64,000 bases of DNA from Candidatus Peribacteria bacterium (GTDB lineage Bacteria; Patescibacteriota; Gracilibacteria; Peribacterales; Peribacteraceae). Position numbers and translations under genes: made by a program. The stretch lies in contig SICN01000001.1 of NCBI GenBank assembly GCA_009691405.1, forward strand, positions 1 through 64,000, given 5' to 3'. Below the pieces are notes generated by a model, which saw only the letters and a program-made list of their open reading frames with translations, made no database searches and was not told the origin of the DNA. Shown here piece after piece: positions 1 to 64,000 of this stretch (positions within the stretch are counted from its first letter, which is position 1; each line of letters starts with the position of its first letter).

Positions 1-95
1 AAATAGTATAAAACAATTTTATTTGATGTGTCAATGCGTGCGTGCGATGCAGCTGCTTTTGACCTGATGTTTATATGGTGTACAATCATGCACCT

Positions 96-230
96 ATGGA
101 CACTTCTCTTACCCCTGAGACCCGCATTGCGATCTTCCATGATAAAGAGATCCGCAAATTTCTGCATAACAATGAAAGGATGGGTACAATTTGTATGTAC
201 CCTTGTGATGGAGCCGCTGACCGGAATTGA
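96..230 (+). pseudogene. Truncated ORF resembling the N-terminus of Bro-N/antirepressor-like proteins (MDTSLTPETRIAIFHDKEIRKFLHNNERMG...)
   Basis: 44-aa reading frame; 'RIAIFHDKEIRKFLHNNE' resembles the start of Bro-N domains; it ends inside the antisense tRNA-Thr. Confidence 0.3.
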
Positions 231-284
231 ACCGGTGACCTACACATTACCATTGTGTTGCTCTACCAACTGAGCTACAGCGGC
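212..284 (-). tRNA. tRNA-Thr (anticodon GGT)
   Basis: Reverse complement GCCGCTGTAGCTCAGTTGGTAGAGCAACACAATGGTAATGTGTAGGTCACCGGTTCAATTCCGGTCAGCGGCT folds as a cloverleaf; anticodon loop ATGGTAA; CCA not encoded. Confidence 0.93.
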
Positions 285-883
285 GAAGACCGATGATGGA
301 GGAATGATACGAGCAGATCTCGCAATTTCCTATTGTGATAGTAGATCGTGACAACACCGTATTGGCTTTTCTTTCGATAGGTTCCGAGCGAACCCGATCG
401 TGTCACGGTCAACTTGTAAAACTGGCGCTTGGGGATCTTAAGTTTTTTTGACCAGAAGTCCAGCACTTTCGTGGGTTCCATGTCCGTAAACACCTGCAAT
501 CCGAACCGGCAATCAACTTTTTTAATGCGAAAGAAACGCACAAGGAATTCGAGAAATGTCCTGAGGAGCTCAGGATCGGTATTCCCCAGTCTGACAGAGT
601 ATTTGTTCGCTTTCGTTCCTTCTCCCCAATAAAGACCGATGCCCATTCCGAAGAGCTTCCAGTCTGCGAAAGTGCGCGGAGGATCGAAAACGAAAGGATC
701 GCCATTCGGATGGTATCTTCGATACACTCCGTCACTGATTGAACGACGGGGGATTCCATAGTTGTTCATCCAATATTCAACTTTGTGTAGTGAGCAATGG
801 CAGCGATCAGCAATCTGTTTCATCGATTGCTCTTTCTCAATGTACAATCTGCGCAAGAGTTGTTCATCGATTGGCGTGCTCAT
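275..883 (-). CDS. HTH plus LAGLIDADG-like homing-endonuclease-type protein (GIGLYWGEGTK motif)
   Basis: N-terminal HTH-like segment (SMKQIADRCHCSLHKVEYWMNNYGIPRR) and 'GIGLYWGEGTKANKYSVRLGNTDPELLRTFLEFL', typical of LAGLIDADG-like proteins; TAG stop lies inside tRNA-Thr. Confidence 0.6.
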   Translation of the reverse strand: MSTPIDEQLLRRLYIEKEQSMKQIADRCHCSLHKVEYWMNNYGIPRRSISDGVYRRYHPNGDPFVFDPPRTFADWKLFGMGIGLYWGEGTKANKYSVRLGNTDPELLRTFLEFLVRFFRIKKVDCRFGLQVFTDMEPTKVLDFWSKKLKIPKRQFYKLTVTRSGSLGTYRKKSQYGVVTIYYHNRKLRDLLVSFLHHRSSPL

Positions 884-926
884 GGTAAAGCAGTATACCA
901 AAATGGGAGTATTCTACCAAAAATAT

Positions 927-1337
927 CTATTGCTCGGTCCCTACGGTCTCCACCCACGATTGTGGTTTTTCCTTCGCATGTTTTCGGAGCGCATTCTTGA
1001 GTGCATGTAATCCTAGAAGTGCGCATTTGGTTCGTCTCGTACCGACTGGGACTCCCAATAATTCTTTGATGTGATCTGGCTTCATTCTCTCAGCGTCTTT
1101 CGTACTCATTCCTGACAGTTCTTCCGAGAGCATCGACATCGCTGCTTGAGAAATCGCACAACCAGTGCCCGACCACGAGAGTCCGGTGATTTTTTCGTCA
1201 TCGATCGTGAGCTGCACCGTCAGTGCATCACCACAACTTGCATTGATCTCGTGATGTTCGACCGATGGCTTCTGTAAGGGCTCCTTGCCACGAGGGCTTC
1301 TGAAGTGATCGAGGATATTTTCGGCGTAGAGATCCAT
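927..1337 (-). CDS. sufU: SufU/IscU-like Fe-S cluster scaffold protein
   Basis: NASCGD..., GTGCAISQAAMSML, RTKCALLGLHAL motifs; adjacent to sufS; likely start MDLYAEN. Confidence 0.88.
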   Translation of the reverse strand: MDLYAENILDHFRSPRGKEPLQKPSVEHHEINASCGDALTVQLTIDDEKITGLSWSGTGCAISQAAMSMLSEELSGMSTKDAERMKPDHIKELLGVPVGTRRTKCALLGLHALKNALRKHAKEKPQSWVETVGTEQ

Positions 1338-1372
1338 GTGCGAAATTGAAAATTGAAAATTCATCGGCTGCT

Positions 1373-2605
1373 CTACCTCTTACAAAACAGCCTGCATGCA
1401 GCTTCAATTCCTTCAATGCACCGATCAATTTCCTCTTCCGTGTTGTAGACCGCGACAGACAGTCTCGTGGATGCAGTGATACCGAGAAATTTGTGGAGCG
1501 GTTGCGTGCAGTGATGCCCGGCACGGAGACAGATGCCTTTGCGACCCAAAATTTCGGTGAGATCATGCGGGTGGATGCCATCGACGGTAAAACTGACACA
1601 GCCGAGGAGACCTTCGTCTGACTGTGGGCCCAGAATCGTGAGCTTCTTCGTGGTTGAAAGTTTTTTGCGTGCATATGAGAACAAATTTTTCGTGTGCACG
1701 TGCATCGCATCAATGCCGATCGACTGCATCCAATCAATCGCGGCACCGAGACCGATCGCATCGGCGATGCTTGGGGTGCCTGCTTCGAATTTTCTCGGGA
1801 GTTCGGCGGACTTGAATCCGTCTCGGTCGACCGATTCGATCATGTCGCCGCCGCCGAGGAACGGAGGCATCGATTCAAGAAGGCTCTGTTTTCCGTAGAG
1901 CACGCCTACTCCCGTCGGACCGTAGATTTTATGGCCGGAAAATGCGAGAAAATCGACGTCGAGCGTTTGCACGTCGATCGATTCGTGTGCAATGAGCTGC
2001 GCCGCGTCGATCAGAACTTTTGCGCCCGCTTCGTGTGCGAGTGCGATCATGTCTTGCAGCGGAGTTCGTATGCCGAGGACGTTGCTGAGGCCGGTGACGG
2101 CGATGAGCTTGGTTTTCTTTTTCTTGAGAATCGTTGAGAGAGAGGACAGATCGAGGCGTCCGTCTTCTTGCAGTTCGATCCACTCGATCGCAATATCTTT
2201 TCTCTCATTGAGTTGCAGCCACGGGATGACGTTGCTGTGGTGCTCGAGAACCGAGAGTGTTATACCGCTTCCTTTCCGCAGCGTGTCGCCGTAGGAACGT
2301 GCGACAAGATTGATCGATTCCGTCGCATTGCGCGTGAAAATGATGTCGGAAGGATGAGCGGCACCGATGAACGACGCGACTTTTTTTCTTGCCTCTTCGT
2401 ACGCGAGCGTCGCTTCCTCGGCAAGCGGGTGCATTCCGCGATTGATGTTGCTGTTTTGCTCGGCATAAAACTCTTGCAAGCGGTGAAGAACGTTCTCCGG
2501 TTTTTGCGTTGTCGCCGCGTTGTCGAGGTATGCCACAGGTTTTCCATCCCTCAGCTTTTTAAGGAAGGGGAATTGCCTGCGGATGACTGAGATATCGAGG
2601 GACAT
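1373..2605 (-). CDS. sufS: Cysteine desulfurase, SufS type
   Basis: AYLDNAATTQKP, FSGHKIYGPTGVGVLYG, RAGHHCTQPLH motifs. Confidence 0.95.
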   Translation of the reverse strand: MSLDISVIRRQFPFLKKLRDGKPVAYLDNAATTQKPENVLHRLQEFYAEQNSNINRGMHPLAEEATLAYEEARKKVASFIGAAHPSDIIFTRNATESINLVARSYGDTLRKGSGITLSVLEHHSNVIPWLQLNERKDIAIEWIELQEDGRLDLSSLSTILKKKKTKLIAVTGLSNVLGIRTPLQDMIALAHEAGAKVLIDAAQLIAHESIDVQTLDVDFLAFSGHKIYGPTGVGVLYGKQSLLESMPPFLGGGDMIESVDRDGFKSAELPRKFEAGTPSIADAIGLGAAIDWMQSIGIDAMHVHTKNLFSYARKKLSTTKKLTILGPQSDEGLLGCVSFTVDGIHPHDLTEILGRKGICLRAGHHCTQPLHKFLGITASTRLSVAVYNTEEEIDRCIEGIEAACRLFCKR

Positions 2606-2645
2606 TGGAGAGGAATAGCATACAGGAGAGGAGCCTTTTTTACCC

Positions 2646-2673
2646 TTGCTACTTACTTCTTACTACTATTTTC
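2646..2673. repeat. Heptad repeat TTGCTAC TTACTTC TTACTAC TATTTTC (half array)
   Basis: Four consecutive 7-bp units by eye, between sufS and the membrane GT. Confidence 0.5.
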
Positions 2674-2691
2674 GGTATTCTCTTCTTCACT

Positions 2692-5595
2692 ATGACTCAG
2701 CGCACCGTCGTCACGCTCAGCTCAGCACTCTTTCTCATAGCACTGCTGTGGGGTGGATACACCTTGCTTGTGTACCTCGGTATTCCGATTCATGCGCTTG
2801 TCTACGCACTGCCTTCGGATGTCGATTCCATCGGGGTTGCCTGCGGAGGTCAGGCGAGTATCGGCACATACCTGTGCCGTGGATCTGCATTTCTTGCGCC
2901 ATTTGTGATCGCACTCTTCCAGATGGCGAGTCCTTTCTGGTTGTACATTTTGCTATCTTTGCTGACGTACGGAGGATTCCTCCTCGTCAACGGATACAAA
3001 ACAGGATTCTTCGAACTCCGTCTTACGATGCGTCCGATGTATCTCGTGCTTGCATTCGCAGTGTCGGTGTGGCTGATCGCTACGACGTTGTCCATCGGCA
3101 CATTCTACAACGTCAACACTCCTCCCGAGCAAATGGTGGCTGATCAGGAAGGGCAGAAAATCCTGCAGCCGTTCAGGCGTTTCTACGAGCCGCTCCCTCA
3201 AGTGTACGGAGGCGTTGGACCGCAGGGTATGGCGGAGCTGCAGGCGAACTATCAGTCGCTTCTCAGTCGCGGTTGTCTGACCATGTATGGAACGACGATG
3301 AACGGAGCGAAGATTTACGATCTTCATTTCCTCTGCATGCAGAGCAGCTTTTTCAGTCGTGTTGGCCTGCAACTTCTCATGATCTTCCTCTTCGTTCTCA
3401 ATTTGTTGGTTCTCGGGCGCTTTGTGCTTCAGAAGATTCTTCGCATTCGTAGTGTGCATCCCCTTCTCACCCTCTGTTTTTCGATCGGACTCGGAGCTCT
3501 CGGATGGGTGTCGATTCTCTGGACGCTGTCGATCTTCGGCCTACTCCAGACCACGATCATTCGGGTGCTTTTCTTCGCCATGCCGATCGTGCTCTTTACC
3601 GAAACGATTGCGTGGGCAAGGGCATCGTGGAACGACACGTTCTCCTTCGATGTTGAATGGAAAGACGTGTTCCCTTTGCTCGTGTGGCTTCTCATTTCCT
3701 ACCTCGCTCTCAATTTCTTGAACGTCATCAGACCGTTCCCGATCGGTTGGGATGATCTCGGAAGTTATCTCAATCGCCCGCGCCTGCTTGCGAGCTACGG
3801 TTCCTTCATCGCATCCATGGCGCAGTTTCAGTGGGAGTACCTCACGTCCCTCGGGTTCATGCTCTTCGGATACGACAGCTGGAATGGATCCACCTTTGCA
3901 ATGCTCATCAACTGGGCTTCAGGTCTCTTTGCAGTTCTTAGCGTCTACGTCTTCGGACGTCTGTACTTCGGTCGAAGACGCGGCGTACTTGCCGCGATGT
4001 TCTACTATTTTCTCCCGATGACTGGGCATTTCTCGTTTGCCGACATGAAGATCGATAATGCTGTGTTTTTCGTGAGCACACTCTCGCTTCTTGCCGCATT
4101 CGTTGCACTTTTCCCGCCGCAACAACTTCGAAAGGAAAACGATCAGCCGTCCCGGTCGCTCCTCCTTGTCTCTGGTTTGCTTGCGGGATTTGCATTCGCC
4201 ATCAAACCGACGGCAGTCCTGTCGATTTTGATGATTCAGTCGGTGTTGGCCGGTGCTTTGCTCGGACCGATCGGGTTTACGGGCATGACGATTGTCGGTT
4301 TCGGGATTCTTCAGTACTTCGGTGCGCTCAACATCACGCGAGTTGCCGAACGCGCACTTCTCGGTTTGTCCGTTTCGCAATCTGCCGTCGCTCTCTCCAC
4401 TCTTTTCGTCGGCGTTGTCGTTCTGGCCTACGCGCTTTGGAAGAAGAAGACACTGCTTCGTCCATTTGCATTTTCCCTTGGTGCGTTTGTGCTGGGTATT
4501 GGAATCGCATCTGCTGCGTGGATGTTGCATAACGGTTCGATTGTGGGACAGTTTACTCCTTCGAAACTGCTCACTGCACAGGATATGACCGCACCGCAAG
4601 TGTTCTACATGCAGAAGGAAGATATCGAGTCCATGTCTTTCCCGCCGACTGTTCCGATACGTTTTCTGCCGCCAGATCTCAAGCTCGACCCCGACAATCC
4701 GCTCTGCAAAACGTCGGCGCGCACCGAAGAGCTAGATCGTTACTGGGGCTTTGGCTCGGGCTTGAAGCACTACACCACGCTTCCGTGGAGGCAAGTGATG
4801 AATATCGATTCATTCGGATACTACGTCACGTTGGTGCCTGCACTTCTCCTCTTACCCCTTGCACTTCTCCTTCCTTTCTTCTGGTCTCCCGAGCGCAAGT
4901 GGCTTCGTCTTTTGTTCGCCGGGACATTTGTATTTCTTCTTCAGTGGATATTTGTCGCGAACGGGATCGCCTGGTACGGCATCGGGATGTTCCTTGGATT
5001 CGCGATGATCCTCGAAGCGTTCATCGTCTATGCTCCGGATGCGCCCAATCGTTCACTCTTCTCATTCCTTCTGACGATGAGTCTTATCGTGTGTCTCGTG
5101 AATCGTCTATGGCAGTTCGATACGCAGAAGAATATTTTTGAGTACCCTCTCGGCAAAGTGAATGCGACGAGTCTCCGCGAGATCACGATCCCTGCGTACG
5201 ATGACATCAGGGAGAGTGTGGTTTCTCGTCACGAGACCCTGACCGACACGCCGTACACGTATCGCATCGGAACGTTCATTTCGTACTTCATTCCGCAGAA
5301 CAGGGAAATTCTTCCGCTCGCCGATCATCAACTCATGTTCTTCAATTGCTTGAACCAGGAGAGGGATCACCTGCTCACACTCAAGCGTCTGAAGGCACTT
5401 GGGTTCAACAGCATCATCTTCGATACGAATACTCAGACGATCGAGAAGGATGAAAACGGTTCTCTGCATAAGAAAGTGAATGCGTTTCTCGATTTCGTCA
5501 ACGATGCGAGGTTGGGGCTGAATATCGTCGTCAACGATCCGGGGAATGGCATCGCCTATATCCTGCTTCCGACCGGGACAGGCGCTGTGCAATAA
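2692..5595 (+). CDS. Large polytopic membrane protein, GT-C glycosyltransferase-like
   Basis: Long hydrophobic ORF with many TM stretches; likely start MTQRTVV; first gene of a glycan gene series. Confidence 0.6.
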   Translation: MTQRTVVTLSSALFLIALLWGGYTLLVYLGIPIHALVYALPSDVDSIGVACGGQASIGTYLCRGSAFLAPFVIALFQMASPFWLYILLSLLTYGGFLLVNGYKTGFFELRLTMRPMYLVLAFAVSVWLIATTLSIGTFYNVNTPPEQMVADQEGQKILQPFRRFYEPLPQVYGGVGPQGMAELQANYQSLLSRGCLTMYGTTMNGAKIYDLHFLCMQSSFFSRVGLQLLMIFLFVLNLLVLGRFVLQKILRIRSVHPLLTLCFSIGLGALGWVSILWTLSIFGLLQTTIIRVLFFAMPIVLFTETIAWARASWNDTFSFDVEWKDVFPLLVWLLISYLALNFLNVIRPFPIGWDDLGSYLNRPRLLASYGSFIASMAQFQWEYLTSLGFMLFGYDSWNGSTFAMLINWASGLFAVLSVYVFGRLYFGRRRGVLAAMFYYFLPMTGHFSFADMKIDNAVFFVSTLSLLAAFVALFPPQQLRKENDQPSRSLLLVSGLLAGFAFAIKPTAVLSILMIQSVLAGALLGPIGFTGMTIVGFGILQYFGALNITRVAERALLGLSVSQSAVALSTLFVGVVVLAYALWKKKTLLRPFAFSLGAFVLGIGIASAAWMLHNGSIVGQFTPSKLLTAQDMTAPQVFYMQKEDIESMSFPPTVPIRFLPPDLKLDPDNPLCKTSARTEELDRYWGFGSGLKHYTTLPWRQVMNIDSFGYYVTLVPALLLLPLALLLPFFWSPERKWLRLLFAGTFVFLLQWIFVANGIAWYGIGMFLGFAMILEAFIVYAPDAPNRSLFSFLLTMSLIVCLVNRLWQFDTQKNIFEYPLGKVNATSLREITIPAYDDIRESVVSRHETLTDTPYTYRIGTFISYFIPQNREILPLADHQLMFFNCLNQERDHLLTLKRLKALGFNSIIFDTNTQTIEKDENGSLHKKVNAFLDFVNDARLGLNIVVNDPGNGIAYILLPTGTGAVQ

Positions 5596-5623
5596 ATCAA
5601 GAATCCCGTATACTGCAGCGCTC

Positions 5624-6292
5624 ATGAAGCTTGCGATCGTCATTCCGGCTTACAATGAAGCGACCCGCATTGCGGCTGTGGTCCGCGGTGCTCTGTCGCA
5701 CTGCCCCGATGTGTTTGTGGTTGTCGATGGATCGACCGATGGAACGGGAGATGTCGCACGCAGAGAAGGCGCGCGGGTGCTCGAACATGTGGAAAATTGC
5801 GGAGCGGGAGCGGCGACGATGACGGGGATCGAAGCGACGAGGAGGCTTGGGTTCGATACGGTCATCACTCTCGATGCCGACGGTCAGCATGATGTTTCGG
5901 ATATCCCGCGGCTCCTGCAGGCACTGGACGAGCAGCATGCGGATCTCGTGATCGGGAACAGATTTGGGCGGAAGAACAGTATCCCGATGATTCGTCGGAT
6001 CGCGAACGGTATCGGGAATGCGGTCACGTTTGCGGTGACGGGGATCTTTCTCCCGGATACACAGTGCGGATTCAAAGTCTTTGGACCGAAAGCATTCGCC
6101 GAGCTCGATCTCAAGATGTCCGGTTTCGAGTTTTGCACGGAGATCATTCGGGAAGCAGCGAGGAAGCGATGGAAAATTGTCTCCGTACCCTCGAAAGTGG
6201 TGTATTCTGAGTACACGCTTGCCAAAGGTCAGTCCTTCGCGAGCGGCATTCAGACCGCTTGCAAGATTCTCCTCCGTACCTTTCTCCGATGA
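5624..6292 (+). CDS. GT2 family glycosyltransferase (dolichol-phosphate mannosyltransferase-like)
   Basis: AIVIPAYNEATRI...DGSTDGT...LDADGQHDVSDIPRLL; ATG at 5624. Confidence 0.9.
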   Translation: MKLAIVIPAYNEATRIAAVVRGALSHCPDVFVVVDGSTDGTGDVARREGARVLEHVENCGAGAATMTGIEATRRLGFDTVITLDADGQHDVSDIPRLLQALDEQHADLVIGNRFGRKNSIPMIRRIANGIGNAVTFAVTGIFLPDTQCGFKVFGPKAFAELDLKMSGFEFCTEIIREAARKRWKIVSVPSKVVYSEYTLAKGQSFASGIQTACKILLRTFLR

Positions 6293-6663
6293 TGCCAACC
6301 GAATTCACTCCGTATCAGGTCGTCGTTCCGCTCTTCGGTGGACTTATGATCGTGTACGCGTGGAATCTTGTCTTGCGTCAGAAGAAGACGGTGTGGGAGG
6401 GCATCCTGTGGACGGTCTTCTGGTCTTCCGTCGCGTACATCTCGCTCGTACCGAGCAGTCTTCAGACACTCAGCACGATCACCGGTATCAAGAAGAACGA
6501 GAATGCAGCGACGATCACCGCGATCGGCGTCATTTTCTTCATTCTCTTCTATCTGATCATGCGCCTTGAAGAACTGGAGCAGCGGGTCGTGAAGGTCGTG
6601 CGTGAGAGGACCCTGAAAGATGCAGGCATCATGGCGGATGATAACCGCTCTGAAAAGAATTAA
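6289..6663 (+). CDS. DUF2304-like small membrane protein
   Basis: About 3 TM segments followed by a short charged tail, next to a GT2 gene with ATG/TGA overlap; typical DUF2304 context. Confidence 0.65.
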   Translation: MMPTEFTPYQVVVPLFGGLMIVYAWNLVLRQKKTVWEGILWTVFWSSVAYISLVPSSLQTLSTITGIKKNENAATITAIGVIFFILFYLIMRLEELEQRVVKVVRERTLKDAGIMADDNRSEKN

Positions 6664-6668
6664 GAATT

Positions 6669-7802
6669 ATGAAGACTATTCTCCTCATCAGCCCCTATTG
6701 GAAAGAAGATCATCGTTGGATGGTGAGCTCCTATAAACTTGCCGAACTGTGGCAGAGATTGGGGTATCGAGTCATCGTTCTCTGCATGGGGAGAACTCCC
6801 GGTTTCACGAAGATGAGTGAGACACTCGAAATTCATCGTCTCAAGGATTTTTTTCTGAAGGATCCCTGGAATTACGGCATTGCATTTGGTTTCAGCAGGT
6901 ACGCTCTTCGTTTGGCGAAAGAGAGCAACCCCGACATCATCATCATCAATAAAGTGCTCTTCTGGAGTTCGATTGCATTGCTTCGCCTTCGTCTTGCAGG
7001 ATACAACGTGCTTCTCACGACCGATGCTCTGGTCGGGATCACGTGGTGGCCGCGCGGGCGAATCGCAAAAATTTGCGCGGCGATCTACGCATGGACGCTT
7101 GGGTGGCTGATTTTAAAATGTGCAACGAAGATCATCTTCTTCCATCCGCAGTCGCCTGCCATCTTGAAGAGACTGGGTATTTTTGAGAAGTCTTTGGTTA
7201 TTCCTACGGGTATTGACCCCACTAGCTATCAGAGATCAGCGATGACCGATGGACTCACCGCTCACCGTTTACCGCTCACCGCTACGTACATCGGTCGCCT
7301 TGAGTCCGTGAAAGGTGCGGATGACTTCGTCGCCGCGGCACTTGTTGTGAAGAAAACGCATCCGACACTCACCATTCAAGTTGTCGGTTGGCATCCATCC
7401 GATCATCCGCTTGTCGCCGCTCATGCTTCGAGAGTGTCCTTCACGGGACTTCGAAACGATATTTCAAAAATTTTGTCCGCCACGGATATTTTTGTCTTGC
7501 CCAGTTATTCTGAGGGTCTCAGCAATGCTCTTATGGAAGCCATGAGCAGCGGATGCGCATGCATTGCAAGCGACGTCGGTGGCAATCGCTTCCTCATCCA
7601 GAACGGCGTTTCAGGTTTTCTGTTTCCTCCCGGTGACCGCGAAGCGCTTGCCGGGCACATTCGTCGTCTTGTCGAAGACGATTCGAAGAGAGCATCACTT
7701 GGGCAGCAGGCGAGGAAGAGGATTGACGAAATGTTCAGCTGGGCAAAAGTATCGGAGCAATATCGCACACTCTTTCATGAGTGGATTTCCTCTCGCTCAT
7801 GA
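6669..7802 (+). CDS. GT4 family glycosyltransferase
   Basis: YIGRLESVKGADDFVAA, VLPSYSEGLSNALMEAMSSGCACIASDVGGN. Confidence 0.92.
   Translation: MKTILLISPYWKEDHRWMVSSYKLAELWQRLGYRVIVLCMGRTPGFTKMSETLEIHRLKDFFLKDPWNYGIAFGFSRYALRLAKESNPDIIIINKVLFWSSIALLRLRLAGYNVLLTTDALVGITWWPRGRIAKICAAIYAWTLGWLILKCATKIIFFHPQSPAILKRLGIFEKSLVIPTGIDPTSYQRSAMTDGLTAHRLPLTATYIGRLESVKGADDFVAAALVVKKTHPTLTIQVVGWHPSDHPLVAAHASRVSFTGLRNDISKILSATDIFVLPSYSEGLSNALMEAMSSGCACIASDVGGNRFLIQNGVSGFLFPPGDREALAGHIRRLVEDDSKRASLGQQARKRIDEMFSWAKVSEQYRTLFHEWISSRS
7226..7281. repeat. In-frame heptad array (CTCACCG CTCACCG TTTACCG CTCACCG) with degenerate upstream heptads
   Basis: Exact 7-bp period at 7254-7281 inside the GT4 gene; encodes MTDGLTAHRLPLT. 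Confidence 0.6.
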
Positions 7803-8863
7803 AAAAGAACATCGTGTATCTGTCGGCATTCCTCTCGCCGTTTCGCAGCGGTGCCGAGGCAATGGTGGAAGAAGTATCGAAGAGATTGTCGAGAGACCAT
7901 GCGATCACGATTATCACGGCAAGACTCTCAAGAACACTCCCGAAACAAGACACCCTCGATGGCGACATACGGGTGATCCGTGTCGGGGTCGGACTTCCGA
8001 TCGATAAGATTCTCTTTCCGTTTCTCGCGCCATTCGTCGTCCGTTTGCTGAAACCCGATGTTGTCCATGCTGTTCTCGAATCGTACGCGGGTCTTGCTCT
8101 CGTGTTTTGCAAGTTCATGCTGCCGCGTGCGAAACGCATCCTTACGCTCCAAAGCACGAATACGAGTTTGCTTCTCGGTCCGATGCACCGCAGTGCAGAT
8201 GTCATCACCGGCATCAGCACGGTATTGGTGGAGAGAGCAAAAAAATACTGCGCTGGCACTGTCATCCTCATCCCGAACGGGATCGATCTCTTGGCTATCC
8301 GTGAAGCATGTTCGTTCCATGCGAAAGATTCGGGTCTCGTGCTGTTCGTCGGTCGCCTCGAACCGATGAAAGGTGTCGATACATTGCTCAAAGCTTTTTC
8401 CAAAGCGATCAAGGGCTTGGATCCGTCGATTCGGCTCCGGGTTATCGGGAGCGGATCGCTCCTTGGTTCTCTCCAGCAGTTGGCATCGGAGCTCGAGATC
8501 GATCATCGCGTCACTTTCACGGGAAGGATTGCTGGTACGGCGATCTTCGATGAGTACGCGAAGGCGGAAATTTTTTGCGCATTGTCCCGAAGCGAGGCGC
8601 TGGGGAATGTCTTCCTGGAAGCGGAAGCGGCAGGATGTGCCGTGGTTGCTACGAATGTCGGTGGTATTCCGGAGATCGTGCAGAATGGCGTGAGCGGAGT
8701 ATTGGTTCCGGTCGACGACGTCGATGCAGCGGCATCTGCACTGCGAAATCTTCTCGGAGATCCGTCACTTCGGGCAAAAATCTCGGGCAATGCAAAAAAA
8801 TCCGCACAGCAGTACGACTGGAAAGGCATCGCGGATCGCTATGCGGCACTCTATCGATTCTAG
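7799..8863 (+). CDS. GT4 family glycosyltransferase
   Basis: FVGRLEPMKGVDTLLKAF, ALSRSEALGNVFLEAEAAGCAVVATNVGG; ATGA overlap with upstream gene. Confidence 0.92.
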   Translation: MKKNIVYLSAFLSPFRSGAEAMVEEVSKRLSRDHAITIITARLSRTLPKQDTLDGDIRVIRVGVGLPIDKILFPFLAPFVVRLLKPDVVHAVLESYAGLALVFCKFMLPRAKRILTLQSTNTSLLLGPMHRSADVITGISTVLVERAKKYCAGTVILIPNGIDLLAIREACSFHAKDSGLVLFVGRLEPMKGVDTLLKAFSKAIKGLDPSIRLRVIGSGSLLGSLQQLASELEIDHRVTFTGRIAGTAIFDEYAKAEIFCALSRSEALGNVFLEAEAAGCAVVATNVGGIPEIVQNGVSGVLVPVDDVDAAASALRNLLGDPSLRAKISGNAKKSAQQYDWKGIADRYAALYRF

Positions 8864-9774
8864 CGTCGCGTCACTGCGATTTCATGGACTGCTTCAATGC
8901 AGGTTTCCAGATGATCGTTCACGATCAAGTGGTCGAAGAGATGTGCGTGGTCGTCGAATGCCCGTAGGTCCGCTTCGGCGATCTTCAACCTCTCTTCAAT
9001 CTGCTCTTCGGTGTCTCTTCCCCGAACTCTGAGCCGATGGAGGAGCGAGGACAACATGCTGCGGCGGGAATGCCCCGGCGGCAGAAGGCCACAACTCAGC
9101 ACCGCGCGCCTTCCGAGAGCATTCACGAGACCCGTGAGCAAATTTAGCTCGGTGACGACGATCGGCAATTTTCCCTTCCTCCAGATCGCATCGATATCGT
9201 TTCGACGATAGCCGTATCGTCTCTGCTCGGATGCGGATGGCATACCAGTCTGGCTGATGATTTCGCCGTTTTGAACCATCGCTTCAAATTTTTCTTCACT
9301 GACATGGCAGTACGGTTCGCTGTCGCCTTTTTTCGCCTTGCGCGTCGTTACGATCGGCACTTGTTCGGCATAGGACGAGAAGAGTGACATCAGTGATCTT
9401 GCGATGGTCGTTTTGCCGACGCCGGAAGGGCCGGACACCGCCAGAACGTACGCGGTCACGGTGAAGATCGGTTCGATTTTCTTCGCGACCACTTCGTACT
9501 TCAGATCATTCACGAAGAGACCGTTTCGCATCGTTCGTATTTTTCGCATATGGGGGACGACCGTTGCGCCGATCGCGGGAGTTATTGAGCCCCGCGTGAG
9601 TTGTGCGAGCGTCTTCGTTCCGTTCTGCAATCGGATGAGTGCGACCACGTACGGCTCCGTGCCGAATCCGGCTGGAGGATGTCGAACGGTCGTGAAACTG
9701 AGGATCGTGCCGAATTGCATCGCCGTCTTCTGCAATGTCTTGATGCGCCGATGGAGAGAGGGGATGCGATCCAT
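8860..9774 (-). CDS. Fusion protein: N-terminal DUF35-type OB-fold, C-terminal guanylate-kinase-like P-loop kinase
   Basis: N-term GTILSFTTVRHPPAGFGTEPYVVALIRLQNGTKTLAQLTRG matches the DUF35 OB-fold pattern, no Zn-ribbon cysteines; C-term AVSGPSGVGKTTIARSL, VTTRKAKKGD, RGRDTEEQIEERL resemble guanylate kinase. Confidence 0.75.
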   Translation of the reverse strand: MDRIPSLHRRIKTLQKTAMQFGTILSFTTVRHPPAGFGTEPYVVALIRLQNGTKTLAQLTRGSITPAIGATVVPHMRKIRTMRNGLFVNDLKYEVVAKKIEPIFTVTAYVLAVSGPSGVGKTTIARSLMSLFSSYAEQVPIVTTRKAKKGDSEPYCHVSEEKFEAMVQNGEIISQTGMPSASEQRRYGYRRNDIDAIWRKGKLPIVVTELNLLTGLVNALGRRAVLSCGLLPPGHSRRSMLSSLLHRLRVRGRDTEEQIEERLKIAEADLRAFDDHAHLFDHLIVNDHLETCIEAVHEIAVTRR

Positions 9775-9779
9775 ATTCT

Positions 9780-10919
9780 TCAGATAGATTCAAGAAGATG
9801 CACGGTGCACGTCGCACCGACTCCGCCGAGATTATGAGCCATCATGCGTTTTGCATTCACGACCTGATTTGGAGCCTGCATTGTGAGTTGTTTCCAGCAG
9901 TCCAGCACCTGTTTTACGCCGGTCGCGCCGATCGGATGTCCGCAGGCTTTCAGCCCGCCGCTGCAGTTGATCGGGAGAGAGCCCGTTGCTTCCGTTTCAT
10001 CGTCCCGAAAGAGTCGGATTGCCTCTCCTTCTTGCGCAAATCCGAAATCTTCCAGATGGATCAGGCTCGCGATCGAAAAACAGTCATGCAGTTCGACGGC
10101 ATCGATGTCGTTCTTGTTCCAGTTTGCTTCTTTCAGGGCAGAGGAGAATGCGGTGCGCGTGGAGACAAACGATGTGAGGCTTTCCCGATCGATTAAGCTC
10201 AGGCTTTCATTCGCGAGTTGCGACGCCGCGATATGCACCGAGGATTCTTTTCTCGTCGAGAGAATGACGGCCGCCGCACCATCGCTGATCGGCGAGCAGT
10301 CGAGGAGTCGTAGCGGATCCGCGACGAGCGGACTCTTCGAAATCGCCGCAGCAGAAATTTCTTTTCGGAATTGCGCGTACGGATTTTTGATGGCAGCTCT
10401 ATGCGAGCATTCCGAGACGAGACTCAAGTCCTCGCGCGTCAGTCCGTACTTGTGCATGTATGCCGCAGCTGTGAGCGCGAAGATCGAGGGAAATGTCAGC
10501 CCCGAAGGCCCGTCTTTCTCAGCGTCCCCCGCATGCATGAGCGCACTCGTGACGGTTTCTCCTGCAACGTCTGTTAGTTTCTCCGCACCGATCACCAAAA
10601 TCGTCTCAGCCTTTCCGCTCTCGAGAAACGCGCACGCGGTATGAATCGCAAGACCCCCGGACGCGCATGCGGCTTCGACTCGGAGTGCCGGCGGATGATG
10701 AGGAAGAAGACTGCTCGCAAACGTTCCGAGGTGCGCCTGCTCCGCTGTTTCACCGCCGACCATGTTGCCGATTATGACCATGTCGATGTCGGTCGGCAGG
10801 ATGTTCGTGTTCATAATTGCCGCATCGACGGCCTCTCGGATCAGATCCGACAGGGATTTCCCCCACAGCTCGCCAAAACGAGTTTGACCGCCTCCAAGGA
10901 CATACACAGTCTCGCGCAT
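9780..10919 (-). CDS. Acetyl-CoA acetyltransferase / SCP-x-type thiolase (archaeal-type)
   Basis: VEAACASGGLAIHTACAFLESG, CSPISDGAAAVIL, NCSGGLKACGHPIGATGVKQ. Confidence 0.9.
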   Translation of the reverse strand: MRETVYVLGGGQTRFGELWGKSLSDLIREAVDAAIMNTNILPTDIDMVIIGNMVGGETAEQAHLGTFASSLLPHHPPALRVEAACASGGLAIHTACAFLESGKAETILVIGAEKLTDVAGETVTSALMHAGDAEKDGPSGLTFPSIFALTAAAYMHKYGLTREDLSLVSECSHRAAIKNPYAQFRKEISAAAISKSPLVADPLRLLDCSPISDGAAAVILSTRKESSVHIAASQLANESLSLIDRESLTSFVSTRTAFSSALKEANWNKNDIDAVELHDCFSIASLIHLEDFGFAQEGEAIRLFRDDETEATGSLPINCSGGLKACGHPIGATGVKQVLDCWKQLTMQAPNQVVNAKRMMAHNLGGVGATCTVHLLESI

Positions 10920-10960
10920 AGGACTGCGGGATTGTACAGGAAAACAGCCTTGGGAAGTAG

Positions 10961-11998
10961 TCAGGAGAGGATTTTGCTCTCCTGCAAATACTCCGCATAC
11001 GAGAGATGCCGAAGCTCTTTTTCGGTGTTTCCAACTGGAAGCGGTGTGCCGTCTCGAAGCATCGTGAAGAGAAAGGCGTCCGATCCAGCACCCGAGCCGT
11101 AACTGACAAGCAGGATTTTTTGATCTTTCTTCGCGTGCTCGAGAACGAACGTCAGTCCGAGAGGGGAGCAGGCCGAGTACGTGTTGCCGATATGGGGAAC
11201 AATGAACCCGAGCTTCAGCTGCTCTTCGGTGACCCCGAGCTTCTTTGCCACTTGCAGCGGGAACTTCGCGTTCGGCATATGAAGGACGACGTGATCAATC
11301 TCACTCGGCTTGAGTTTTGCTTCTTCCAGAATTTTTTTTGCCGTCAGTTCGATGTGATGAAAGTATGCGGGTTCACCCGTGAATCGTCCTGCGTGGGACG
11401 GGTATTTCTCTTCTGCATTGCGCCAGAAGTCCGGAGTATCGGTCGTGTAGGAGAGCGTGCGGTCGATCGAACAGATTCCTGCGTGAGTTTTCGTCGGCAG
11501 TCCGATCACGAAGGCAGCGGCACCCGCGGCAGCCGAGTACTCAAGGACATCTCCGGGCTTGCTCTGGGCGGTGTCCGAACCGATCGCGAGCCCGCATTTG
11601 ATCTGTTTACTGAGAGCCATCGCATCCACGATTTGCATCGCTGCAGTGCCGGCTTTGCAGGCGAATTCCAGATCGGCGGCATGGCAGAAGTGATTCACAC
11701 CGAGCGCGCTTACGAGCATGCCGCTCGTGGGTTTGACCGCGTACGGATGACTTTCCGATCCGACGAACAATGCGCCGACTGCTTGTGGGTCGATGTTCCC
11801 GGTTTGCAGAGCAATCTTCGCCGCTTCCCATGCGATCGTGAAGGTGTCTTCATCGGACGACGGTACGGACTTCTCGAGAATGCCGAGCTGATCCGCTTGT
11901 TCCGTTCCGCGCTTCCAGTGAGTGGCAATCACCTTTGCTTCGATACGGTTTCCAGGGATATAGCGACCGAAACTGAGGATACAGGCGTGCATGAGCAT
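10961..11998 (-). CDS. Hydroxymethylglutaryl-CoA synthase (archaeal-type)
   Basis: EDTFTIAWEAAKIAL, DLEFACKAGTAAMQ, HMPNAKFPLQVAKKLG, GNTYSACSPLGL, SYGSGAGSDAF. Confidence 0.92.
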   Translation of the reverse strand: MLMHACILSFGRYIPGNRIEAKVIATHWKRGTEQADQLGILEKSVPSSDEDTFTIAWEAAKIALQTGNIDPQAVGALFVGSESHPYAVKPTSGMLVSALGVNHFCHAADLEFACKAGTAAMQIVDAMALSKQIKCGLAIGSDTAQSKPGDVLEYSAAAGAAAFVIGLPTKTHAGICSIDRTLSYTTDTPDFWRNAEEKYPSHAGRFTGEPAYFHHIELTAKKILEEAKLKPSEIDHVVLHMPNAKFPLQVAKKLGVTEEQLKLGFIVPHIGNTYSACSPLGLTFVLEHAKKDQKILLVSYGSGAGSDAFLFTMLRDGTPLPVGNTEKELRHLSYAEYLQESKILS

Positions 11999-12022
11999 GG
12001 GATTATATCATTCTATTTGAGC

Positions 12023-13189
12023 TTATCTCGCGAGCGTGTTGTGTGCTTTCGCCAGATCATGAGTTGCTTGCGCCGCAAGGAGCGATACCTCTCCTGCTAG
12101 CACCGCCGCAGCGATGCTCTCCGCAAGTTGCTGCTTGATCGGCAGACCGGATTTATTTTTCAGAAGCAGATTCAAGCACTGTGCCTGACCCGGCAATGTC
12201 GTTCCACCACCGCGAACACCGACTAAGATTGCAGGAATTCGTACGCGGACAGAAAGTCCGCTCCCTAGATCTTCCACGGTCGTATCTGCGAGCGATCCTT
12301 CGACCGTGTGCGCGATATCTTGTCCCGTTGCGAGATAGAGAGCGGCGATGATGTTCGCCGCGTGCAAATTGCTGCCGAGAGCTCCGGCAAGTGTTGATCC
12401 ATGAATCAGCTTTGCCTGTGCGACCTGCATCATCGCTTCGGGCGTTGTCTTCAGTACGTCTTCGATGATTTCTTTCGAGAGAATCACACTCGCGTGCACT
12501 TCGTATCCGCGACCGAGATCGTGCGTGCGTTTGCTTGGCTTCTTATCACTGTCCACATTGCCCGCAATCGTCACGCACCGAATGCCTGTCACTGTGGTAA
12601 CTACCCAATCCGCTATTGCCTGAGCTGCGAAAGTCACCATGTTCATGCCCATCGCTTCATCCGTATCGCAGGAAATTGTGAGGAACACATACTGTTTCTG
12701 AAGATCGAGCGTGAAAGCTTTCACAGTGAGATGACTGCTCGTTGCTTGTGCGGCGGCTTTCCAGAGAGTTTCTTTGGTTCGCAGTGTGTCCACAAGTTCT
12801 TGCACTTTTCCCGATGACGGTGCGCGGAAGGCAATTGATCGCGTGATGCCGTGATGGATGGCTTTCGTGATGCTTACTCCGGCTATCGATGTCGCTTTGC
12901 ACCCCCTGTTGATACTCGCTACGAGTGCACCTTCGGTTGTGGCGATCGGAAGATGGAGTTCGGTACTGTGATTATTTGAGAATGTGAGTTTTAAAGGTCC
13001 TGCGTAACCGACAGGAACAGAGACGACCCCGAACATCTGTTCACAGTTTTTCTTCTCGCTCTCGCCGATGACGTTTTCATTCGGTTCGAGATGACTGAGG
13101 CTGAAGCTGAGTTCTCGTTCGATGAGTGTGCGACGCTGGTTGATGCGCTGTGATGAGCTCAGTTGTTCTGGGAGGTTACGGAGGTCCAT
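12023..13189 (-). CDS. Hydroxymethylglutaryl-CoA reductase, class I-like
   Basis: ENVIGESEKKNCEQMFGVVSVPVGYAGPL, ATTEGALVASINRGCKA, GSTLAGALGSNLHAANIIAALYLATGQD; likely start MDLRNLP at 13189. Confidence 0.93.
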   Translation of the reverse strand: MDLRNLPEQLSSSQRINQRRTLIERELSFSLSHLEPNENVIGESEKKNCEQMFGVVSVPVGYAGPLKLTFSNNHSTELHLPIATTEGALVASINRGCKATSIAGVSITKAIHHGITRSIAFRAPSSGKVQELVDTLRTKETLWKAAAQATSSHLTVKAFTLDLQKQYVFLTISCDTDEAMGMNMVTFAAQAIADWVVTTVTGIRCVTIAGNVDSDKKPSKRTHDLGRGYEVHASVILSKEIIEDVLKTTPEAMMQVAQAKLIHGSTLAGALGSNLHAANIIAALYLATGQDIAHTVEGSLADTTVEDLGSGLSVRVRIPAILVGVRGGGTTLPGQAQCLNLLLKNKSGLPIKQQLAESIAAAVLAGEVSLLAAQATHDLAKAHNTLAR

Positions 13190-13203
13190 GAGAGCAGAAT
13201 ATG

Positions 13204-13231
13204 TTCTTTCTTTGTTTGTGCAAAGAAAGAA
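13204..13231. repeat. Perfect 11-bp inverted repeat ttctttctttg-N6-caaagaaagaa just upstream of HMG-CoA reductase
   Basis: Read directly; lies 15 nt 5' of the reductase start codon on the minus strand. Confidence 0.8.
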
Positions 13232-13245
13232 CCAAAGAAAGCACA

Positions 13246-13321
13246 GCGCGCCAATTCCCGCCAGCTCACCCCCATCAGCCTTCGCCAAGGCTACGGCCGA
13301 CAAGCCTGTGGCGCGCGCCAA
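13246..13321. repeat. Mini-repeat element (core cagccttcgccaaggctacggccgacaagcc at 13276-13306) bounded by 9-bp direct repeats gcgcgccaa
   Basis: gcgcgccaa at 13246-13254 and 13313-13321; core shared with elements near 44194 and 63465. Confidence 0.65.
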
Positions 13322-13342
13322 CCCTTTGGATGTCGCTTTACT

Positions 13343-14338
13343 TCACGACAGATGCGATGCTCCTCCCGTTTTTGCCTTAAAAATTATGCAATCCTTCTGC
13401 GCTTCCGCAAAAGCTACCACTGCCGCAAGGCTGTCTCCGGTGCAGATCAAATGCACGGTTGGCCCCGCGTCCATTGTATACAGCACGTTCAGTTTGTCGC
13501 TTTTTCTCAGACGCTCGATGTCGCGGATGATCCGGTGGGTTGCGTTGGAAAGATACTGCAGAGACGGGGTCTGCGTTTGCATTACGCGGTGCATCTCGAG
13601 TGCGTCTTCCTCGGAAACTTTTCTGAGTTTCTCAAAATCTTTTGTTTCGAGTGCGCTGATGCATTCCTGCATTCGTCTTGGAATTTCGTTGAGCCGCTTT
13701 GCAAACAGTGGGCTTGTTGCGGCTTTCGCATGGCCTTCCGTCGATCCGACTTTTTTCTCTTTCTGGTCGGGTACGAGAATGATGTCGTGAAGCATCCAGT
13801 CCTGTTCGCTTGCGATTTGTCTTCCGTATGCCGAACCGATGCCCTCGCCGTGATTTTCGAGCGCAACATAGCCGCCGAAGCTGTTGCGTGCGCCCGATCC
13901 TGCGCCAAGCCTGCCGAGGATGCTGATTTCTTTCCGTGAGAGAGCGTCGCCTTTCACGAGAGCGCCGTAGGCTTCCGCGAGACAACTGAAGACAGCGGCA
14001 GATGATGCGATACCGATGGCGGGTGGGACGCCGGAGTGAATGACGATAGAAACGTTTTCAGGAAGTTCTTCATCGCGCCCGATGGTTCGGAGAAATTCCT
14101 TCGACAGTGCGTAGTGTTTCTCAAGCCTTGCAATGGACGCATCGCTCTGGGGTTTTTCGACGCCGTCATGATCGTACGATTGCACCGAAATTTTTTCAGC
14201 CAGTTCAATCGCTACGCGCACTGTTGGGAAATCCAGCACCATCGACACAGAGTCGGCAGCCGGAAGGCGCCACTCATTATTGCGATTGCCCCAATACTTG
14301 ATGAGAGCGATGTTTGGTGAGGAGTGAGCGTGGATCAT
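13343..14338 (-). CDS. mvaD: Diphosphomevalonate (or phosphomevalonate) decarboxylase, GHMP family
   Basis: SSPNIALIKYWGNRNNEWRLPAADSVSMVL, GAGSGARNSFGGYVALE, MDAGPTVHLIC. Confidence 0.85.
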   Translation of the reverse strand: MIHAHSSPNIALIKYWGNRNNEWRLPAADSVSMVLDFPTVRVAIELAEKISVQSYDHDGVEKPQSDASIARLEKHYALSKEFLRTIGRDEELPENVSIVIHSGVPPAIGIASSAAVFSCLAEAYGALVKGDALSRKEISILGRLGAGSGARNSFGGYVALENHGEGIGSAYGRQIASEQDWMLHDIILVPDQKEKKVGSTEGHAKAATSPLFAKRLNEIPRRMQECISALETKDFEKLRKVSEEDALEMHRVMQTQTPSLQYLSNATHRIIRDIERLRKSDKLNVLYTMDAGPTVHLICTGDSLAAVVAFAEAQKDCIIFKAKTGGASHLS

Positions 14339-14352
14339 GGAAGTATCGGCGA

Positions 14353-14422
14353 ACGCGGCAAGCATGCCGCTCCCATTGTATCCAAAGTATTGAACTCATG
14401 GGGAGCGCGATGCTTCGCGCGT
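14353..14422. repeat. Palindromic element: two ~23-bp inverted arms (acgcggcaagcatgccgctccca / tggggagcgcgatgcttcgcgcgt)
   Basis: Arms at 14353-14375 and 14399-14422; fills most of the mvaD/mvk intergenic gap; arm recurs at 57071-57093. Confidence 0.8.
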
Positions 14423-14424
14423 CG

Positions 14425-15249
14425 TTATGGCAGCACGAGCACCATTCCGCCGCCCCCCGACCTGCTTCCCGCACCGAGGATCTTTGCAGCTCCGCCGTTC
14501 ACTTCGATTTCCGCGATCATCGTTTGCACGCTTTCGGGTACCACGCCGAGTGCGATTTGCGCGCGGTGATGGTCGTGCAGAACATCTCGAATCGATTCTC
14601 CTTCAAGAATTCTCTCCGTGCAGCGACCGATCGTGTCGATCGCTTGTCGCACTTCGGGTTCGTTATCTTCGTAGCGTGAGCGTATCCATGCAACCAGTGT
14701 GGGAGTCGGCTCGGACGGATTGCCGGTGTCGATCAGTTTCATGCCGCGGAGAAGCTCCGAAGACAATTCGATTTGTTCTGGTACCCTGTCTTTCTCGAAG
14801 AGGATCGGTTTCTCTTCCCAGATGACCGTGAAGTCGATGCCGCTGTTGCCTGTATTCATTTCGTTCTCCAATTCGAGTGCAATTTTTGCTGAGTCCGGAC
14901 CGATAAGGCAGCGGCACATGGCGATGATGAGGGATGTCGAGCTGCCCATGCCTTTTCCGAGGGGCAAAGCATTCTCGATCGTGAGTGTGCCGGAGACAGG
15001 CTTCGCTTTGTTGATGATTTTTTCAGCGACCTTCCGTGCATAATCGATCCAAAGTGCCCCCACCCCTTCCCCTCCCCCGAGAGGGGAGGGGACGAAATGG
15101 ATGGTGATGCCATTATTCTTTTGGCTTTCCTCCAATGTGATGTTCATTCTCAAATCTGACGGTATCGCGATGCCGCGTTTGCCGAAGAGCACGGCATACT
15201 CGCCGCTGAGGATGATTTTGCCGGAGGCGGACGCAGAACGTGTCTTCAT
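14425..15249 (-). CDS. Mevalonate kinase-like GHMP kinase
   Basis: SASGKIILSGEYAVLFGKRGIAIP, ALPLGKGMGSSTSLIIA, KILGAGSRSGGGGMVLVL. Confidence 0.85.
   Translation of the reverse strand: MKTRSASASGKIILSGEYAVLFGKRGIAIPSDLRMNITLEESQKNNGITIHFVPSPLGGGEGVGALWIDYARKVAEKIINKAKPVSGTLTIENALPLGKGMGSSTSLIIAMCRCLIGPDSAKIALELENEMNTGNSGIDFTVIWEEKPILFEKDRVPEQIELSSELLRGMKLIDTGNPSEPTPTLVAWIRSRYEDNEPEVRQAIDTIGRCTERILEGESIRDVLHDHHRAQIALGVVPESVQTMIAEIEVNGGAAKILGAGSRSGGGGMVLVLP
15057..15093. repeat. In-frame GC-rich palindrome CCCCTCCCC-N5-GGGGAGGGG inside mevalonate kinase
   Basis: Perfect 9-bp stem at 15069-15077/15083-15091; translated as PSPLGGGEGVG. Confidence 0.75.
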
Positions 15250-15261
15250 AGCATGGATTCT

Positions 15262-15963
15262 TTAACCGCCGAATCTTCTCTTTCTTCGTTCATACTCTTT
15301 CAGTGCGGCATCGAGATCATCGACCCCGATATCGGGGAAGTATTTCGGGCTGAAGATCCATTCGGCGTACGCGCTCTGCCAGAGGAAAAAATTGCTTGTG
15401 CGTTGTTCGCCCGAAGAACGGAGGATGATGTCGATTGCGGGGAGCTCCGGATGGTCGAGATGTTGACGAATGGATTCTTCCGTGACCGCGGGCAGGGATG
15501 CCCGCACTGTTTGCGTGTGCAATTTTTCTATCGCTCTCACCACTTCATCTTTTCCTCCGTAGTCGACTGCAAGGTGCAGGGTGAAACCGGTCTCATCTTT
15601 TGTTGCTTCTTCCGTTTGCTCGATCAGCGTGCGAAGCGAAGTTGGAATGCGATCACGTCTTCCCGAATGCACGAAGCGTGTGTGATTTTCTTTCAGTTCA
15701 CGTCCCTCTTTTCGAAGATACTCTTCAAGCATCGTCATGAGCATCGAAATTTCTTTTTTGTCGCGCTTCCAATTTTCGGTCGAGAAGCACCAAACCGTGA
15801 GGACATTCACTCTCGGGTCTTTCCTGCACCAGTCCGTGAGCGTGCGGAAATTCTCGACGGCCTTCTCGTGACCTTTCCACACGGCTTCCAGCTTGTGTTC
15901 TTTTGCCCATCGACGATTGCCGTCGGGGATGATGGCAAGATGGAGTAAAGGTGTGTCGATCAT
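15262..15963 (-). CDS. uppS: Undecaprenyl (isoprenyl) diphosphate synthase
   Basis: HLAIIPDGNRRWAKEHKL, TVWCFSTENWKRDKKE, DIILRSSGEQRTSNFFLWQSAYAEW. Confidence 0.95.
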   Translation of the reverse strand: MIDTPLLHLAIIPDGNRRWAKEHKLEAVWKGHEKAVENFRTLTDWCRKDPRVNVLTVWCFSTENWKRDKKEISMLMTMLEEYLRKEGRELKENHTRFVHSGRRDRIPTSLRTLIEQTEEATKDETGFTLHLAVDYGGKDEVVRAIEKLHTQTVRASLPAVTEESIRQHLDHPELPAIDIILRSSGEQRTSNFFLWQSAYAEWIFSPKYFPDIGVDDLDAALKEYERRKRRFGG

Positions 15964-16490
15964 GATTGCAGAGAGGAGAGTGCTTTCGGAAGTCCAAGAT
16001 GGAACCATGGTGCGTATTGATCTTTCTTCGCTGCCATATCGGACGACAGTGCAGCAAGGCTGATCCATTGCCACTCCAATACTTCTTCGGGATTCGAATT
16101 CATATGCTGATCTTCCGGAACGATGCCTGTGAGAATCGTATCGTACTCATCTTCGACTCCATGTCCGCTCGGATCCTCCGCGCGATAGGTGAATGAGGGT
16201 CCTTCTTCAAGCGCACAGGTGAAGCCAAGTTCTTCTTGAAGTCTTCTTTCTCCGGCTTCACTTGAAGACTCTCCGCGCAAGGGATGACTGCAGCACGTGT
16301 TTGCCCAGAAGAGAGGCCACAGCATTTTCTTCGCGCTCCTCTTTTGTATGATCATCTTCGACTTCTCCGGATTGAAGACGTAGACCGAGAACGCGCGATG
16401 TCGGATACCGGTTCCCGTATGTGCGGCAAGAAGCCCCACATCGCCGAGGTCGCTGCCTGCTTCGTCCGTATGGATAACGGTGCGTGTCAT
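15960..16490 (-). CDS. idi: Isopentenyl-diphosphate delta-isomerase, type I
   Basis: GTGIRHRAFSVYVFN, WANTCCSHPLRGES, RLQEELGF, EVLEWQWIS; ATGA overlap with uppS. Confidence 0.9.
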   Translation of the reverse strand: MTRTVIHTDEAGSDLGDVGLLAAHTGTGIRHRAFSVYVFNPEKSKMIIQKRSAKKMLWPLFWANTCCSHPLRGESSSEAGERRLQEELGFTCALEEGPSFTYRAEDPSGHGVEDEYDTILTGIVPEDQHMNSNPEEVLEWQWISLAALSSDMAAKKDQYAPWFHLGLPKALSSLQS

Positions 16491-16572
16491 GGGAAAAGTG
16501 TATCCCAAAGGGGGAGTAAATGTCTTGCGCTTCAGTTGAATCCGTTTGCCTATCGGCGGTACGATAGCATTC

Positions 16573-17196
16573 ATGGATTTCAGCCATACTCTCAGGAAGC
16601 AGCGTCTTGCTTTGGGGCTTGCAGTCGTTGCGGGACTTTCTTTTGCTTATGCCGCCGTTCGCGATCTTCAGGAAGATGTTTCAAAGACACGCTTCACCGG
16701 CGTTATCACAGCGCTCGCAAAAGACGATGCATCGGGCAGCCACAATTACGATATGTTCCTCAAAGTCGATACGGTGACGGGTGATGCTACCGACTTCAAA
16801 CACAGGAACGAAATCAGCGTCGATTCCTTCAGTTGGAACGAGTCCCGCGCGATCGGCGCGCCGCGCCCTTCGATGGACGCCTTCGTCGTGACCATGCCTG
16901 GGAGCAGCGCATCGCCGAAATTGTTTCTCTACGGTGCCGGCGGCACGAGAATTCCGAGAGTCGCTTTGAGCGTGAAAATGAAGGGGGGTAGTGAAGATTT
17001 CCTCAAGTGGGTGCTGACCGATGCACAAGTGCTCTCCTATAAGACCGTCACCAATACGCACGGGGACGGAGTGATGGACCAGGTCACGTTTAGTTTTGCG
17101 AAGATCGAAACAGAGATGCACCAAGTGCTCCCCGACGGTTCCCTCGGCCCCGCGGCAAAAGCCGGGTGGGATCAGAGGACGAACAAGGCGAATTGA
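16573..17196 (+). CDS. Hcp-like (T6SS tube protein / DUF796 family) protein with N-terminal signal/TM segment
   Basis: YDMFLKVDTVTGDATDFKHRNEISVDSFSW...SPKLFLYGAGGTRIPRVALSVKMKGG...FLKWVLTDAQVLSY...VTFSFAKIETEMHQVLPDGSLGPAAKAGWDQRTNK matches the Hcp family pattern. Confidence 0.82.
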   Translation: MDFSHTLRKQRLALGLAVVAGLSFAYAAVRDLQEDVSKTRFTGVITALAKDDASGSHNYDMFLKVDTVTGDATDFKHRNEISVDSFSWNESRAIGAPRPSMDAFVVTMPGSSASPKLFLYGAGGTRIPRVALSVKMKGGSEDFLKWVLTDAQVLSYKTVTNTHGDGVMDQVTFSFAKIETEMHQVLPDGSLGPAAKAGWDQRTNKAN

Positions 17197-17200
17197 TATT

Positions 17201-17914
17201 TTATTTCGCCAATCTTCTCTTCCGTACAAGTTCGGAAGCTTTGAAGAGACTTTCGAACGTCCCTGCATCGATCCATTCTTTCTTCAGAATCGTTGCTTCG
17301 GCATTTCCATGTTCCACGTACCAGCGGCTGACATCCGTGATTTCGAGTTCGCCCCGTGGTGAGGGTTTCATCGTGCGGATGAAATCGAAGCAGTGGTTGT
17401 CGTAGACGTAGCAGCCCGTCACTGCCAGATTCGATTTCGGTTTCAGGGGCTTCTCTTCGATCGACATGACGCGGCCGTTTTCCATCTCCGCCACGCCGAA
17501 GCGTTCCGGATCGTGCACTTCTTTCAGTAGAAGCAGCGTCCCGCTCTTGAAAGACTTGATCACGGATGAAAGATCATCGAAAAATACGTTGTCACCGAGA
17601 ATGGCGCAGACACTCTCACCGTTGGCGAACGTTTCTGTGAGACCCAGAGCTTGTGCGATCCCTTTCGGTTGATCCTGCACGCAGTAGTGAAACGTGCAGC
17701 CGAAACGTTTCCCGCTGCCGAGGAATGCCGCCATCTGATCCATGTGTTCGTTGCCCGTGACGATCGCGATGTCGGTGATCCCCGCATCCAGAAGCACCTG
17801 CAGTGGGTAAAGGATTAGCGGTTTGTCGTAGACGGGAAGAAGGCTTTTGTTCGTTATTTCTGTCAGAGGTTTTAGCCTTGAACCGCTTCCGCCGCAGATG
17901 AGAACGCCTTTCAT
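17201..17914 (-). CDS. rmlA: Glucose-1-phosphate thymidylyltransferase-like nucleotidyltransferase
   Basis: MKGVLICGGSGSRLKPLTEITNKSLLPVYDKPLILYPL; ILGDNVFF. Confidence 0.88.
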   Translation of the reverse strand: MKGVLICGGSGSRLKPLTEITNKSLLPVYDKPLILYPLQVLLDAGITDIAIVTGNEHMDQMAAFLGSGKRFGCTFHYCVQDQPKGIAQALGLTETFANGESVCAILGDNVFFDDLSSVIKSFKSGTLLLLKEVHDPERFGVAEMENGRVMSIEEKPLKPKSNLAVTGCYVYDNHCFDFIRTMKPSPRGELEITDVSRWYVEHGNAEATILKKEWIDAGTFESLFKASELVRKRRLAK

Positions 17915-17959
17915 GGCTGCATTCTGACATTTTCTTGATGTTCTTGCTAGAATGACACC

Positions 17960-18913
17960 ATGAATCTTCTTGTAACGGGCGGCGCTGGCTTTATTGGCTC
18001 ACACTTCGTGCTGCGTCATGTTGAGGCTTTTCCGAAAGACCGTCTCGTTGTGCTTGATAAACTGACGTATGCCGCTGACAAAAAATTTCTGAGTCCGGTC
18101 CTCCAGAGCATCACGTTTGTCGAAGGCGATATCGCCGATATGACGCTCGTGAAGACGCTCGTGAGCGATCACGCCATCGATACAATCGTCGATTTTGCAG
18201 CAGAAACGCATGTGGATCGGAGCATTGCTGATCCGTTTCCGTTTCTCCAGACGAACGTACTCGGCGTGGCGAGTTTGATCGAAGCGTGCAAAGCAAATCC
18301 TAGCGTCAGATTTCTGCATGTTTCGACGGATGAAGTGTACGGCGATCTCAAAGACGACGATGCCCCCAAACGCATCGAGGATCCGCTCCGTCCGAGTTCC
18401 CCGTATGCCGCGAGCAAAGCCTCTGGAGATCTTCTCATCGAAGCCGCGGAGCGCACATACGGCATCAAAGCGGCGATCTCGCGTTGCACCAACAACTTCG
18501 GTCCGCATCAGGCTGGTGAAAAATTCATTCCGACCGTCATACGCTGCGCCATGCACGATCAGCCGATTCCGATTTACGCTGAGGGCAAAAACAAAAGGGA
18601 TTGGCTCTATGTGACGGATCACTGCGATGCGCTTGAAATGATTCTGAAAACGCCGAACGCATTCGACGCATGCAAGATTTTCAACGTTTCTGCCGACAGC
18701 GAGAAGGAAAACATCGACGTGGCCAGAGCGATCCTGAAGATTCTCGGAAAGCCCGAGAGCCTTTTTGCTTTCGTCAAAGACCGTCCGGGTCATGACTGGA
18801 GATACGCACTCGATTCGTCTCAGACCCGCGCACTCGGCTGGAAGCCGAACATCAGCTTCGAGGAGGGACTCTCAAAGACGATTTCGTGGTACGGGCAGCG
18901 TTTTGTCGGCTAA
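17960..18913 (+). CDS. rmlB: dTDP-glucose 4,6-dehydratase
   Basis: MNLLVTGGAGFIGSHFV, DKLTYAAD, AAETHVDRSI, FLHVSTDEVYGDL, PYAASKASGDLL. Confidence 0.93.
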   Translation: MNLLVTGGAGFIGSHFVLRHVEAFPKDRLVVLDKLTYAADKKFLSPVLQSITFVEGDIADMTLVKTLVSDHAIDTIVDFAAETHVDRSIADPFPFLQTNVLGVASLIEACKANPSVRFLHVSTDEVYGDLKDDDAPKRIEDPLRPSSPYAASKASGDLLIEAAERTYGIKAAISRCTNNFGPHQAGEKFIPTVIRCAMHDQPIPIYAEGKNKRDWLYVTDHCDALEMILKTPNAFDACKIFNVSADSEKENIDVARAILKILGKPESLFAFVKDRPGHDWRYALDSSQTRALGWKPNISFEEGLSKTISWYGQRFVG

Positions 18914-18925
18914 CATACTCGACTC

Positions 18926-20020
18926 ATGCACATCCTTCTCGCCACAGGCATTTACCCGCCCGATATCGGCGGGCCTGCCACGTACGCAGAAAAATTGGCG
19001 CAGGAGTTTCTCAATCTCGGTCACACCGTGACGGTCGTCACGTATGGTTCGGTGCGTCCGAATGCCTCTGAGCGCGAAAGATTGACTGTCATTCCCGTGA
19101 GCAAGGTCGGGAGCGTCTTGTCCCGTTGGTTTCGCTATTCGCGGGCGCTACGGAAGTACGGCAGCGATGCCGATGTCATGATCGCATTCTCGTCGGTGAG
19201 CACGGGAGTCCCCCTGATGTTTTCCGGTCTCAAGAAGCCGAAGAAAATCCTGCGTCTGGGAGGAGATTTTTTCTGGGAGCGGTATACGGACGGCGGCGGG
19301 ATGAAGAGCCTTTCTGACTGGTACCGATCGGTCTGCGGTTTTTGGCGGATCGTCAATTTCACGTTTATGGCTGGCATTCTCCGGTCGTTCGATGCTCTCG
19401 TGTATTCGACGGAATTTCAGAAATTTATTCATGAAAAAGAGTATGCGGGGTTGCCAAAAAGCACGGTGATTGAGAATGCAAGACCCACCTGCGCCCCGAA
19501 CAGCGGGGCTTCGGTGGGCAGGCCACATCAACCGTTTAGGCTTCTTTTCATGGGTCGCTTCGTAGGATTCAAGAATTTGCTGGCACTGCTCGATGCGATC
19601 GTGAACATGCCAAATGTCACGTTGACGCTTGTCGGATCTGGTCCGATGGAACAGGCGCTCCGTGCAAAGACGACAGCGTTGAATCTCGGCAGCCGCGTGC
19701 GATTTCAAGCACCGGTTTCGGGTGAAGAGAAGAGTCGTGTTTTTGCAGAGCATGATCTTTTGATTCTTCCGTCGGTGACGGAGATTAGTCCGAATACGGC
19801 GCTCGAGGCCGCAGCCGAAGGATTGCCTGTGCTCTTGACTACGGAAACAGGACTTTCGGGGAGTGGGATGATTTGCCTGAAGCCGCTTCGGTTAGCCAGC
19901 CAGATTGCTTCCGCGATCCGTGAGTGCATCGAGCATCCCGTATCCACCTCGAACGATGTGCAGGTCAGGACGTACGCGAAAGTGGCGCAAGATTGGATGC
20001 AATTTTTTTCTTCCCTATGA
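18926..20020 (+). CDS. GT4 family glycosyltransferase
   Basis: LLATGIYPPDIGGPATYAEKLA, LLFMGRFVGFKNLLALLDAI, SVTEISPNTALEAAAEGLPVLL. Confidence 0.92.
   Translation: MHILLATGIYPPDIGGPATYAEKLAQEFLNLGHTVTVVTYGSVRPNASERERLTVIPVSKVGSVLSRWFRYSRALRKYGSDADVMIAFSSVSTGVPLMFSGLKKPKKILRLGGDFFWERYTDGGGMKSLSDWYRSVCGFWRIVNFTFMAGILRSFDALVYSTEFQKFIHEKEYAGLPKSTVIENARPTCAPNSGASVGRPHQPFRLLFMGRFVGFKNLLALLDAIVNMPNVTLTLVGSGPMEQALRAKTTALNLGSRVRFQAPVSGEEKSRVFAEHDLLILPSVTEISPNTALEAAAEGLPVLLTTETGLSGSGMICLKPLRLASQIASAIRECIEHPVSTSNDVQVRTYAKVAQDWMQFFSSL
19484..19518. repeat. In-frame palindromic mini-repeat (cccacc-tgc-gcccc-N7-ggggc-ttc-ggtggg) in GT4 gene
   Basis: Inverted arms read directly; translated as PTCAPNSGASVG between conserved GT4 segments. 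Confidence 0.7.
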
Positions 20021-21120
20021 AATTACTGATGATTTCAGGCGACAGATCACTCGCTTCCGGAAAAGCAGGAGCTTTTTCGGAGACGATTGCCGAGCTCTGC
20101 AAGCATTTCGAGCGCATTGATATTCTCTGTCCTCGAGTACAAGCAACGCAGCAGGTACGAGTGTTGCATGGAAACGTGTTTGTTCATCCCTCTTCATTCG
20201 GTCTTTGGTATCAGCCACTCTGGATTCTGAAGAAAGGCAGAGAGCTGTTTCAGGCTCATCATCACGATATCATGACGGTCCACGACTATCCCCCGTTCTA
20301 CAACGGCATTGGAGCGAGATTATTGAAACGATCGATTGGTATTCCCGCCATTCTTGAAATTCATCACATCGTCGGTTGGCCAGAGGCTTCATCGATCAGC
20401 GAAACGATCGGTCGCCTCATGACGAAGTTTTTCATCGGCAGGCACAGTCGAAAATTCGATGCGGTGCGAGTTGTGAACGCAACGGTCAAAGCGACGCTTG
20501 CATCATGGGGAGTTGTAAATGAAAAAATATCGGTTGTGCCGTCGGTGTACCTCGATCATGCGATGATCGAGAGCGTGAAAAATCAGGAGAAGAAATTTGA
20601 TCTCGTGTTCGCTGCGCGGCTTACAGACAACAAAGGATTGCTTCCGCTTCTTGGCTCTCTCGTGCTGATGTCTGGTAAAACATTGCTGGTCATCGGCGAC
20701 GGTCCGATGCGAAAAAAGGCCGAATTGCTTGCGACTTCACTCCGCGTTTCTACTCGAGTCACGTTCGTCGGCTGGCTGCCGACCGCTCGAGACGTACTTG
20801 CGGGAATTTCTTCGGGGCGCATATTCGTTATGAACTCGAAGAGTGAGGGCAACCCGCGTGTGGCGATCGAAGCGATGGCACTTGGAGTACCTGTACTCGC
20901 AACGAGAGTCGGCATTATGCCGGATGTGATCGAAGATGGTGTGAACGGAGTGTTTACGGATGGCACTGCCAAAGATATTGCAGCAAAAGCGTCTGTTCTT
21001 CTCTCGGACCTCGGAAAACTTGAGGCGATGGGCCGGGAAGCGGAGAAGATTTCTGGGCGTTTCGAAAAAACTGCGGCGATCAAGACGTATGCCGATTTTT
21101 TGAAATCTCTTGCTCTCTAA
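20017..21120 (+). CDS. GT4 family glycosyltransferase
   Basis: LVFAARLTDNKGLLPLLGSL, SEGNPRVAIEAMALGVPVLATRVG. Confidence 0.9.
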   Translation: MKLLMISGDRSLASGKAGAFSETIAELCKHFERIDILCPRVQATQQVRVLHGNVFVHPSSFGLWYQPLWILKKGRELFQAHHHDIMTVHDYPPFYNGIGARLLKRSIGIPAILEIHHIVGWPEASSISETIGRLMTKFFIGRHSRKFDAVRVVNATVKATLASWGVVNEKISVVPSVYLDHAMIESVKNQEKKFDLVFAARLTDNKGLLPLLGSLVLMSGKTLLVIGDGPMRKKAELLATSLRVSTRVTFVGWLPTARDVLAGISSGRIFVMNSKSEGNPRVAIEAMALGVPVLATRVGIMPDVIEDGVNGVFTDGTAKDIAAKASVLLSDLGKLEAMGREAEKISGRFEKTAAIKTYADFLKSLAL

Positions 21121-21124
21121 TTCT

Positions 21125-22135
21125 ATGCGCATTCTTTTCATCACACAGAAACTCAAAGAGCAGGATGCCTTCGGTGTTCTGTGGGTGCGTGAGTTACTCC
21201 GTCAGGGCTTCGAGGTGACGGTGATCTGCCTCGAAGGCTCGGGTGAGACGTTCGAATTTCCGGTTCATTCGCTCGGCAAAGAGTCCGGACTATCTAAATT
21301 GCAGTCGATTGTACGTTTCGAGAAGCTGATCGCGACACTGCCCTACGATCGTGTGTTCGTGCATATGGCTCCGGTCTGGTACGCACTTGGTTTTTGGCTC
21401 TGGGCCATCAAGAGAGTGCCGACGTATCTTTGGTACACGCATTACAAAATGCAGCTCGGGGTGCGGCTTTTCGGTTGGTTCGGTACGCGATTCTTCTGTG
21501 CGACCCCGCAAAGCTTGCCGCAATACGATGGATCACCGAAGAAAACGGTCGTCGGGCACGGCATCGATCTTTCGTTTTGGCCGAAACGTCGCAATCTCTG
21601 CATGGACTCTCATCGTTTGCTTGTGGTTCATCGATTGAGTCGTTCAAAACGCTTGGAACTTTCGATTCTCGCTCTCCCTCTTCTCGATTCTTCGTACACG
21701 ATCGATGTCTACGGCAACGAGGCGGAGCCCGATTATGCTGCAGAAATGAAATCACTCGTCGAGAAATTGAAGTTACAGTCGCGCGTGACGTTTCATGGCA
21801 CGGTGCCGATGCAAAAACTCCCCGAGATTTACTCTCGTCATCGTTTGATCCTGAATATGGCGAGCGAGACGATCGACAAGACGATGCTCGAGGCCATGAC
21901 CTGCGGCTGCTATCCCGTAACCACGCTTGGAAACGCCGTTGCAATCGCTTCTTTCGAAGAAGGGGAAGTCTTTGCGCCACGTACCGACACACCCGAAACA
22001 ATTGCAGCTTTTATCCGACAGTACGCTGAGAAAGCACCGATCGATGTTGAAAGAATGTATGAGATCGTGAGTGAATATCACAGTCTCAGCAAACTGGTCG
22101 AGAAGATGGGGCAGTACATACGACGCGGAATGTGA
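21125..22135 (+). CDS. Glycosyltransferase, GT4-like
   Basis: LLVVHRLSRSKRLELSILALPLL, RLILNMASETIDKTMLEAMTCGCYPV. Confidence 0.85.
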   Translation: MRILFITQKLKEQDAFGVLWVRELLRQGFEVTVICLEGSGETFEFPVHSLGKESGLSKLQSIVRFEKLIATLPYDRVFVHMAPVWYALGFWLWAIKRVPTYLWYTHYKMQLGVRLFGWFGTRFFCATPQSLPQYDGSPKKTVVGHGIDLSFWPKRRNLCMDSHRLLVVHRLSRSKRLELSILALPLLDSSYTIDVYGNEAEPDYAAEMKSLVEKLKLQSRVTFHGTVPMQKLPEIYSRHRLILNMASETIDKTMLEAMTCGCYPVTTLGNAVAIASFEEGEVFAPRTDTPETIAAFIRQYAEKAPIDVERMYEIVSEYHSLSKLVEKMGQYIRRGM

Positions 22136-22138
22136 TTC

Positions 22139-23236
22139 TTACAATACTTCTTTGAGCGCCTTGCAGACCTCTTGAATCATCTCTTCCGTCAGTTCCGGGA
22201 ACATCGGCAGTGACAGCAGTTCTCCTGCCATTTTTTCCGCAACCGGGAAATCGCCTTTCTTCCAGATGCCTGCATACGCTTCCTGCAGATGAATCGGGAT
22301 CGGATAGTGAATGCCGGTCGCAATGCCTTTTTGCTTCAACTTGTCCTGCGCGACATCACGATTTTCTACTCTGATGACGAAGAGGTGATAGTTTGAACTT
22401 CGATCGTCGTGTGCCGTAAAGAGCCGTATGTTCGCGTTATTCTTGAGAAGTGTGCGGTACAGTGCAGCGTTCTTTCGCCGTGCATCGTTCCATGCATCAA
22501 GGTGAGGGAGTTTGACGGAGAGTACCGCACCTTGAATGCCATCCATCCGTTCGTTCTTGCCGACGATGGCATGTTTGTACTTCTCTTGCATGCCGTGGTC
22601 CCGCAGCATCCGGATTTTTTTGTCGATACTGTCGTTATTTGTCGTAACGGCTCCGCCTTCGCCGTACGCACCGAGGTTTTTCCCGGGATAAAAACTGAAG
22701 GCGCCGGCTTCGCCCATGCAGCCTGCCTTTTTCCCTTTGTACAGGGCTCCGTGGGCTTGGCACGCGTCTTCGATCACGAGCAGATCGTGTTTCTTTGCGA
22801 TCGAAAGCACTGTGTCCATGTCCGCACACTGTCCGTACAAGTGCACAGGGATGATCGCTTTAGTGTTCTTCGTGATCGCCTGTTCGATTCGCGTCACATC
22901 GATGAGCGCATCGTCTTCAGTGCAGTCGACAAGCACGGGAGTCGCGCCCGAAAGCGAGATCGCTTCGGCGCTTGCGAAGAAAGAATTGGCAACCGTGATG
23001 ACATCGTCACCCTGTCCGATACCGTACGCGCGGAGAATCAATTCCAGTGCGGACGTGCCATTGCCGACGCCGATGCAGTGCAGAGTCCCGCAGTAGGCCG
23101 CAAACGATTTCTCAAATTTCTCGACGAATGGTCCTCCTGCGAACGCGCACGAATCGACGACGGCCTGCATGGCGGGATCGATCTCACTTTTGATGCTTCC
23201 GTACTGCGCTTTGAGGTCGAGGAAGGGAACCAGCAT
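22139..23236 (-). CDS. DegT/DnrJ/EryC1 family PLP-dependent sugar aminotransferase
   Basis: VPFLDLKAQYGSIKSEID, IEDACQAHGALYKGKKAG, FSFYPGKNLGAYGEGGAVTT. Confidence 0.95.
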   Translation of the reverse strand: MLVPFLDLKAQYGSIKSEIDPAMQAVVDSCAFAGGPFVEKFEKSFAAYCGTLHCIGVGNGTSALELILRAYGIGQGDDVITVANSFFASAEAISLSGATPVLVDCTEDDALIDVTRIEQAITKNTKAIIPVHLYGQCADMDTVLSIAKKHDLLVIEDACQAHGALYKGKKAGCMGEAGAFSFYPGKNLGAYGEGGAVTTNNDSIDKKIRMLRDHGMQEKYKHAIVGKNERMDGIQGAVLSVKLPHLDAWNDARRKNAALYRTLLKNNANIRLFTAHDDRSSNYHLFVIRVENRDVAQDKLKQKGIATGIHYPIPIHLQEAYAGIWKKGDFPVAEKMAGELLSLPMFPELTEEMIQEVCKALKEVL

Positions 23237-23295
23237 GGACAGAGTGTAGCAAAGAAAGCTTCCCGCTTTCAGCATTCAGTCGTAAGCTGCTTCGG

Positions 23296-24114
23296 ATGTC
23301 CGATGCCCTCATTCCCTGCACCGTGCAAGTCCTCACGCATAATAATGCGTCGACCATTCGTCGGAATCTCGACTCGCTTAGGGAATTCGGCGAAGTGATC
23401 GTGCAGGACGGGTATTCGACGGACGGCACTCGAGAGATTGCCCGCGAGTATCCGAATGTACGTCTTCTGGATCAGGATCGGAGGTTTCTCGGAGGAGACG
23501 GATACATCAACGATTTTTCTTCCATGCGGAATCTCAGCATTTTTGCCGCGAAGTACGATTGGATTTTCCCCGAAGATGCCGACGAGTATCTGTCCCCTGA
23601 AGTGATCAAAGAAATCCGTTCGATCGTCGAATGCGGCGTGCCCGGTGTGTATCAGGCATTCAGAAGATTCTTTATCAACGGTGAACCGGTGATGCATTCT
23701 TCGGGATACCCCGCGATGCAGATCCGCCTGTTCCATCGCTTGTGCACCGTGACGGGATACCGTAAGCCCGTACATGAACTATTGACGCTGCAGCCGAACG
23801 TGTTGGTCCGGATGCTCCGTCATGAACTGCCTTTGCCTCTGCCGCCCGCAGAGAGCTTGCATCGAAAGTACCGTCGATATCTCGATATGGAAGCCAAGCG
23901 TCACCAAGGGATCACTTTTTTGCAGTGGTTGAGTTCGGTTGTCCGCAGGAGCATCCGTACGATGACGTATATTTCACTGAGAACGCTCTGGATCCGGATC
24001 ACCCCCCGCTCGGGGAAGCGAATGCCTATCGCCTATGAATGGCAGGCGATTGAGTATTCGTTTCTCCTCATGATCCTCACGTTTCCACTGTTCAATCGTT
24101 CACCGAAGCAGTGA
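23296..24114 (+). CDS. GT2 family glycosyltransferase
   Basis: PCTVQVLTHNNASTIRRNLDSL...YSTDGT...DWIFPEDADEYLSPE. Confidence 0.85.
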   Translation: MSDALIPCTVQVLTHNNASTIRRNLDSLREFGEVIVQDGYSTDGTREIAREYPNVRLLDQDRRFLGGDGYINDFSSMRNLSIFAAKYDWIFPEDADEYLSPEVIKEIRSIVECGVPGVYQAFRRFFINGEPVMHSSGYPAMQIRLFHRLCTVTGYRKPVHELLTLQPNVLVRMLRHELPLPLPPAESLHRKYRRYLDMEAKRHQGITFLQWLSSVVRRSIRTMTYISLRTLWIRITPRSGKRMPIAYEWQAIEYSFLLMILTFPLFNRSPKQ

Positions 24115-24720
24115 TGGAAGTTCCGCGATCGATGCGAGAAGATGCGTCGGGTGCAGCGCCCGAAGAAGTGTCTCGTTCCGTATACCCGACAGCACTCCAC
24201 ACGTCGTGAGACCGAGCGACTGTCCCGCAAGAATATCCGCTTCGGTGTCACCGATGATCCAGTCGCCTGCCTTCGCGTTCGGACGCATCAGTTCGGCTTT
24301 CGCTTTCACTGGATCAGCGCCCGCAGCGGCGATTCTGACGTCGGAAAAAACTTCACGCAGCCCGAATTCGTCGATTTCTTCCCGTGCGGCAGGCGCATTT
24401 TTTCGAAGCGTTACGAGGATGAGGATATGGGCATGCGCCAGCGTGATGAGTGTTTCTTTTGCGGTTGGCAAGAGCCTGTCGAAGGCAAGAAATTCAGGTG
24501 ATTCGATGCAAAGATCCCGCTCCTTTTGGTACCGTGCGTTATCGATTTCCGGATAGTGTCGCTTTAGTATTTCTGACTCAGAAGTTTTGGAGCGTTTCAG
24601 TTCCCAGTATTTCTCTTCCGAGAGAACAGGAGCGGCGTTGCCGAGGCAGTGCAGATGCACGCGGTGGTAGCGCGTGCGGTTGGCGAGAATCGTGCCGTCG
24701 AAGTCGAAGAAGAGTGTCAT
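24100..24720 (-). CDS. HAD superfamily hydrolase
   Basis: MTLFFDFDGTI, ILVTLRKNAPAAREEID, WIIGDTEADILAGQSLGL. Confidence 0.85.
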   Translation of the reverse strand: MTLFFDFDGTILANRTRYHRVHLHCLGNAAPVLSEEKYWELKRSKTSESEILKRHYPEIDNARYQKERDLCIESPEFLAFDRLLPTAKETLITLAHAHILILVTLRKNAPAAREEIDEFGLREVFSDVRIAAAGADPVKAKAELMRPNAKAGDWIIGDTEADILAGQSLGLTTCGVLSGIRNETLLRALHPTHLLASIAELPSLLR

Positions 24721-25622
24721 CGTGTGGCGGACAGAAAGGCATCGTACTGGATTTTTAGCCCTTGCGAGAGAGGAATGAAGGCTTCGAATCCGAGTTCACG
24801 TTTCGCTTTCGAAATGTCGAACCGGAAATTCAGCTTCGGCTTCTGGCGTTCCTTGTAGATCGGTTGCAGTTTTTTTCCCGAGATTCGCACAATGTCTTCG
24901 ACGACCGTTTTCAGCGTGACCGTTGTTCCGCTCGCGATGACGAATGTTCCGTTCGTTTTGTGCTCCAATGCGCACACGATCGCTCTCGCGGCATCGATCA
25001 CGTTGATGTAATCCCGCTCGTCACTCCCGTCACCGAAGAGGATCGGCGCTTCTCCCGCTGCAATCTTTCGGATGAACAGGGGGATCGCTTTGATCGCAGG
25101 TTCTCCTTCACCGTAGATCTGCGTGATGCGGAGGATCGTGAGCGGGCATCCGCGCTCGTCGCAAAATTCCCGCAGGATTGTTTCACTCTGCAGCTTGGCT
25201 TTGCCGTACTCGGTGATTGGCTCGGTCGGATGCGTTTCGTCGATTGGAAGCGATCTGGGAACGCCGAAGACGTCGATGCTGCTCGCGTAGATGATGTGTT
25301 TGATTTTGTGATGGAGAACATCGAGCAGATGCCGCAACCCTTGAGTTTGCGCTTCTTGCAGCGATTCCTGCTCTTCATGAGTGCAGCTTGCTTTCGGCAT
25401 TGCAGCCGCGAGATGGATCAGAATATCGGTGTCGTCGATTGTCCTCTTGATGTTTTTCATTTCCTGTCCGTTCGTGAGATCCGCGACGATTGCACGGACG
25501 TTGCTTCCGTATGATCCCGGTGTTCGCACGATCGCCGAGATTGTGAACGATTCTTTCGGAAGCAAAGGGATGACATGTGATCCGAGAAATCCCGTTCCAC
25601 CGGTAATCAGCACGTTCTTCAT
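24717..25622 (-). CDS. NAD-dependent epimerase/dehydratase (extended SDR)
   Basis: MKNVLITGGTGFLGSHV, YASSIDVFGVPR, YGKAKLQSE; 4-bp overlap with the HAD gene. Confidence 0.9.
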   Translation of the reverse strand: MKNVLITGGTGFLGSHVIPLLPKESFTISAIVRTPGSYGSNVRAIVADLTNGQEMKNIKRTIDDTDILIHLAAAMPKASCTHEEQESLQEAQTQGLRHLLDVLHHKIKHIIYASSIDVFGVPRSLPIDETHPTEPITEYGKAKLQSETILREFCDERGCPLTILRITQIYGEGEPAIKAIPLFIRKIAAGEAPILFGDGSDERDYINVIDAARAIVCALEHKTNGTFVIASGTTVTLKTVVEDIVRISGKKLQPIYKERQKPKLNFRFDISKAKRELGFEAFIPLSQGLKIQYDAFLSATR

Positions 25623-26698
25623 CCTGCGTGCAGGGAAGATCGTCGCGCTCGCAGTGCAGCCGCATTGCTCTCGATCGCATCGACCGTCGTCAGAATCGGT
25701 TCGATGTCCATCCCGCGGATCCATGCGAGATTATCCGGTAGTGGATTCATCTTTTTCGTCATGGGCGGGAGAGGTTCTCCGAAGGCGAGTTTTACGTACA
25801 TCAGAGGCATGTTGAGGCCTGCCTCGCTGAAGAATAAGTGCGTGGTGAAGAAGCGTCCGATGTTGATCTCGGTCGGATTCGGCACGCCGTGTTTGTCGTA
25901 GGTCATGTCGACGGAGAAGATGCCGTGCGGACGCTTGTCGATCGCCGCGATGGTTTTGAGTGCGAGTTCGTCGAGTGCGGGATCGCTGACGGTGACACCG
26001 GTGCCCGTGAGTCCTGTGACTCCCGAGGGCGCGCGATTGGCGAATTCCCAGTAGAGCCGTTTACGTCCTTGCGCGACGATCAATTCGCCATTTTGCCAGA
26101 TCGATTGCCACGTTACCGAATCTTTCTCGAGGCATTCCGCCGCGCAGAAAGACCCCCATCCCCCCTGAAAATCGAGCCATGCCTTTGCCTGGCTCCTGCT
26201 CTCCGTGGGGAGCGATCCTTTTCCGAACGCACCCTGTGTCGCACGGATCCAGATGCGGGGACCGAACAGCGAGAACGCTTCGTCGAGATCGGCTTCCGTT
26301 TCAATCATCATCGTGCGAGGAACGGGCAGACCCGCTTTCGCCCAGCATTCGTACGACAGGAACTTGTTCTGGCAGATGCGGACGGTCTCTTTGTCCGGAA
26401 GCAGCACCGCACACGCGAGTTCTTCTCTGTGCTCGGAGAGGAAAGAGATTTCAAAATCCGGTTGTGCGAAGACAAGTTCCGCTCCGGTTTCTCGGATGAT
26501 GCTGTTGAGGATCGGGAGGTAATCGGGATCGCTGGCGAGCGGGATGAGATAGGTTTCATCCGTTTCTGCGCGCTTCAGGTAGTACTTGTCCGCATCGACG
26601 CCGATCAAACGAAACTGCTCGTTTTTCGCCATCCTGAGCGAGCGAACAAAGTTCGTCGCTGGAGCCCCTCCGGCGCCGGTGATGAGAATTGTTCGCAT
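25619..26698 (-). CDS. ATP-grasp domain protein
   Basis: MRTILITGAGGAPATNFVRSLRM, AKAGLPVPRTM, IWIRATQGAFGKGS, FSVDMTYDKHGVPNPTEINIGRF. Confidence 0.85.
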   Translation of the reverse strand: MRTILITGAGGAPATNFVRSLRMAKNEQFRLIGVDADKYYLKRAETDETYLIPLASDPDYLPILNSIIRETGAELVFAQPDFEISFLSEHREELACAVLLPDKETVRICQNKFLSYECWAKAGLPVPRTMMIETEADLDEAFSLFGPRIWIRATQGAFGKGSLPTESRSQAKAWLDFQGGWGSFCAAECLEKDSVTWQSIWQNGELIVAQGRKRLYWEFANRAPSGVTGLTGTGVTVSDPALDELALKTIAAIDKRPHGIFSVDMTYDKHGVPNPTEINIGRFFTTHLFFSEAGLNMPLMYVKLAFGEPLPPMTKKMNPLPDNLAWIRGMDIEPILTTVDAIESNAAALRARRSSLHAG

Positions 26699-26706
26699 AG
26701 GGATAG

Positions 26707-27711
26707 TCACAATGTAATTGGATGGTTTTTTCCGAGGGATTCATCAGCGGCTTCGAGAATCCGCACCAATCGTAGTCCGTCCTCGCCGGAAACCTTCGAT
26801 TTTTCTTTGCCTGTGATGCATTGTAGAAAGTGTCTCGCTTCGACTGCCAAAGCTTCCGTTGAAAGGAGCGCGGGAATCACAACGTCGCCGCTTCGGTACT
26901 TCGGGAAGAACGGATCGGATTTCATTGTGTCGCTGTCGATGCCTTTGTCGTAGATGCGGATCTTCTCGCTCGGTTCCGTGTCGTCGTAGACGATCATCGC
27001 TTTGCGACCGGCGATGAGTGTCTTCCGGATTTTCACCGGAGAAAGCCAGCTTGTGTGGATGTGTGCGGCAAGCCCCGAGGAGAACTTGAGATGGAGGTGC
27101 GCGTCCTCGACATGCCTTCCGTAGTGAGCACTCCCGGTCGCCATAATTTCGGTGATGTCCTCGAGATTTGCGATCGCAGACAGGATGGCGAGATCATGGA
27201 TTGCAAGATCCCACAGAACGTTCGTGTCTTTCTGGATGAGTCCTAAGTTAATGCGCGTGGAATCGAAGTAGAGAAGATCCCCGAGTTGCTTGTTTTTTAC
27301 GAGCTCCGCAATGCGCGTTACTGATGATGTGTACGCAAAAGTGTGATCCACGAGCAGCTGCAGTTTTTTTTTCTTTGCAAGAGCAACAAGCTTTTTTCCT
27401 TCGGCACTCGTGCTTGTCATCGGTTTTTCGATCAGCACATGTTTCCCCGCTTCGAGTGCGGCTTTCGCAAGAGAAAAATGGCTCGAGGTGGGCGTTGCGA
27501 TCACGATGGCATCGAGTGTTTTGTCCTTCAGGAGATCTTCATAGCGCTGCGTGAAGACGGTACCCGGATACAGTCTCAAGAATTTAGCACAGCGATCTTT
27601 CGAGAGATCGCAACCGTACTTCAGATCGCAATCTTCCAAACTGGAGAAATTTCTGAGCCAGTTTGGTCCCCAGTATCCAAGACCGACGATGGCAACGGAG
27701 AGTTGCTTCAT
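26707..27711 (-). CDS. Gfo/Idh/MocA family oxidoreductase
   Basis: VAIVGLGYWGPNWLRNF, VIATPTSSHFSLAKAALEAGKHVLIEKPM. Confidence 0.94.
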   Translation of the reverse strand: MKQLSVAIVGLGYWGPNWLRNFSSLEDCDLKYGCDLSKDRCAKFLRLYPGTVFTQRYEDLLKDKTLDAIVIATPTSSHFSLAKAALEAGKHVLIEKPMTSTSAEGKKLVALAKKKKLQLLVDHTFAYTSSVTRIAELVKNKQLGDLLYFDSTRINLGLIQKDTNVLWDLAIHDLAILSAIANLEDITEIMATGSAHYGRHVEDAHLHLKFSSGLAAHIHTSWLSPVKIRKTLIAGRKAMIVYDDTEPSEKIRIYDKGIDSDTMKSDPFFPKYRSGDVVIPALLSTEALAVEARHFLQCITGKEKSKVSGEDGLRLVRILEAADESLGKNHPITL

Positions 27712-27718
27712 GCCGTCA

Positions 27719-28963
27719 TCATACCAGTTCTTCTCCGCGTGCAGGGATTCCCTGAGGTGTACAGATTCGTTCGATGGTGCTCGTGAATATTCGCTTTACT
27801 GCGTCTTCAGAGAAAAGTGAGAATGCCTTCCTGTATGCATTCTCTGCAAGCTCATTACGCTTTGCTGGGTCAAAGAGTTGCTCGAGTCCCGCAACATATT
27901 CTTCCGGCGTTTTGCAGAGCAGTACCTCTTTGCCATTCTCGAACGGATATCCTGCCGTCTTCGTTGTAAGCAGCGGGAGAGAGCGGCAGAGCGGTTCGAA
28001 GACTTTCTGCTGCATGCCCGTCCCCGAGATCCACGGGCAGAGTGCCGCATCCATTGTGAGCAGGAATGCTCCGAGATCCTCGATGTATCCGGTCGTCCGT
28101 ACGTCGGGTCCGAGAAGAGACTCGTATTGTTTCGGGAATTTCTTTCCCGTCAGGTGAAATCGGACTTTACCCGGGAGTTTTTCGCGCACAAGCGGTACGA
28201 TCTTCGTGAGAAGAAATACGAGAGCATCGCGATTGTGACCCATGTTGTAATTCGAACTCAAAAATACCACGTCGAGGATTTCTTTCTTCTCATGATTCTT
28301 TTTCACGAAACATTTGGAGAGTCCGCGAAGCGGCATGACACCCGTTCGTTTCGCGCCGAGACCCGCATAGAATTTCTCTTCGTCAGGAGAGATTGCAAGA
28401 ATCAGATCGCTTTCCTGCGCGGCAATACGTTCGCCCGGATGCTTCGGGAGAGATTTGAGACGGGACAGCAGACTGCCTCCGTGTTCATCGATGCAGTTCT
28501 GGGGTTCATTGAGCGATGACTTGACGATCATCGGGATGCCATAGTTTTTGAGCAGTCTCAGAACAGGCCAGTGCGAAGAGTATTCCATCCAGACGAGATC
28601 AGGCTTGAATCGCTCCACCGTTTCGATCACGACTCGTTCGTATGCCGGATCCGTGTACTCGAGTGCCGCACCGTCGAGGAGCGCGGGGTTTTTGAGAATA
28701 GAGAAGAACTTCATGAACAGAAGCATCCACGGATGCCTTGGATGTTCCACCAGAGTCAGAGGGATGCCTTCTTTTGCGAATGAACTTCGCGCTCCCGTCG
28801 CATCCTGAAAATGATGAATTTTCGCAATCACTGAAATCTCATACCCCAGAGCTTTCATCTGTTGCATTCCGGCAAAACGATCCTGTTGGCAGGCTCCCGT
28901 CACCGGGAACGGAACCCACGGAGTGAGGGTGAGAATCCGGCGCGGTTCCTGCGAAGTGTTCAT
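27719..28963 (-). CDS. GT4-like glycosyltransferase
   Basis: ILTLTPWVPFPVTGACQQDRF, VFLSSNYNMGHNRDALVFL, GTGMQQKVFEPLCRSLPLLTT. Confidence 0.85.
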   Translation of the reverse strand: MNTSQEPRRILTLTPWVPFPVTGACQQDRFAGMQQMKALGYEISVIAKIHHFQDATGARSSFAKEGIPLTLVEHPRHPWMLLFMKFFSILKNPALLDGAALEYTDPAYERVVIETVERFKPDLVWMEYSSHWPVLRLLKNYGIPMIVKSSLNEPQNCIDEHGGSLLSRLKSLPKHPGERIAAQESDLILAISPDEEKFYAGLGAKRTGVMPLRGLSKCFVKKNHEKKEILDVVFLSSNYNMGHNRDALVFLLTKIVPLVREKLPGKVRFHLTGKKFPKQYESLLGPDVRTTGYIEDLGAFLLTMDAALCPWISGTGMQQKVFEPLCRSLPLLTTKTAGYPFENGKEVLLCKTPEEYVAGLEQLFDPAKRNELAENAYRKAFSLFSEDAVKRIFTSTIERICTPQGIPARGEELV

Positions 28964-28970
28964 TGTCTTC

Positions 28971-30011
28971 TTAGAGTGTGATGCCGAAGAGTGCGCAGTC
29001 GGCTTTCATCATAATGTGTGCAAGTTCTTCGAGCGTCGTCTTCGATTCCCACCCGAGAATCTTCTTCGCTTTTGCAGGATTACCGAGAAGCGTATCCACT
29101 TCCGCGGGACGCTGGTACCGAGGATCAATCGCGACGATCGTTTTCCCTTTCGCATCGACGTAGATTTCATCGTTGCCCTTTCCGGATTTCTCCCAGCGAA
29201 TGCCGGCGTGATTCAAACATCCCTCAAGGAACTCCCGCACCGAGTGCTGCTTGCCGGTGGCGAGCACAAAATCATCAGGAGTCGGCTGCTGCAGCATCCT
29301 CCACATTCCTTCCACGAATTCCGGTGCGTATCCCCAGTCGCGTCGCGCTTCCAGATTCCCAAGATAGAGACACTCCTGTTTGTTGCTCAAAATTTTCGCA
29401 ATGCTCATCGTGATTTTTCTCGTGACGAAATTTTCACCTCTGCGCGGAGATTCATGGTTGAAGAGGATGCCGTTTGTTGCGAACATGCCGTAGCTCTCGC
29501 GGTAGTTCTGCGTCAGGAAGTAGGCATACGCTTTCGCACATGCGTAAGGACTGCGGGGATGGAACGGAGTGGTTTCCGTTTGCGGAGTCTCTTTGACTTT
29601 TCCGTAGAGCTCACTGCTGCTTGCCTGATAAAATTTTGCCGGGATCTTGCTCGATCGCAGTGCTTCTAAGATTCTGGTCGCGCTGAGGCCCGTGATGTCG
29701 CCCGTGCTTTCGGGAATCTCGAAGCTGACGCCGACGTGGCTCTGGGCACCGAGGTGATAGACCTCGTCGGGAACCGTTTCGAGGATGACTCGCAGCAGTG
29801 AACTGCTATCGGAGAGATCACCGTAGTGCAGGAAGAGGGGGTATTTCGACGAGTGGCGATCATGGAACAGGTGTTCGATGCGTCCGCGGTTAAAGGTGGA
29901 AGCTCTCCGCACAAGACCGTGCACTTCGTACCCTTTCGAGAGAAGCAATTCCGCGAGGTAGGAACCGTCTTGCCCCGTGATGCCGGTGATGAGTGCCTTC
30001 TTTGTGCTCAT
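28971..30011 (-). CDS. gmd: GDP-mannose 4,6-dehydratase
   Basis: [68 protein letters not shown]. Confidence 0.97.
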
Positions 30012-30065
30012 GGGTCTTGTACAGTGTAGCGGATGTACATTCAGGAGTCGTGGTACCATTGCACT

Positions 30066-31013
30066 ATGCCTGATCTACACGGGAAAAGGATCGTTGTGAC
30101 CGGCGGAAGGGGGTTTCTCGGTCGAGCGATTTGCGATGAACTGAGAGTAGCCGGCGTACAAGATATTGTCGTGACGGAATCCAGGAAGCACGATCTTCGT
30201 GAGAAAAAGATCTGCATGGAGGTGCTAGACGGCGCAGATATCGTCATTCACTGTGCCGCGCACGTCGGCGGCATCGGACTGAATGCAGAGCGTCCTGCCG
30301 AGATGTTTTATGACAATGCGATCATGGGCATTCACTTGATTCACGCTGCAAAAGAACAAGGACTGTCGAAAGTCGTTCTTATCGGCACTGCCTGCGTGTA
30401 CCCCAAACTTTGTCCTATTCCGCTTCGGGAAGAGAAGCTCTGGGACGGGTATCCGAATGAGGAAACAGGGTACTACGGGCTCGCAAAGAAGATGCTTTTT
30501 GTGCAGGCGGACGCGTATCGAAAGCAGTATGGTCTTTCGAGTATTGTGCTGATCCCCACCAATCTCTACGGTCCTTTCGATACGTTCGATCCCGTGTACG
30601 GTCATGTGATTCCTTCACTGATCTTTCGCATGGTGGAAGCGAAGGAGAAGAAACAACCGACATTCACGGTATGGGGAACAGGGAAAGCCACGCGGGAATT
30701 TCTTTTTGTACGCGATGCGGCACGGGCAATCGTTCTCGCGACGGCAACGGAGGAGGAGTGCGGTCCTCTGAATCTCGGGACCGGAGAAGAAACGCCGATC
30801 AGAGAACTTGTGAGTCTGCTTCAGAGGATTGTCGGATACGAGGGGACAATCCTCTGGGATGCCGCGAAACCCGACGGACAGCCGAGACGATGTATGGATG
30901 TCTCGCGAGCGAAGAAGATTCTCGGCTTTACCGCAAATATAGGTCTTGAGGACGGGCTTCGAGAAACGGTCTCATGGTTTTTGGAGCAGCGGAGAAAAGA
31001 GAGAGTAGTGTAA
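30066..31013 (+). CDS. fcl: GDP-L-fucose synthase
   Basis: [72 protein letters not shown]. Confidence 0.95.
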
Positions 31014-31035
31014 GATTCTTTCGCATCATTTTTCC

Positions 31036-32481
31036 ATGATTTCTATGACTGAAGAAAAGACGTGGGATTGGGGAAAGATTCTCTTCCGACTTGCCGCTTT
31101 GATGTATGCGATTGCGCTGGTTGCGTATTTTTTTCATGCACTCGACATCAATCCGCAATTTGATACGCAGGGCATTCGTTATTCACTCGAGTTGCTCTCC
31201 GCTAAAGACCAAGGTCAGTTGTGGGACTGGCTCACACAGATTCCTCCGCGGAAATATCCATTGCTCTATATTCTGCCCTTCTCATTGCTCGAGAGTTTTT
31301 TTTGGGTGTCGAATGAGGGGATGGACATGATTCATGTCCACGCGATTACGCGCTTGGTCACCGTTTTGTATGCCTTGGGGACTTTTTGGGTACTGGGTCG
31401 CATCACGCGTCGACTCTTCGGGGATCATCGAGCGGCAACCTTGCTCCTCATGACCAGCACGAACTTTTTTCTCTTCTCGACGGCTGTCCGTCCTCACATG
31501 GCAGCCGCCTTTTGGATGCTTATGACATTCTCTTTCTCCTTTGATCTGCGGCACGATTCCTCACTGAAGATGAAGTGTCTGGCGTTCGGATCTGCAGCAT
31601 GTTCTTTTGCGGTTCTGCAGAGCGGACTTTTTGCATTCTTCTTCCCCGTATTTGCAATACTCTTCTATGATCGTCACGTTCAACCCTTCTTGAAGGCAGC
31701 CGGTTGGAGCATTGGAGCAGGTGCTCTCGGGCTCATCGTCGGCTATCCGTTCGTGCTCACCATGTTGTCGGGGGCTACGGGTGCGACGACGCTGGCTGCC
31801 GGCATGAATCATGATGTTGGTATTTTCATGCTTCCCGAGCTTTTGCCTCTCAAATTCTGGCAACTGTTCGCGTGTGACAGCATTCTTCTTCTTGCCGCCG
31901 CATACGGCGTATGGAAAACATGGCAGAAGAAAGAGAAGACCATGCCGATCTTGATCACGCTCTTTCTGTTTGTTCTGGTTTTTGGCATGCAGCCCATCAC
32001 TTCGCCCAGATTTTTTATTCCCGTACTTCCGTTTTTTGCCATTCTTGGCGCTCCGGCGCTCATCGGTCGACGAAGATTGCACATGGCAATCGCGTGTCTG
32101 TGCATTCTGATGTTTGCGAAATTGGCTTTGTTGGCAGCACAGCCGAATACATATCAGCGAGCCAGTGCGTTCGTGAACGCTCAGGACGGGTTTCTTCTCA
32201 CGCGCATACCGACGTATTTTCTGAATGTTCCCGATGAAAAATACGCGAAGACCGATCAGGATGCCAAGCGCCTCTTCTTTTTGCTGAAAGAAAACGAGCA
32301 CATTCCGGACGTAGAAGCATTACCACTGTGCGCATCATTCATTGCAACTGATTTGCCTACTGAAAATCTCATCTCCAATTACATGTTCCTATGGCAGGAG
32401 GTAGAGTGGCCACTGCTGTACTTGGCAGGAACCAAATCACTCGGGATCAATCTTCGGATGTACTGTACTCCGCCGCTCTAA
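31036..32481 (+). CDS. Polytopic membrane protein, GT-C (ArnT/PMT-like) family
   Basis: Long hydrophobic ORF with about 10 TM stretches in a glycan locus. Confidence 0.6.
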   Translation: MISMTEEKTWDWGKILFRLAALMYAIALVAYFFHALDINPQFDTQGIRYSLELLSAKDQGQLWDWLTQIPPRKYPLLYILPFSLLESFFWVSNEGMDMIHVHAITRLVTVLYALGTFWVLGRITRRLFGDHRAATLLLMTSTNFFLFSTAVRPHMAAAFWMLMTFSFSFDLRHDSSLKMKCLAFGSAACSFAVLQSGLFAFFFPVFAILFYDRHVQPFLKAAGWSIGAGALGLIVGYPFVLTMLSGATGATTLAAGMNHDVGIFMLPELLPLKFWQLFACDSILLLAAAYGVWKTWQKKEKTMPILITLFLFVLVFGMQPITSPRFFIPVLPFFAILGAPALIGRRRLHMAIACLCILMFAKLALLAAQPNTYQRASAFVNAQDGFLLTRIPTYFLNVPDEKYAKTDQDAKRLFFLLKENEHIPDVEALPLCASFIATDLPTENLISNYMFLWQEVEWPLLYLAGTKSLGINLRMYCTPPL

Positions 32482-32503
32482 ACATTTTTCTCCGGATTCA
32501 CGT

Positions 32504-33673
32504 ATGCGCATCGCCTACTGCACCAACGTCCGTCTTCCGAGTGAACGGGCGCACGGCCACCAGATCGCCAAGGTCACGCAGGCGCTTCGGGAGCTCGGCC
32601 ACGAGGTCGAGATCTTCGCTCCGTACAGGAAGAATGCCATCGATGAGAGTTTCGCGTCGTACTACGGGCTGACGGACAACGTGCATTTGCATCATCTCGG
32701 GACGATCGACGGCATCGCTGCATGGTGGGCACCCGGTGTTCTGGGGCTCAAACTCACGACATTCCTCTTCGGTCGTATTCTTCAGAAGATTCTTTTGAAG
32801 CGTGCGAAAGAGTTTGACGTGATCTATACGCGTACTCCGGAACTTCTGTCGGTACTCTCGAGGATCGGCGTACCGTTGATTGTGGAGCTCCATCGCATCC
32901 CACGCCTCGGACGATGGAGATTTCTCTCGCTCATTCGCTCCTGCTCACTCATCGTCACGCTCACGAGCCCGATGCGTCAAGCGCTCATCGATCTGGGAGT
33001 TTCCGATATTCCGGTGGTAGCCGAAGGCGATGCCGTCGATCTTCACGATTTCGAAGCAGTGCCCGATTCGAAAGCAACGAGAGATTCTCTTCGAGTGCCG
33101 TCTGGCATGCCGCTCATCGTCTACGCCGGACAATTGGAATCGATGGGACTCTCGAAAGGCATCCCCGAGCTTCTCGATGCACTCGAGATCCTCAGCAAGC
33201 GCGGGCTTGAGTATCGGGCGGTCATCGCCGGAGGCCCAGAAAACATTGCCGAGCACTTCAGAGAGACGCTCCCTAGGCTCCTGCGGACGTGTGTTACCTT
33301 CACGGGTCATATCCCGCACCTTAAAATCCCCACACTCCTCACGGCTGCCGATGTTCTCGTCTATCCGGCACCGAAGTCGGATCATCCTTTCTATCGCCGT
33401 GATACGTCGCCCCTCAAACTGTTTGAGTACATGGCTGCCGGTCGACCGACCGTCACGGCGGATCTTCCGCCCATTCACGATGCGCTCGATGAAACCATGA
33501 CGCGTTTCTTTCCGGCAGGAGACAGTGAGGCGCTTGCGGAGAGCATTCGACTCACACTGGAGGAGCCGCAAGAGAGCGCGAAGAGAGCAAGGCTTGCAAG
33601 GATTCATGTTGAACATTTCACATGGGAAAAACGCATGATTCGCATCTTGCAGGCTGCTAGAATCGCATCATGA
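32504..33673 (+). CDS. GT4 family glycosyltransferase
   Basis: NVRLPSERAHGHQIAKVTQAL, SPLKLFEYMAAGRPTVTADLP. Confidence 0.92.
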   Translation: MRIAYCTNVRLPSERAHGHQIAKVTQALRELGHEVEIFAPYRKNAIDESFASYYGLTDNVHLHHLGTIDGIAAWWAPGVLGLKLTTFLFGRILQKILLKRAKEFDVIYTRTPELLSVLSRIGVPLIVELHRIPRLGRWRFLSLIRSCSLIVTLTSPMRQALIDLGVSDIPVVAEGDAVDLHDFEAVPDSKATRDSLRVPSGMPLIVYAGQLESMGLSKGIPELLDALEILSKRGLEYRAVIAGGPENIAEHFRETLPRLLRTCVTFTGHIPHLKIPTLLTAADVLVYPAPKSDHPFYRRDTSPLKLFEYMAAGRPTVTADLPPIHDALDETMTRFFPAGDSEALAESIRLTLEEPQESAKRARLARIHVEHFTWEKRMIRILQAARIAS

Positions 33674-34746
33674 TCACTGTTCTCAGCAGCGCCTCCGCAC
33701 GTCCGAACTTTGTGAAGCTGGCTGCCGTGCACCATGCGCTTTCGAAGCACAAAGACATTCGGCACATCATCGTGCATACGGGACAACACTACGATCCGCT
33801 CCTCTCGGATATTTTCTTCACGCAGCTCGGGATTCCCGAACCGGATAGCAATCTTGGCGTGAGGGGCGGGGATAGGGAAGAGGTGATCGATTCAACGATG
33901 ATCGCGATGGAACTTGCACTGGAGAAGTACAAACCGGATATTGTGCTTGTCTATGGTGACGTCAACGGTGCCGTCGGTGCGGCGCGCGCTGCGAAGAACG
34001 CGGGCATACGACTTGGGCACGTCGAAGCAGGTCTTCGGTCGTTCGACGTTTTAATGCCTGAAGAATTAAATCGCATCGAAATCGATCAGCTTGCGGATGA
34101 GCTGTTCGTGACCGAACAATCGGGAATCGACAATCTCGGGGTCGAAGGCATGAAAGGCAATGTGCACTTCGTTGGCAATACGATGATCGATACGTTGATC
34201 CGTATGATGCCGCAGATTGATGCAGTGACGCTCGCACCCGAGTTACCGGAACGTTTCGCAATCGTCACGTTGCATCGGCCCAGTAATGTCGACGATCGTG
34301 ACGTGTTGATTGCAAATTTCGAATTTTTGAAAGACATCGCAAAATATATTCCTGTGTTGCTTCCCGCGCACCCGCGTCTTGCTGCTGCTCTTCAGAAAGC
34401 CGGCATCGATCCGAAGAAGCTTGTATCACTTGGCATCTTCATTACGGAATCGTTCGGCTATCTGCAGTTTCTGCATCTTCTCAAACATGCAGCGTTCGTT
34501 CTCACCGATTCCGGTGGCATTCAGGAAGAAGCTGTGCTCCTGAGGAAGCGCTGCTTCACCATGCGCAGGAATACCGAGCGTCCGAGTACGATCGACAGTG
34601 GTAGCAATGTTCTGATTGATCCGAATGTTTCGTCAGATCGGACGAAAGTTCTGGAGTTTGCAAACAATCCCGTCACTCTCGTTATCAAAATCCCAGAGAA
34701 ATGGGACGGAAAGGCAGGGGAGAGGATTGCGAAAATCCTCTCCTAG
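33670..34746 (+). CDS. wecB: UDP-N-acetylglucosamine 2-epimerase (non-hydrolysing)
   Basis: SARPNFVKLA, HTGQHYDPLLSDIFF, VYGDVNGAVGAARAAKN, HVEAGLRSFDVLMPEELNRI, LTDSGGIQEEA. Confidence 0.95.
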   Translation: MITVLSSASARPNFVKLAAVHHALSKHKDIRHIIVHTGQHYDPLLSDIFFTQLGIPEPDSNLGVRGGDREEVIDSTMIAMELALEKYKPDIVLVYGDVNGAVGAARAAKNAGIRLGHVEAGLRSFDVLMPEELNRIEIDQLADELFVTEQSGIDNLGVEGMKGNVHFVGNTMIDTLIRMMPQIDAVTLAPELPERFAIVTLHRPSNVDDRDVLIANFEFLKDIAKYIPVLLPAHPRLAAALQKAGIDPKKLVSLGIFITESFGYLQFLHLLKHAAFVLTDSGGIQEEAVLLRKRCFTMRRNTERPSTIDSGSNVLIDPNVSSDRTKVLEFANNPVTLVIKIPEKWDGKAGERIAKILS

Positions 34747-34820
34747 ACAACGTTGCTCGTACGATCTTATACATCTTCTATGATTCAAAACTTTTTTGAT
34801 GACAGATAGATGCTTCCATT

Positions 34821-35363
34821 TCAGCGTCTTTTCTCAAGCTCCTCCTTAATCCGCAAATCCACTGCTTTTTGCTCCGAAGTCTTCATTTCCAATATCTGAT
34901 TGAGGGCTGACTCTGCTTCTGTGATGGCAGACTCTGCCTCATTGAGATTAGGCTTTGCTTCTTTCGTAAGAGCTTCTGCTTTTGCAATATTTTCAGCTGC
35001 CGACTTGAGTAGGGGAGAGGTGACGAGAAGTCTTTGATCAAGCTTATCTATGTTGCTCTTAAACAAATCGTATTTTTCTGGCCTAGCACCGTCTGCCCCG
35101 ATCTGCCAAATCATCCTCTCTTTCATTACTTCTGCCTCTTCTAACTGCATCCTATATTCCAAATTTTTTGCCGAATCTAGCATTACTAATAGCTGATCAA
35201 GTGTTTTGAGTTTCGGACCTTCATTTATTCCAGATCCCGCTACTTGGGATGGTCCACTGTTGCCTTCTTGATTGCAACCTATGGCAGCGAGCGCAAGCAT
35301 CCCGGTTGTAACTAATGTACGGAAAACCCCAGATCTATTTGGTTCGTTTACTGAGACGTGCAA
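34821..35363 (-). CDS. Predicted lipoprotein with coiled-coil-like body, unknown function
   Basis: Lipobox LAAIGC after a hydrophobic segment; Ala/Glu/Lys-rich heptad-like body; consensus promoter upstream. Confidence 0.6.
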   Translation of the reverse strand: MHVSVNEPNRSGVFRTLVTTGMLALAAIGCNQEGNSGPSQVAGSGINEGPKLKTLDQLLVMLDSAKNLEYRMQLEEAEVMKERMIWQIGADGARPEKYDLFKSNIDKLDQRLLVTSPLLKSAAENIAKAEALTKEAKPNLNEAESAITEAESALNQILEMKTSEQKAVDLRIKEELEKRR

Positions 35364-35422
35364 TTGGCGAGGGACTTCAGAATCTTGCGGAGGAAATGAT
35401 GTGGGAGATTACATATACACCT

Positions 35423-35450
35423 ATTATATATTAATAAAAGTATTTGTCAA
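35423..35450 (-). promoter_or_regulatory. Consensus sigma70-type promoter TTGACA-N16-TATAAT directed at the lipoprotein gene
   Basis: Reverse strand reads TTGACAAATACTTTTATTAATATATAAT. Confidence 0.75.
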
Positions 35451-36344
35451 GTACCACTCAACCGCCTTCTGTATTCCTTCATCGAACGAAGTTTTTGGCT
35501 CGTAGCCAAGCTTCTTCCTTGCTTTTGAAATGTCTGCAACGTAGCGGATGACTTCGCCGGTTCGGGATGCTCCAAGGTTGACTATCGAAGAGCTTCCGGT
35601 GATCTTCTTGATGTCCTCAGCAAGCTTGATGATTGTTTGCCCTTCACCTGTTGCTAAGTTGTAGGTGTCGTTCTTTGCGGTTTCGAATTTGTCGATGCCC
35701 GCGATGATGCCGCTCACGGTGTCGTCGATGTATGTGAAGTCCAAGCATTTGTCTTTGCCGAAGATGGTCATCGGTTCGTTTTTGCGCGCGAGGCGGATGA
35801 AGAGCGGAACGACGCGCACCGAGTTGTCGTACATACCGTAGACATTGCTGAATCGGAAGGTGATCTGGTCGATCCCGTAGCATCTCCTGTACGCTTCCAC
35901 GAGTGCCTCTCCGCCGACTTTGCTTGCGGTATAGGGGCTTTCGCAATTGTGCACGCGCACGAGATCTTCGGTGTACTTGTCGACACCGGTATTGCCATAG
36001 CTCTCGCGAGACGATGCGAACATGAAACGCTTGATGTTGTTTGCGCGCGCGAATTCGAGTGCATTGAATGTCGTGAGAAAATTGTCGCGTGCCCTGTCCG
36101 GGTGCTCGACGAGTTCATAGACGCGCGCGTTGGCGGCAAGGTGGATGAGCATGTCTGCATCGACATGCATTGCCTTCACCGCCTCTTCATCACGCATGTC
36201 GAGCAGGGTTGTGATGTTCCGGACATCTTTGTTCCACTTGTTTGGGAGCCAGTCGAAACCGGTTACAGTGTCTCCCCGTGCGAGAAGTTTCTCGCAGAGT
36301 CGTGTACCGATTGTGCCAGAACTTCCAGTAACGAGGATTTTCAT
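35424..36344 (-). CDS. NAD-dependent epimerase/dehydratase (extended SDR)
   Basis: MKILVTGSSGTIGTRLCEKLL, FASSRESYGN, PYTASKVGGEAL. Confidence 0.92.
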   Translation of the reverse strand: MKILVTGSSGTIGTRLCEKLLARGDTVTGFDWLPNKWNKDVRNITTLLDMRDEEAVKAMHVDADMLIHLAANARVYELVEHPDRARDNFLTTFNALEFARANNIKRFMFASSRESYGNTGVDKYTEDLVRVHNCESPYTASKVGGEALVEAYRRCYGIDQITFRFSNVYGMYDNSVRVVPLFIRLARKNEPMTIFGKDKCLDFTYIDDTVSGIIAGIDKFETAKNDTYNLATGEGQTIIKLAEDIKKITGSSSIVNLGASRTGEVIRYVADISKARKKLGYEPKTSFDEGIQKAVEWYLTNTFINI

Positions 36345-36373
36345 CGGGAGGAGTGTAGCAGGGTCTGTATTGA

Positions 36374-36401
36374 CCTTTAAGCTTAAAGCTCATTGCTCCT
36401 G
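36374..36401. repeat. Degenerate heptads (CCTTTAA GCTTAAA GCTCATT GCTCCTG) between divergent genes
   Basis: 7-bp period by eye; units related to the 38648-38682 heptads. Confidence 0.45.
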
Positions 36402-36434
36402 ACAAATCTCCTTCACATCTCTACACTGTCACTC

Positions 36435-37430
36435 GTGCTTTCTCTGATCCTCCCTACCTACAATGAAGCGGCGAATATCAGTAACCTTCTCGAGATGCTC
36501 GATGGGGTGCTTGCAAACATTCCGCACGAGATCATCGTGGTGGACGACAACTCTCCGGATCAGACGTGGAAAATCGCAACGGAAACCTCGAAGTTGCGCG
36601 GATGCATCAAGGTGCTTCGGCGTATGCACAAGAAGGGCCTCAGTTCCGCGGTTGTCGACGGGTTGGATGCGGCACACGGGACGATTCTCGCCGTCATGGA
36701 CAGCGACGGTCAGCACGATGCTCAACTTCTTCTGTCACTTGTGGAGCACATTCGGCAGGGTGCTGACATCAGTATCGGTTCCCGTTACGTGGAAGGCGGA
36801 AGTGTCGGTTCGTGGGTGAGAGATCGGCGCATCATCAGCAGAGTCGGCACGTTCTTCGCTAAACGTTTGTCACGGGTTCCGGTGAGCGATCCGCTCGGAG
36901 GGTTCTTTGTATTGAAGCGCAGCGTATACCAAATCGTACGTCCGACATTGCATCCGACGGGCTTCAAAATTCTTTTGGAAATCCTTGCAGCTGTTCCGAA
37001 GCAGACCAAGCTGACGGAGGTTCCGTTGATTTTTCGCATGCGACTGCACGGTCAGAGCAAGTTATCGCTTCGAGTGCACGTCGCTTTTCTGTGTCAGATT
37101 ATTCGACTGTCCTTTCGTTCGTTTGTGGAATTGCTCCGGAAGTCAGGGATGATTCTCTTCATGACGCTGATCGTGATGACTGCTGTTTGGCTCTTCCCTC
37201 GTTTGCTCTCCCTACGTCTTCTCTACACGGATCCGACGATGCGAGAACGCGTGCAATCCGCTCTCACGACCGTTGCAGATAGGGAAGGATGGTTGCTCTC
37301 GGATATTGAGCTGCGCTCGGTTTCTTCGGACTCGATCGAAATATTGCATCGAGATCATCTTCGAACCGAGGCACCCGTTCGCGCTTGCACCATTCATCTT
37401 TCTTCATCGACTCTGTCATGTCCGGAATAA
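36435..37430 (+). CDS. GT2 dolichol-phosphate mannosyltransferase-like glycosyltransferase
   Basis: LSLILPTYNEAANISNLLEML, IIVVDDNSPDQTW, AVMDSDGQHDAQLLLSL; probable GTG start at 36435. Confidence 0.9.
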   Translation: MLSLILPTYNEAANISNLLEMLDGVLANIPHEIIVVDDNSPDQTWKIATETSKLRGCIKVLRRMHKKGLSSAVVDGLDAAHGTILAVMDSDGQHDAQLLLSLVEHIRQGADISIGSRYVEGGSVGSWVRDRRIISRVGTFFAKRLSRVPVSDPLGGFFVLKRSVYQIVRPTLHPTGFKILLEILAAVPKQTKLTEVPLIFRMRLHGQSKLSLRVHVAFLCQIIRLSFRSFVELLRKSGMILFMTLIVMTAVWLFPRLLSLRLLYTDPTMRERVQSALTTVADREGWLLSDIELRSVSSDSIEILHRDHLRTEAPVRACTIHLSSSTLSCPE

Positions 37431-38617
37431 CACTCAGAATCTGGCTTCTTGAATTCTATGCGTTAGCGCTTGCGCTCATTCGCATGCCGGGTGGCGTGCA
37501 TACGGACGAAGCGAAGTACCTCCTTTCGATTCCTTATCCTCATCCTCCGATTCTCCGTTCGCTCTTCGCGATGCTACGAGAGATGCCCCTGCAGGAATTT
37601 TTCATTCGTTTTCTCATCGCCAGCGCTCTCGTGCAGGCGGTATGGCTTCTCGTCGATATCGGTTACGTTCTCTCACATCGGAGGCGGATAGTGCTGGTGT
37701 TGAGTTGGCTTTTGAGCTCTGCTCTCGTGTTGCAGGCAGGTACGGTGATGATGGTATCGCTCACCGCACTCTTCGGACTCGTGTGTGCTTGGCTTGCCCT
37801 TAGGCCGCAGCCAATTCGGCAAACATCAGCGCCTCTTCTTGCGTGCCTGTGGCTCTTCGCACTCTTCAGCGTCTACCAGTCCGTGCTCTACCTTCCTCTT
37901 CTCATCGGCATTCTCCGTGCTGCACAGACTTCCTATCGCAGAATGTTGTTGTTCCTCGCTCTGCCGCTTCTGCTGCTTGCGATGTACACACTGATCAATC
38001 CTCTCATCCTTGCGAGTATGGTGAATGTATCCTCGCAGGATGCAGTCTTGGAACTTGGCGTGCGCTTGTCGAATGTGCTCTGGATTTCTTTGGTCGCAGG
38101 AAGCGGCATTGTCACCCTTGCAGGGATCGTCGGGATTGCCTTAAGCAAGCGCATCGATTTCATCGCAACGCTCTTTCTCTTATCCGGATTCATCGCTCTT
38201 ACTAGCCAGGATTACTACGCGATTCTCCTGACACCCGTGCTGTGTGCCGGTGTGATGTTGCTCCTTGGCAAACGGAAGATTTCGGGAGAACTTTTCATAC
38301 CGCTTCATATTCTTTCGACTGCCGTCTTCATATTTATGGCTTTCCCACGCACACCAATCACTCCTGCACGCATGACGATGCGATACTTGGCGGAGCAGAA
38401 TATTCAAGGATTCGTGCTGATCGACGGACCATTCGGACACGAGTGGCAGTACGAGAGCATAGGGCACTCGATCCGTCGTTTCACACAGACGCTCTCTTCA
38501 TCGATCGAAGCATCGGCTGCCGCAATCGTTTGCACCAAACACACATGCGAAGAGGATGTCTCTGAAGATTGGATGAGGATGGAGGGTGCGCCGGTGGAGG
38601 TGTGGATAAAGCGATGA
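37418..38617 (+). CDS. Polytopic membrane protein, GT-C-like (GGVHTDEAKYLL near N-terminus)
   Basis: Hydrophobic ORF, acidic loop after the first TM as in PMT/ArnT families. Confidence 0.6.
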   Translation: MSGITLRIWLLEFYALALALIRMPGGVHTDEAKYLLSIPYPHPPILRSLFAMLREMPLQEFFIRFLIASALVQAVWLLVDIGYVLSHRRRIVLVLSWLLSSALVLQAGTVMMVSLTALFGLVCAWLALRPQPIRQTSAPLLACLWLFALFSVYQSVLYLPLLIGILRAAQTSYRRMLLFLALPLLLLAMYTLINPLILASMVNVSSQDAVLELGVRLSNVLWISLVAGSGIVTLAGIVGIALSKRIDFIATLFLLSGFIALTSQDYYAILLTPVLCAGVMLLLGKRKISGELFIPLHILSTAVFIFMAFPRTPITPARMTMRYLAEQNIQGFVLIDGPFGHEWQYESIGHSIRRFTQTLSSSIEASAAAIVCTKHTCEEDVSEDWMRMEGAPVEVWIKR

Positions 38618-38682
38618 GCTTTGAGCTCTGAGCGATGAGGGAACAGTGCTCAAAGCTCATGACTCATAGCTCACAGCTGATA
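38613..38682. repeat. Heptad inverted array: 4 x NNTGAGC-like, spacer, then GCTCANN-like heptads (10 heptads in phase)
   Basis: gatgagc tttgagc tctgagc gatgagg gaacagt gctcaaa gctcatg actcata gctcaca gctgata. Confidence 0.85.
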
Positions 38683-39618
38683 ATATTCCCTATACCATTC
38701 CACAAACTTCGGTACACCCTGTGCAATGCGTGTCTTCGGCTCGAAACCGAGCATTGTCTTTGCCTTCGAGATGTCGGCCAAACTCGCTCTGGTATCGCCG
38801 GGTTGCATGGGGTGAAATTCTTTCTTCGCTTCCTTGCCGCAAGACGTCTCGACCATGCGGATGTACTCCATCAATTCCTCCTGCCTTCCGCAGCCCAAGT
38901 TGAAGAGTTCTTCCGGATAATTTTTGTCGATCGCGGCGATGATTCCAGAGACGATGTCGTCGATGTATGTGAAATCGCGTTGCATTTTCCCTTCGCCGTA
39001 GACGGTCAGCGGACGATCATGCAGGAGTGCGTCCGTAAAGAGGAAGAGTGCCATGTCGGGTCGACCGAGTGGACCATAGACCGTGAAGAACCGCAGTCCC
39101 GTGACGTTTGTGCCATAGAGCGAGTGGTAGGTATGTGCCATCAGCTCGTTGTCTTTCTTGTTCTGACCGTAGAGCGAGAGCTGATCATCTGTGCGATCCG
39201 ATTCGGAGGAGGGGAGTTTGGTGTTGCCGCCGTAGACCGAGCTGCTTGAGGCGTAGATCAGTCCGGGGATTTTCTGTTTTCGAACTTCGTCGAGCACATG
39301 GAAGAACCCGGTGATGTTGATCGCGATGTATTCGTCCGGATGATCAAATGCGTACCGGACTCCTGCGAGTGCGGCAAGATGCAGCACACGATCGACGCCG
39401 TTCATCGCTTTTGCGACTGTGGCGCGGTCCAGAATATCACCTCTGATAAACGTGAAGCCTTTCTTTTCTTGCAGCAGCTTGAGCCGCGCCTCCTTGAGTG
39501 TTGGGTCGTAGTAATTGCTGACATTATCAAGCCCGATCACTTCGTCCCCGCGCTCAAGCAGTTTGACAGTCGTGTGGTAGCCGATGAATCCGGCAGCGCC
39601 GGTCAGGAGGATTCTCAT
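38671..39618 (-). CDS. UDP-glucuronate 4-epimerase-like NAD-dependent epimerase
   Basis: MRILLTGAAGFIGYHTTVKLLERGDEVIGLDNVSNYYDPTLKEARL, YASSSSVYGGN, GLRFFTVYGPLGRPDMA. Confidence 0.92.
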   Translation of the reverse strand: MRILLTGAAGFIGYHTTVKLLERGDEVIGLDNVSNYYDPTLKEARLKLLQEKKGFTFIRGDILDRATVAKAMNGVDRVLHLAALAGVRYAFDHPDEYIAINITGFFHVLDEVRKQKIPGLIYASSSSVYGGNTKLPSSESDRTDDQLSLYGQNKKDNELMAHTYHSLYGTNVTGLRFFTVYGPLGRPDMALFLFTDALLHDRPLTVYGEGKMQRDFTYIDDIVSGIIAAIDKNYPEELFNLGCGRQEELMEYIRMVETSCGKEAKKEFHPMQPGDTRASLADISKAKTMLGFEPKTRIAQGVPKFVEWYREYYQL

Positions 39619-39641
39619 TAATCGAATTCTAGCAGATAATC

Positions 39642-39827
39642 TTAATTCGAAGGTGACACATGATCATCCATTCCAGCGACTTCGTTCATTGCTTGTCCGA
39701 AGGTATGTGTACCTGCAGCAACAAGTTGATGTATCTGTTTAGCTCTGACATTCGCAGCTTCAGTACCGTGATCGAGATCGCCAAATAATTCATCATGGTG
39801 ACCTTCAACAGTATTTACGGAAGATTT
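39642..39827 (-). CDS. Small hypothetical protein
   Basis: 61-aa frame (MKSSVNTVEGHHDELFGDLDHG...) in a gap between two minus-strand genes; no recognised family. Confidence 0.35.
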   Translation of the reverse strand, partial: KSSVNTVEGHHDELFGDLDHGTEAANVRAKQIHQLVAAGTHTFGQAMNEVAGMDDHVSPSN

Positions 39828-39861
39828 CATCGTTGGGCTTGGGGAAAATAAAGCCGAATTA

Positions 39862-41184
39862 CTATACCCCAATCCCAAAATATTGCAAGCCCTCTCTTCT
39901 CACTTCGTCGGGTTCGTAGATATTCCGCCCATCAAACAGTAGTTTTCCATTCATTTTCTTCTTTAATTCTTTCAGATCAGCTCCGCGGAAGACATCCCAT
40001 TCCGTCAGGACAAGAAGTGCATCAGCCTTCTTCACTGCATCGTTTACATCCTTTGCATACGTCACGCTTTTGGGTAGCAGTGGTCTAGCACGATTCATCG
40101 CAACAGGGTCGAAGGCACTCACGGCGTGTCCGGCTTCGATCAGCGCTGTGATGACATCGATACTTGGAGCTTCGCGCATGTCGTCGGTCTTCGGTTTGAA
40201 GGCAAGCCCCCACACGCCGACCTGGGATTTTTTTGGCAGTGTTGTGAGGATTTTTGCGATGAATCGCTCACGCTGTTTCCGGTTCACCTTGTCTGTGGCT
40301 TCGACAATCGGCATCGAAAGACCGTATTCTTTTGCAGTCGCAAGAAGCGCTTTCACATCCTTCGGGAAGCAGCTCCCACCGTAGCCGATGCCCGCGTGCA
40401 GGAACTTCGGCCCGATGCGCTGGTCGAGCCCCATGCCGGCGGCGATATCGCGGATATTCGCCCCGGTTTTCTCGCAGAGTTCGGTGAGCATGTTGATGAA
40501 GCTGATCTTCGTCGCAAGGAACGCGTTGCTTGCATACTTCACGATCTCCGCACTCTCACGACTCATGAAGAGGAGAGGCTTATTCGCGCGCGTGATCGGT
40601 CGGTACAATTCTTCAAGCAGATGTTTTGAATCCAGTTTCTTGAATGTCGGATCGTCGTTCAGCCCGACGATGATTCTGTCGGGCATCATCGTATCGGGGA
40701 CAGCCATGCCTTCACGAAGGAACTCCGGATTGCTGACGACGTGCACGGAGAGGGACGATTTTCTCTTCTTGAGCACGGCATCGATTCTCTTCTGGCACTC
40801 TGCACCGGTGCCGACGGGGACTGTCGATTTGTTCACGAAGACAAGATTGCCATCGATCGTCTGTGCGACCGTTTCTGCAACCGTGAACACTGCGCGGAGG
40901 TCCGCTCGGTGCCCTTCTCCTTCTGGTGTTGCCACAGCCGAGAAGAGAATTTTCGCATCAGGAAGAGCTTCCTCAAGTTTCGTCGTGAAGCGGAGTTTTC
41001 CGCTCTTCAGTCCCGACTGGAGAAGCTCCTCGAGTCCCGGTTCGTAGATCGGGCTTTTACCAAGCTTCAGCATCGCGACTTTCGCCGCATCGATATCGAC
41101 GCCGACGACCTCATGTCCAAGTTCTGCAAAACATGCAGCGGAAACGAGTCCAACGTAGCCGGTACCGACGATTGTGATCTTCAT
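39862..41184 (-). CDS. ugd: UDP-glucose 6-dehydrogenase
   Basis: MKITIVGTGYVGLVSAACFAELGHEVVGVDID, NPEFLREGMA, GIGYGGSCFPKDVKAL. Confidence 0.96.
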   Translation of the reverse strand: MKITIVGTGYVGLVSAACFAELGHEVVGVDIDAAKVAMLKLGKSPIYEPGLEELLQSGLKSGKLRFTTKLEEALPDAKILFSAVATPEGEGHRADLRAVFTVAETVAQTIDGNLVFVNKSTVPVGTGAECQKRIDAVLKKRKSSLSVHVVSNPEFLREGMAVPDTMMPDRIIVGLNDDPTFKKLDSKHLLEELYRPITRANKPLLFMSRESAEIVKYASNAFLATKISFINMLTELCEKTGANIRDIAAGMGLDQRIGPKFLHAGIGYGGSCFPKDVKALLATAKEYGLSMPIVEATDKVNRKQRERFIAKILTTLPKKSQVGVWGLAFKPKTDDMREAPSIDVITALIEAGHAVSAFDPVAMNRARPLLPKSVTYAKDVNDAVKKADALLVLTEWDVFRGADLKELKKKMNGKLLFDGRNIYEPDEVRREGLQYFGIGV

Positions 41185-41232
41185 GGGTGCTTGCAGTCTA
41201 TCTCAAGCCGAAAAGAGATGTAAGATAGGGTT

Positions 41233-42177
41233 ATGAAATTTCTTGTGAACGGGTCCATCGCCTTTGATCTTCTTCTCTCTCACGAAGGGTCGTTTTTGAG
41301 TGGCATTGATGCAAAGAATCTCGATCGTCTGTCCGTCAATTATCTTGCGCAGGAATACAAGCGCCATCACGGAGGTGTCGCTGCAAATATCGGTTGGAAT
41401 CTTGCGCTTCTGGGTCATAGCCCGCTTCTTCTTGGTGCAGTCGGTTCGGATGGTGCGGATTATGTGAAGCTTCTCGCGTCCAAGGGCGTGGATATGTCTC
41501 TGGTGGAGACTGTGCCCGATGCGGCGACGGCAACTGCTGTGATTGCGACTGACATCGATGAGCGCCAGATCAGCTTTTTCCATCCCGGTGCGGACGGAAG
41601 AGGAACACTGCCCGATTTTTCGGGTTTCAAGAAAGACATTGCGTATGCGATCATGGGTCCGAGAAATCCGATGCTGATGCTTCGGGGTGGGGAAATGTGC
41701 GTGCAGCACGGCATTCCGTATCTCTTCGATCCAGGTCAGCTTGTCCATGCCTTTGGTAAAGACGAATTCCGCCATGCGGTTACTGGCAGCAAGGGACTAG
41801 TGGTCAACGAGTACGAGTGGGGGCTGGCTTCGGGAAAGCTTGGATGGAAAGAAGGAGAGGTCGTCTCGGCGTGCGGAATGCTCATCACGACACTCGGAGA
41901 CAAAGGCATTCGTTTGGTGACGAAAGAAGAGGATCTCGTCATCCCTGCATGCAAACCTCTCAAACTTGTGAATCCAACCGGAGCGGGGGATGCGGCACGT
42001 GCAGGCCTTCTTATTGGCCTTGCCTCCAAATGGTCACTCCGAGAGATAGGTCGTTTTGCCGCAGTACTTGGGTCACTCCTCGTTGAGCAGGAAGGAACGC
42101 TTCTCGATACTCTGGATACCAGCATGATTCAGAAGAGAGCAAAAGAGAATTACGGGGAGGAGCTGCCAACACTATAA
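41233..42177 (+). CDS. PfkB/ribokinase family carbohydrate or nucleoside kinase (adenosine-kinase-like)
   Basis: HHGGVAANIGWNLALLG, KLVNPTGAGDAARAGLLIGLA; adjacent to ahcY. Confidence 0.9.
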   Translation: MKFLVNGSIAFDLLLSHEGSFLSGIDAKNLDRLSVNYLAQEYKRHHGGVAANIGWNLALLGHSPLLLGAVGSDGADYVKLLASKGVDMSLVETVPDAATATAVIATDIDERQISFFHPGADGRGTLPDFSGFKKDIAYAIMGPRNPMLMLRGGEMCVQHGIPYLFDPGQLVHAFGKDEFRHAVTGSKGLVVNEYEWGLASGKLGWKEGEVVSACGMLITTLGDKGIRLVTKEEDLVIPACKPLKLVNPTGAGDAARAGLLIGLASKWSLREIGRFAAVLGSLLVEQEGTLLDTLDTSMIQKRAKENYGEELPTL

Positions 42178-42252
42178 ATTCCAAAACGTAAAAGCCAAAT
42201 TTCAAGATCGGCAATGATCGTTTTGGATTTTGGAATTTGGAATTTGGGTTTT
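42176..42252. repeat. Heptad inverted array (11 heptads in phase) between pfkB-type gene and ahcY
   Basis: aaattcc aaaacgt aaaagcc aaatttc aagatcg gcaatga tcgtttt ggatttt ggaattt ggaattt gggtttt. Confidence 0.85.
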
Positions 42253-42284
42253 TCCTGTGGTCATCTCTCTGCTAGTCTCCCCGC

Positions 42285-43538
42285 ATGTCTTTCGTCAAAG
42301 ATCCAAAGTTGGCAGAGCAAGGCAGACTCAATCTCGAAATTGCCGAGAAGCACATGGGTGCGCTCCTCAAGGTCAGAGAGCAGTTCATCAAGACCCAGCC
42401 GTTCAAAGGGCTCACGATCGGTATGGCACTGCATGTCACGAAAGAAACCGGAATCCTCGTGCGTACACTCACGGCAGGTGGCGCAAAAGTGGCGATCACC
42501 GGTTGCAATCCCTTAAGTACTCAAGATGATATCGCTGCGGCACTCGCCGAAGAGAAGGATGTCCTCGTGTGGGCATACAAAGGGGAGAGTCGCGAAGACT
42601 ACTATAAGTTCCTCACTGCGGTGATCGAAACGAAGCCCGACATCACGATCGATGACGGCTGCGATCTCGTCACGGAGATTCACACGAAGCATCCGCATCT
42701 TCTCGCGAAACTGATCGGAGGATGCGAAGAGACGACGACAGGCATCATCAGGCTCCAGGCAATGGCCAGAGATAACGCTCTCAAGTGTCCGATGATCGCC
42801 GTGAACGACAATAAGACGAAGCACCTGATGGACAACTACTACGGCACGGGGCAGAGCACATTCGACGGCATTCTCCGCTCGACCAACATGTTGATCGCGG
42901 GAACGACGGTTGTGGTTCTCGGCTACGGAAGCTGCGGCAAGGGTGTAGCCATGCGCGCGAAGGGACTCGGAGCCCAGGTGATCGTGACCGAAGTCGATGC
43001 GTTCTGCGCGCTCCAAGCTGCGATGGACGGTCATCGCGTGATGCCAATGGAAGAAGCGGCTTCACTCGGCGATCTCTTCGTGACTGTCACGGGAAATCTC
43101 CACGTGATCCGCATGGAGCATATCGAGAAGATGAAAGATGCAGCGCTCATGGCAAACTCTGGTCACTTTGACAATGAGATCGATCTCAAAACTCTTGAGG
43201 CCAAAGCGAGCCGAAAGCGGAGAGTAAGGCACTACCTCGATGAATATCTTCTCAAGTCCGGACGTATCGTCTACGTTGCCGGTGAAGGACGTCTTGTGAA
43301 TCTTGCCTCCGCCGAAGGACACCCGAGCGAGGTGATGAGCCTGAGCTTCTGCGGTCAGGCACTGGCATGCAAGTACCTCGTGGATCACAAGGGCATCATG
43401 AAGAATGAAGTCATCACGCTCCCGCCGGAGATCGACGATTACATTTCGAAATTGCAGCTCACCGCGATGGGACTCTCTCTAGATGCGCTCACGGAGGAAC
43501 AGAAAAAATATCTCGCGAGTTGGCAAGAGGGAACATAG
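42285..43538 (+). CDS. ahcY: Adenosylhomocysteinase
   Basis: KTQPFKGLTIGMALHVTKETGILVRTLTAGGAKVAITGCNPLSTQDD, DNYYGTGQSTFDGILR, GYGSCGKGVAMRAKGLGAQVIVTEVD. Confidence 0.96.
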   Translation: MSFVKDPKLAEQGRLNLEIAEKHMGALLKVREQFIKTQPFKGLTIGMALHVTKETGILVRTLTAGGAKVAITGCNPLSTQDDIAAALAEEKDVLVWAYKGESREDYYKFLTAVIETKPDITIDDGCDLVTEIHTKHPHLLAKLIGGCEETTTGIIRLQAMARDNALKCPMIAVNDNKTKHLMDNYYGTGQSTFDGILRSTNMLIAGTTVVVLGYGSCGKGVAMRAKGLGAQVIVTEVDAFCALQAAMDGHRVMPMEEAASLGDLFVTVTGNLHVIRMEHIEKMKDAALMANSGHFDNEIDLKTLEAKASRKRRVRHYLDEYLLKSGRIVYVAGEGRLVNLASAEGHPSEVMSLSFCGQALACKYLVDHKGIMKNEVITLPPEIDDYISKLQLTAMGLSLDALTEEQKKYLASWQEGT

Positions 43539-43557
43539 GGCATTGCGTGGCTCGTGT

Positions 43558-43586
43558 TTGCGGGAAAACGAGAGAAAGTCTATAAT
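43558..43586 (+). promoter_or_regulatory. Candidate promoter TTGCGG-N17-TATAAT
   Basis: Good -10, weak -35, N17 spacing; upstream of the small basic ORF. Confidence 0.4.
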
Positions 43587-43776
43587 ATATTAGACATAAA
43601 AAAATATATTCGTAGAATACTGCCAATCGTTTTTTGTACCGCTTCGTCGATACGTGATCTTTGGAACCAACGCAACATGGAAAACAGTCTGTCTTTTTTC
43701 TGTTCAAGACAGAGCACTTTCGAAATTGGATTTTCGAGTGTTATCGAGGAACAGTCGGTTAGAGGGAGAGTGTTGT

Positions 43777-43929
43777 ATGAAGCGCAAGACTGAGGGCCGT
43801 AGTGGGAAGGACCACAAGAAACGTCTGAGACTCCCCCCGGGAGCCTCATTCCCGCCCGATGCTCACTTCGAGCGCGGACCTGACGGCCAAAAAGTTTTGG
43901 TCTGCAAAAACACCGCTGTCAGTAAGTAA
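43777..43929 (+). CDS. Small basic protein (50 aa), unknown function
   Basis: MKRKTEGRSGKDHKKRLRLPPGASFPPDAHFERGPDGQKVLVCKNTAVSK; purine-rich SD-like gagggagag upstream. Confidence 0.45.
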   Translation: MKRKTEGRSGKDHKKRLRLPPGASFPPDAHFERGPDGQKVLVCKNTAVSK

Positions 43930-43947
43930 TTGCTGACACACCCTCCG

Positions 43948-44027
43948 CTCACGGAACTCTCCGTGAGGTCAACCACCCGTAGCCAGTCCCTAGTGTGCAT
44001 TCTTGTACGCGTTCAGGGGCTGGCTAC
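43948..44027. other. Two consecutive strong hairpins; candidate terminator or structured RNA
   Basis: CTCACGGA-ACTC-TCCGTGAG (43948-43967) and 13-bp stem GTAGCCAGTCCCT/AGGGGCTGGCTAC (43979-44027). Confidence 0.55.
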
Positions 44028-44105
44028 CTCTTTTCGAAGCCAGACTGTTTTCCATATTGCGATTGGCACCGATACACGGCGAATTGTTTTTGGTATGCTC
44101 TTTTT

Positions 44106-44196
44106 GGAGAGGTGGCCGAGTGTCCGAAGGCGCGCGACTCGAAATCGCGTAAACCCCAAAAGGGTTTCGAGGGTTCGAATCCCTCCCTCTCCGCCA
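44106..44196 (+). tRNA. tRNA-Ser (anticodon CGA), CCA encoded
   Basis: GGAGAGGTGGCCGAGTGTCCGAAGGCGCGCGACTCGAAATCGCG..long variable arm..GGGTTCGAATCCCTCCCTCTCCGCCA. Confidence 0.95.
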
Positions 44197-44302
44197 GCCT
44201 TCGCAAAGCGAAAGCTGTCCACCGTAGCACTTGAGCTCAGTGAATGTTTTACAAATACAGAGTCGCTTTGCTATGGCTGGCAAGCCATCAAGTGCGAAGG
44301 CG
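44194..44302. repeat. Mini-repeat element adjoining tRNA-Ser (ccagccttcgc... and gctatggctggcaagcc)
   Basis: Shares CAGCCTTCGC and GCTAYGGCYGRCARGCC cores with elements at 13276 and 63465; internal inverted arms gccttcgca/tgcgaaggc. Confidence 0.55.
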
Positions 44303-44340
44303 GGCAATACAGCATTCTTTTCTATGAAGCGTGTTCTTAT

Positions 44341-44367
44341 GAAAACAACCCACCCCCGAAGGAGTGG
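44341..44367 (-). terminator. Rho-independent terminator after the 38-aa peptide gene
   Basis: Minus strand CCCACTCC-TTCG-GGGGTGGG followed by TTGTTTT. Confidence 0.8.
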
Positions 44368-44377
44368 GCGATTGCCG

Positions 44378-44494
44378 CTAGTCTTTGAGAGATTGCAGGA
44401 AGTCTGCAACCACACAGATGACCAGCAGCGCCAGAGCGATGGGGATGATGCCCCAGGGACTCTGGATCATGTCCAGGAACTTGAGGAGTTGCAT
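44378..44494 (-). CDS. 38-aa single-pass membrane peptide MQLLKFLDMIQSPWGIIPIALALLVICVVADFLQSLKD
   Basis: SD GAGGAA 6 nt before ATG, own promoter and terminator; hydrophobic core. Confidence 0.65.
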   Translation of the reverse strand: MQLLKFLDMIQSPWGIIPIALALLVICVVADFLQSLKD

Positions 44495-44591
44495 GATCGG
44501 TTCCTCGTTCCCCCCTGGACAATTGTTTGCCATCGTCGAGTCACGAAGTGACTCTATCGGCGGTGGACAACAGTGCCGAAGCACTGGTATT

Positions 44592-44620
44592 ATTATATAA
44601 TAATATATAAATTTAGTCAA
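44592..44620 (-). promoter_or_regulatory. Promoter TTGACT-N17-TATAAT for the 38-aa peptide gene
   Basis: Reverse strand TTGACTAAATTTATATATTATTATATAAT. Confidence 0.75.
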
Positions 44621-45467
44621 TTGTCCGACCCCAGAGTTTTCTCGGAATGATTTGTCTGATGACGTCATCCGTATCAATAGTGCACGGCAGATACCACCGT
44701 TTCATGCTTTCTGAGATATGGCTGAATGCGAATTGACCGTCTGTCAGCATGACATCGATAAGGACAATGTTTTTCTTAAGAAGTTCTGCGATCGTACGCA
44801 ATTTCTCGGTTCGTTTTTCGGTTGCAAAATTTCTTATTTTTTTGAAGGTTGGATCGAATGCAACATACTCTCCCGATGAGTTGATTTGGTACAGCGAATC
44901 AAACTCCATGAACGGCTCAAGCAATATTGTTCTCCCTCTTTGTTCAATGAGCACTTCATCGCTTCCATGCGGTCCCTGAAACACTTGGAAGCATTCGTTA
45001 TGCAGATCGATGTCCAAGGCACGGACTTGTCTCAATTGGTTCATGCATGATTTTATTTCCGATTGCAGCAGAAAATTAACCATCAGTTCCCCGATGAGAC
45101 CTCTCAAATTATCTCTTCGCTTTGGATTCACCCAAACGTCTGCGTATTCTGTTTTCCATTCCTCCAAAATCGGAGGTGGAATTCTGGCAACCTGGAAATC
45201 ATCAAGTCGTATGGATTGTGCTTCTTTTCTCAGCGAATCCGTAAATGCTCGTGCGGTGAGTGGTGGCACCGCTTCCGTCGTCAGTGCGGTTAGGACATTC
45301 GAACGCACGGCGTTTCGAGAGTCCGCTGTTGCTTCGGCGAACAATCCTTGATGAGCGGGAGACGGCGGCATCTCGTGTTTGCGATCGACGCCGAGAGAAT
45401 GTTCCGTGGAGATCGACATGGAGATTCCAATGATACGCCTTATCTCCTGAAATATCTTCTTTGTCAA
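44613..45467 (-). CDS. Hypothetical protein
   Basis: 284-aa ORF, coherent composition, no recognised family. Confidence 0.6.
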   Translation of the reverse strand: MTKKIFQEIRRIIGISMSISTEHSLGVDRKHEMPPSPAHQGLFAEATADSRNAVRSNVLTALTTEAVPPLTARAFTDSLRKEAQSIRLDDFQVARIPPPILEEWKTEYADVWVNPKRRDNLRGLIGELMVNFLLQSEIKSCMNQLRQVRALDIDLHNECFQVFQGPHGSDEVLIEQRGRTILLEPFMEFDSLYQINSSGEYVAFDPTFKKIRNFATEKRTEKLRTIAELLKKNIVLIDVMLTDGQFAFSHISESMKRWYLPCTIDTDDVIRQIIPRKLWGRTID

Positions 45468-45468
45468 A

Positions 45469-46558
45469 CTAGCCCTCTTTCGCCTCTCTCTTCAGCTCCG
45501 CATCGATCAGGAGGTCCAAATCACCATCGAGCACGCCTTGGGTATCGCTTGTTTCGTAACCAGAGCGGAGGTCTTTCACCATTTGGTACGGATGCAGGAC
45601 GTACGACCGTATCTGGCTTCCGAAATCCGCACTCGTGATCTTCCCTTGGAGTTTTCTCTTCTCGGCTTCTTCTTCGATGCGTTTCCTCTCCAGAAGTTTT
45701 GCTTTCAGGAGACTGAGTGCTCGTTCTCTATTCTGGATCTGGCTCCGTTCGTTCTGGCACGCGACGACGATGCCGCTTGGCAGGTGCGTCATGCGGACGG
45801 CACTGTCGGTTTTATTCACGTGCTGTCCCCCCGCACCGCCCGAACGGTACGTGTCGATGCGCACATCGTTCATGTTGATCTGAATGTCGTTGCTCTCCGC
45901 CATGTCGGGCATGACTTCGACGAGCGCGAACGATGTTTGCCTCAGATTTTTCGCATTGAACGGTGACAGTCGAACAAGCCGATGCGTTCCGAGTTCGCAT
46001 TTCAGATGTCCGTATGCGGTATCGCCTGTGACGTGAATCGTCATCGATTTGATTCCTGCTTCCTGCCCCTCCGTTCGCTCGATGACGTCGGCTTTCCATT
46101 CTTTCCGCTCGCAGTATCTTAAGTACATGCGACCGAGCATGCCTGCCCAATCCTGTGCTTCGGTGCCGCCCGCACCTCCGGAGATCGTGACGTACGCGTT
46201 GCCGAGATCGTACTTGCCACCGAGATAGAGTGCGCGTTCCGCAATCCGCCATTTCTCCGAGAGCGTTGCGTACTCTTTCTCGAGTGCCGGAAGATCGTCT
46301 GCGTGGCAAGATGCGGCGATATCGCTTAGATCACTCACCTGCGACCGAAGTTCCACCATAGGGAGCCACTGCTTCTTGAGCGCCTTCAGGCGATCGAACA
46401 TGTTCTCCGCTTTCTTATGGTCATTCCATAGATCGGGAGCGGTCGTCAGGGTTTCAAGTTCTGTGATGTGGTCGGGGATTTTTCTTTTCTCAAAGAGAGT
46501 CCTTCCCCATGTTCACTGCTTCGAGGAGTTCCGATACTTTTCGCAGAAGCTCATCCAT
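45469..46558 (-). CDS. prfB: Peptide chain release factor 2, expressed via programmed +1 frameshift at CTT TGA (46490-46495)
   Basis: GGAGGTEAQDWAGML, TYRSGGAGGQHVNKTDSAVRMTHLPSGIVV; zero-frame leader MDELLRKVSELLEAVNMGKDSL then CTT TGA; +1 frame joins the ORF-track frame. Confidence 0.93.
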
Positions 46559-46624
46559 GGGAGAGGCGGAAGATTATGGTGTATTCTATCAGACGTATCA
46601 TCCAGTCGCCACAATTTCATTGTC

Positions 46625-47248
46625 ATGAAACCTTCCGACCCCGCACACGGCGACAGCACTCCTTCGAAAGTGCTCCTTGCTGCGATCGAGAGGCTCTCGC
46701 TCCCTGCACTGCTCTTTGGCATTGTGTTCTTCGTGACGATGATCGCAGTTACGATCGTTCTCACGCCGGATCGGTTTCCGGTGCGGATCGGTGATCGCGT
46801 CGTTCGTCTCATCGATCTCGAAGCCGAGCAAGAGAAGCTGCTTCTTGAGAAGGCGGATCTTCAGGCGAAGCATATTGACGTTGTCGATGCGAAGACGCCT
46901 GCACTGCATCTTCTTGGCTCTCTTAAGCCACGAAACGTTTCGGTCGGTACGGTGTTGCTTGCGATCGAGAGTGTTCGCACCCGATTCAAAACCGATAGTG
47001 TCGATCCTATTTCTCTCCCGCAAATTTCGGTCTCCGGATCGGGGACGGTGATAAAGATTGCCGGAGAGGTGCGCGATATTGGAGGTTCCACCATGCGCAC
47101 GCTCGCGTCGTTTGTCGATCAGCTTCGAGCAATTCCACTCGTTTCCTCCGTATCGGAGCCCGAGTACGTCGAGAGGAAGGAAACTGATGACAGCACGACT
47201 GTTTCGCCTTTCTCCATGACCATCATCCTTCACGATGCCTCTTCCTGA
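46625..47248 (+). CDS. PilN-like type IV pilus assembly protein (tentative)
   Basis: N-terminal TM, coiled coil, then a PilN-like domain; paired with the following gene. Confidence 0.45.
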   Translation: MKPSDPAHGDSTPSKVLLAAIERLSLPALLFGIVFFVTMIAVTIVLTPDRFPVRIGDRVVRLIDLEAEQEKLLLEKADLQAKHIDVVDAKTPALHLLGSLKPRNVSVGTVLLAIESVRTRFKTDSVDPISLPQISVSGSGTVIKIAGEVRDIGGSTMRTLASFVDQLRAIPLVSSVSEPEYVERKETDDSTTVSPFSMTIILHDASS

Positions 47249-48083
47249 TTTGCTCTCTTTGCGGCGCTCCATGAAGATCACACTCTTCACTCTTGGCATA
47301 CTTTTGTCTGTTGCTGCATGTGGGCTTCTCATCGCACACACACGTTCATTCTCTCTCAAGCGTGATACGGCGGTGATGATCGGCACAACACTCCCCGAAC
47401 TTCGTTCCACTGTATCTCTCCTAAAGGCGAATCAGGAGGCGGAGCAGCACTTCTTCCGAAGCGCCCTGAGTGCAAGGGAGGAGCAAGCATCCGTATACAT
47501 CCTTCCGGCAGGTCCTGCCGCATCGCGTGCGGTGAGTGTTTTGCAATCGATTGCTCGGGTTCTTCGAGAAACGGGAGAAAGCCAAGGTTCGATCGACGCG
47601 CTGTCGTTCCAAGAGAAAGCGAGTGATCACGGTGACTATAAAACAGTGAGTGCGACACTCAAGATGACCAGTGACTTCCGTTTCGTCGCGCGTTTTCTCT
47701 CCATCCTGGCACTCAGCGGCGACATGATGATCCGGGATGTTTTTTCGGATGAGGCATCCTCGACCTTCCTGCGACAGGTCAATGAGAGTGCTCCGCTGTC
47801 ACTGAAAGCTGCGGAAGACTTTTTGTATGGCGATCTCCTCACGTACGCGGCGGAGCCGGATCAAGTCGAGCAGGCGATGCTCCAAGATATCCCCGAAGAG
47901 ATGCAGCCCGATATCCGCGCATTCGTGCTTGCGTCGGGTCTTGCCGATGTGCGGAGATCGCTTTCCGACATTGCACCGAATCTCAAGAAAGAGCGCATTT
48001 GGCCGTTGCCGTTTCTCACGGTCGACAGTCTCCAAAGAGATGGGGAGAAGTGGCAGATCGGTCTGACCTTCTACAGGAGATAA
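47235..48083 (+). CDS. PilO-like protein (tentative)
   Basis: Single N-terminal TM plus coiled-coil/ferredoxin-like body next to the PilN-like gene. Confidence 0.4.
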   Translation: MPLPDLLSLRRSMKITLFTLGILLSVAACGLLIAHTRSFSLKRDTAVMIGTTLPELRSTVSLLKANQEAEQHFFRSALSAREEQASVYILPAGPAASRAVSVLQSIARVLRETGESQGSIDALSFQEKASDHGDYKTVSATLKMTSDFRFVARFLSILALSGDMMIRDVFSDEASSTFLRQVNESAPLSLKAAEDFLYGDLLTYAAEPDQVEQAMLQDIPEEMQPDIRAFVLASGLADVRRSLSDIAPNLKKERIWPLPFLTVDSLQRDGEKWQIGLTFYRR

Positions 48084-48101
48084 ACAGGGTATCCTGCGCG
48101 T

Positions 48102-49844
48102 ATGCGTCTTACGGTTCTCGTGCCGGCCTATAACGAGCAGGAAAGTATTGGAGGTGTTCTCAGGTCGATCCCAAAGAGAATGGATCCGGACACCATCGTC
48201 GAAGTCGTAGTGATTGATGACGGTAGCACCGATGCAACGTCTGCTATCGCTCTCAAGCATGGAGCCACGGTTGTTGCGCACAGAAAACGCTGCGGTCTCG
48301 CCGAGGCGTTTCGCACAGGGCTTTCTGTGGCACTCGCGCGCAATGCCGATCTCATCGCAACACTCGATGCCGACTCTCAGTACCGTGGTGAAGAGCTGAC
48401 ATTACTCCTCAAGCGGATGCGCGAAACGAGTGCCGATCTTGTGGTCGGCGATCGCCAAGTTCGAAAGCTCCAGCACATGCCATGGAAGCACCGCATCGGA
48501 AACATGGTTGGAAGTTTTATGCTTCGATTGCTTCGCTGCACGACGGTCACCGATGCATCGTCCGGTTTTCGTTTGTTCACGGCGCGTTTCGGACGGTTGC
48601 TCCGGATCAGGAGCATTCATACGTACACGCATGAGATGCTCATCCAGGCGAAATCGTACGGTCTCAGTGTTGCCGAAATTCCTGTGAGCTTTCTTCCGCG
48701 TGCTCATGGCAAGAGCAAGTTGGTGCGGACACTGCGGCACCATATTCTTCGGTCATGCGGGACGATCGTGCGGGCGTACCTTCGGAGGCAACCGCACTCG
48801 GGAGTGAAACATGTGCTCTTCATTACGCGCAGTCTTCAGCCGGGATCCGGCGGAATGCAGTTATATGCAAAGACACTCCTGAATGGACTAAAGCATCGAT
48901 CAGATGTTGTTGTCGTTATTGTCGGATACACAGGATCGAAGATCGGACTGCCGTTCTTCTTGTTGCGTGCATGGTTTCTTGCACTCTTCACACGTGCTCG
49001 GTACGTGCACTTTGGTGATTCTGTGTGTGCACTCTTTTTGCCGGTTTTCCGTTTTCTGCGTCCCGATCTCAGACTTAGCGTGACGGTCTATGGGCTCGAT
49101 CTGACGTATCCGAACGTTTGCTATCAGTATTGCCTCCGCCACACACTCCACCATGCTCACCGCGTTGCGGCGATTAGTCACGAAACGGCACAGAGAGCGA
49201 GGGAGCGTGGAGTGAGGAAGGAAAATATCGTCGTTGTGCCCTGTGCGGTGCCCTCATCAGCCCTCATCTCTGCCTGTCAGCAGACAGGCTCACGATCTTC
49301 TTTTGCGCCGCATATTCTCCTCCTCGGTCGTCAAATCAAACGAAAGGGAACCGCGTGGTTCCTCACAAAAGTTTTTCCTGAGCTTCGACGTACTGTTTTG
49401 GATCTTCGTGTCACGATTGCGGGAGACGGACCGGAACTTTCCAGCATTCAAACGATTGTGTCCGATGCGAAATTTGAAGAGTCGGTGACTGTTCTCGGTG
49501 CAGTCAGCGAAGTCGAAAAAGAAAATCTTTTTTGCTCATCGACACTGTTTCTCATGCCGAATATTCCGGTGAATGGTGACATGGAGGGATTCGGACTCAC
49601 CTGCATCGAAGCTACGTCGAGAGGACTGCCTGTCGTTGCTGCAAAATTGGAAGGACTGCGGGATGCGGTGATCGAATCGGAAACAGGACTCTTCTTTGAG
49701 GCTGAGAATGCAGAAGATTGCGTGCGAGTTATCAAAGAGGCTCTCGCAAAAAAATGGCATTCCGAAGCGATAAAAACTGCATGCCGACAAAAATTTAGCG
49801 TGGATTCTTTCATTAATTCCTACTGCACCGATGTCTGGCTCTAA
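48102..49844 (+). CDS. Bifunctional GT2-GT4 glycosyltransferase fusion
   Basis: N-term VLVPAYNEQESIGGVLRSIP...LDADSQYRG (GT2); C-term KHVLFITRSLQPGSGGMQLYAKTLL...LLLGRQIKRKGTAWFL...GFGLTCIEATSRGLPVVAAK (GT4). Confidence 0.88.
   Translation: MRLTVLVPAYNEQESIGGVLRSIPKRMDPDTIVEVVVIDDGSTDATSAIALKHGATVVAHRKRCGLAEAFRTGLSVALARNADLIATLDADSQYRGEELTLLLKRMRETSADLVVGDRQVRKLQHMPWKHRIGNMVGSFMLRLLRCTTVTDASSGFRLFTARFGRLLRIRSIHTYTHEMLIQAKSYGLSVAEIPVSFLPRAHGKSKLVRTLRHHILRSCGTIVRAYLRRQPHSGVKHVLFITRSLQPGSGGMQLYAKTLLNGLKHRSDVVVVIVGYTGSKIGLPFFLLRAWFLALFTRARYVHFGDSVCALFLPVFRFLRPDLRLSVTVYGLDLTYPNVCYQYCLRHTLHHAHRVAAISHETAQRARERGVRKENIVVVPCAVPSSALISACQQTGSRSSFAPHILLLGRQIKRKGTAWFLTKVFPELRRTVLDLRVTIAGDGPELSSIQTIVSDAKFEESVTVLGAVSEVEKENLFCSSTLFLMPNIPVNGDMEGFGLTCIEATSRGLPVVAAKLEGLRDAVIESETGLFFEAENAEDCVRVIKEALAKKWHSEAIKTACRQKFSVDSFINSYCTDVWL
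49272..49289. repeat. In-frame mini-palindrome GCCTGTC-AGCA-GACAGGC in the GT2-GT4 fusion gene
   Basis: Perfect 7-bp arms; translated within ALISACQQTGSRSS. Confidence 0.65.
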
Positions 49845-50877
49845 GCGATGTTCAATCGGCATGATTGTGTGGGATTACACTCCCTCGATCGGCGGCATGG
49901 GTCGGCACGTGGCAGGTTTGGTCTCGGGTTTGATTGCAGCAGGACACTCCGTATCGGTCTTCAGCCGTTTCGATCTCCCGTTGCCTTTTGGTCGAAGCAT
50001 TCTCTTCTCATTTTTGCTCCCTTTCTTCCTTCCACGTTGGGCCAAGAAACTTCAGCCGGATATTTTGCATGTCCATGCGGGTCCCGGTGGAGTGTTTCTT
50101 TTAAGGAAACCGAAGCGTTGTCCTCTCGTGGTGACTGCGAACCATACGTATGCGGATCAAGCTCGTATCGGCGGTCAGCAGTGGAAGCGTGTGCTTGTTC
50201 CGCTTGAGCGGAGAACGTATCGTCTTGCCGACAGCATTCTTTGCATTTCCGAAGATACTGCGGAGTCTCTTGTGCGTGACTATGGAATTGCACGCGACAA
50301 ACTGTCGGTGGTGCACTGCGGCATTGATGTCGCACGTTTTAGCCGCAGCGATTGCGTGCTCTTGGAGCGCAAGCGTTCCTGTGTGTTCATCGGTCGCCAT
50401 GATCGTCGCAAAGGATTCGATTTGCTGGAGGCTGCATGGAAGATCGTTGCAAAGAAAGTTCCCGATGCACATCTTTCCGTTGTCGGTGTTCACGGTCATG
50501 ACACTTCTTCGTGTTCATTTCATTCTTCACTCACTGACTCAGAGCTTCCAAAACTTCTCGGTGCATCGATGGTTGTTGTTTGCCCCTCCAGACTTGAGGG
50601 ATTTGGGCTTGCTGCAGCTGAGGCAATCGCTTCCGGAACGCCTGTTGTTGCAACCGATGTACTGGGTCTTCGGTCGGTGGTGCGTGACGGAAGTACTGGG
50701 CTTCTCACGTCACTTGATCCCAGAGACATTACAGAGAAACTGATCCTCCTCCTCACCGATGACACTGTCTGGGAGCGACTGCATCTCGGATGCAGAAAGC
50801 ATCGAGGAGAGCTTGAGAGTGTGCTCGAAATTGAACGGCACAGAGTTCTCTATCTGCGGTATACTGCATCCCAATGA
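49831..50877 (+). CDS. GT4 family glycosyltransferase
   Basis: PSIGGMGRHVAGLVSGL, VFIGRHDRRKGFDLLEAAW, SRLEGFGLAAAEAIASGTPVVATDV. Confidence 0.92.
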   Translation: MSGSKRCSIGMIVWDYTPSIGGMGRHVAGLVSGLIAAGHSVSVFSRFDLPLPFGRSILFSFLLPFFLPRWAKKLQPDILHVHAGPGGVFLLRKPKRCPLVVTANHTYADQARIGGQQWKRVLVPLERRTYRLADSILCISEDTAESLVRDYGIARDKLSVVHCGIDVARFSRSDCVLLERKRSCVFIGRHDRRKGFDLLEAAWKIVAKKVPDAHLSVVGVHGHDTSSCSFHSSLTDSELPKLLGASMVVVCPSRLEGFGLAAAEAIASGTPVVATDVLGLRSVVRDGSTGLLTSLDPRDITEKLILLLTDDTVWERLHLGCRKHRGELESVLEIERHRVLYLRYTASQ

Positions 50878-52460
50878 CGAAGGTTCTCCAGAAACGATTG
50901 ATGATCGGGCTTGCGTGCGCTCTTCTCGTTCTTCTTTGCATAAAATACTTTTGGTCGTTGCTCCTGTTCCCCGGTGTGCCGTTTGGCTATGACGCGGGCA
51001 TGTACCGCTACCTTTTCATCAAGCACGCGGAGGCATTTCCCCCTTTCTCAGTCACGCAACTTCCCCCATGGGCGGAGAGTCATCCACTCGGATTATTTTT
51101 CTTCTCGACAGTCCTCATGCGAGCGGGTGTCCCTGTCGATTCGCTGATCGGTTGGGTGTGGAATCTGTTTCCCGTGATTCTCAGCACAGTGCTCGCGATC
51201 GTGTTCGCACGCAAAAAAGGCATTCATCTTGGAATTCTGATTCTTGTCGTCAGTCTTCTCTCCACCGTTCAGTATCAGGGGTTTCTCATGATGTATTGGA
51301 AGGTCTTTGCAGCGTTTTTCTGTTGCATTCTGGCGTTTGATGCACGAGAGAGACAGTCACGAATGTGGGTTTTCTTCGGCATGCTCACAATCGCTATTCA
51401 TCAGCAAATCGGACTCATCTTTGCACTCGCTGTTTTTTCTTCATTGCTCAGTTCGGCGCATCGCCGGAAGACTCTGGTGCAAGGTATTGGCTGGCTGGCT
51501 CTTTCTCTCGTGCTCGGACTGCTCTGGTATTTGCCGAATTTTACGCACGCACTCTCAGATCTCTGGCCACTGCTTCGGGTATCGGCCTCTTCCACTGTCA
51601 CGCTCGGCGTTGTTCTTTTCGTACTCGGTGCGCTCTTCATCTTCACGGTCGTTCCGAAGTACGGACATCGCATCCTCCTGATTGCGTGTGGCGTGATCGG
51701 AATCGTGCTCCTTCTTTTGCCTCACACCGGCATTGCACCTGGCTTCCTCAGTCATCTGACAAAAACCGATGTCGTTCCCGGTTCGTTCCTCACGATTCCG
51801 GAGTACCTCGAGCTATCACTCCCGATGCTACTGTTGGGAATTTTTGGATTGATGCATTCCCTGAAGAAAGAGAAGGGGACGGTGTGGCAATGGGCAGTTC
51901 TCTGGTCCGCTCTTGCGGTGTGCAGCATGTTCTTCTTCTATCGAAGGTTTTTGCTCCCCCTGGATTTCTTCCTACTCCCATTTTCTGCTCTCGCACTTCA
52001 CGCGATGTGGACCAATCGCGATCACCGCTATCGTTTGCTCTGCGGTGCGTTTGTTTTCATGCAGGGATTTTTGGTGTTCCGGCAGATCGGCACGATCGAT
52101 CCGCATGTGGATAGGCGCATGCTTCAGGAATTTTCCGAACTTCACAGGGTCATTGAACCCGTTTCGCAGGTGATCGTTCTCGATGTGATGGCGCCGTGGA
52201 TTGTTGGCTATTTGCCACAGAATGCGGTCAGCGGTCCCGGTATTTTCGATTCGCAGCCGCTCTCCGCATGGGAAAGATTTTTGTATGGTACTGCCGAAGA
52301 GAGACAAACATTCATCAGTCACTACCCGAAAGGCACGTATTTCTACGCGACGGATGTTTTCCGCGTGTACTATCCGCCGGAAGTGCAGACACTTTTCACT
52401 CATCCGTGCTTGGAACGACTGGAAGCACTTGGGTTGTATCGATCGACCTGCGGGGTGTAG
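50874..52460 (+). CDS. Polytopic membrane protein, probable GT-C-like or glycan-processing
   Basis: About 12 TM stretches; ATGA overlap with upstream GT4. Confidence 0.55.
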   Translation: MTKVLQKRLMIGLACALLVLLCIKYFWSLLLFPGVPFGYDAGMYRYLFIKHAEAFPPFSVTQLPPWAESHPLGLFFFSTVLMRAGVPVDSLIGWVWNLFPVILSTVLAIVFARKKGIHLGILILVVSLLSTVQYQGFLMMYWKVFAAFFCCILAFDARERQSRMWVFFGMLTIAIHQQIGLIFALAVFSSLLSSAHRRKTLVQGIGWLALSLVLGLLWYLPNFTHALSDLWPLLRVSASSTVTLGVVLFVLGALFIFTVVPKYGHRILLIACGVIGIVLLLLPHTGIAPGFLSHLTKTDVVPGSFLTIPEYLELSLPMLLLGIFGLMHSLKKEKGTVWQWAVLWSALAVCSMFFFYRRFLLPLDFFLLPFSALALHAMWTNRDHRYRLLCGAFVFMQGFLVFRQIGTIDPHVDRRMLQEFSELHRVIEPVSQVIVLDVMAPWIVGYLPQNAVSGPGIFDSQPLSAWERFLYGTAEERQTFISHYPKGTYFYATDVFRVYYPPEVQTLFTHPCLERLEALGLYRSTCGV

Positions 52461-52503
52461 TGGTGCTGAACCTTGACCACATCGCTTCTTTTCGGCATCC
52501 TTC

Positions 52504-53109
52504 GTGTACACTCAGGACAAGTCCTTTCGTGTGTTCAGAATAAGTTCTTCAACTGTTTTCCCCCTCATTCCTCTGCGACAGCGTTACTCTCGTCCGGTCT
52601 TCCAGATCAACAAACCAAGAGTCAATGAACAGATTCGTGTGCCTGAGGTTCTTCTCGTTGCCGAAGATGGTGCAGCAGAGAAGCTTCCGATTGCCGAGGC
52701 GATTCGTCGAGCGCAGGAGCAGGGATATGACCTCATCGAAGTTTCACCGAAGGCTGTGCCTCCAGTCGTGAAGATCGGTGACTTTGGCAGCTATCTCTAC
52801 AGACTGAAGAAGAAAGAGAAGCAGCAGAAGTCCCACAGCAAGCAGACAGAAGTGAAGGTGATCCGCTTCGGTTTTCGGACGGATGTTGGTGACCTCAATC
52901 GGTTGGCAGACCAAAGTCGTGAGTTCCTTGCTGAAAGGAACATGGTGAAGGTGTCGGTGACGCTTCGTGGCAGAGAGCTCAGCAATCAGCAGTTTGCCGT
53001 CGACAAGCTCAAGAAATTCATTCTGGGGCTTGCCGATGCAGCCGAAGTGGATCAGCCGGCGAAGAAGCAGGGGAATCAGTACATAGTCATCCTGCGTCCT
53101 AAAAAGTAG
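52504..53109 (+). CDS. infC: Translation initiation factor IF-3 (start codon uncertain, GTG or non-AUG)
   Basis: RVNEQIRVPEVLLV, AIRRAQEQGYDLIEVSPKAVPPVVKIGDFGSYLYRLKKKEKQQKSHSKQTEVKVIRF; followed by rpmI-rplT. Confidence 0.95.
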   Translation: MYTQDKSFRVFRISSSTVFPLIPLRQRYSRPVFQINKPRVNEQIRVPEVLLVAEDGAAEKLPIAEAIRRAQEQGYDLIEVSPKAVPPVVKIGDFGSYLYRLKKKEKQQKSHSKQTEVKVIRFGFRTDVGDLNRLADQSREFLAERNMVKVSVTLRGRELSNQQFAVDKLKKFILGLADAAEVDQPAKKQGNQYIVILRPKK

Positions 53110-53149
53110 TTGTCTTTCGGAGGATCTATGGCTACACTCTCTCGTCCGT

Positions 53150-53344
53150 ATGCCTAAACTCAAGTCCCACAGCGGCGCGAAGAAGCGACTCCGCAGAACC
53201 GGAAGTGGGAAACTCGCGTTCAACCGAAACAGTCGCAATCACCTTCTGATGCAGAAGAGCAAGCGCCAGAAGAGGTTGAATCGCACGAAGATGCTGCATC
53301 CGACGAACGAGCGCGCTCTTGCACTGCTTGTCCCGAACATTTGA
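53150..53344 (+). CDS. rpmI: 50S ribosomal protein L35
   Basis: MPKLKSHSGAKKRLRRTGSGKL...RNHLLMQKSKRQKRLNR. Confidence 0.96.
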   Translation: MPKLKSHSGAKKRLRRTGSGKLAFNRNSRNHLLMQKSKRQKRLNRTKMLHPTNERALALLVPNI

Positions 53345-53358
53345 TTCCCTGAACAATC

Positions 53359-53709
53359 ATGCGCGTAAAACGTGGTATTCACAGGCACAGAAGAGTCAAA
53401 GCCCTCCATCGCCTCACCAAGGGCTACAAGGGCATGCGCAGGAGCACCGTGAAGAAGGCGAAAGAAGCTGTCATCAAAGCCGGACAGAATGCTTATCGCG
53501 ATCGCAAGCTCAAGAAGCGTGTGTTCCGTTCACTGTGGACGGTTCGTATGAATGCGGCACTGCGCGCAGTCGGACTCAACTACTCGCGTTTCATTCCCGC
53601 TCTTGCAAAATCCAAGATCGCTCTCGACCGAAAGTCCCTCAGTGAAATTGCCATTCATCATCCGGATATCTTTGATCAGATCGTGAAGGAGACGGGACTC
53701 AGCAAATAA
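53359..53709 (+). CDS. rplT: 50S ribosomal protein L20
   Basis: MRVKRGIHRHRRVKALHRLTKGYKGMRRSTVKKAKEAVIKAGQNAYRDRK. Confidence 0.97.
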   Translation: MRVKRGIHRHRRVKALHRLTKGYKGMRRSTVKKAKEAVIKAGQNAYRDRKLKKRVFRSLWTVRMNAALRAVGLNYSRFIPALAKSKIALDRKSLSEIAIHHPDIFDQIVKETGLSK

Positions 53710-53781
53710 GGTTTTGGTCTATTTTCTCCAGTGACCAAGGAGCGTCTTTTTCTGTGATTTGATATCCGAGAAGAGCTAAGC

Positions 53782-54750
53782 TCACCACTTCTTTCTTTCC
53801 ACTCGGATAAATCCGGAGACCTCGAGGAACGTCATCTTCGGGTCAGCTTTCTTCATCTCATCAAGCATGAGGTTGATCCCAAGTGAGTCGCTTGCGATAT
53901 GACTGCACTGGATGATATTCACATGGTGTTTCTTGGCTTCCTCCAAAGCCTTTTCGGTGACGTGCATCGAGAGCACAGTGCCAACTCCGGCTCTCGCTTT
54001 CGCTTCGAAGAATTCCTCGGGACCGTTCGTGCCGCCGGTGAACTCGGTCGCACAGATTTTCCCCGGACGGCTGCTCTTGCCGCCGCTCACGATGATCGGT
54101 GGATTTCCCTTCTTCGAGAATTTTGTGTACTCGGGAATCTCATCGATCGCCTTCAGGATCTCACCGAGGTCGTCGTATTCGTGACTGCAGATGTGCTTCT
54201 CCATGAATGCCCAGACCAAATTATCCGTGATCGTATGGCAGCAGACAGCCGGCACATTGAGAAGTGCGGCAGCTTGTTCCGTTCGGAAGAGATTGTCCGC
54301 GTGGATCGATCGCCACAGTTTCTCTCTCCGTGGCTGCAGTAATCCTTCTGCATAGTTAACTGGCACACCGACACCCATTAGGAGATCGACCTGCAGCGGC
54401 ATCACCTTGTCGAGATCGGCAAGAGCTCTGCCATCCGGATGGTGGATTAGCGCACCATCGATCTTCGTTCCCTGGCTCCGGAGACGGTCTGCGAGGAGAA
54501 GTTCGGGTGTTTCGATGTCGATCCCGACCATGAGGTGCGTGAACTCGCTATCCGCTTCCCCATTGATGATGCGAGAGTCCGGATACGGGTTCCACGTTCG
54601 CTCTACGTCGAAGTATTCGAGTTCTTTTCCTTCCAATTTCTTCTGTCTCTCCTTTTGTTTTCGAAACATCTTCTCGATTCGTTTCTTTCCGCGGGGATCG
54701 TATTCAATTCCCAGAGCGACCGCACGTTCGAAAAATTTCTGAAGCTTCAT
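53782..54750 (-). CDS. NIF3-like (NGG1-interacting factor 3) metal-binding protein
   Basis: GIDIETPELLLADRL, GALIHHPDGRALADLDKVM, internal HxxxD-type motifs; start at 54750. Confidence 0.7.
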   Translation of the reverse strand: MKLQKFFERAVALGIEYDPRGKKRIEKMFRKQKERQKKLEGKELEYFDVERTWNPYPDSRIINGEADSEFTHLMVGIDIETPELLLADRLRSQGTKIDGALIHHPDGRALADLDKVMPLQVDLLMGVGVPVNYAEGLLQPRREKLWRSIHADNLFRTEQAAALLNVPAVCCHTITDNLVWAFMEKHICSHEYDDLGEILKAIDEIPEYTKFSKKGNPPIIVSGGKSSRPGKICATEFTGGTNGPEEFFEAKARAGVGTVLSMHVTEKALEEAKKHHVNIIQCSHIASDSLGINLMLDEMKKADPKMTFLEVSGFIRVERKKW

Positions 54751-54781
54751 AGTGGACTGAGGGTAGCGAAGATCAGAGACT

Positions 54782-55747
54782 CTACGCAATGTGTTTTTTC
54801 CGCTGGTACATGTGGTTCCACATGCCCATGAGAATGATGAGCGGGTGTCGCAGGCAAAATTTGACGAGTGTGTCGCTTCCTTTCGGTGATGCTTTCTTTC
54901 CGGAGCCGACACGACTCAAGAATTTGCTGATCATTTTTTCTACTGCCTTTTTTCTGGCTCCAACTGCAGCGCAGCGCAGTTCTCCGTGCAACGACATGAT
55001 CAGGCGCTCGAAGCATCGCAGTCTGTCGTAGAGGCCTTCGCCTGCTTCCTGATTCTTGGCACTTGCACCGTCTGCATGGACACGGAAGATGCCGCTCTCA
55101 TCGTCGCCGAGATTGATCCAGTCTGTGATCATAAGTAAGCGAAGCCAGTACTCCGTATCCAGAAATTGCGGCATGTCTTCGAGGAATGCCCCCGCCTGTT
55201 GCATGACTGGTCGTCTCATCACAACGAAGCTCGGTTCTCCGATGATATTCGGATGCAGTTCGTGCAGGGTCCAGAACCGGAGCAATTCTTTTCCGTGATG
55301 CAGCCCGTTTCTGATATTTTTTTTCCTGAAGATCCGCACGGCTTGATACAGAGGCATCGTTGTCACGTTTTCATCGCCATAGTAGACGTGGTCGAGTGAC
55401 ACAAAGCCCGCATCCGGATGCTTCTGCAGTGCTTCGATGGCATTCTTCAGATAGTCATGGTTCCAGACGTCGTCTTGAAAAAGAAATGCAACAAGTGGCT
55501 GATTCGATTGCCGTACGCACGCATTCCAGTTCCCGCCGATGCCGAGGCGTCGATCGGATTTTGTGAACCGGAATCGTGAATCTTTTAGAAACGGTTCGAC
55601 AATGCTTTTCGTATCCCTCTCCGAGCAGTCGTCATGGATCAGTGCCGTCCAAGCTTGGAATGATTGCTGCTGGAGCGACTTCAGCGCTTCGATGAGGAAG
55701 CTCTGATTCGGGTTGTAGGTCGGGATAAGGACGGAAACAGAGGACAT
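54782..55747 (-). CDS. GT2 family glycosyltransferase
   Basis: VSVLIPTYNPNQSFLIEALKSLQQQSF, IHDDCSERDT, FLFQDDVW. Confidence 0.92.
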   Translation of the reverse strand: MSSVSVLIPTYNPNQSFLIEALKSLQQQSFQAWTALIHDDCSERDTKSIVEPFLKDSRFRFTKSDRRLGIGGNWNACVRQSNQPLVAFLFQDDVWNHDYLKNAIEALQKHPDAGFVSLDHVYYGDENVTTMPLYQAVRIFRKKNIRNGLHHGKELLRFWTLHELHPNIIGEPSFVVMRRPVMQQAGAFLEDMPQFLDTEYWLRLLMITDWINLGDDESGIFRVHADGASAKNQEAGEGLYDRLRCFERLIMSLHGELRCAAVGARKKAVEKMISKFLSRVGSGKKASPKGSDTLVKFCLRHPLIILMGMWNHMYQRKKHIA

Positions 55748-55776
55748 GAGGCAAGTATAACCTGTACGCTAGGCTC

Positions 55777-56484
55777 ATGCGCATCGATATTCTGACACTC
55801 CTCCCCGGGATGTTCGAGGGTCCTCTCACCGAGAGCATCCTGAAGCGTGCTGCAGACTCCGGCGCTCTTGAGCTTCACGTCCACAATATTCGTGACTACT
55901 CGACGATGCGTCACAAGCAGGCAGACGATAAGCCGTACGGCGGGGGAGCGGGGATGCTTCTCATGGCGGAGCCGATCGTTCGATGCATTGAGGCGATAAC
56001 ATGCGAAGGGCAGGAAAGCAGGAAAAGGCAGAAAGGGCAGAAAAGTAGAGACAAAAAATCTTGCGTTTCTGCAACTCCTTACAGAATCTATTTGTCGGCA
56101 GGCGGCAAACGTCTAACGCAGTCGAAAGTCGAAAGACTTGCGAAGAAAGATTGGATCCTTCTTCTTTGCGGACACTACGAAGGCATCGATCAGCGAGTGA
56201 TCGACGGCTGGATCGATGAAGAGATCAGTATCGGTGATTACGTCCTCACGGGCGGAGAAATTCCCGCGATGGTGATTGTCGACAGTGTCGTCCGAAAAAT
56301 CCCCGGCGTGCTCGGGAAAGACGTCTCGGCGGACTTGGACAGTTTCTCCAAAGAGTTCGATCGCAAGCGCGAGTATCCGCAGTACACACGACCGGAGGTG
56401 TTTCGGGATCACAAAGTTCCCGAGGTGCTTCTCTCCGGGAATCACAAGAAGATAGAAGAGTGGAGGGAATCGAAACTCCGGTGA
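55777..56484 (+). CDS. trmD: tRNA (guanine-N1)-methyltransferase
   Basis: MRIDILTLLPGMFEGPL, DKPYGGGAGMLLMAEPI, LLCGHYEGIDQRVID, SIGDYVLTGGEIPAMV. Confidence 0.96.
   Translation: MRIDILTLLPGMFEGPLTESILKRAADSGALELHVHNIRDYSTMRHKQADDKPYGGGAGMLLMAEPIVRCIEAITCEGQESRKRQKGQKSRDKKSCVSATPYRIYLSAGGKRLTQSKVERLAKKDWILLLCGHYEGIDQRVIDGWIDEEISIGDYVLTGGEIPAMVIVDSVVRKIPGVLGKDVSADLDSFSKEFDRKREYPQYTRPEVFRDHKVPEVLLSGNHKKIEEWRESKLR
56008..56046. repeat. In-frame 9-mer-type repeat (gggcaggaa agcaggaaa aggcagaaa gggcagaaa) inside trmD
   Basis: Related 9-mers at 60597-60626; encodes a Gln/Lys/Arg-rich insert GQESRKRQKGQKSRDKK. Confidence 0.7.
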
Positions 56485-56922
56485 TCAGAAGGCAGCAGCA
56501 AGATCCCTCAGGCGTTGTTTGAAACCAACTCGCGTAGGTTTCGTCGTGGCTTCAAGGCTTTTTTGTTTGTGAAATGAAATCTCGCTCCAGAGATGGCGGA
56601 TCATCTGGCTTGCTGCATATCGCGTATCAGGATCGATGATGTGTTCCGGTGGCATCGAAGCAAGCTCCGATGATTTTGCTTCGAGAATGCCAATATTTGC
56701 TCTGTACGGAGGGAAAAGAGACAGTAACTCTTTGTGCGGTGTGTCACATTCCGCCGTAGCTGCTTGCTTGAGCAACACACGCAAATCTCCGATTGTCTTT
56801 GGGATTTTAAACGGTCCGACCAGTATGCATACCTGATCTAGTATTTCATCGTCTGTGGACACAGCCTCTCTTGTCATATCTGCATACTTTTCTTTTTTTA
56901 TTCCATCGACAATAACAATCAC
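56485..56922 (-). CDS. Hypothetical protein
   Basis: 145-aa ORF, no recognised family. Confidence 0.5.
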   Translation of the reverse strand: MIVIVDGIKKEKYADMTREAVSTDDEILDQVCILVGPFKIPKTIGDLRVLLKQAATAECDTPHKELLSLFPPYRANIGILEAKSSELASMPPEHIIDPDTRYAASQMIRHLWSEISFHKQKSLEATTKPTRVGFKQRLRDLAAAF

Positions 56923-57070
56923 GTTCTGTTTTCTTACTCTGTTTCTTTTCTGAACAACACAAGAATTGCAGAGATCAGCGGTTTTTATAGGGAAATTTCT
57001 TTGCTATTTCTATTTTCGAACAGCAAGATTTTCTTGCAATTTTCGATGAATATGATCATCGTTTTCTTCT

Positions 57071-57093
57071 TGGGAGCGGCATGCTTGCCGCGT
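57071..57093. repeat. Single arm of the 14353-14422 palindromic element (tgggagcggcatgcttgccgcgt)
   Basis: Exact reverse complement of 14353-14375. Confidence 0.85.
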
Positions 57094-57103
57094 ATACAGA
57101 TGG

Positions 57104-58018
57104 TCACCGATGAAACTGCTCATGAATCTCTTTCAGCCTTTTATTCGTGAGGTGCGTATAAATTTGTGTTGTCGTGATGCTCGAGTGTCCGAGCATCTCT
57201 TGTACCGAGCGAATGTCTGCGCCGTTTCGAAGAAGTTCTGTCGCGAACGTGTGCCGGAGCGTATGCGGTGTCACTTTCTTCACGAGCCCTGCCTCCCTTG
57301 CCATTTGTCTCACGATGCGTTCGATCGCTTGCGGCTGCAGTCGCCTCTCTTCTCCAAACAAGCTCTTCACGCTTGAGCGATTGGAATTACTGAGGAAGAG
57401 CGGCGTGTAGTTGTCATCGCGTACATCTAGATACTCTCTCAGAAACTGCACGGCCGTTTCCGAGATGAAGACGATGCGTGCCTTTCTTCCTTTCCCGATG
57501 ACGCGGAATTCGCGTGACACCAGATTCACATCTTTGCGATTCAGATTGGAGAGTTCGCTCACGCGGAGTCCGGTGGAGTAGAGCAAATGCAGCAGTGCGA
57601 GATCACGAAGACCGTTCCGCTTCGTGACGTCGATCGATCGAAACATCGCCTCGAGTTCTTCTCTCGCAAGTACTTCCACCTGGCGTCCCGGGACCTTTGG
57701 CAGTTCGATTTTCTCCGGGGAGAGTGTTTGGATATCGTTTTTCTGCAGGTGCTTGAGCATCGCTCGAAGTGCGATCAGGTGATATTGCTGCGTCTTGATG
57801 TCGAGCGTCACGCCCTGCCCGACGATGGGTGTGCGGTGCAGATGCAGACGGTAATCGCGGATGAGATCACCTGTGATTCTGGAGACATCAGTTTTCGCTT
57901 TCGCGAAGCGCTCGAAACGCCGCAGATAATGGCTGTAGTTCTCCACGGTCTTCTTGCTCTGATACTTGCCTACCTCGCAGTGCGTGAGGAAGTCGTAGAT
58001 GGCGTCACGGAGGAGCAT
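57104..58018 (-). CDS. Tyrosine recombinase, XerC/XerD type
   Basis: STGLRVSELSNLNRKDV, VIGKGRKARIVFIS, TPHTLRHTFATELLRNGADIRSVQEMLGHSSITTTQIYTHL. Confidence 0.96.
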   Translation of the reverse strand: MLLRDAIYDFLTHCEVGKYQSKKTVENYSHYLRRFERFAKAKTDVSRITGDLIRDYRLHLHRTPIVGQGVTLDIKTQQYHLIALRAMLKHLQKNDIQTLSPEKIELPKVPGRQVEVLAREELEAMFRSIDVTKRNGLRDLALLHLLYSTGLRVSELSNLNRKDVNLVSREFRVIGKGRKARIVFISETAVQFLREYLDVRDDNYTPLFLSNSNRSSVKSLFGEERRLQPQAIERIVRQMAREAGLVKKVTPHTLRHTFATELLRNGADIRSVQEMLGHSSITTTQIYTHLTNKRLKEIHEQFHR

Positions 58019-58036
58019 GATGAGAGAATACGCTTG

Positions 58037-58741
58037 TTACTTCCGGAGCGCTGCTTCGATTCTTTCCTGCAATTCTTCTTTCTCAAACAATCCGAGCCAG
58101 GAGTCCGAGCCGAGGGTGAAGAACGGAACGCGTTCCACTCCGTACTCTTCCGATGTTTTCCGGTTTCCTTCGAGCAGGTTTTTCTTTGCGACACACCGTG
58201 TGAGTTTCTGAAGATTCAGCCCGATAATATTTGCGAATTTCTTCCTATCAACCGCGCGAATGTCATGCGTGGCGAGCCACTCGTCCGCTTCCGGAAATTT
58301 TTCTTGCTCAGCTGCACATATCGCAAGTCTTGCTGCGTTCTCTCCGTCCGCCGTCATCGGAACGAACACGAGTGCAATTGCCATCGATCCTTCTTCAGCC
58401 TGCTTTTTGATCCACGGCAGATCATTCGTGATGAATTGCCTGCAGTATGCGCAATCGTAATCGGAAAAAACGATCAGACGGTGCCGACTTTGGGTTTCCC
58501 CCATCACGATCGTGCCGCTTGCCGTGATGATTACCGGGAGAATGCTGCCACTCCTCTCGGATACTTCCAGACTGTCGGTTGTCACTGGTGTCTTCTCGTT
58601 TGGAGATTCTACGAGCGTACTTTGAGGCATGCTGTCACTCCTCGTGATCGGTTCCTCCTGGGCAGGAGGGGTGGGAGCAGCCGTGCATGCACCCAGAAGC
58701 ATGACTGCTACAAGTGCCTTGAACCAAGAATGAGGACGCAT
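58037..58741 (-). CDS. DsbA-like thioredoxin-fold lipoprotein
   Basis: Lipobox LLGAC; VFSDYDCAYCRQF; VERVPFFTLG (cis-Pro loop). Confidence 0.85.
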   Translation of the reverse strand: MRPHSWFKALVAVMLLGACTAAPTPPAQEEPITRSDSMPQSTLVESPNEKTPVTTDSLEVSERSGSILPVIITASGTIVMGETQSRHRLIVFSDYDCAYCRQFITNDLPWIKKQAEEGSMAIALVFVPMTADGENAARLAICAAEQEKFPEADEWLATHDIRAVDRKKFANIIGLNLQKLTRCVAKKNLLEGNRKTSEEYGVERVPFFTLGSDSWLGLFEKEELQERIEAALRK

Positions 58742-58782
58742 CGTGTTTCATTCTGATGCCTTTCTCTGGATAATGAAACCCT

Positions 58783-59517
58783 ATGGTTGCCCGTGTGTTC
58801 ATTCTTGGCGTTCCCGTCGACTCCGTCACGCTTGCGGAGGCTACGAAGCGAATTCGAGAAATGTTGCGTTCTGACTTTCAGCATCACATCCTCACGCCGA
58901 ACCCCGAGATGATTGTTGCTGCAAAATTCGATCCGGAATTTTTATCGGTGCTGCAATCATCCTCACTCAATGTCCCCGACGGCTTTGGTCTTCTTCTGGC
59001 TTCGCGATATCTTGGTTCCGCTCTTTTGGAACGCGTTTCGGGTGTCGACCTCCTCGTCGAACTATGCCTTCACGCCGATAGACCAGTGTTCTTCCTCGGT
59101 GCCGCACCGGGAGTCGCAGCATCGGCTGCACATGTTCTTCAGAAACAAAATGCCGCACTGATGATTGCAGGAACATATGCCGGTACTCCTGATTCAGCTG
59201 AGGAAGACGCAATTCTCTCGCGGATCAATGCAAGTGGTGCGAAGCTGCTCTTTGTTGCGTATGGTGCTCCCGTGCAGGATCTCTGGATTGCGAGGAACCT
59301 GAAGCGCATGCCGAACATACGCGTCGCGATGGGTGTCGGAGGATCGTTTGATTTTCTCGCGGGTATCCAGAAAAGAGCTCCCGTGTTTTTGCAAACGCTC
59401 GGTTTGGAATGGCTCTGGAGACTTGCGCAAGAACCGAGACGCATCGGTCGAATCTTCACTGCAGTGATTGTATTTTCTCTCCTAGTCCTCTTCTCGCGCC
59501 GACGAAGGGGTATCTGA
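58783..59517 (+). CDS. WecG/TagA/CpsF (GT26) family glycosyltransferase
   Basis: ILTPNPEMIVAAKFD, VPDGFGLLLASRYLG, PVFFLGAAPGVA, ALGLEWLWRLAQEPRRI-type C-terminus. Confidence 0.93.
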   Translation: MVARVFILGVPVDSVTLAEATKRIREMLRSDFQHHILTPNPEMIVAAKFDPEFLSVLQSSSLNVPDGFGLLLASRYLGSALLERVSGVDLLVELCLHADRPVFFLGAAPGVAASAAHVLQKQNAALMIAGTYAGTPDSAEEDAILSRINASGAKLLFVAYGAPVQDLWIARNLKRMPNIRVAMGVGGSFDFLAGIQKRAPVFLQTLGLEWLWRLAQEPRRIGRIFTAVIVFSLLVLFSRRRRGI

Positions 59518-59880
59518 TCCGTACAGTTTCACGAACTCGGAGAGAGTCCAGGTCCTTGGACTTGGATCAAATTTCAATTTCACAAGGTAATCGTTCTCGT
59601 CATTCGTCTGCACGTGATACGCATACACAGCTTTCTGTCCGTCAGGAGCATCTTCTTTTCGCAGAAATCGTATGTCACTGATGTGAACATCTTCTTTGAG
59701 TTTCAGTTCCACGAGAGCAATAACGGTGATTTCTTTCGGCTCATTCAAGGAGACCGCGCCCTTCAGATTGAGCGTGCTTCTGCCAAGAGCGGAAGCCAGG
59801 ATCACAACCAGAATCGAGAGGATCACCGAGACGATCAGCGAAGGCTTAAAATGTCTGTGTTTGAAGTGTTCGATATCCAT
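59482..59880 (-). CDS. Hypothetical single-TM protein
   Basis: 132 aa, N-terminal TM then beta-rich domain; overlaps the 3' end of the convergent GT26 gene. Confidence 0.5.
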   Translation of the reverse strand: MDIEHFKHRHFKPSLIVSVILSILVVILASALGRSTLNLKGAVSLNEPKEITVIALVELKLKEDVHISDIRFLRKEDAPDGQKAVYAYHVQTNDENDYLVKLKFDPSPRTWTLSEFVKLYGSDTPSSAREED

Positions 59881-59927
59881 TTCTCCTTATTATACACGAA
59901 TTTCTTCCGTAATGCTACGATAGGGAC

Positions 59928-60596
59928 ATGTCGACACTCGTCCTTATCCGTCACGGTCAATCGCAGTGGAATCTGGAGAACAGATTCACGGGATGGACCG
60001 ATGTAGCGCTTACAGAGCGAGGTCGTGAGGATGCGCTCCGGACTGCGGATGTTCTCCGTGACGTTCGTTTCGATCTTGCCTTCACATCGCGTTTGCAGCG
60101 GGCATCGGTCACGCTCGATATCATTTTGAAAGCACTGAAACAGCAGACACTGCCGATGGTCGCCGATTCGGCACTCAACGAGAGGCACTACGGTGATTTG
60201 CAGGGACTGAATAAAGCCGAGACTGCGGCGAAGTACGGGCAGGAAAAAGTGTTGCAATGGCGCAGAAGTTACGACATTCCGCCGCCGAACGGCGAGAGCA
60301 TCGCCGACACGGCGAAGCGCGCACTCCCGTTCTTCCGCTACACAATCCTGCCGCTGGTTCAGAGCGGGAAAAATGTGATCGTGACGGCATCAGGGAACAG
60401 CCTCCGTCCCATCATCCAATTTCTTGATCAGCTCGACGACGAGACGACAGCAGCGATGGAGGTCGGTCTCTGCACGCCGTTCATCTATACGTTCGAGGGA
60501 GAGAAACTTGTGCGCAAGGAAAAGAGAGAAGTTCCGGGAATCGTGACTCTTGGTGCATCGCAGACTGCTCAGAAAGTTGAAGAGGGGAGGGTGTAG
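59928..60596 (+). CDS. gpmA: 2,3-bisphosphoglycerate-dependent phosphoglycerate mutase-like
   Basis: LVLIRHGQSQWNLENRFTGWTDVALTERG, LNERHYGDLQGLNKAETA; SGNSLR where HGNSLR is expected. Confidence 0.9.
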   Translation: MSTLVLIRHGQSQWNLENRFTGWTDVALTERGREDALRTADVLRDVRFDLAFTSRLQRASVTLDIILKALKQQTLPMVADSALNERHYGDLQGLNKAETAAKYGQEKVLQWRRSYDIPPPNGESIADTAKRALPFFRYTILPLVQSGKNVIVTASGNSLRPIIQFLDQLDDETTAAMEVGLCTPFIYTFEGEKLVRKEKREVPGIVTLGASQTAQKVEEGRV

Positions 60597-60626
60597 GGGA
60601 TGGCAGAAATGGCAGGAAGGGCAGAA
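60597..60626. repeat. 9-bp-period repeat (ggcagaaat ggcaggaag ggcagaagc) after gpmA
   Basis: Related to the in-frame repeat in trmD. Confidence 0.65.
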
Positions 60627-60667
60627 GCGTGTTTTCATTCATCCGATCCTCTACAATCAGGGTGTTC

Positions 60668-61981
60668 ATGAGTCAAATCACGTATTCCAGACCGGATTTC
60701 TTCGATGCAGTGGCGGCATTGCCGCAGGAGCATGTTCATATCATCCTGATTGCGACGAAGCCCGATATCATCAAGCAGATTCCACTCTACAAGGAGCTGA
60801 AGACACGCGGGCACGCGGTGCTTCTTGGACACACGGGGCAACATTACGACGAAAATCTGAGCGGTGGAATGCTCAAGGAATTCGGCGTGGAACCGGATTT
60901 CAATTTGAATGTTCGCGGAAGCATGTACGAAGTGGTGAGCCGGATCATCGAGCGGTTCGGTTTTGTGGTCGGAGAGATGAAAGCAAAAAACAAAATCGTG
61001 ATTCCCTACGTGCATGGCGACACGACGACGGCGATGGCGGCAAGCAATGCGGGCTACTGTCACGGGTTTGCATCGGTGCATGTTGAGGCGGGGATACGCA
61101 CGCTCACTCCGAATTACAAGAAAGGCGATATGATGGATATTGGTGAGTGGCGAAAATTTCTCATGCAACGTAAGAACTGGGAGTGTGGCAGCCAGGAGCC
61201 GTATCCGGAGCAGTTCAATACACGCTGCAGTGAGGCTGCAACCGGTGTGCATCTTGCCCCTGTGGAACTCGATCGCGAATTCTTGGTTTCGGAAGGATAT
61301 GCAGACGATAGGATTTTTGTTGTCGGGAATTCCGTTGTGGATGCCCTTCGACTCGCTCCACTCGCTCAGGGTCTTCGACGACCAGTTTTCGAGAAATATC
61401 CGGTGCTTGAGGACGGTGACTTCGTTCGGTTTTGCATTCATCGACGGGAAAATTGTCTCTCTGAAAAACGTTTCCGTGCAATCTACGATGCGATGAAATC
61501 CCTCATCGAATCGGGTCGTACGGTTCTTCTCATCAGCATGATCCAGACCAATCTCGCCTTCGAGCGTTTCGGACTCAAGACGGAAGTCGAGGCACTTGCA
61601 AAGAAGCACAAGAACTTCATTCTCTCACCTGTATGGTCAGAGTACGGCGATGTCGTCGCGGCGATGAGCAAAGCTTCCGTCTGTGCGACCGACTCGGGTT
61701 CGATGCAGGAAGAGATGAATGCACTCTCCGTGCCGTGCGTTACCCTACGTTTCGGCTCAGACAGAAGCGAATCGGCGATCAACGGTGGTAATATTATTGC
61801 TCCGCCCGTCGATGCGAAGATGATTCAGAAGACGATCGAGTACGCATGGAATAATCAGGAGATGCGTAGCGCTAAAAAGATCTACGGAACAGGTGTCAGC
61901 AGCAAGTGCATCGATGCTGTGGAGAGTGTGCTGAAGACAGGAAATGTTTTCCGGAGTGAGGAGGAAAGGCTTCGGATGTGA
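60668..61981 (+). CDS. Divergent UDP-GlcNAc 2-epimerase-like protein
   Basis: HTGQHYDENLSGGMLKEF, VHGDTTTAMAASNAGY, VHVEAGIRTLTP, CIHRREN, TDSGSMQEEMNAL; extra insert after EAGIRTL. Confidence 0.85.
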   Translation: MSQITYSRPDFFDAVAALPQEHVHIILIATKPDIIKQIPLYKELKTRGHAVLLGHTGQHYDENLSGGMLKEFGVEPDFNLNVRGSMYEVVSRIIERFGFVVGEMKAKNKIVIPYVHGDTTTAMAASNAGYCHGFASVHVEAGIRTLTPNYKKGDMMDIGEWRKFLMQRKNWECGSQEPYPEQFNTRCSEAATGVHLAPVELDREFLVSEGYADDRIFVVGNSVVDALRLAPLAQGLRRPVFEKYPVLEDGDFVRFCIHRRENCLSEKRFRAIYDAMKSLIESGRTVLLISMIQTNLAFERFGLKTEVEALAKKHKNFILSPVWSEYGDVVAAMSKASVCATDSGSMQEEMNALSVPCVTLRFGSDRSESAINGGNIIAPPVDAKMIQKTIEYAWNNQEMRSAKKIYGTGVSSKCIDAVESVLKTGNVFRSEEERLRM

Positions 61982-61995
61982 TACACTTCGCCGCT

Positions 61996-62363
61996 ATGGA
62001 GCAGATCTCCGGTCAGCCATCGGTTATCGATTTCGATAGATTGCTTGAAGAAATGCGAGACATGGACGATCGAAACCGATTAGGGAATTGTTGTCGGGTG
62101 ACGGACCATCCGAGGAGGAATTGACCGACATGGTTGATCGTTCGCGTGCGTTTGCAACGTCGGCGGAGCACACATCGAATATTGCGCTTCTGCAGCAGAT
62201 TGCCAGAGTCCGCGTGCTTGCCAACACGTTGGGAATCAGAGCACTTCTTCTCGAGATGTTCAGAGATGACAATGATCGCGGTCGAGACGACGAGAATCCT
62301 TTCCCGATGCGACCGAATCATCCGCGCGGCGTTCGTAGTCTTTTCCCTGTGCTTGCGGCGTGA
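61996..62363 (+). pseudogene. Possible frameshifted small gene (MEQISGQPSVIDFDRLLEEMRDMDDRN... / ...RELLSGDGPSEEELTDMVDRSRAFATS...)
   Basis: Two overlapping frames with coherent acidic helical composition abut near 62060-62090. Confidence 0.4.
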
Positions 62364-62391
62364 GTTCTCACTCCGTTGTACACTGCTGAGC

Positions 62392-63879
62392 ATGACCTTT
62401 CAGCACACTCGTGAACGGCTCACGCTTTTGCTTCTTGCACTGCTGCCATTTCATGCTTTTTTAGTGACGGTTTTGACTCGGGTGATCGCAGGACCGGGTC
62501 ATGCACCGCTTCCCGAACTCGCGGTGTGGAAAGAGGCGATTCTTGGATTGATTCTCATCCTTGCATTCGTAGAACTTGTGAAGAAACGAACGATACCGGT
62601 CGCAGATGTCATCGATTGCATCATCCTTTCGCTTGGTTTTGTTGCATTGGCACTTCGGCTGATGCATCACCAATCGGCAACAGTGTTTGCGTTCGGTTTT
62701 AAGTACGACTTGCTTCCACTCATTGCTTTCATCCTCCTCCGCCGAGTCAACTGGTCTGACGAATTCCACACAACGCTTCTTCGACTGCTGCTCCTGGTCG
62801 GTTGCATTGTCGCAGCGTACGGCATCGTTGCCGAATTTCTCCCGCTCCGATTTTTCGTCTGGCTTGGCTACTCCGATCTGCATTCTCTATACGTCGCAAA
62901 CGGTCCGCTTGCAGCATTTCAGGAACTTGAAGGCGGGATGATGCGACGAGCGCAGAGCAGTATGAGCGGGCCGAATCAGTTGGGGCTTTGGCTGTTGATT
63001 CCTCTTGGGGTGTTGCTTGGAGGAAAGAATGTCGGAGAAGAAATGAGCGGGAAACGCATAGCAATCGGTGTGTTGTTGCTTTTGGCACTGATGCTCAGTT
63101 TTTCCCGTGCTGCCTGGATCGCAGCAGCGGTGATGATCATCTTTGCATTCGCCAGATCAACGAGTGCTCTGCATTGTCGTAAACTTTACGTCGTGATTCT
63201 TGGGTTCTTGGCATGCTTCGGCATTGCAGTCACTCTTCTGTTTCCATCAGTTTTTTTCCGCTTCCAGTCTTCATCCGATCACATCCGAAAACCCGTCGAA
63301 GCAATCAGGATAATGATGGATCATCCATTCGGTCTCGGTCTCGGTACGGCAGGACCCGCGAGCAATCGTTTTAGTGATACGTGCGTGAAACTTCCGAAAG
63401 ATTCCGACTGGTCGTGGGCAAAGGATCGGCAGGATCTCTGCGTGTTTGTCGATGGCAATCAAGTCCAGCCTTCGCTCCCGTCGGGGGAGCTACGGCCGGC
63501 AGGCCAGCCTTCCGCCCGTGCGTGCTCCTGTCCGCTTCTCACCGAGAACTGGTATCTGCAGATTGGCGTCGAGCTCGGATGGATTGGATTGATTCTGAGC
63601 TTGTTGTTGCCAATTTTTATCTTGAGACAATTGATAATTGAAAATGGAAAATTGAAAATAAATGTGGAATTATCAATTATCAATTATCAATTATCAATTT
63701 TTCTGGGTCTCTCTCTTGCTGCTCTCTTTTTACATGCATTCGAGGACAGCGCGGTTGCGTACACGGTTTGGGTGCTGCTTGCGTCTGCTTTTGCTACACT
63801 TCACCCATGTCATCGCCTTCTCAGCCGATCGCAGGGTCCATCGTCATCCTCGACTTCGGCGGACAGTACGCGCATCTGA
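62392..63879 (+). CDS. O-antigen ligase / polymerase (WaaL-Wzy-like) membrane protein
   Basis: Many TMs; RAQSSMSGPNQLGLWLLIPLG, LSFSRAAWIAAAVMI, NWYLQIGVELGWIGLILSL. Confidence 0.88.
   Translation: MTFQHTRERLTLLLLALLPFHAFLVTVLTRVIAGPGHAPLPELAVWKEAILGLILILAFVELVKKRTIPVADVIDCIILSLGFVALALRLMHHQSATVFAFGFKYDLLPLIAFILLRRVNWSDEFHTTLLRLLLLVGCIVAAYGIVAEFLPLRFFVWLGYSDLHSLYVANGPLAAFQELEGGMMRRAQSSMSGPNQLGLWLLIPLGVLLGGKNVGEEMSGKRIAIGVLLLLALMLSFSRAAWIAAAVMIIFAFARSTSALHCRKLYVVILGFLACFGIAVTLLFPSVFFRFQSSSDHIRKPVEAIRIMMDHPFGLGLGTAGPASNRFSDTCVKLPKDSDWSWAKDRQDLCVFVDGNQVQPSLPSGELRPAGQPSARACSCPLLTENWYLQIGVELGWIGLILSLLLPIFILRQLIIENGKLKINVELSIINYQLSIFLGLSLAALFLHAFEDSAVAYTVWVLLASAFATLHPCHRLLSRSQGPSSSSTSADSTRI
63465..63510. 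repeat. In-frame mini-repeat (ccagccttcgctcccgtcgggggagctacggccggcaggccagcc) in O-antigen ligase
   Basis: Shares cores with elements at 13276 and 44194; translated QPSLPSGELRPAGQPS. Confidence 0.7.
63627..63700. repeat. In-frame heptad inverted array in O-antigen ligase (4 x TTGAAAA-like, spacer, 4 x TCAATTA)
   Basis: ttgataa ttgaaaa tggaaaa ttgaaaa taaatgt ggaatta tcaatta tcaatta tcaatta tcaattt. Confidence 0.85.
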
Positions 63880-64000
63880 TCGCAAGCCGAATCAGACGCT
63901 TCGGGTTCAAGGCATACATTTTGCCTTCGGAAACGAAGGCGCAGGACCTGAAAGATGTTGCAGGCATTATTCTTTCGGGTGGACCTCAGAGTGTCTATGA
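63807..64000 (+). CDS. guaA: GMP synthase, N-terminal part (truncated by window edge)
   Basis: MSSPSQPIAGSIVILDFGGQYAHLIASRIRRFGFKAYILPSETKAQDLKDVAGIILSGGPQSVY; absent from the ORF track because it is open at the edge. Confidence 0.93.
   Translation, partial: MSSPSQPIAGSIVILDFGGQYAHLIASRIRRFGFKAYILPSETKAQDLKDVAGIILSGGPQSVY

Follow-up and report, generated by a model that had tools for sequence, protein, structure and literature searches.

A dispersed palindromic repeat with heptanucleotide arms in genomes of Peribacteria

The gap between two convergent genes in a genome of Candidatus Peribacteria is filled by a palindrome whose arms are tandem units of seven nucleotides. This is a real, well-defined dispersed repeat, akin to palindromes of the REP and RPE types, although the gene association that defines a REPIN is absent. 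Its copies share one architecture, are numerous, are missing from the same site in a congener, avoid stop codons where they lie in frame inside genes, and have counterparts of other words (here, the seven-nucleotide unit of an arm) at the same sites. On balance, the element is probably one copy of a REP-like, non-autonomous palindromic repeat that spreads by the copying of existing elements. For the host, no function is proposed beyond tolerance and, at this locus, the ending of translation.

Here, "the window" is the whole stretch of 64 kb that was analyzed, and the "host genome" is the one from which it comes.

The element and its two genes

The borders of the element come from an alignment of 13 copies. 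The features at the locus are as follows.

37385-38617, + strand: membrane protein of 410 aa with no Pfam hit; the convergent neighbor, whose adjacency to the epimerase is kept in relatives
38610-38678: whole repeat unit (alignment of 13 copies)
38610-38639, + strand: left arm, AGC-(NNTGAGC)x3-NN-TGAG, four heptads (alignment of 13 copies)
38615-38617, + strand: TGA stop of the upstream + strand gene, in heptad 1
38640-38648, + strand: loop GGAACAGTG, 9 nt, differing among copies (alignment of 13 copies)
38649-38678, + strand: right arm, the mirrored half, CTCA-NN-(GCTCA-NN)x3-GCT with ACTCA as its third core (copy alignment, inverted-repeat search, folding)
38671-38673, - strand: TGA stop of the epimerase (TCA on the + strand), in heptad 9
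38671-39618, - strand: NAD-dependent epimerase/dehydratase (PF01370)

When aligned with the other copies, the 5' half of the unit reads AGC-NN-TGAGC-NN-TGAGC-NN-TGAGC-NN-TGAG, which is followed by the 9-nt loop and then by a 3' half that reads CTCA-NN-GCTCA-NN-(A/G)CTCA-NN-GCTCA-NN-GCT. An initial annotation had described ten heptads at 38613-38682. These ten blocks are indeed found when the sequence is read again, but the copy alignment moves the borders of the unit to 38610-38678 and dissolves the tenth "heptad" into the final GCT of the element plus codons of the epimerase. The mirrored halves that it had seen hold up well. An inverted-repeat search pairs 38614-38630 with 38644-38660 at 94% complementarity, and the two strands fold well below shuffled sequences (z of -3.8 and -4.3). 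It had also reported an overlap with the 3' end of the epimerase gene in a convergent gap; the overlap is in fact with both genes, the element filling the gap between them and supplying both TGA stops.

A position of this kind, together with a strong fold on either strand, is what might be expected of a regulatory or terminator hairpin that is kept by selection at gene ends. Further, the gap of the same gene pair holds lag-7 arrays (several words) in 8 of 18 loci from relatives, where the control lags give one array (lag 8) or none (lags 5, 6, 9, 10, and 11). A functional hairpin is nevertheless improbable. The element has no T run and is not among the sites reported by a scan for intrinsic terminators, the congener G001 manages without it, and many copies lie within coding sequence. 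In the NNTGAGC/GCTCANN copies, base-pair counts over the 13 aligned sequences find the cores paired and the NN positions mostly unpaired. These 13 copies contain no compensatory change in the stem, and therefore no RNA fold under selection is claimed. The element matches no Rfam model, the single sub-threshold hit being located outside it.

In G001, the two genes at this locus overlap with nothing between them, which makes this an empty site. As a separate observation, the genome G002 carries at this site (L082:6440-6680) a different, non-heptad, hairpin-like sequence, GCGGAGGTTACGAACCTCCGC.

A period of seven above chance

Periodicity was scanned in samples rather than whole genomes, covering about 431 kb of the host genome and parts of six relatives. 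Within the window, the lag-7 peak of the element reaches 39 of 56 matches and is the second strongest; none of 100 shuffled sequences of 64 kb scores above 35. Over the 431 kb of host genome, 24 peaks occur at lag 7, against zero or one at each of lags 4, 5, 8, 10, 11, and 13. A stricter segment score gives 30 at lag 7 and 0-1 at the control lags. Lags divisible by 3 are raised as well, from codon structure; lag 7 is the sole enriched periodicity that has no codon explanation. When up to one mismatch is allowed, the pattern GCTCANNGCTCANNGCTCA matches 17 times in the 1.01-Mb genome, while the reversed pattern, used as a control, does not match at all. The density of lag-7 arrays differs between genomes, with 35 per 446 kb in the host genome, 22 per 400 kb in G002, and 5 per 400 kb in G001.

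The initial annotation had named two outcomes that would speak against it, a lag-7 signal without excess in the genome and other copies without mirrored halves. Lag 7 stands above its controls, and the mirrored halves are present in other copies.

Two-copy short repeats do, of course, arise randomly in any window, and the host assembly is a draft of 45 contigs. Chance or an assembly artefact is still hardly conceivable as an explanation, being refuted by controls that are all at or near zero and by the recurrence of the same elements in independently assembled genomes. Lag-7 arrays in general are found in two single-contig genomes also.

A family of copies with many words

The 13 aligned copies come from unrelated loci in three species and have in common an architecture of 30 nt, loop, and 30 nt. 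Their loops vary, none being common to different loci. An aberrant heptad, CATG(A/T)CT, is common to copies at unrelated loci, and one left arm is identical to an arm in another genus (G022:C3:16660-16727). Among 57 genomes of the Peribacteria family, the NNTGAGC class is found in 23, with 1 to 75 matches each. The host genome has 16, G002 has 52, G022 has 75, and the congener G001 has none.

This class is one of many. Other heptad words include AATTTTC, AATTATC, TAACCAC, GAATTAT, GGGTTAT, ATTCTAC, and more, and the favorites differ by genome. Over all words, array length has its mode at 29-34 nt (66 of 109 arrays). Where these other words form mirrored pairs, the arms are about as long, and single arms occur too. 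Three such arrays lie in the window itself.

7228-7283, + strand: palindrome of the word ACCGCTC, inside a glycosyltransferase-like ORF (6669-7802)
about 42179-42252, + strand: mirrored array of the word TTTGGAA, between two genes
63626-63699, + strand: mirrored array of the words GATAATT/AATTATC, in frame in an O-antigen-ligase-like ORF (62134-63879)

Copies in frame inside genes

Six palindromes of the TGAGC class, the class to which detection was limited, lie in frame within long ORFs as delimited by a simple ORF caller. The genes are a glycosyltransferase (in the host genome and in G022, at the same site), LysRS (in its C-terminal linker), PurH, CarB, and IleRS. In the 5' arm of an in-gene palindrome, exactly one of the four cores would set a TGA in frame. 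This core is altered in all six copies (to TCA once, to AGA four times, and to CTT once), whereas the other cores are altered in 0 of 18 cases (p of 7e-6); all four copies with AGA come from G002, perhaps by common descent, and should not be counted as four independent events. From this pattern, it is very probable that in-gene copies are translated and that selection keeps their frame open. In PurH, the insert is located between the motifs LRYGENPHQ and QLxGK(D/E)(M/L)SY, where the best-matching solved structure is far shorter.

Two of these enzymes have further peculiarities. The LysRS linker holds a heptad array in both G002 and the host genome, of different words, and the C-terminal extension of LysRS (G002 L069:10014-12164; host L058:39-986) looks HD-type-like by eye, with no Pfam hit. 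The IleRS of G002 (L086:15446-19813) has two inserted histidine-phosphatase domains (PGAM-like, PF00300).

Empty sites and the turnover of words

The locus in G001 is not the only such case. At further array sites of the host genome or of G002, the corresponding site in a sister genome is shorter or lacks the array; the boundaries have diverged, with no clear target-site duplication, and some sites suggest replacement more than a clean insertion. Fourteen host array sites could be anchored in G002, and at seven of them G002 has a lag-7 array too, compared with 1 among 48 random sites (Fisher p of 5e-5); the random sites were unmatched for intergenic position, and part of this excess may therefore reflect permissive gaps that both genomes share. 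At five of the seven shared sites the word is different, as judged by eye from the printed arrays. The linker of CarA gives four different words at four loci, in a scan whose anchor motif was too strict and located only about half of the loci.

The host assembly itself contains two CarA copies, each at a contig end (G000:C12, L290, and G000:C44, L016). They are 84% identical in the query region and carry different heptad arrays at the same linker; the two may come from two related organisms.

How copies may arise

Under the reading that we favor, the unit that spreads would be a pair of inverted arms of about 31 nt, each of four heptads, joined by a short loop, with arms also able to stand alone. 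New copies would be made from existing elements, by a process that resembles transposition or depends on hairpins, both inside a Peribacteria genome and from one such genome to another, in bursts that differ by lineage. They would then persist where they are harmless, which is to say at gene ends, in intergenic gaps, and in protein linkers, and the same sites would be used again because they are permissive. Inside a gene, a copy would persist solely if the core that sets TGA in frame had changed, its arms then being read as linker (for example, SSKLKAQSSKLKA). At 38610-38678, a copy would have entered the gap of the convergent pair and now gives both stop codons. Three findings sit uneasily with spreading of this kind. 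Loops are unshared, whereas simple transposition of whole units predicts shared ones; different words occur at one site, which copying one element leaves unexplained; and searches for Y1 and reverse transcriptase genes found no mobilizing gene.

A REPIN of the classical kind, mobilized by a RAYT (Y1) transposase, would account for an inverted pair with singlets at high copy number, and Y1 genes do exist in the host genome and in G022. Y1 is, however, absent from the array-rich G002 and from G029, G030, and G031. Where it is present, no array is adjacent to it, the distance to the closest being 458 nt to 11 kb; moreover, the arms consist of tandem heptads whose word changes. Thus, Y1 is excluded as a necessary mover, and a RAYT/REPIN link is very improbable. 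Reverse transcriptase was found in only one of seven genomes (G030; absent from the host genome, G001, G002, G022, G029, and G031), which rejects it as the mover. No similar DNA turned up in the phage and plasmid collections searched, and an origin in either is rejected.

The more serious rival, though an unlikely one, holds that slippage multiplies a local 7-mer in situ, that fold-back (snap-back) copying then yields the inverse array, and that arrays and hairpins stay uncorrected because these genomes lack MutS and SbcD. It fits well with a period that stays at seven while the word varies and with loops that differ between copies. The MutS_V and SbcD_C domains are indeed absent from all seven genomes (host, G001, G002, G022, G029, G030, and G031). 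Heptanucleotide repeats are over-represented in many bacteria, with slippage as a proposed cause (reviewed in PMC4679880). Yet slippage predicts a falling distribution of lengths, and the observed mode is about 31 nt. Individual words reappear at numerous unrelated loci and in several genomes, and the arms are inexact complements, mostly unpaired at NN. Finally, the array-poor G001 lacks the same repair genes, so their absence may permit arrays but does not explain them; loss of mismatch repair or SbcCD is rejected as a sufficient cause.

This choice has wider interest. Reports that heptanucleotide repeats are over-represented in bacteria go back years, and no explanation has won acceptance. 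Quantized arms, mirrored halves, the turnover of words at conserved sites, and selection for open copies in essential enzymes of genomes of about 1 Mb are not predicted by slippage on its own. Array-rich and array-poor congeners make the question of slippage versus mobile element directly testable.

Relation to known repeats

Like REPs and REPINs, the repeats here are inverted pairs and singlets of a unit of about 30 nt at high copy number; unlike them, they are unassociated with a RAYT/Y1 gene and have arms of tandem heptads. Rickettsia palindromic elements (RPEs) have inserted in frame into genes that are unrelated to one another, some of them metabolic, and are translated (PMC10969869). The six in-gene palindromes likewise leave the frame open through the element. 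By their description, RPEs are, however, about 150 bp long and fall into defined families (PMC10969869), whereas the elements here measure about 70 nt and have arms of heptads whose word changes.

The P6b stem of the Nostoc tRNA-Leu(UAA) group I intron is built from heptads of the form TDNGATT (class I) or NNTGAGT (class II), and at one and the same site either class can take the place of the other with a similar fold (PMC4476775). It, too, is a degenerate hairpin of mirrored heptads; its word NNTGAGT is one base off the NNTGAGC seen here, and the turnover of words at orthologous sites here resembles its behavior in Nostoc trnL introns (PMC4476775). P6b is a single site in an intron RNA, whereas each genome here has the repeats at dozens of places, both between genes and within those for proteins, with arms of fixed length and many words. 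The initial annotation had compared the array with P6b and with cyanobacterial heptamers, aptly (PMC4476775), but it missed the fixed four-heptad arm, the dispersal, the in-frame copies in enzymes, and the other words in the window. It had known of no description for this type of genome, and the literature searched likewise gave none of such repeats in Peribacteria or CPR.

The repeats here also qualify as dispersed heptanucleotide repeats, having tandem 7-nt units at many genomic sites. Published examples, as described in the parts of the reports that were available, are TAACTGA in Beggiatoaceae, Cyanobacteria, and Bacteroidetes (PMC4679880), GGGAATC and GGGGA(C/T)T in Xanthomonas and Nostoc (PMC4692102), and four-heptad GGGACCG elements in Geobacter metallireducens, with 49 copies (PMC2700814). 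In those parts, the published arrays are, as here, dispersed, often of four units, inter- and intragenic, patchy over taxa, and of unexplained origin. They are described there mainly as direct repeats, and the mirrored pair, the turnover of words at orthologous sites, and the avoidance of stops in enzymes are features here that those parts do not mention. The words listed above also differ from TAACTGA, GGGAATC, and GGGACCG.

A scan of GTDB genomes for TGAGCTNTGAGCTNTGAGC gave at least 116 stretches in many phyla; chance alone would give about 30 in random sequence of the same size. Most of the stretches retrieved from among the matches listed extend past TGAGCTNTGAGCTNTGAGC. This sample scores 164 at lag 7 against at most 14 at control lags, an excess that shows extension and the company of other words rather than prevalence, the sample having been pre-selected for the pattern. 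It is possible, if rather doubtful, that there is a bacteria-wide class of repeat-armed palindromes with four tandem 7- or 8-mers per arm (about 31 nt), in which geometry is inherited while the word changes and arrays at fixed sites are overwritten by those of another word, implying dedicated machinery for writing or moving such arms. Cyanobacterial STRRs, trnL P6b, TAACTGA, and the Geobacter four-heptad elements would then be members.

A period of eight is seen in G022 (L108, L110, L111, and L112). Its palindromes have arms of 28-33 nt, each built from four AATTGYTA units, and the motif TTTCGCTTGCG recurs in their inner part. Pattern matches number 126+93 in G022, with almost none in 54 other genomes. 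Their amplification in this one genome shows that bursts of spread do occur among repeat-armed palindromes.
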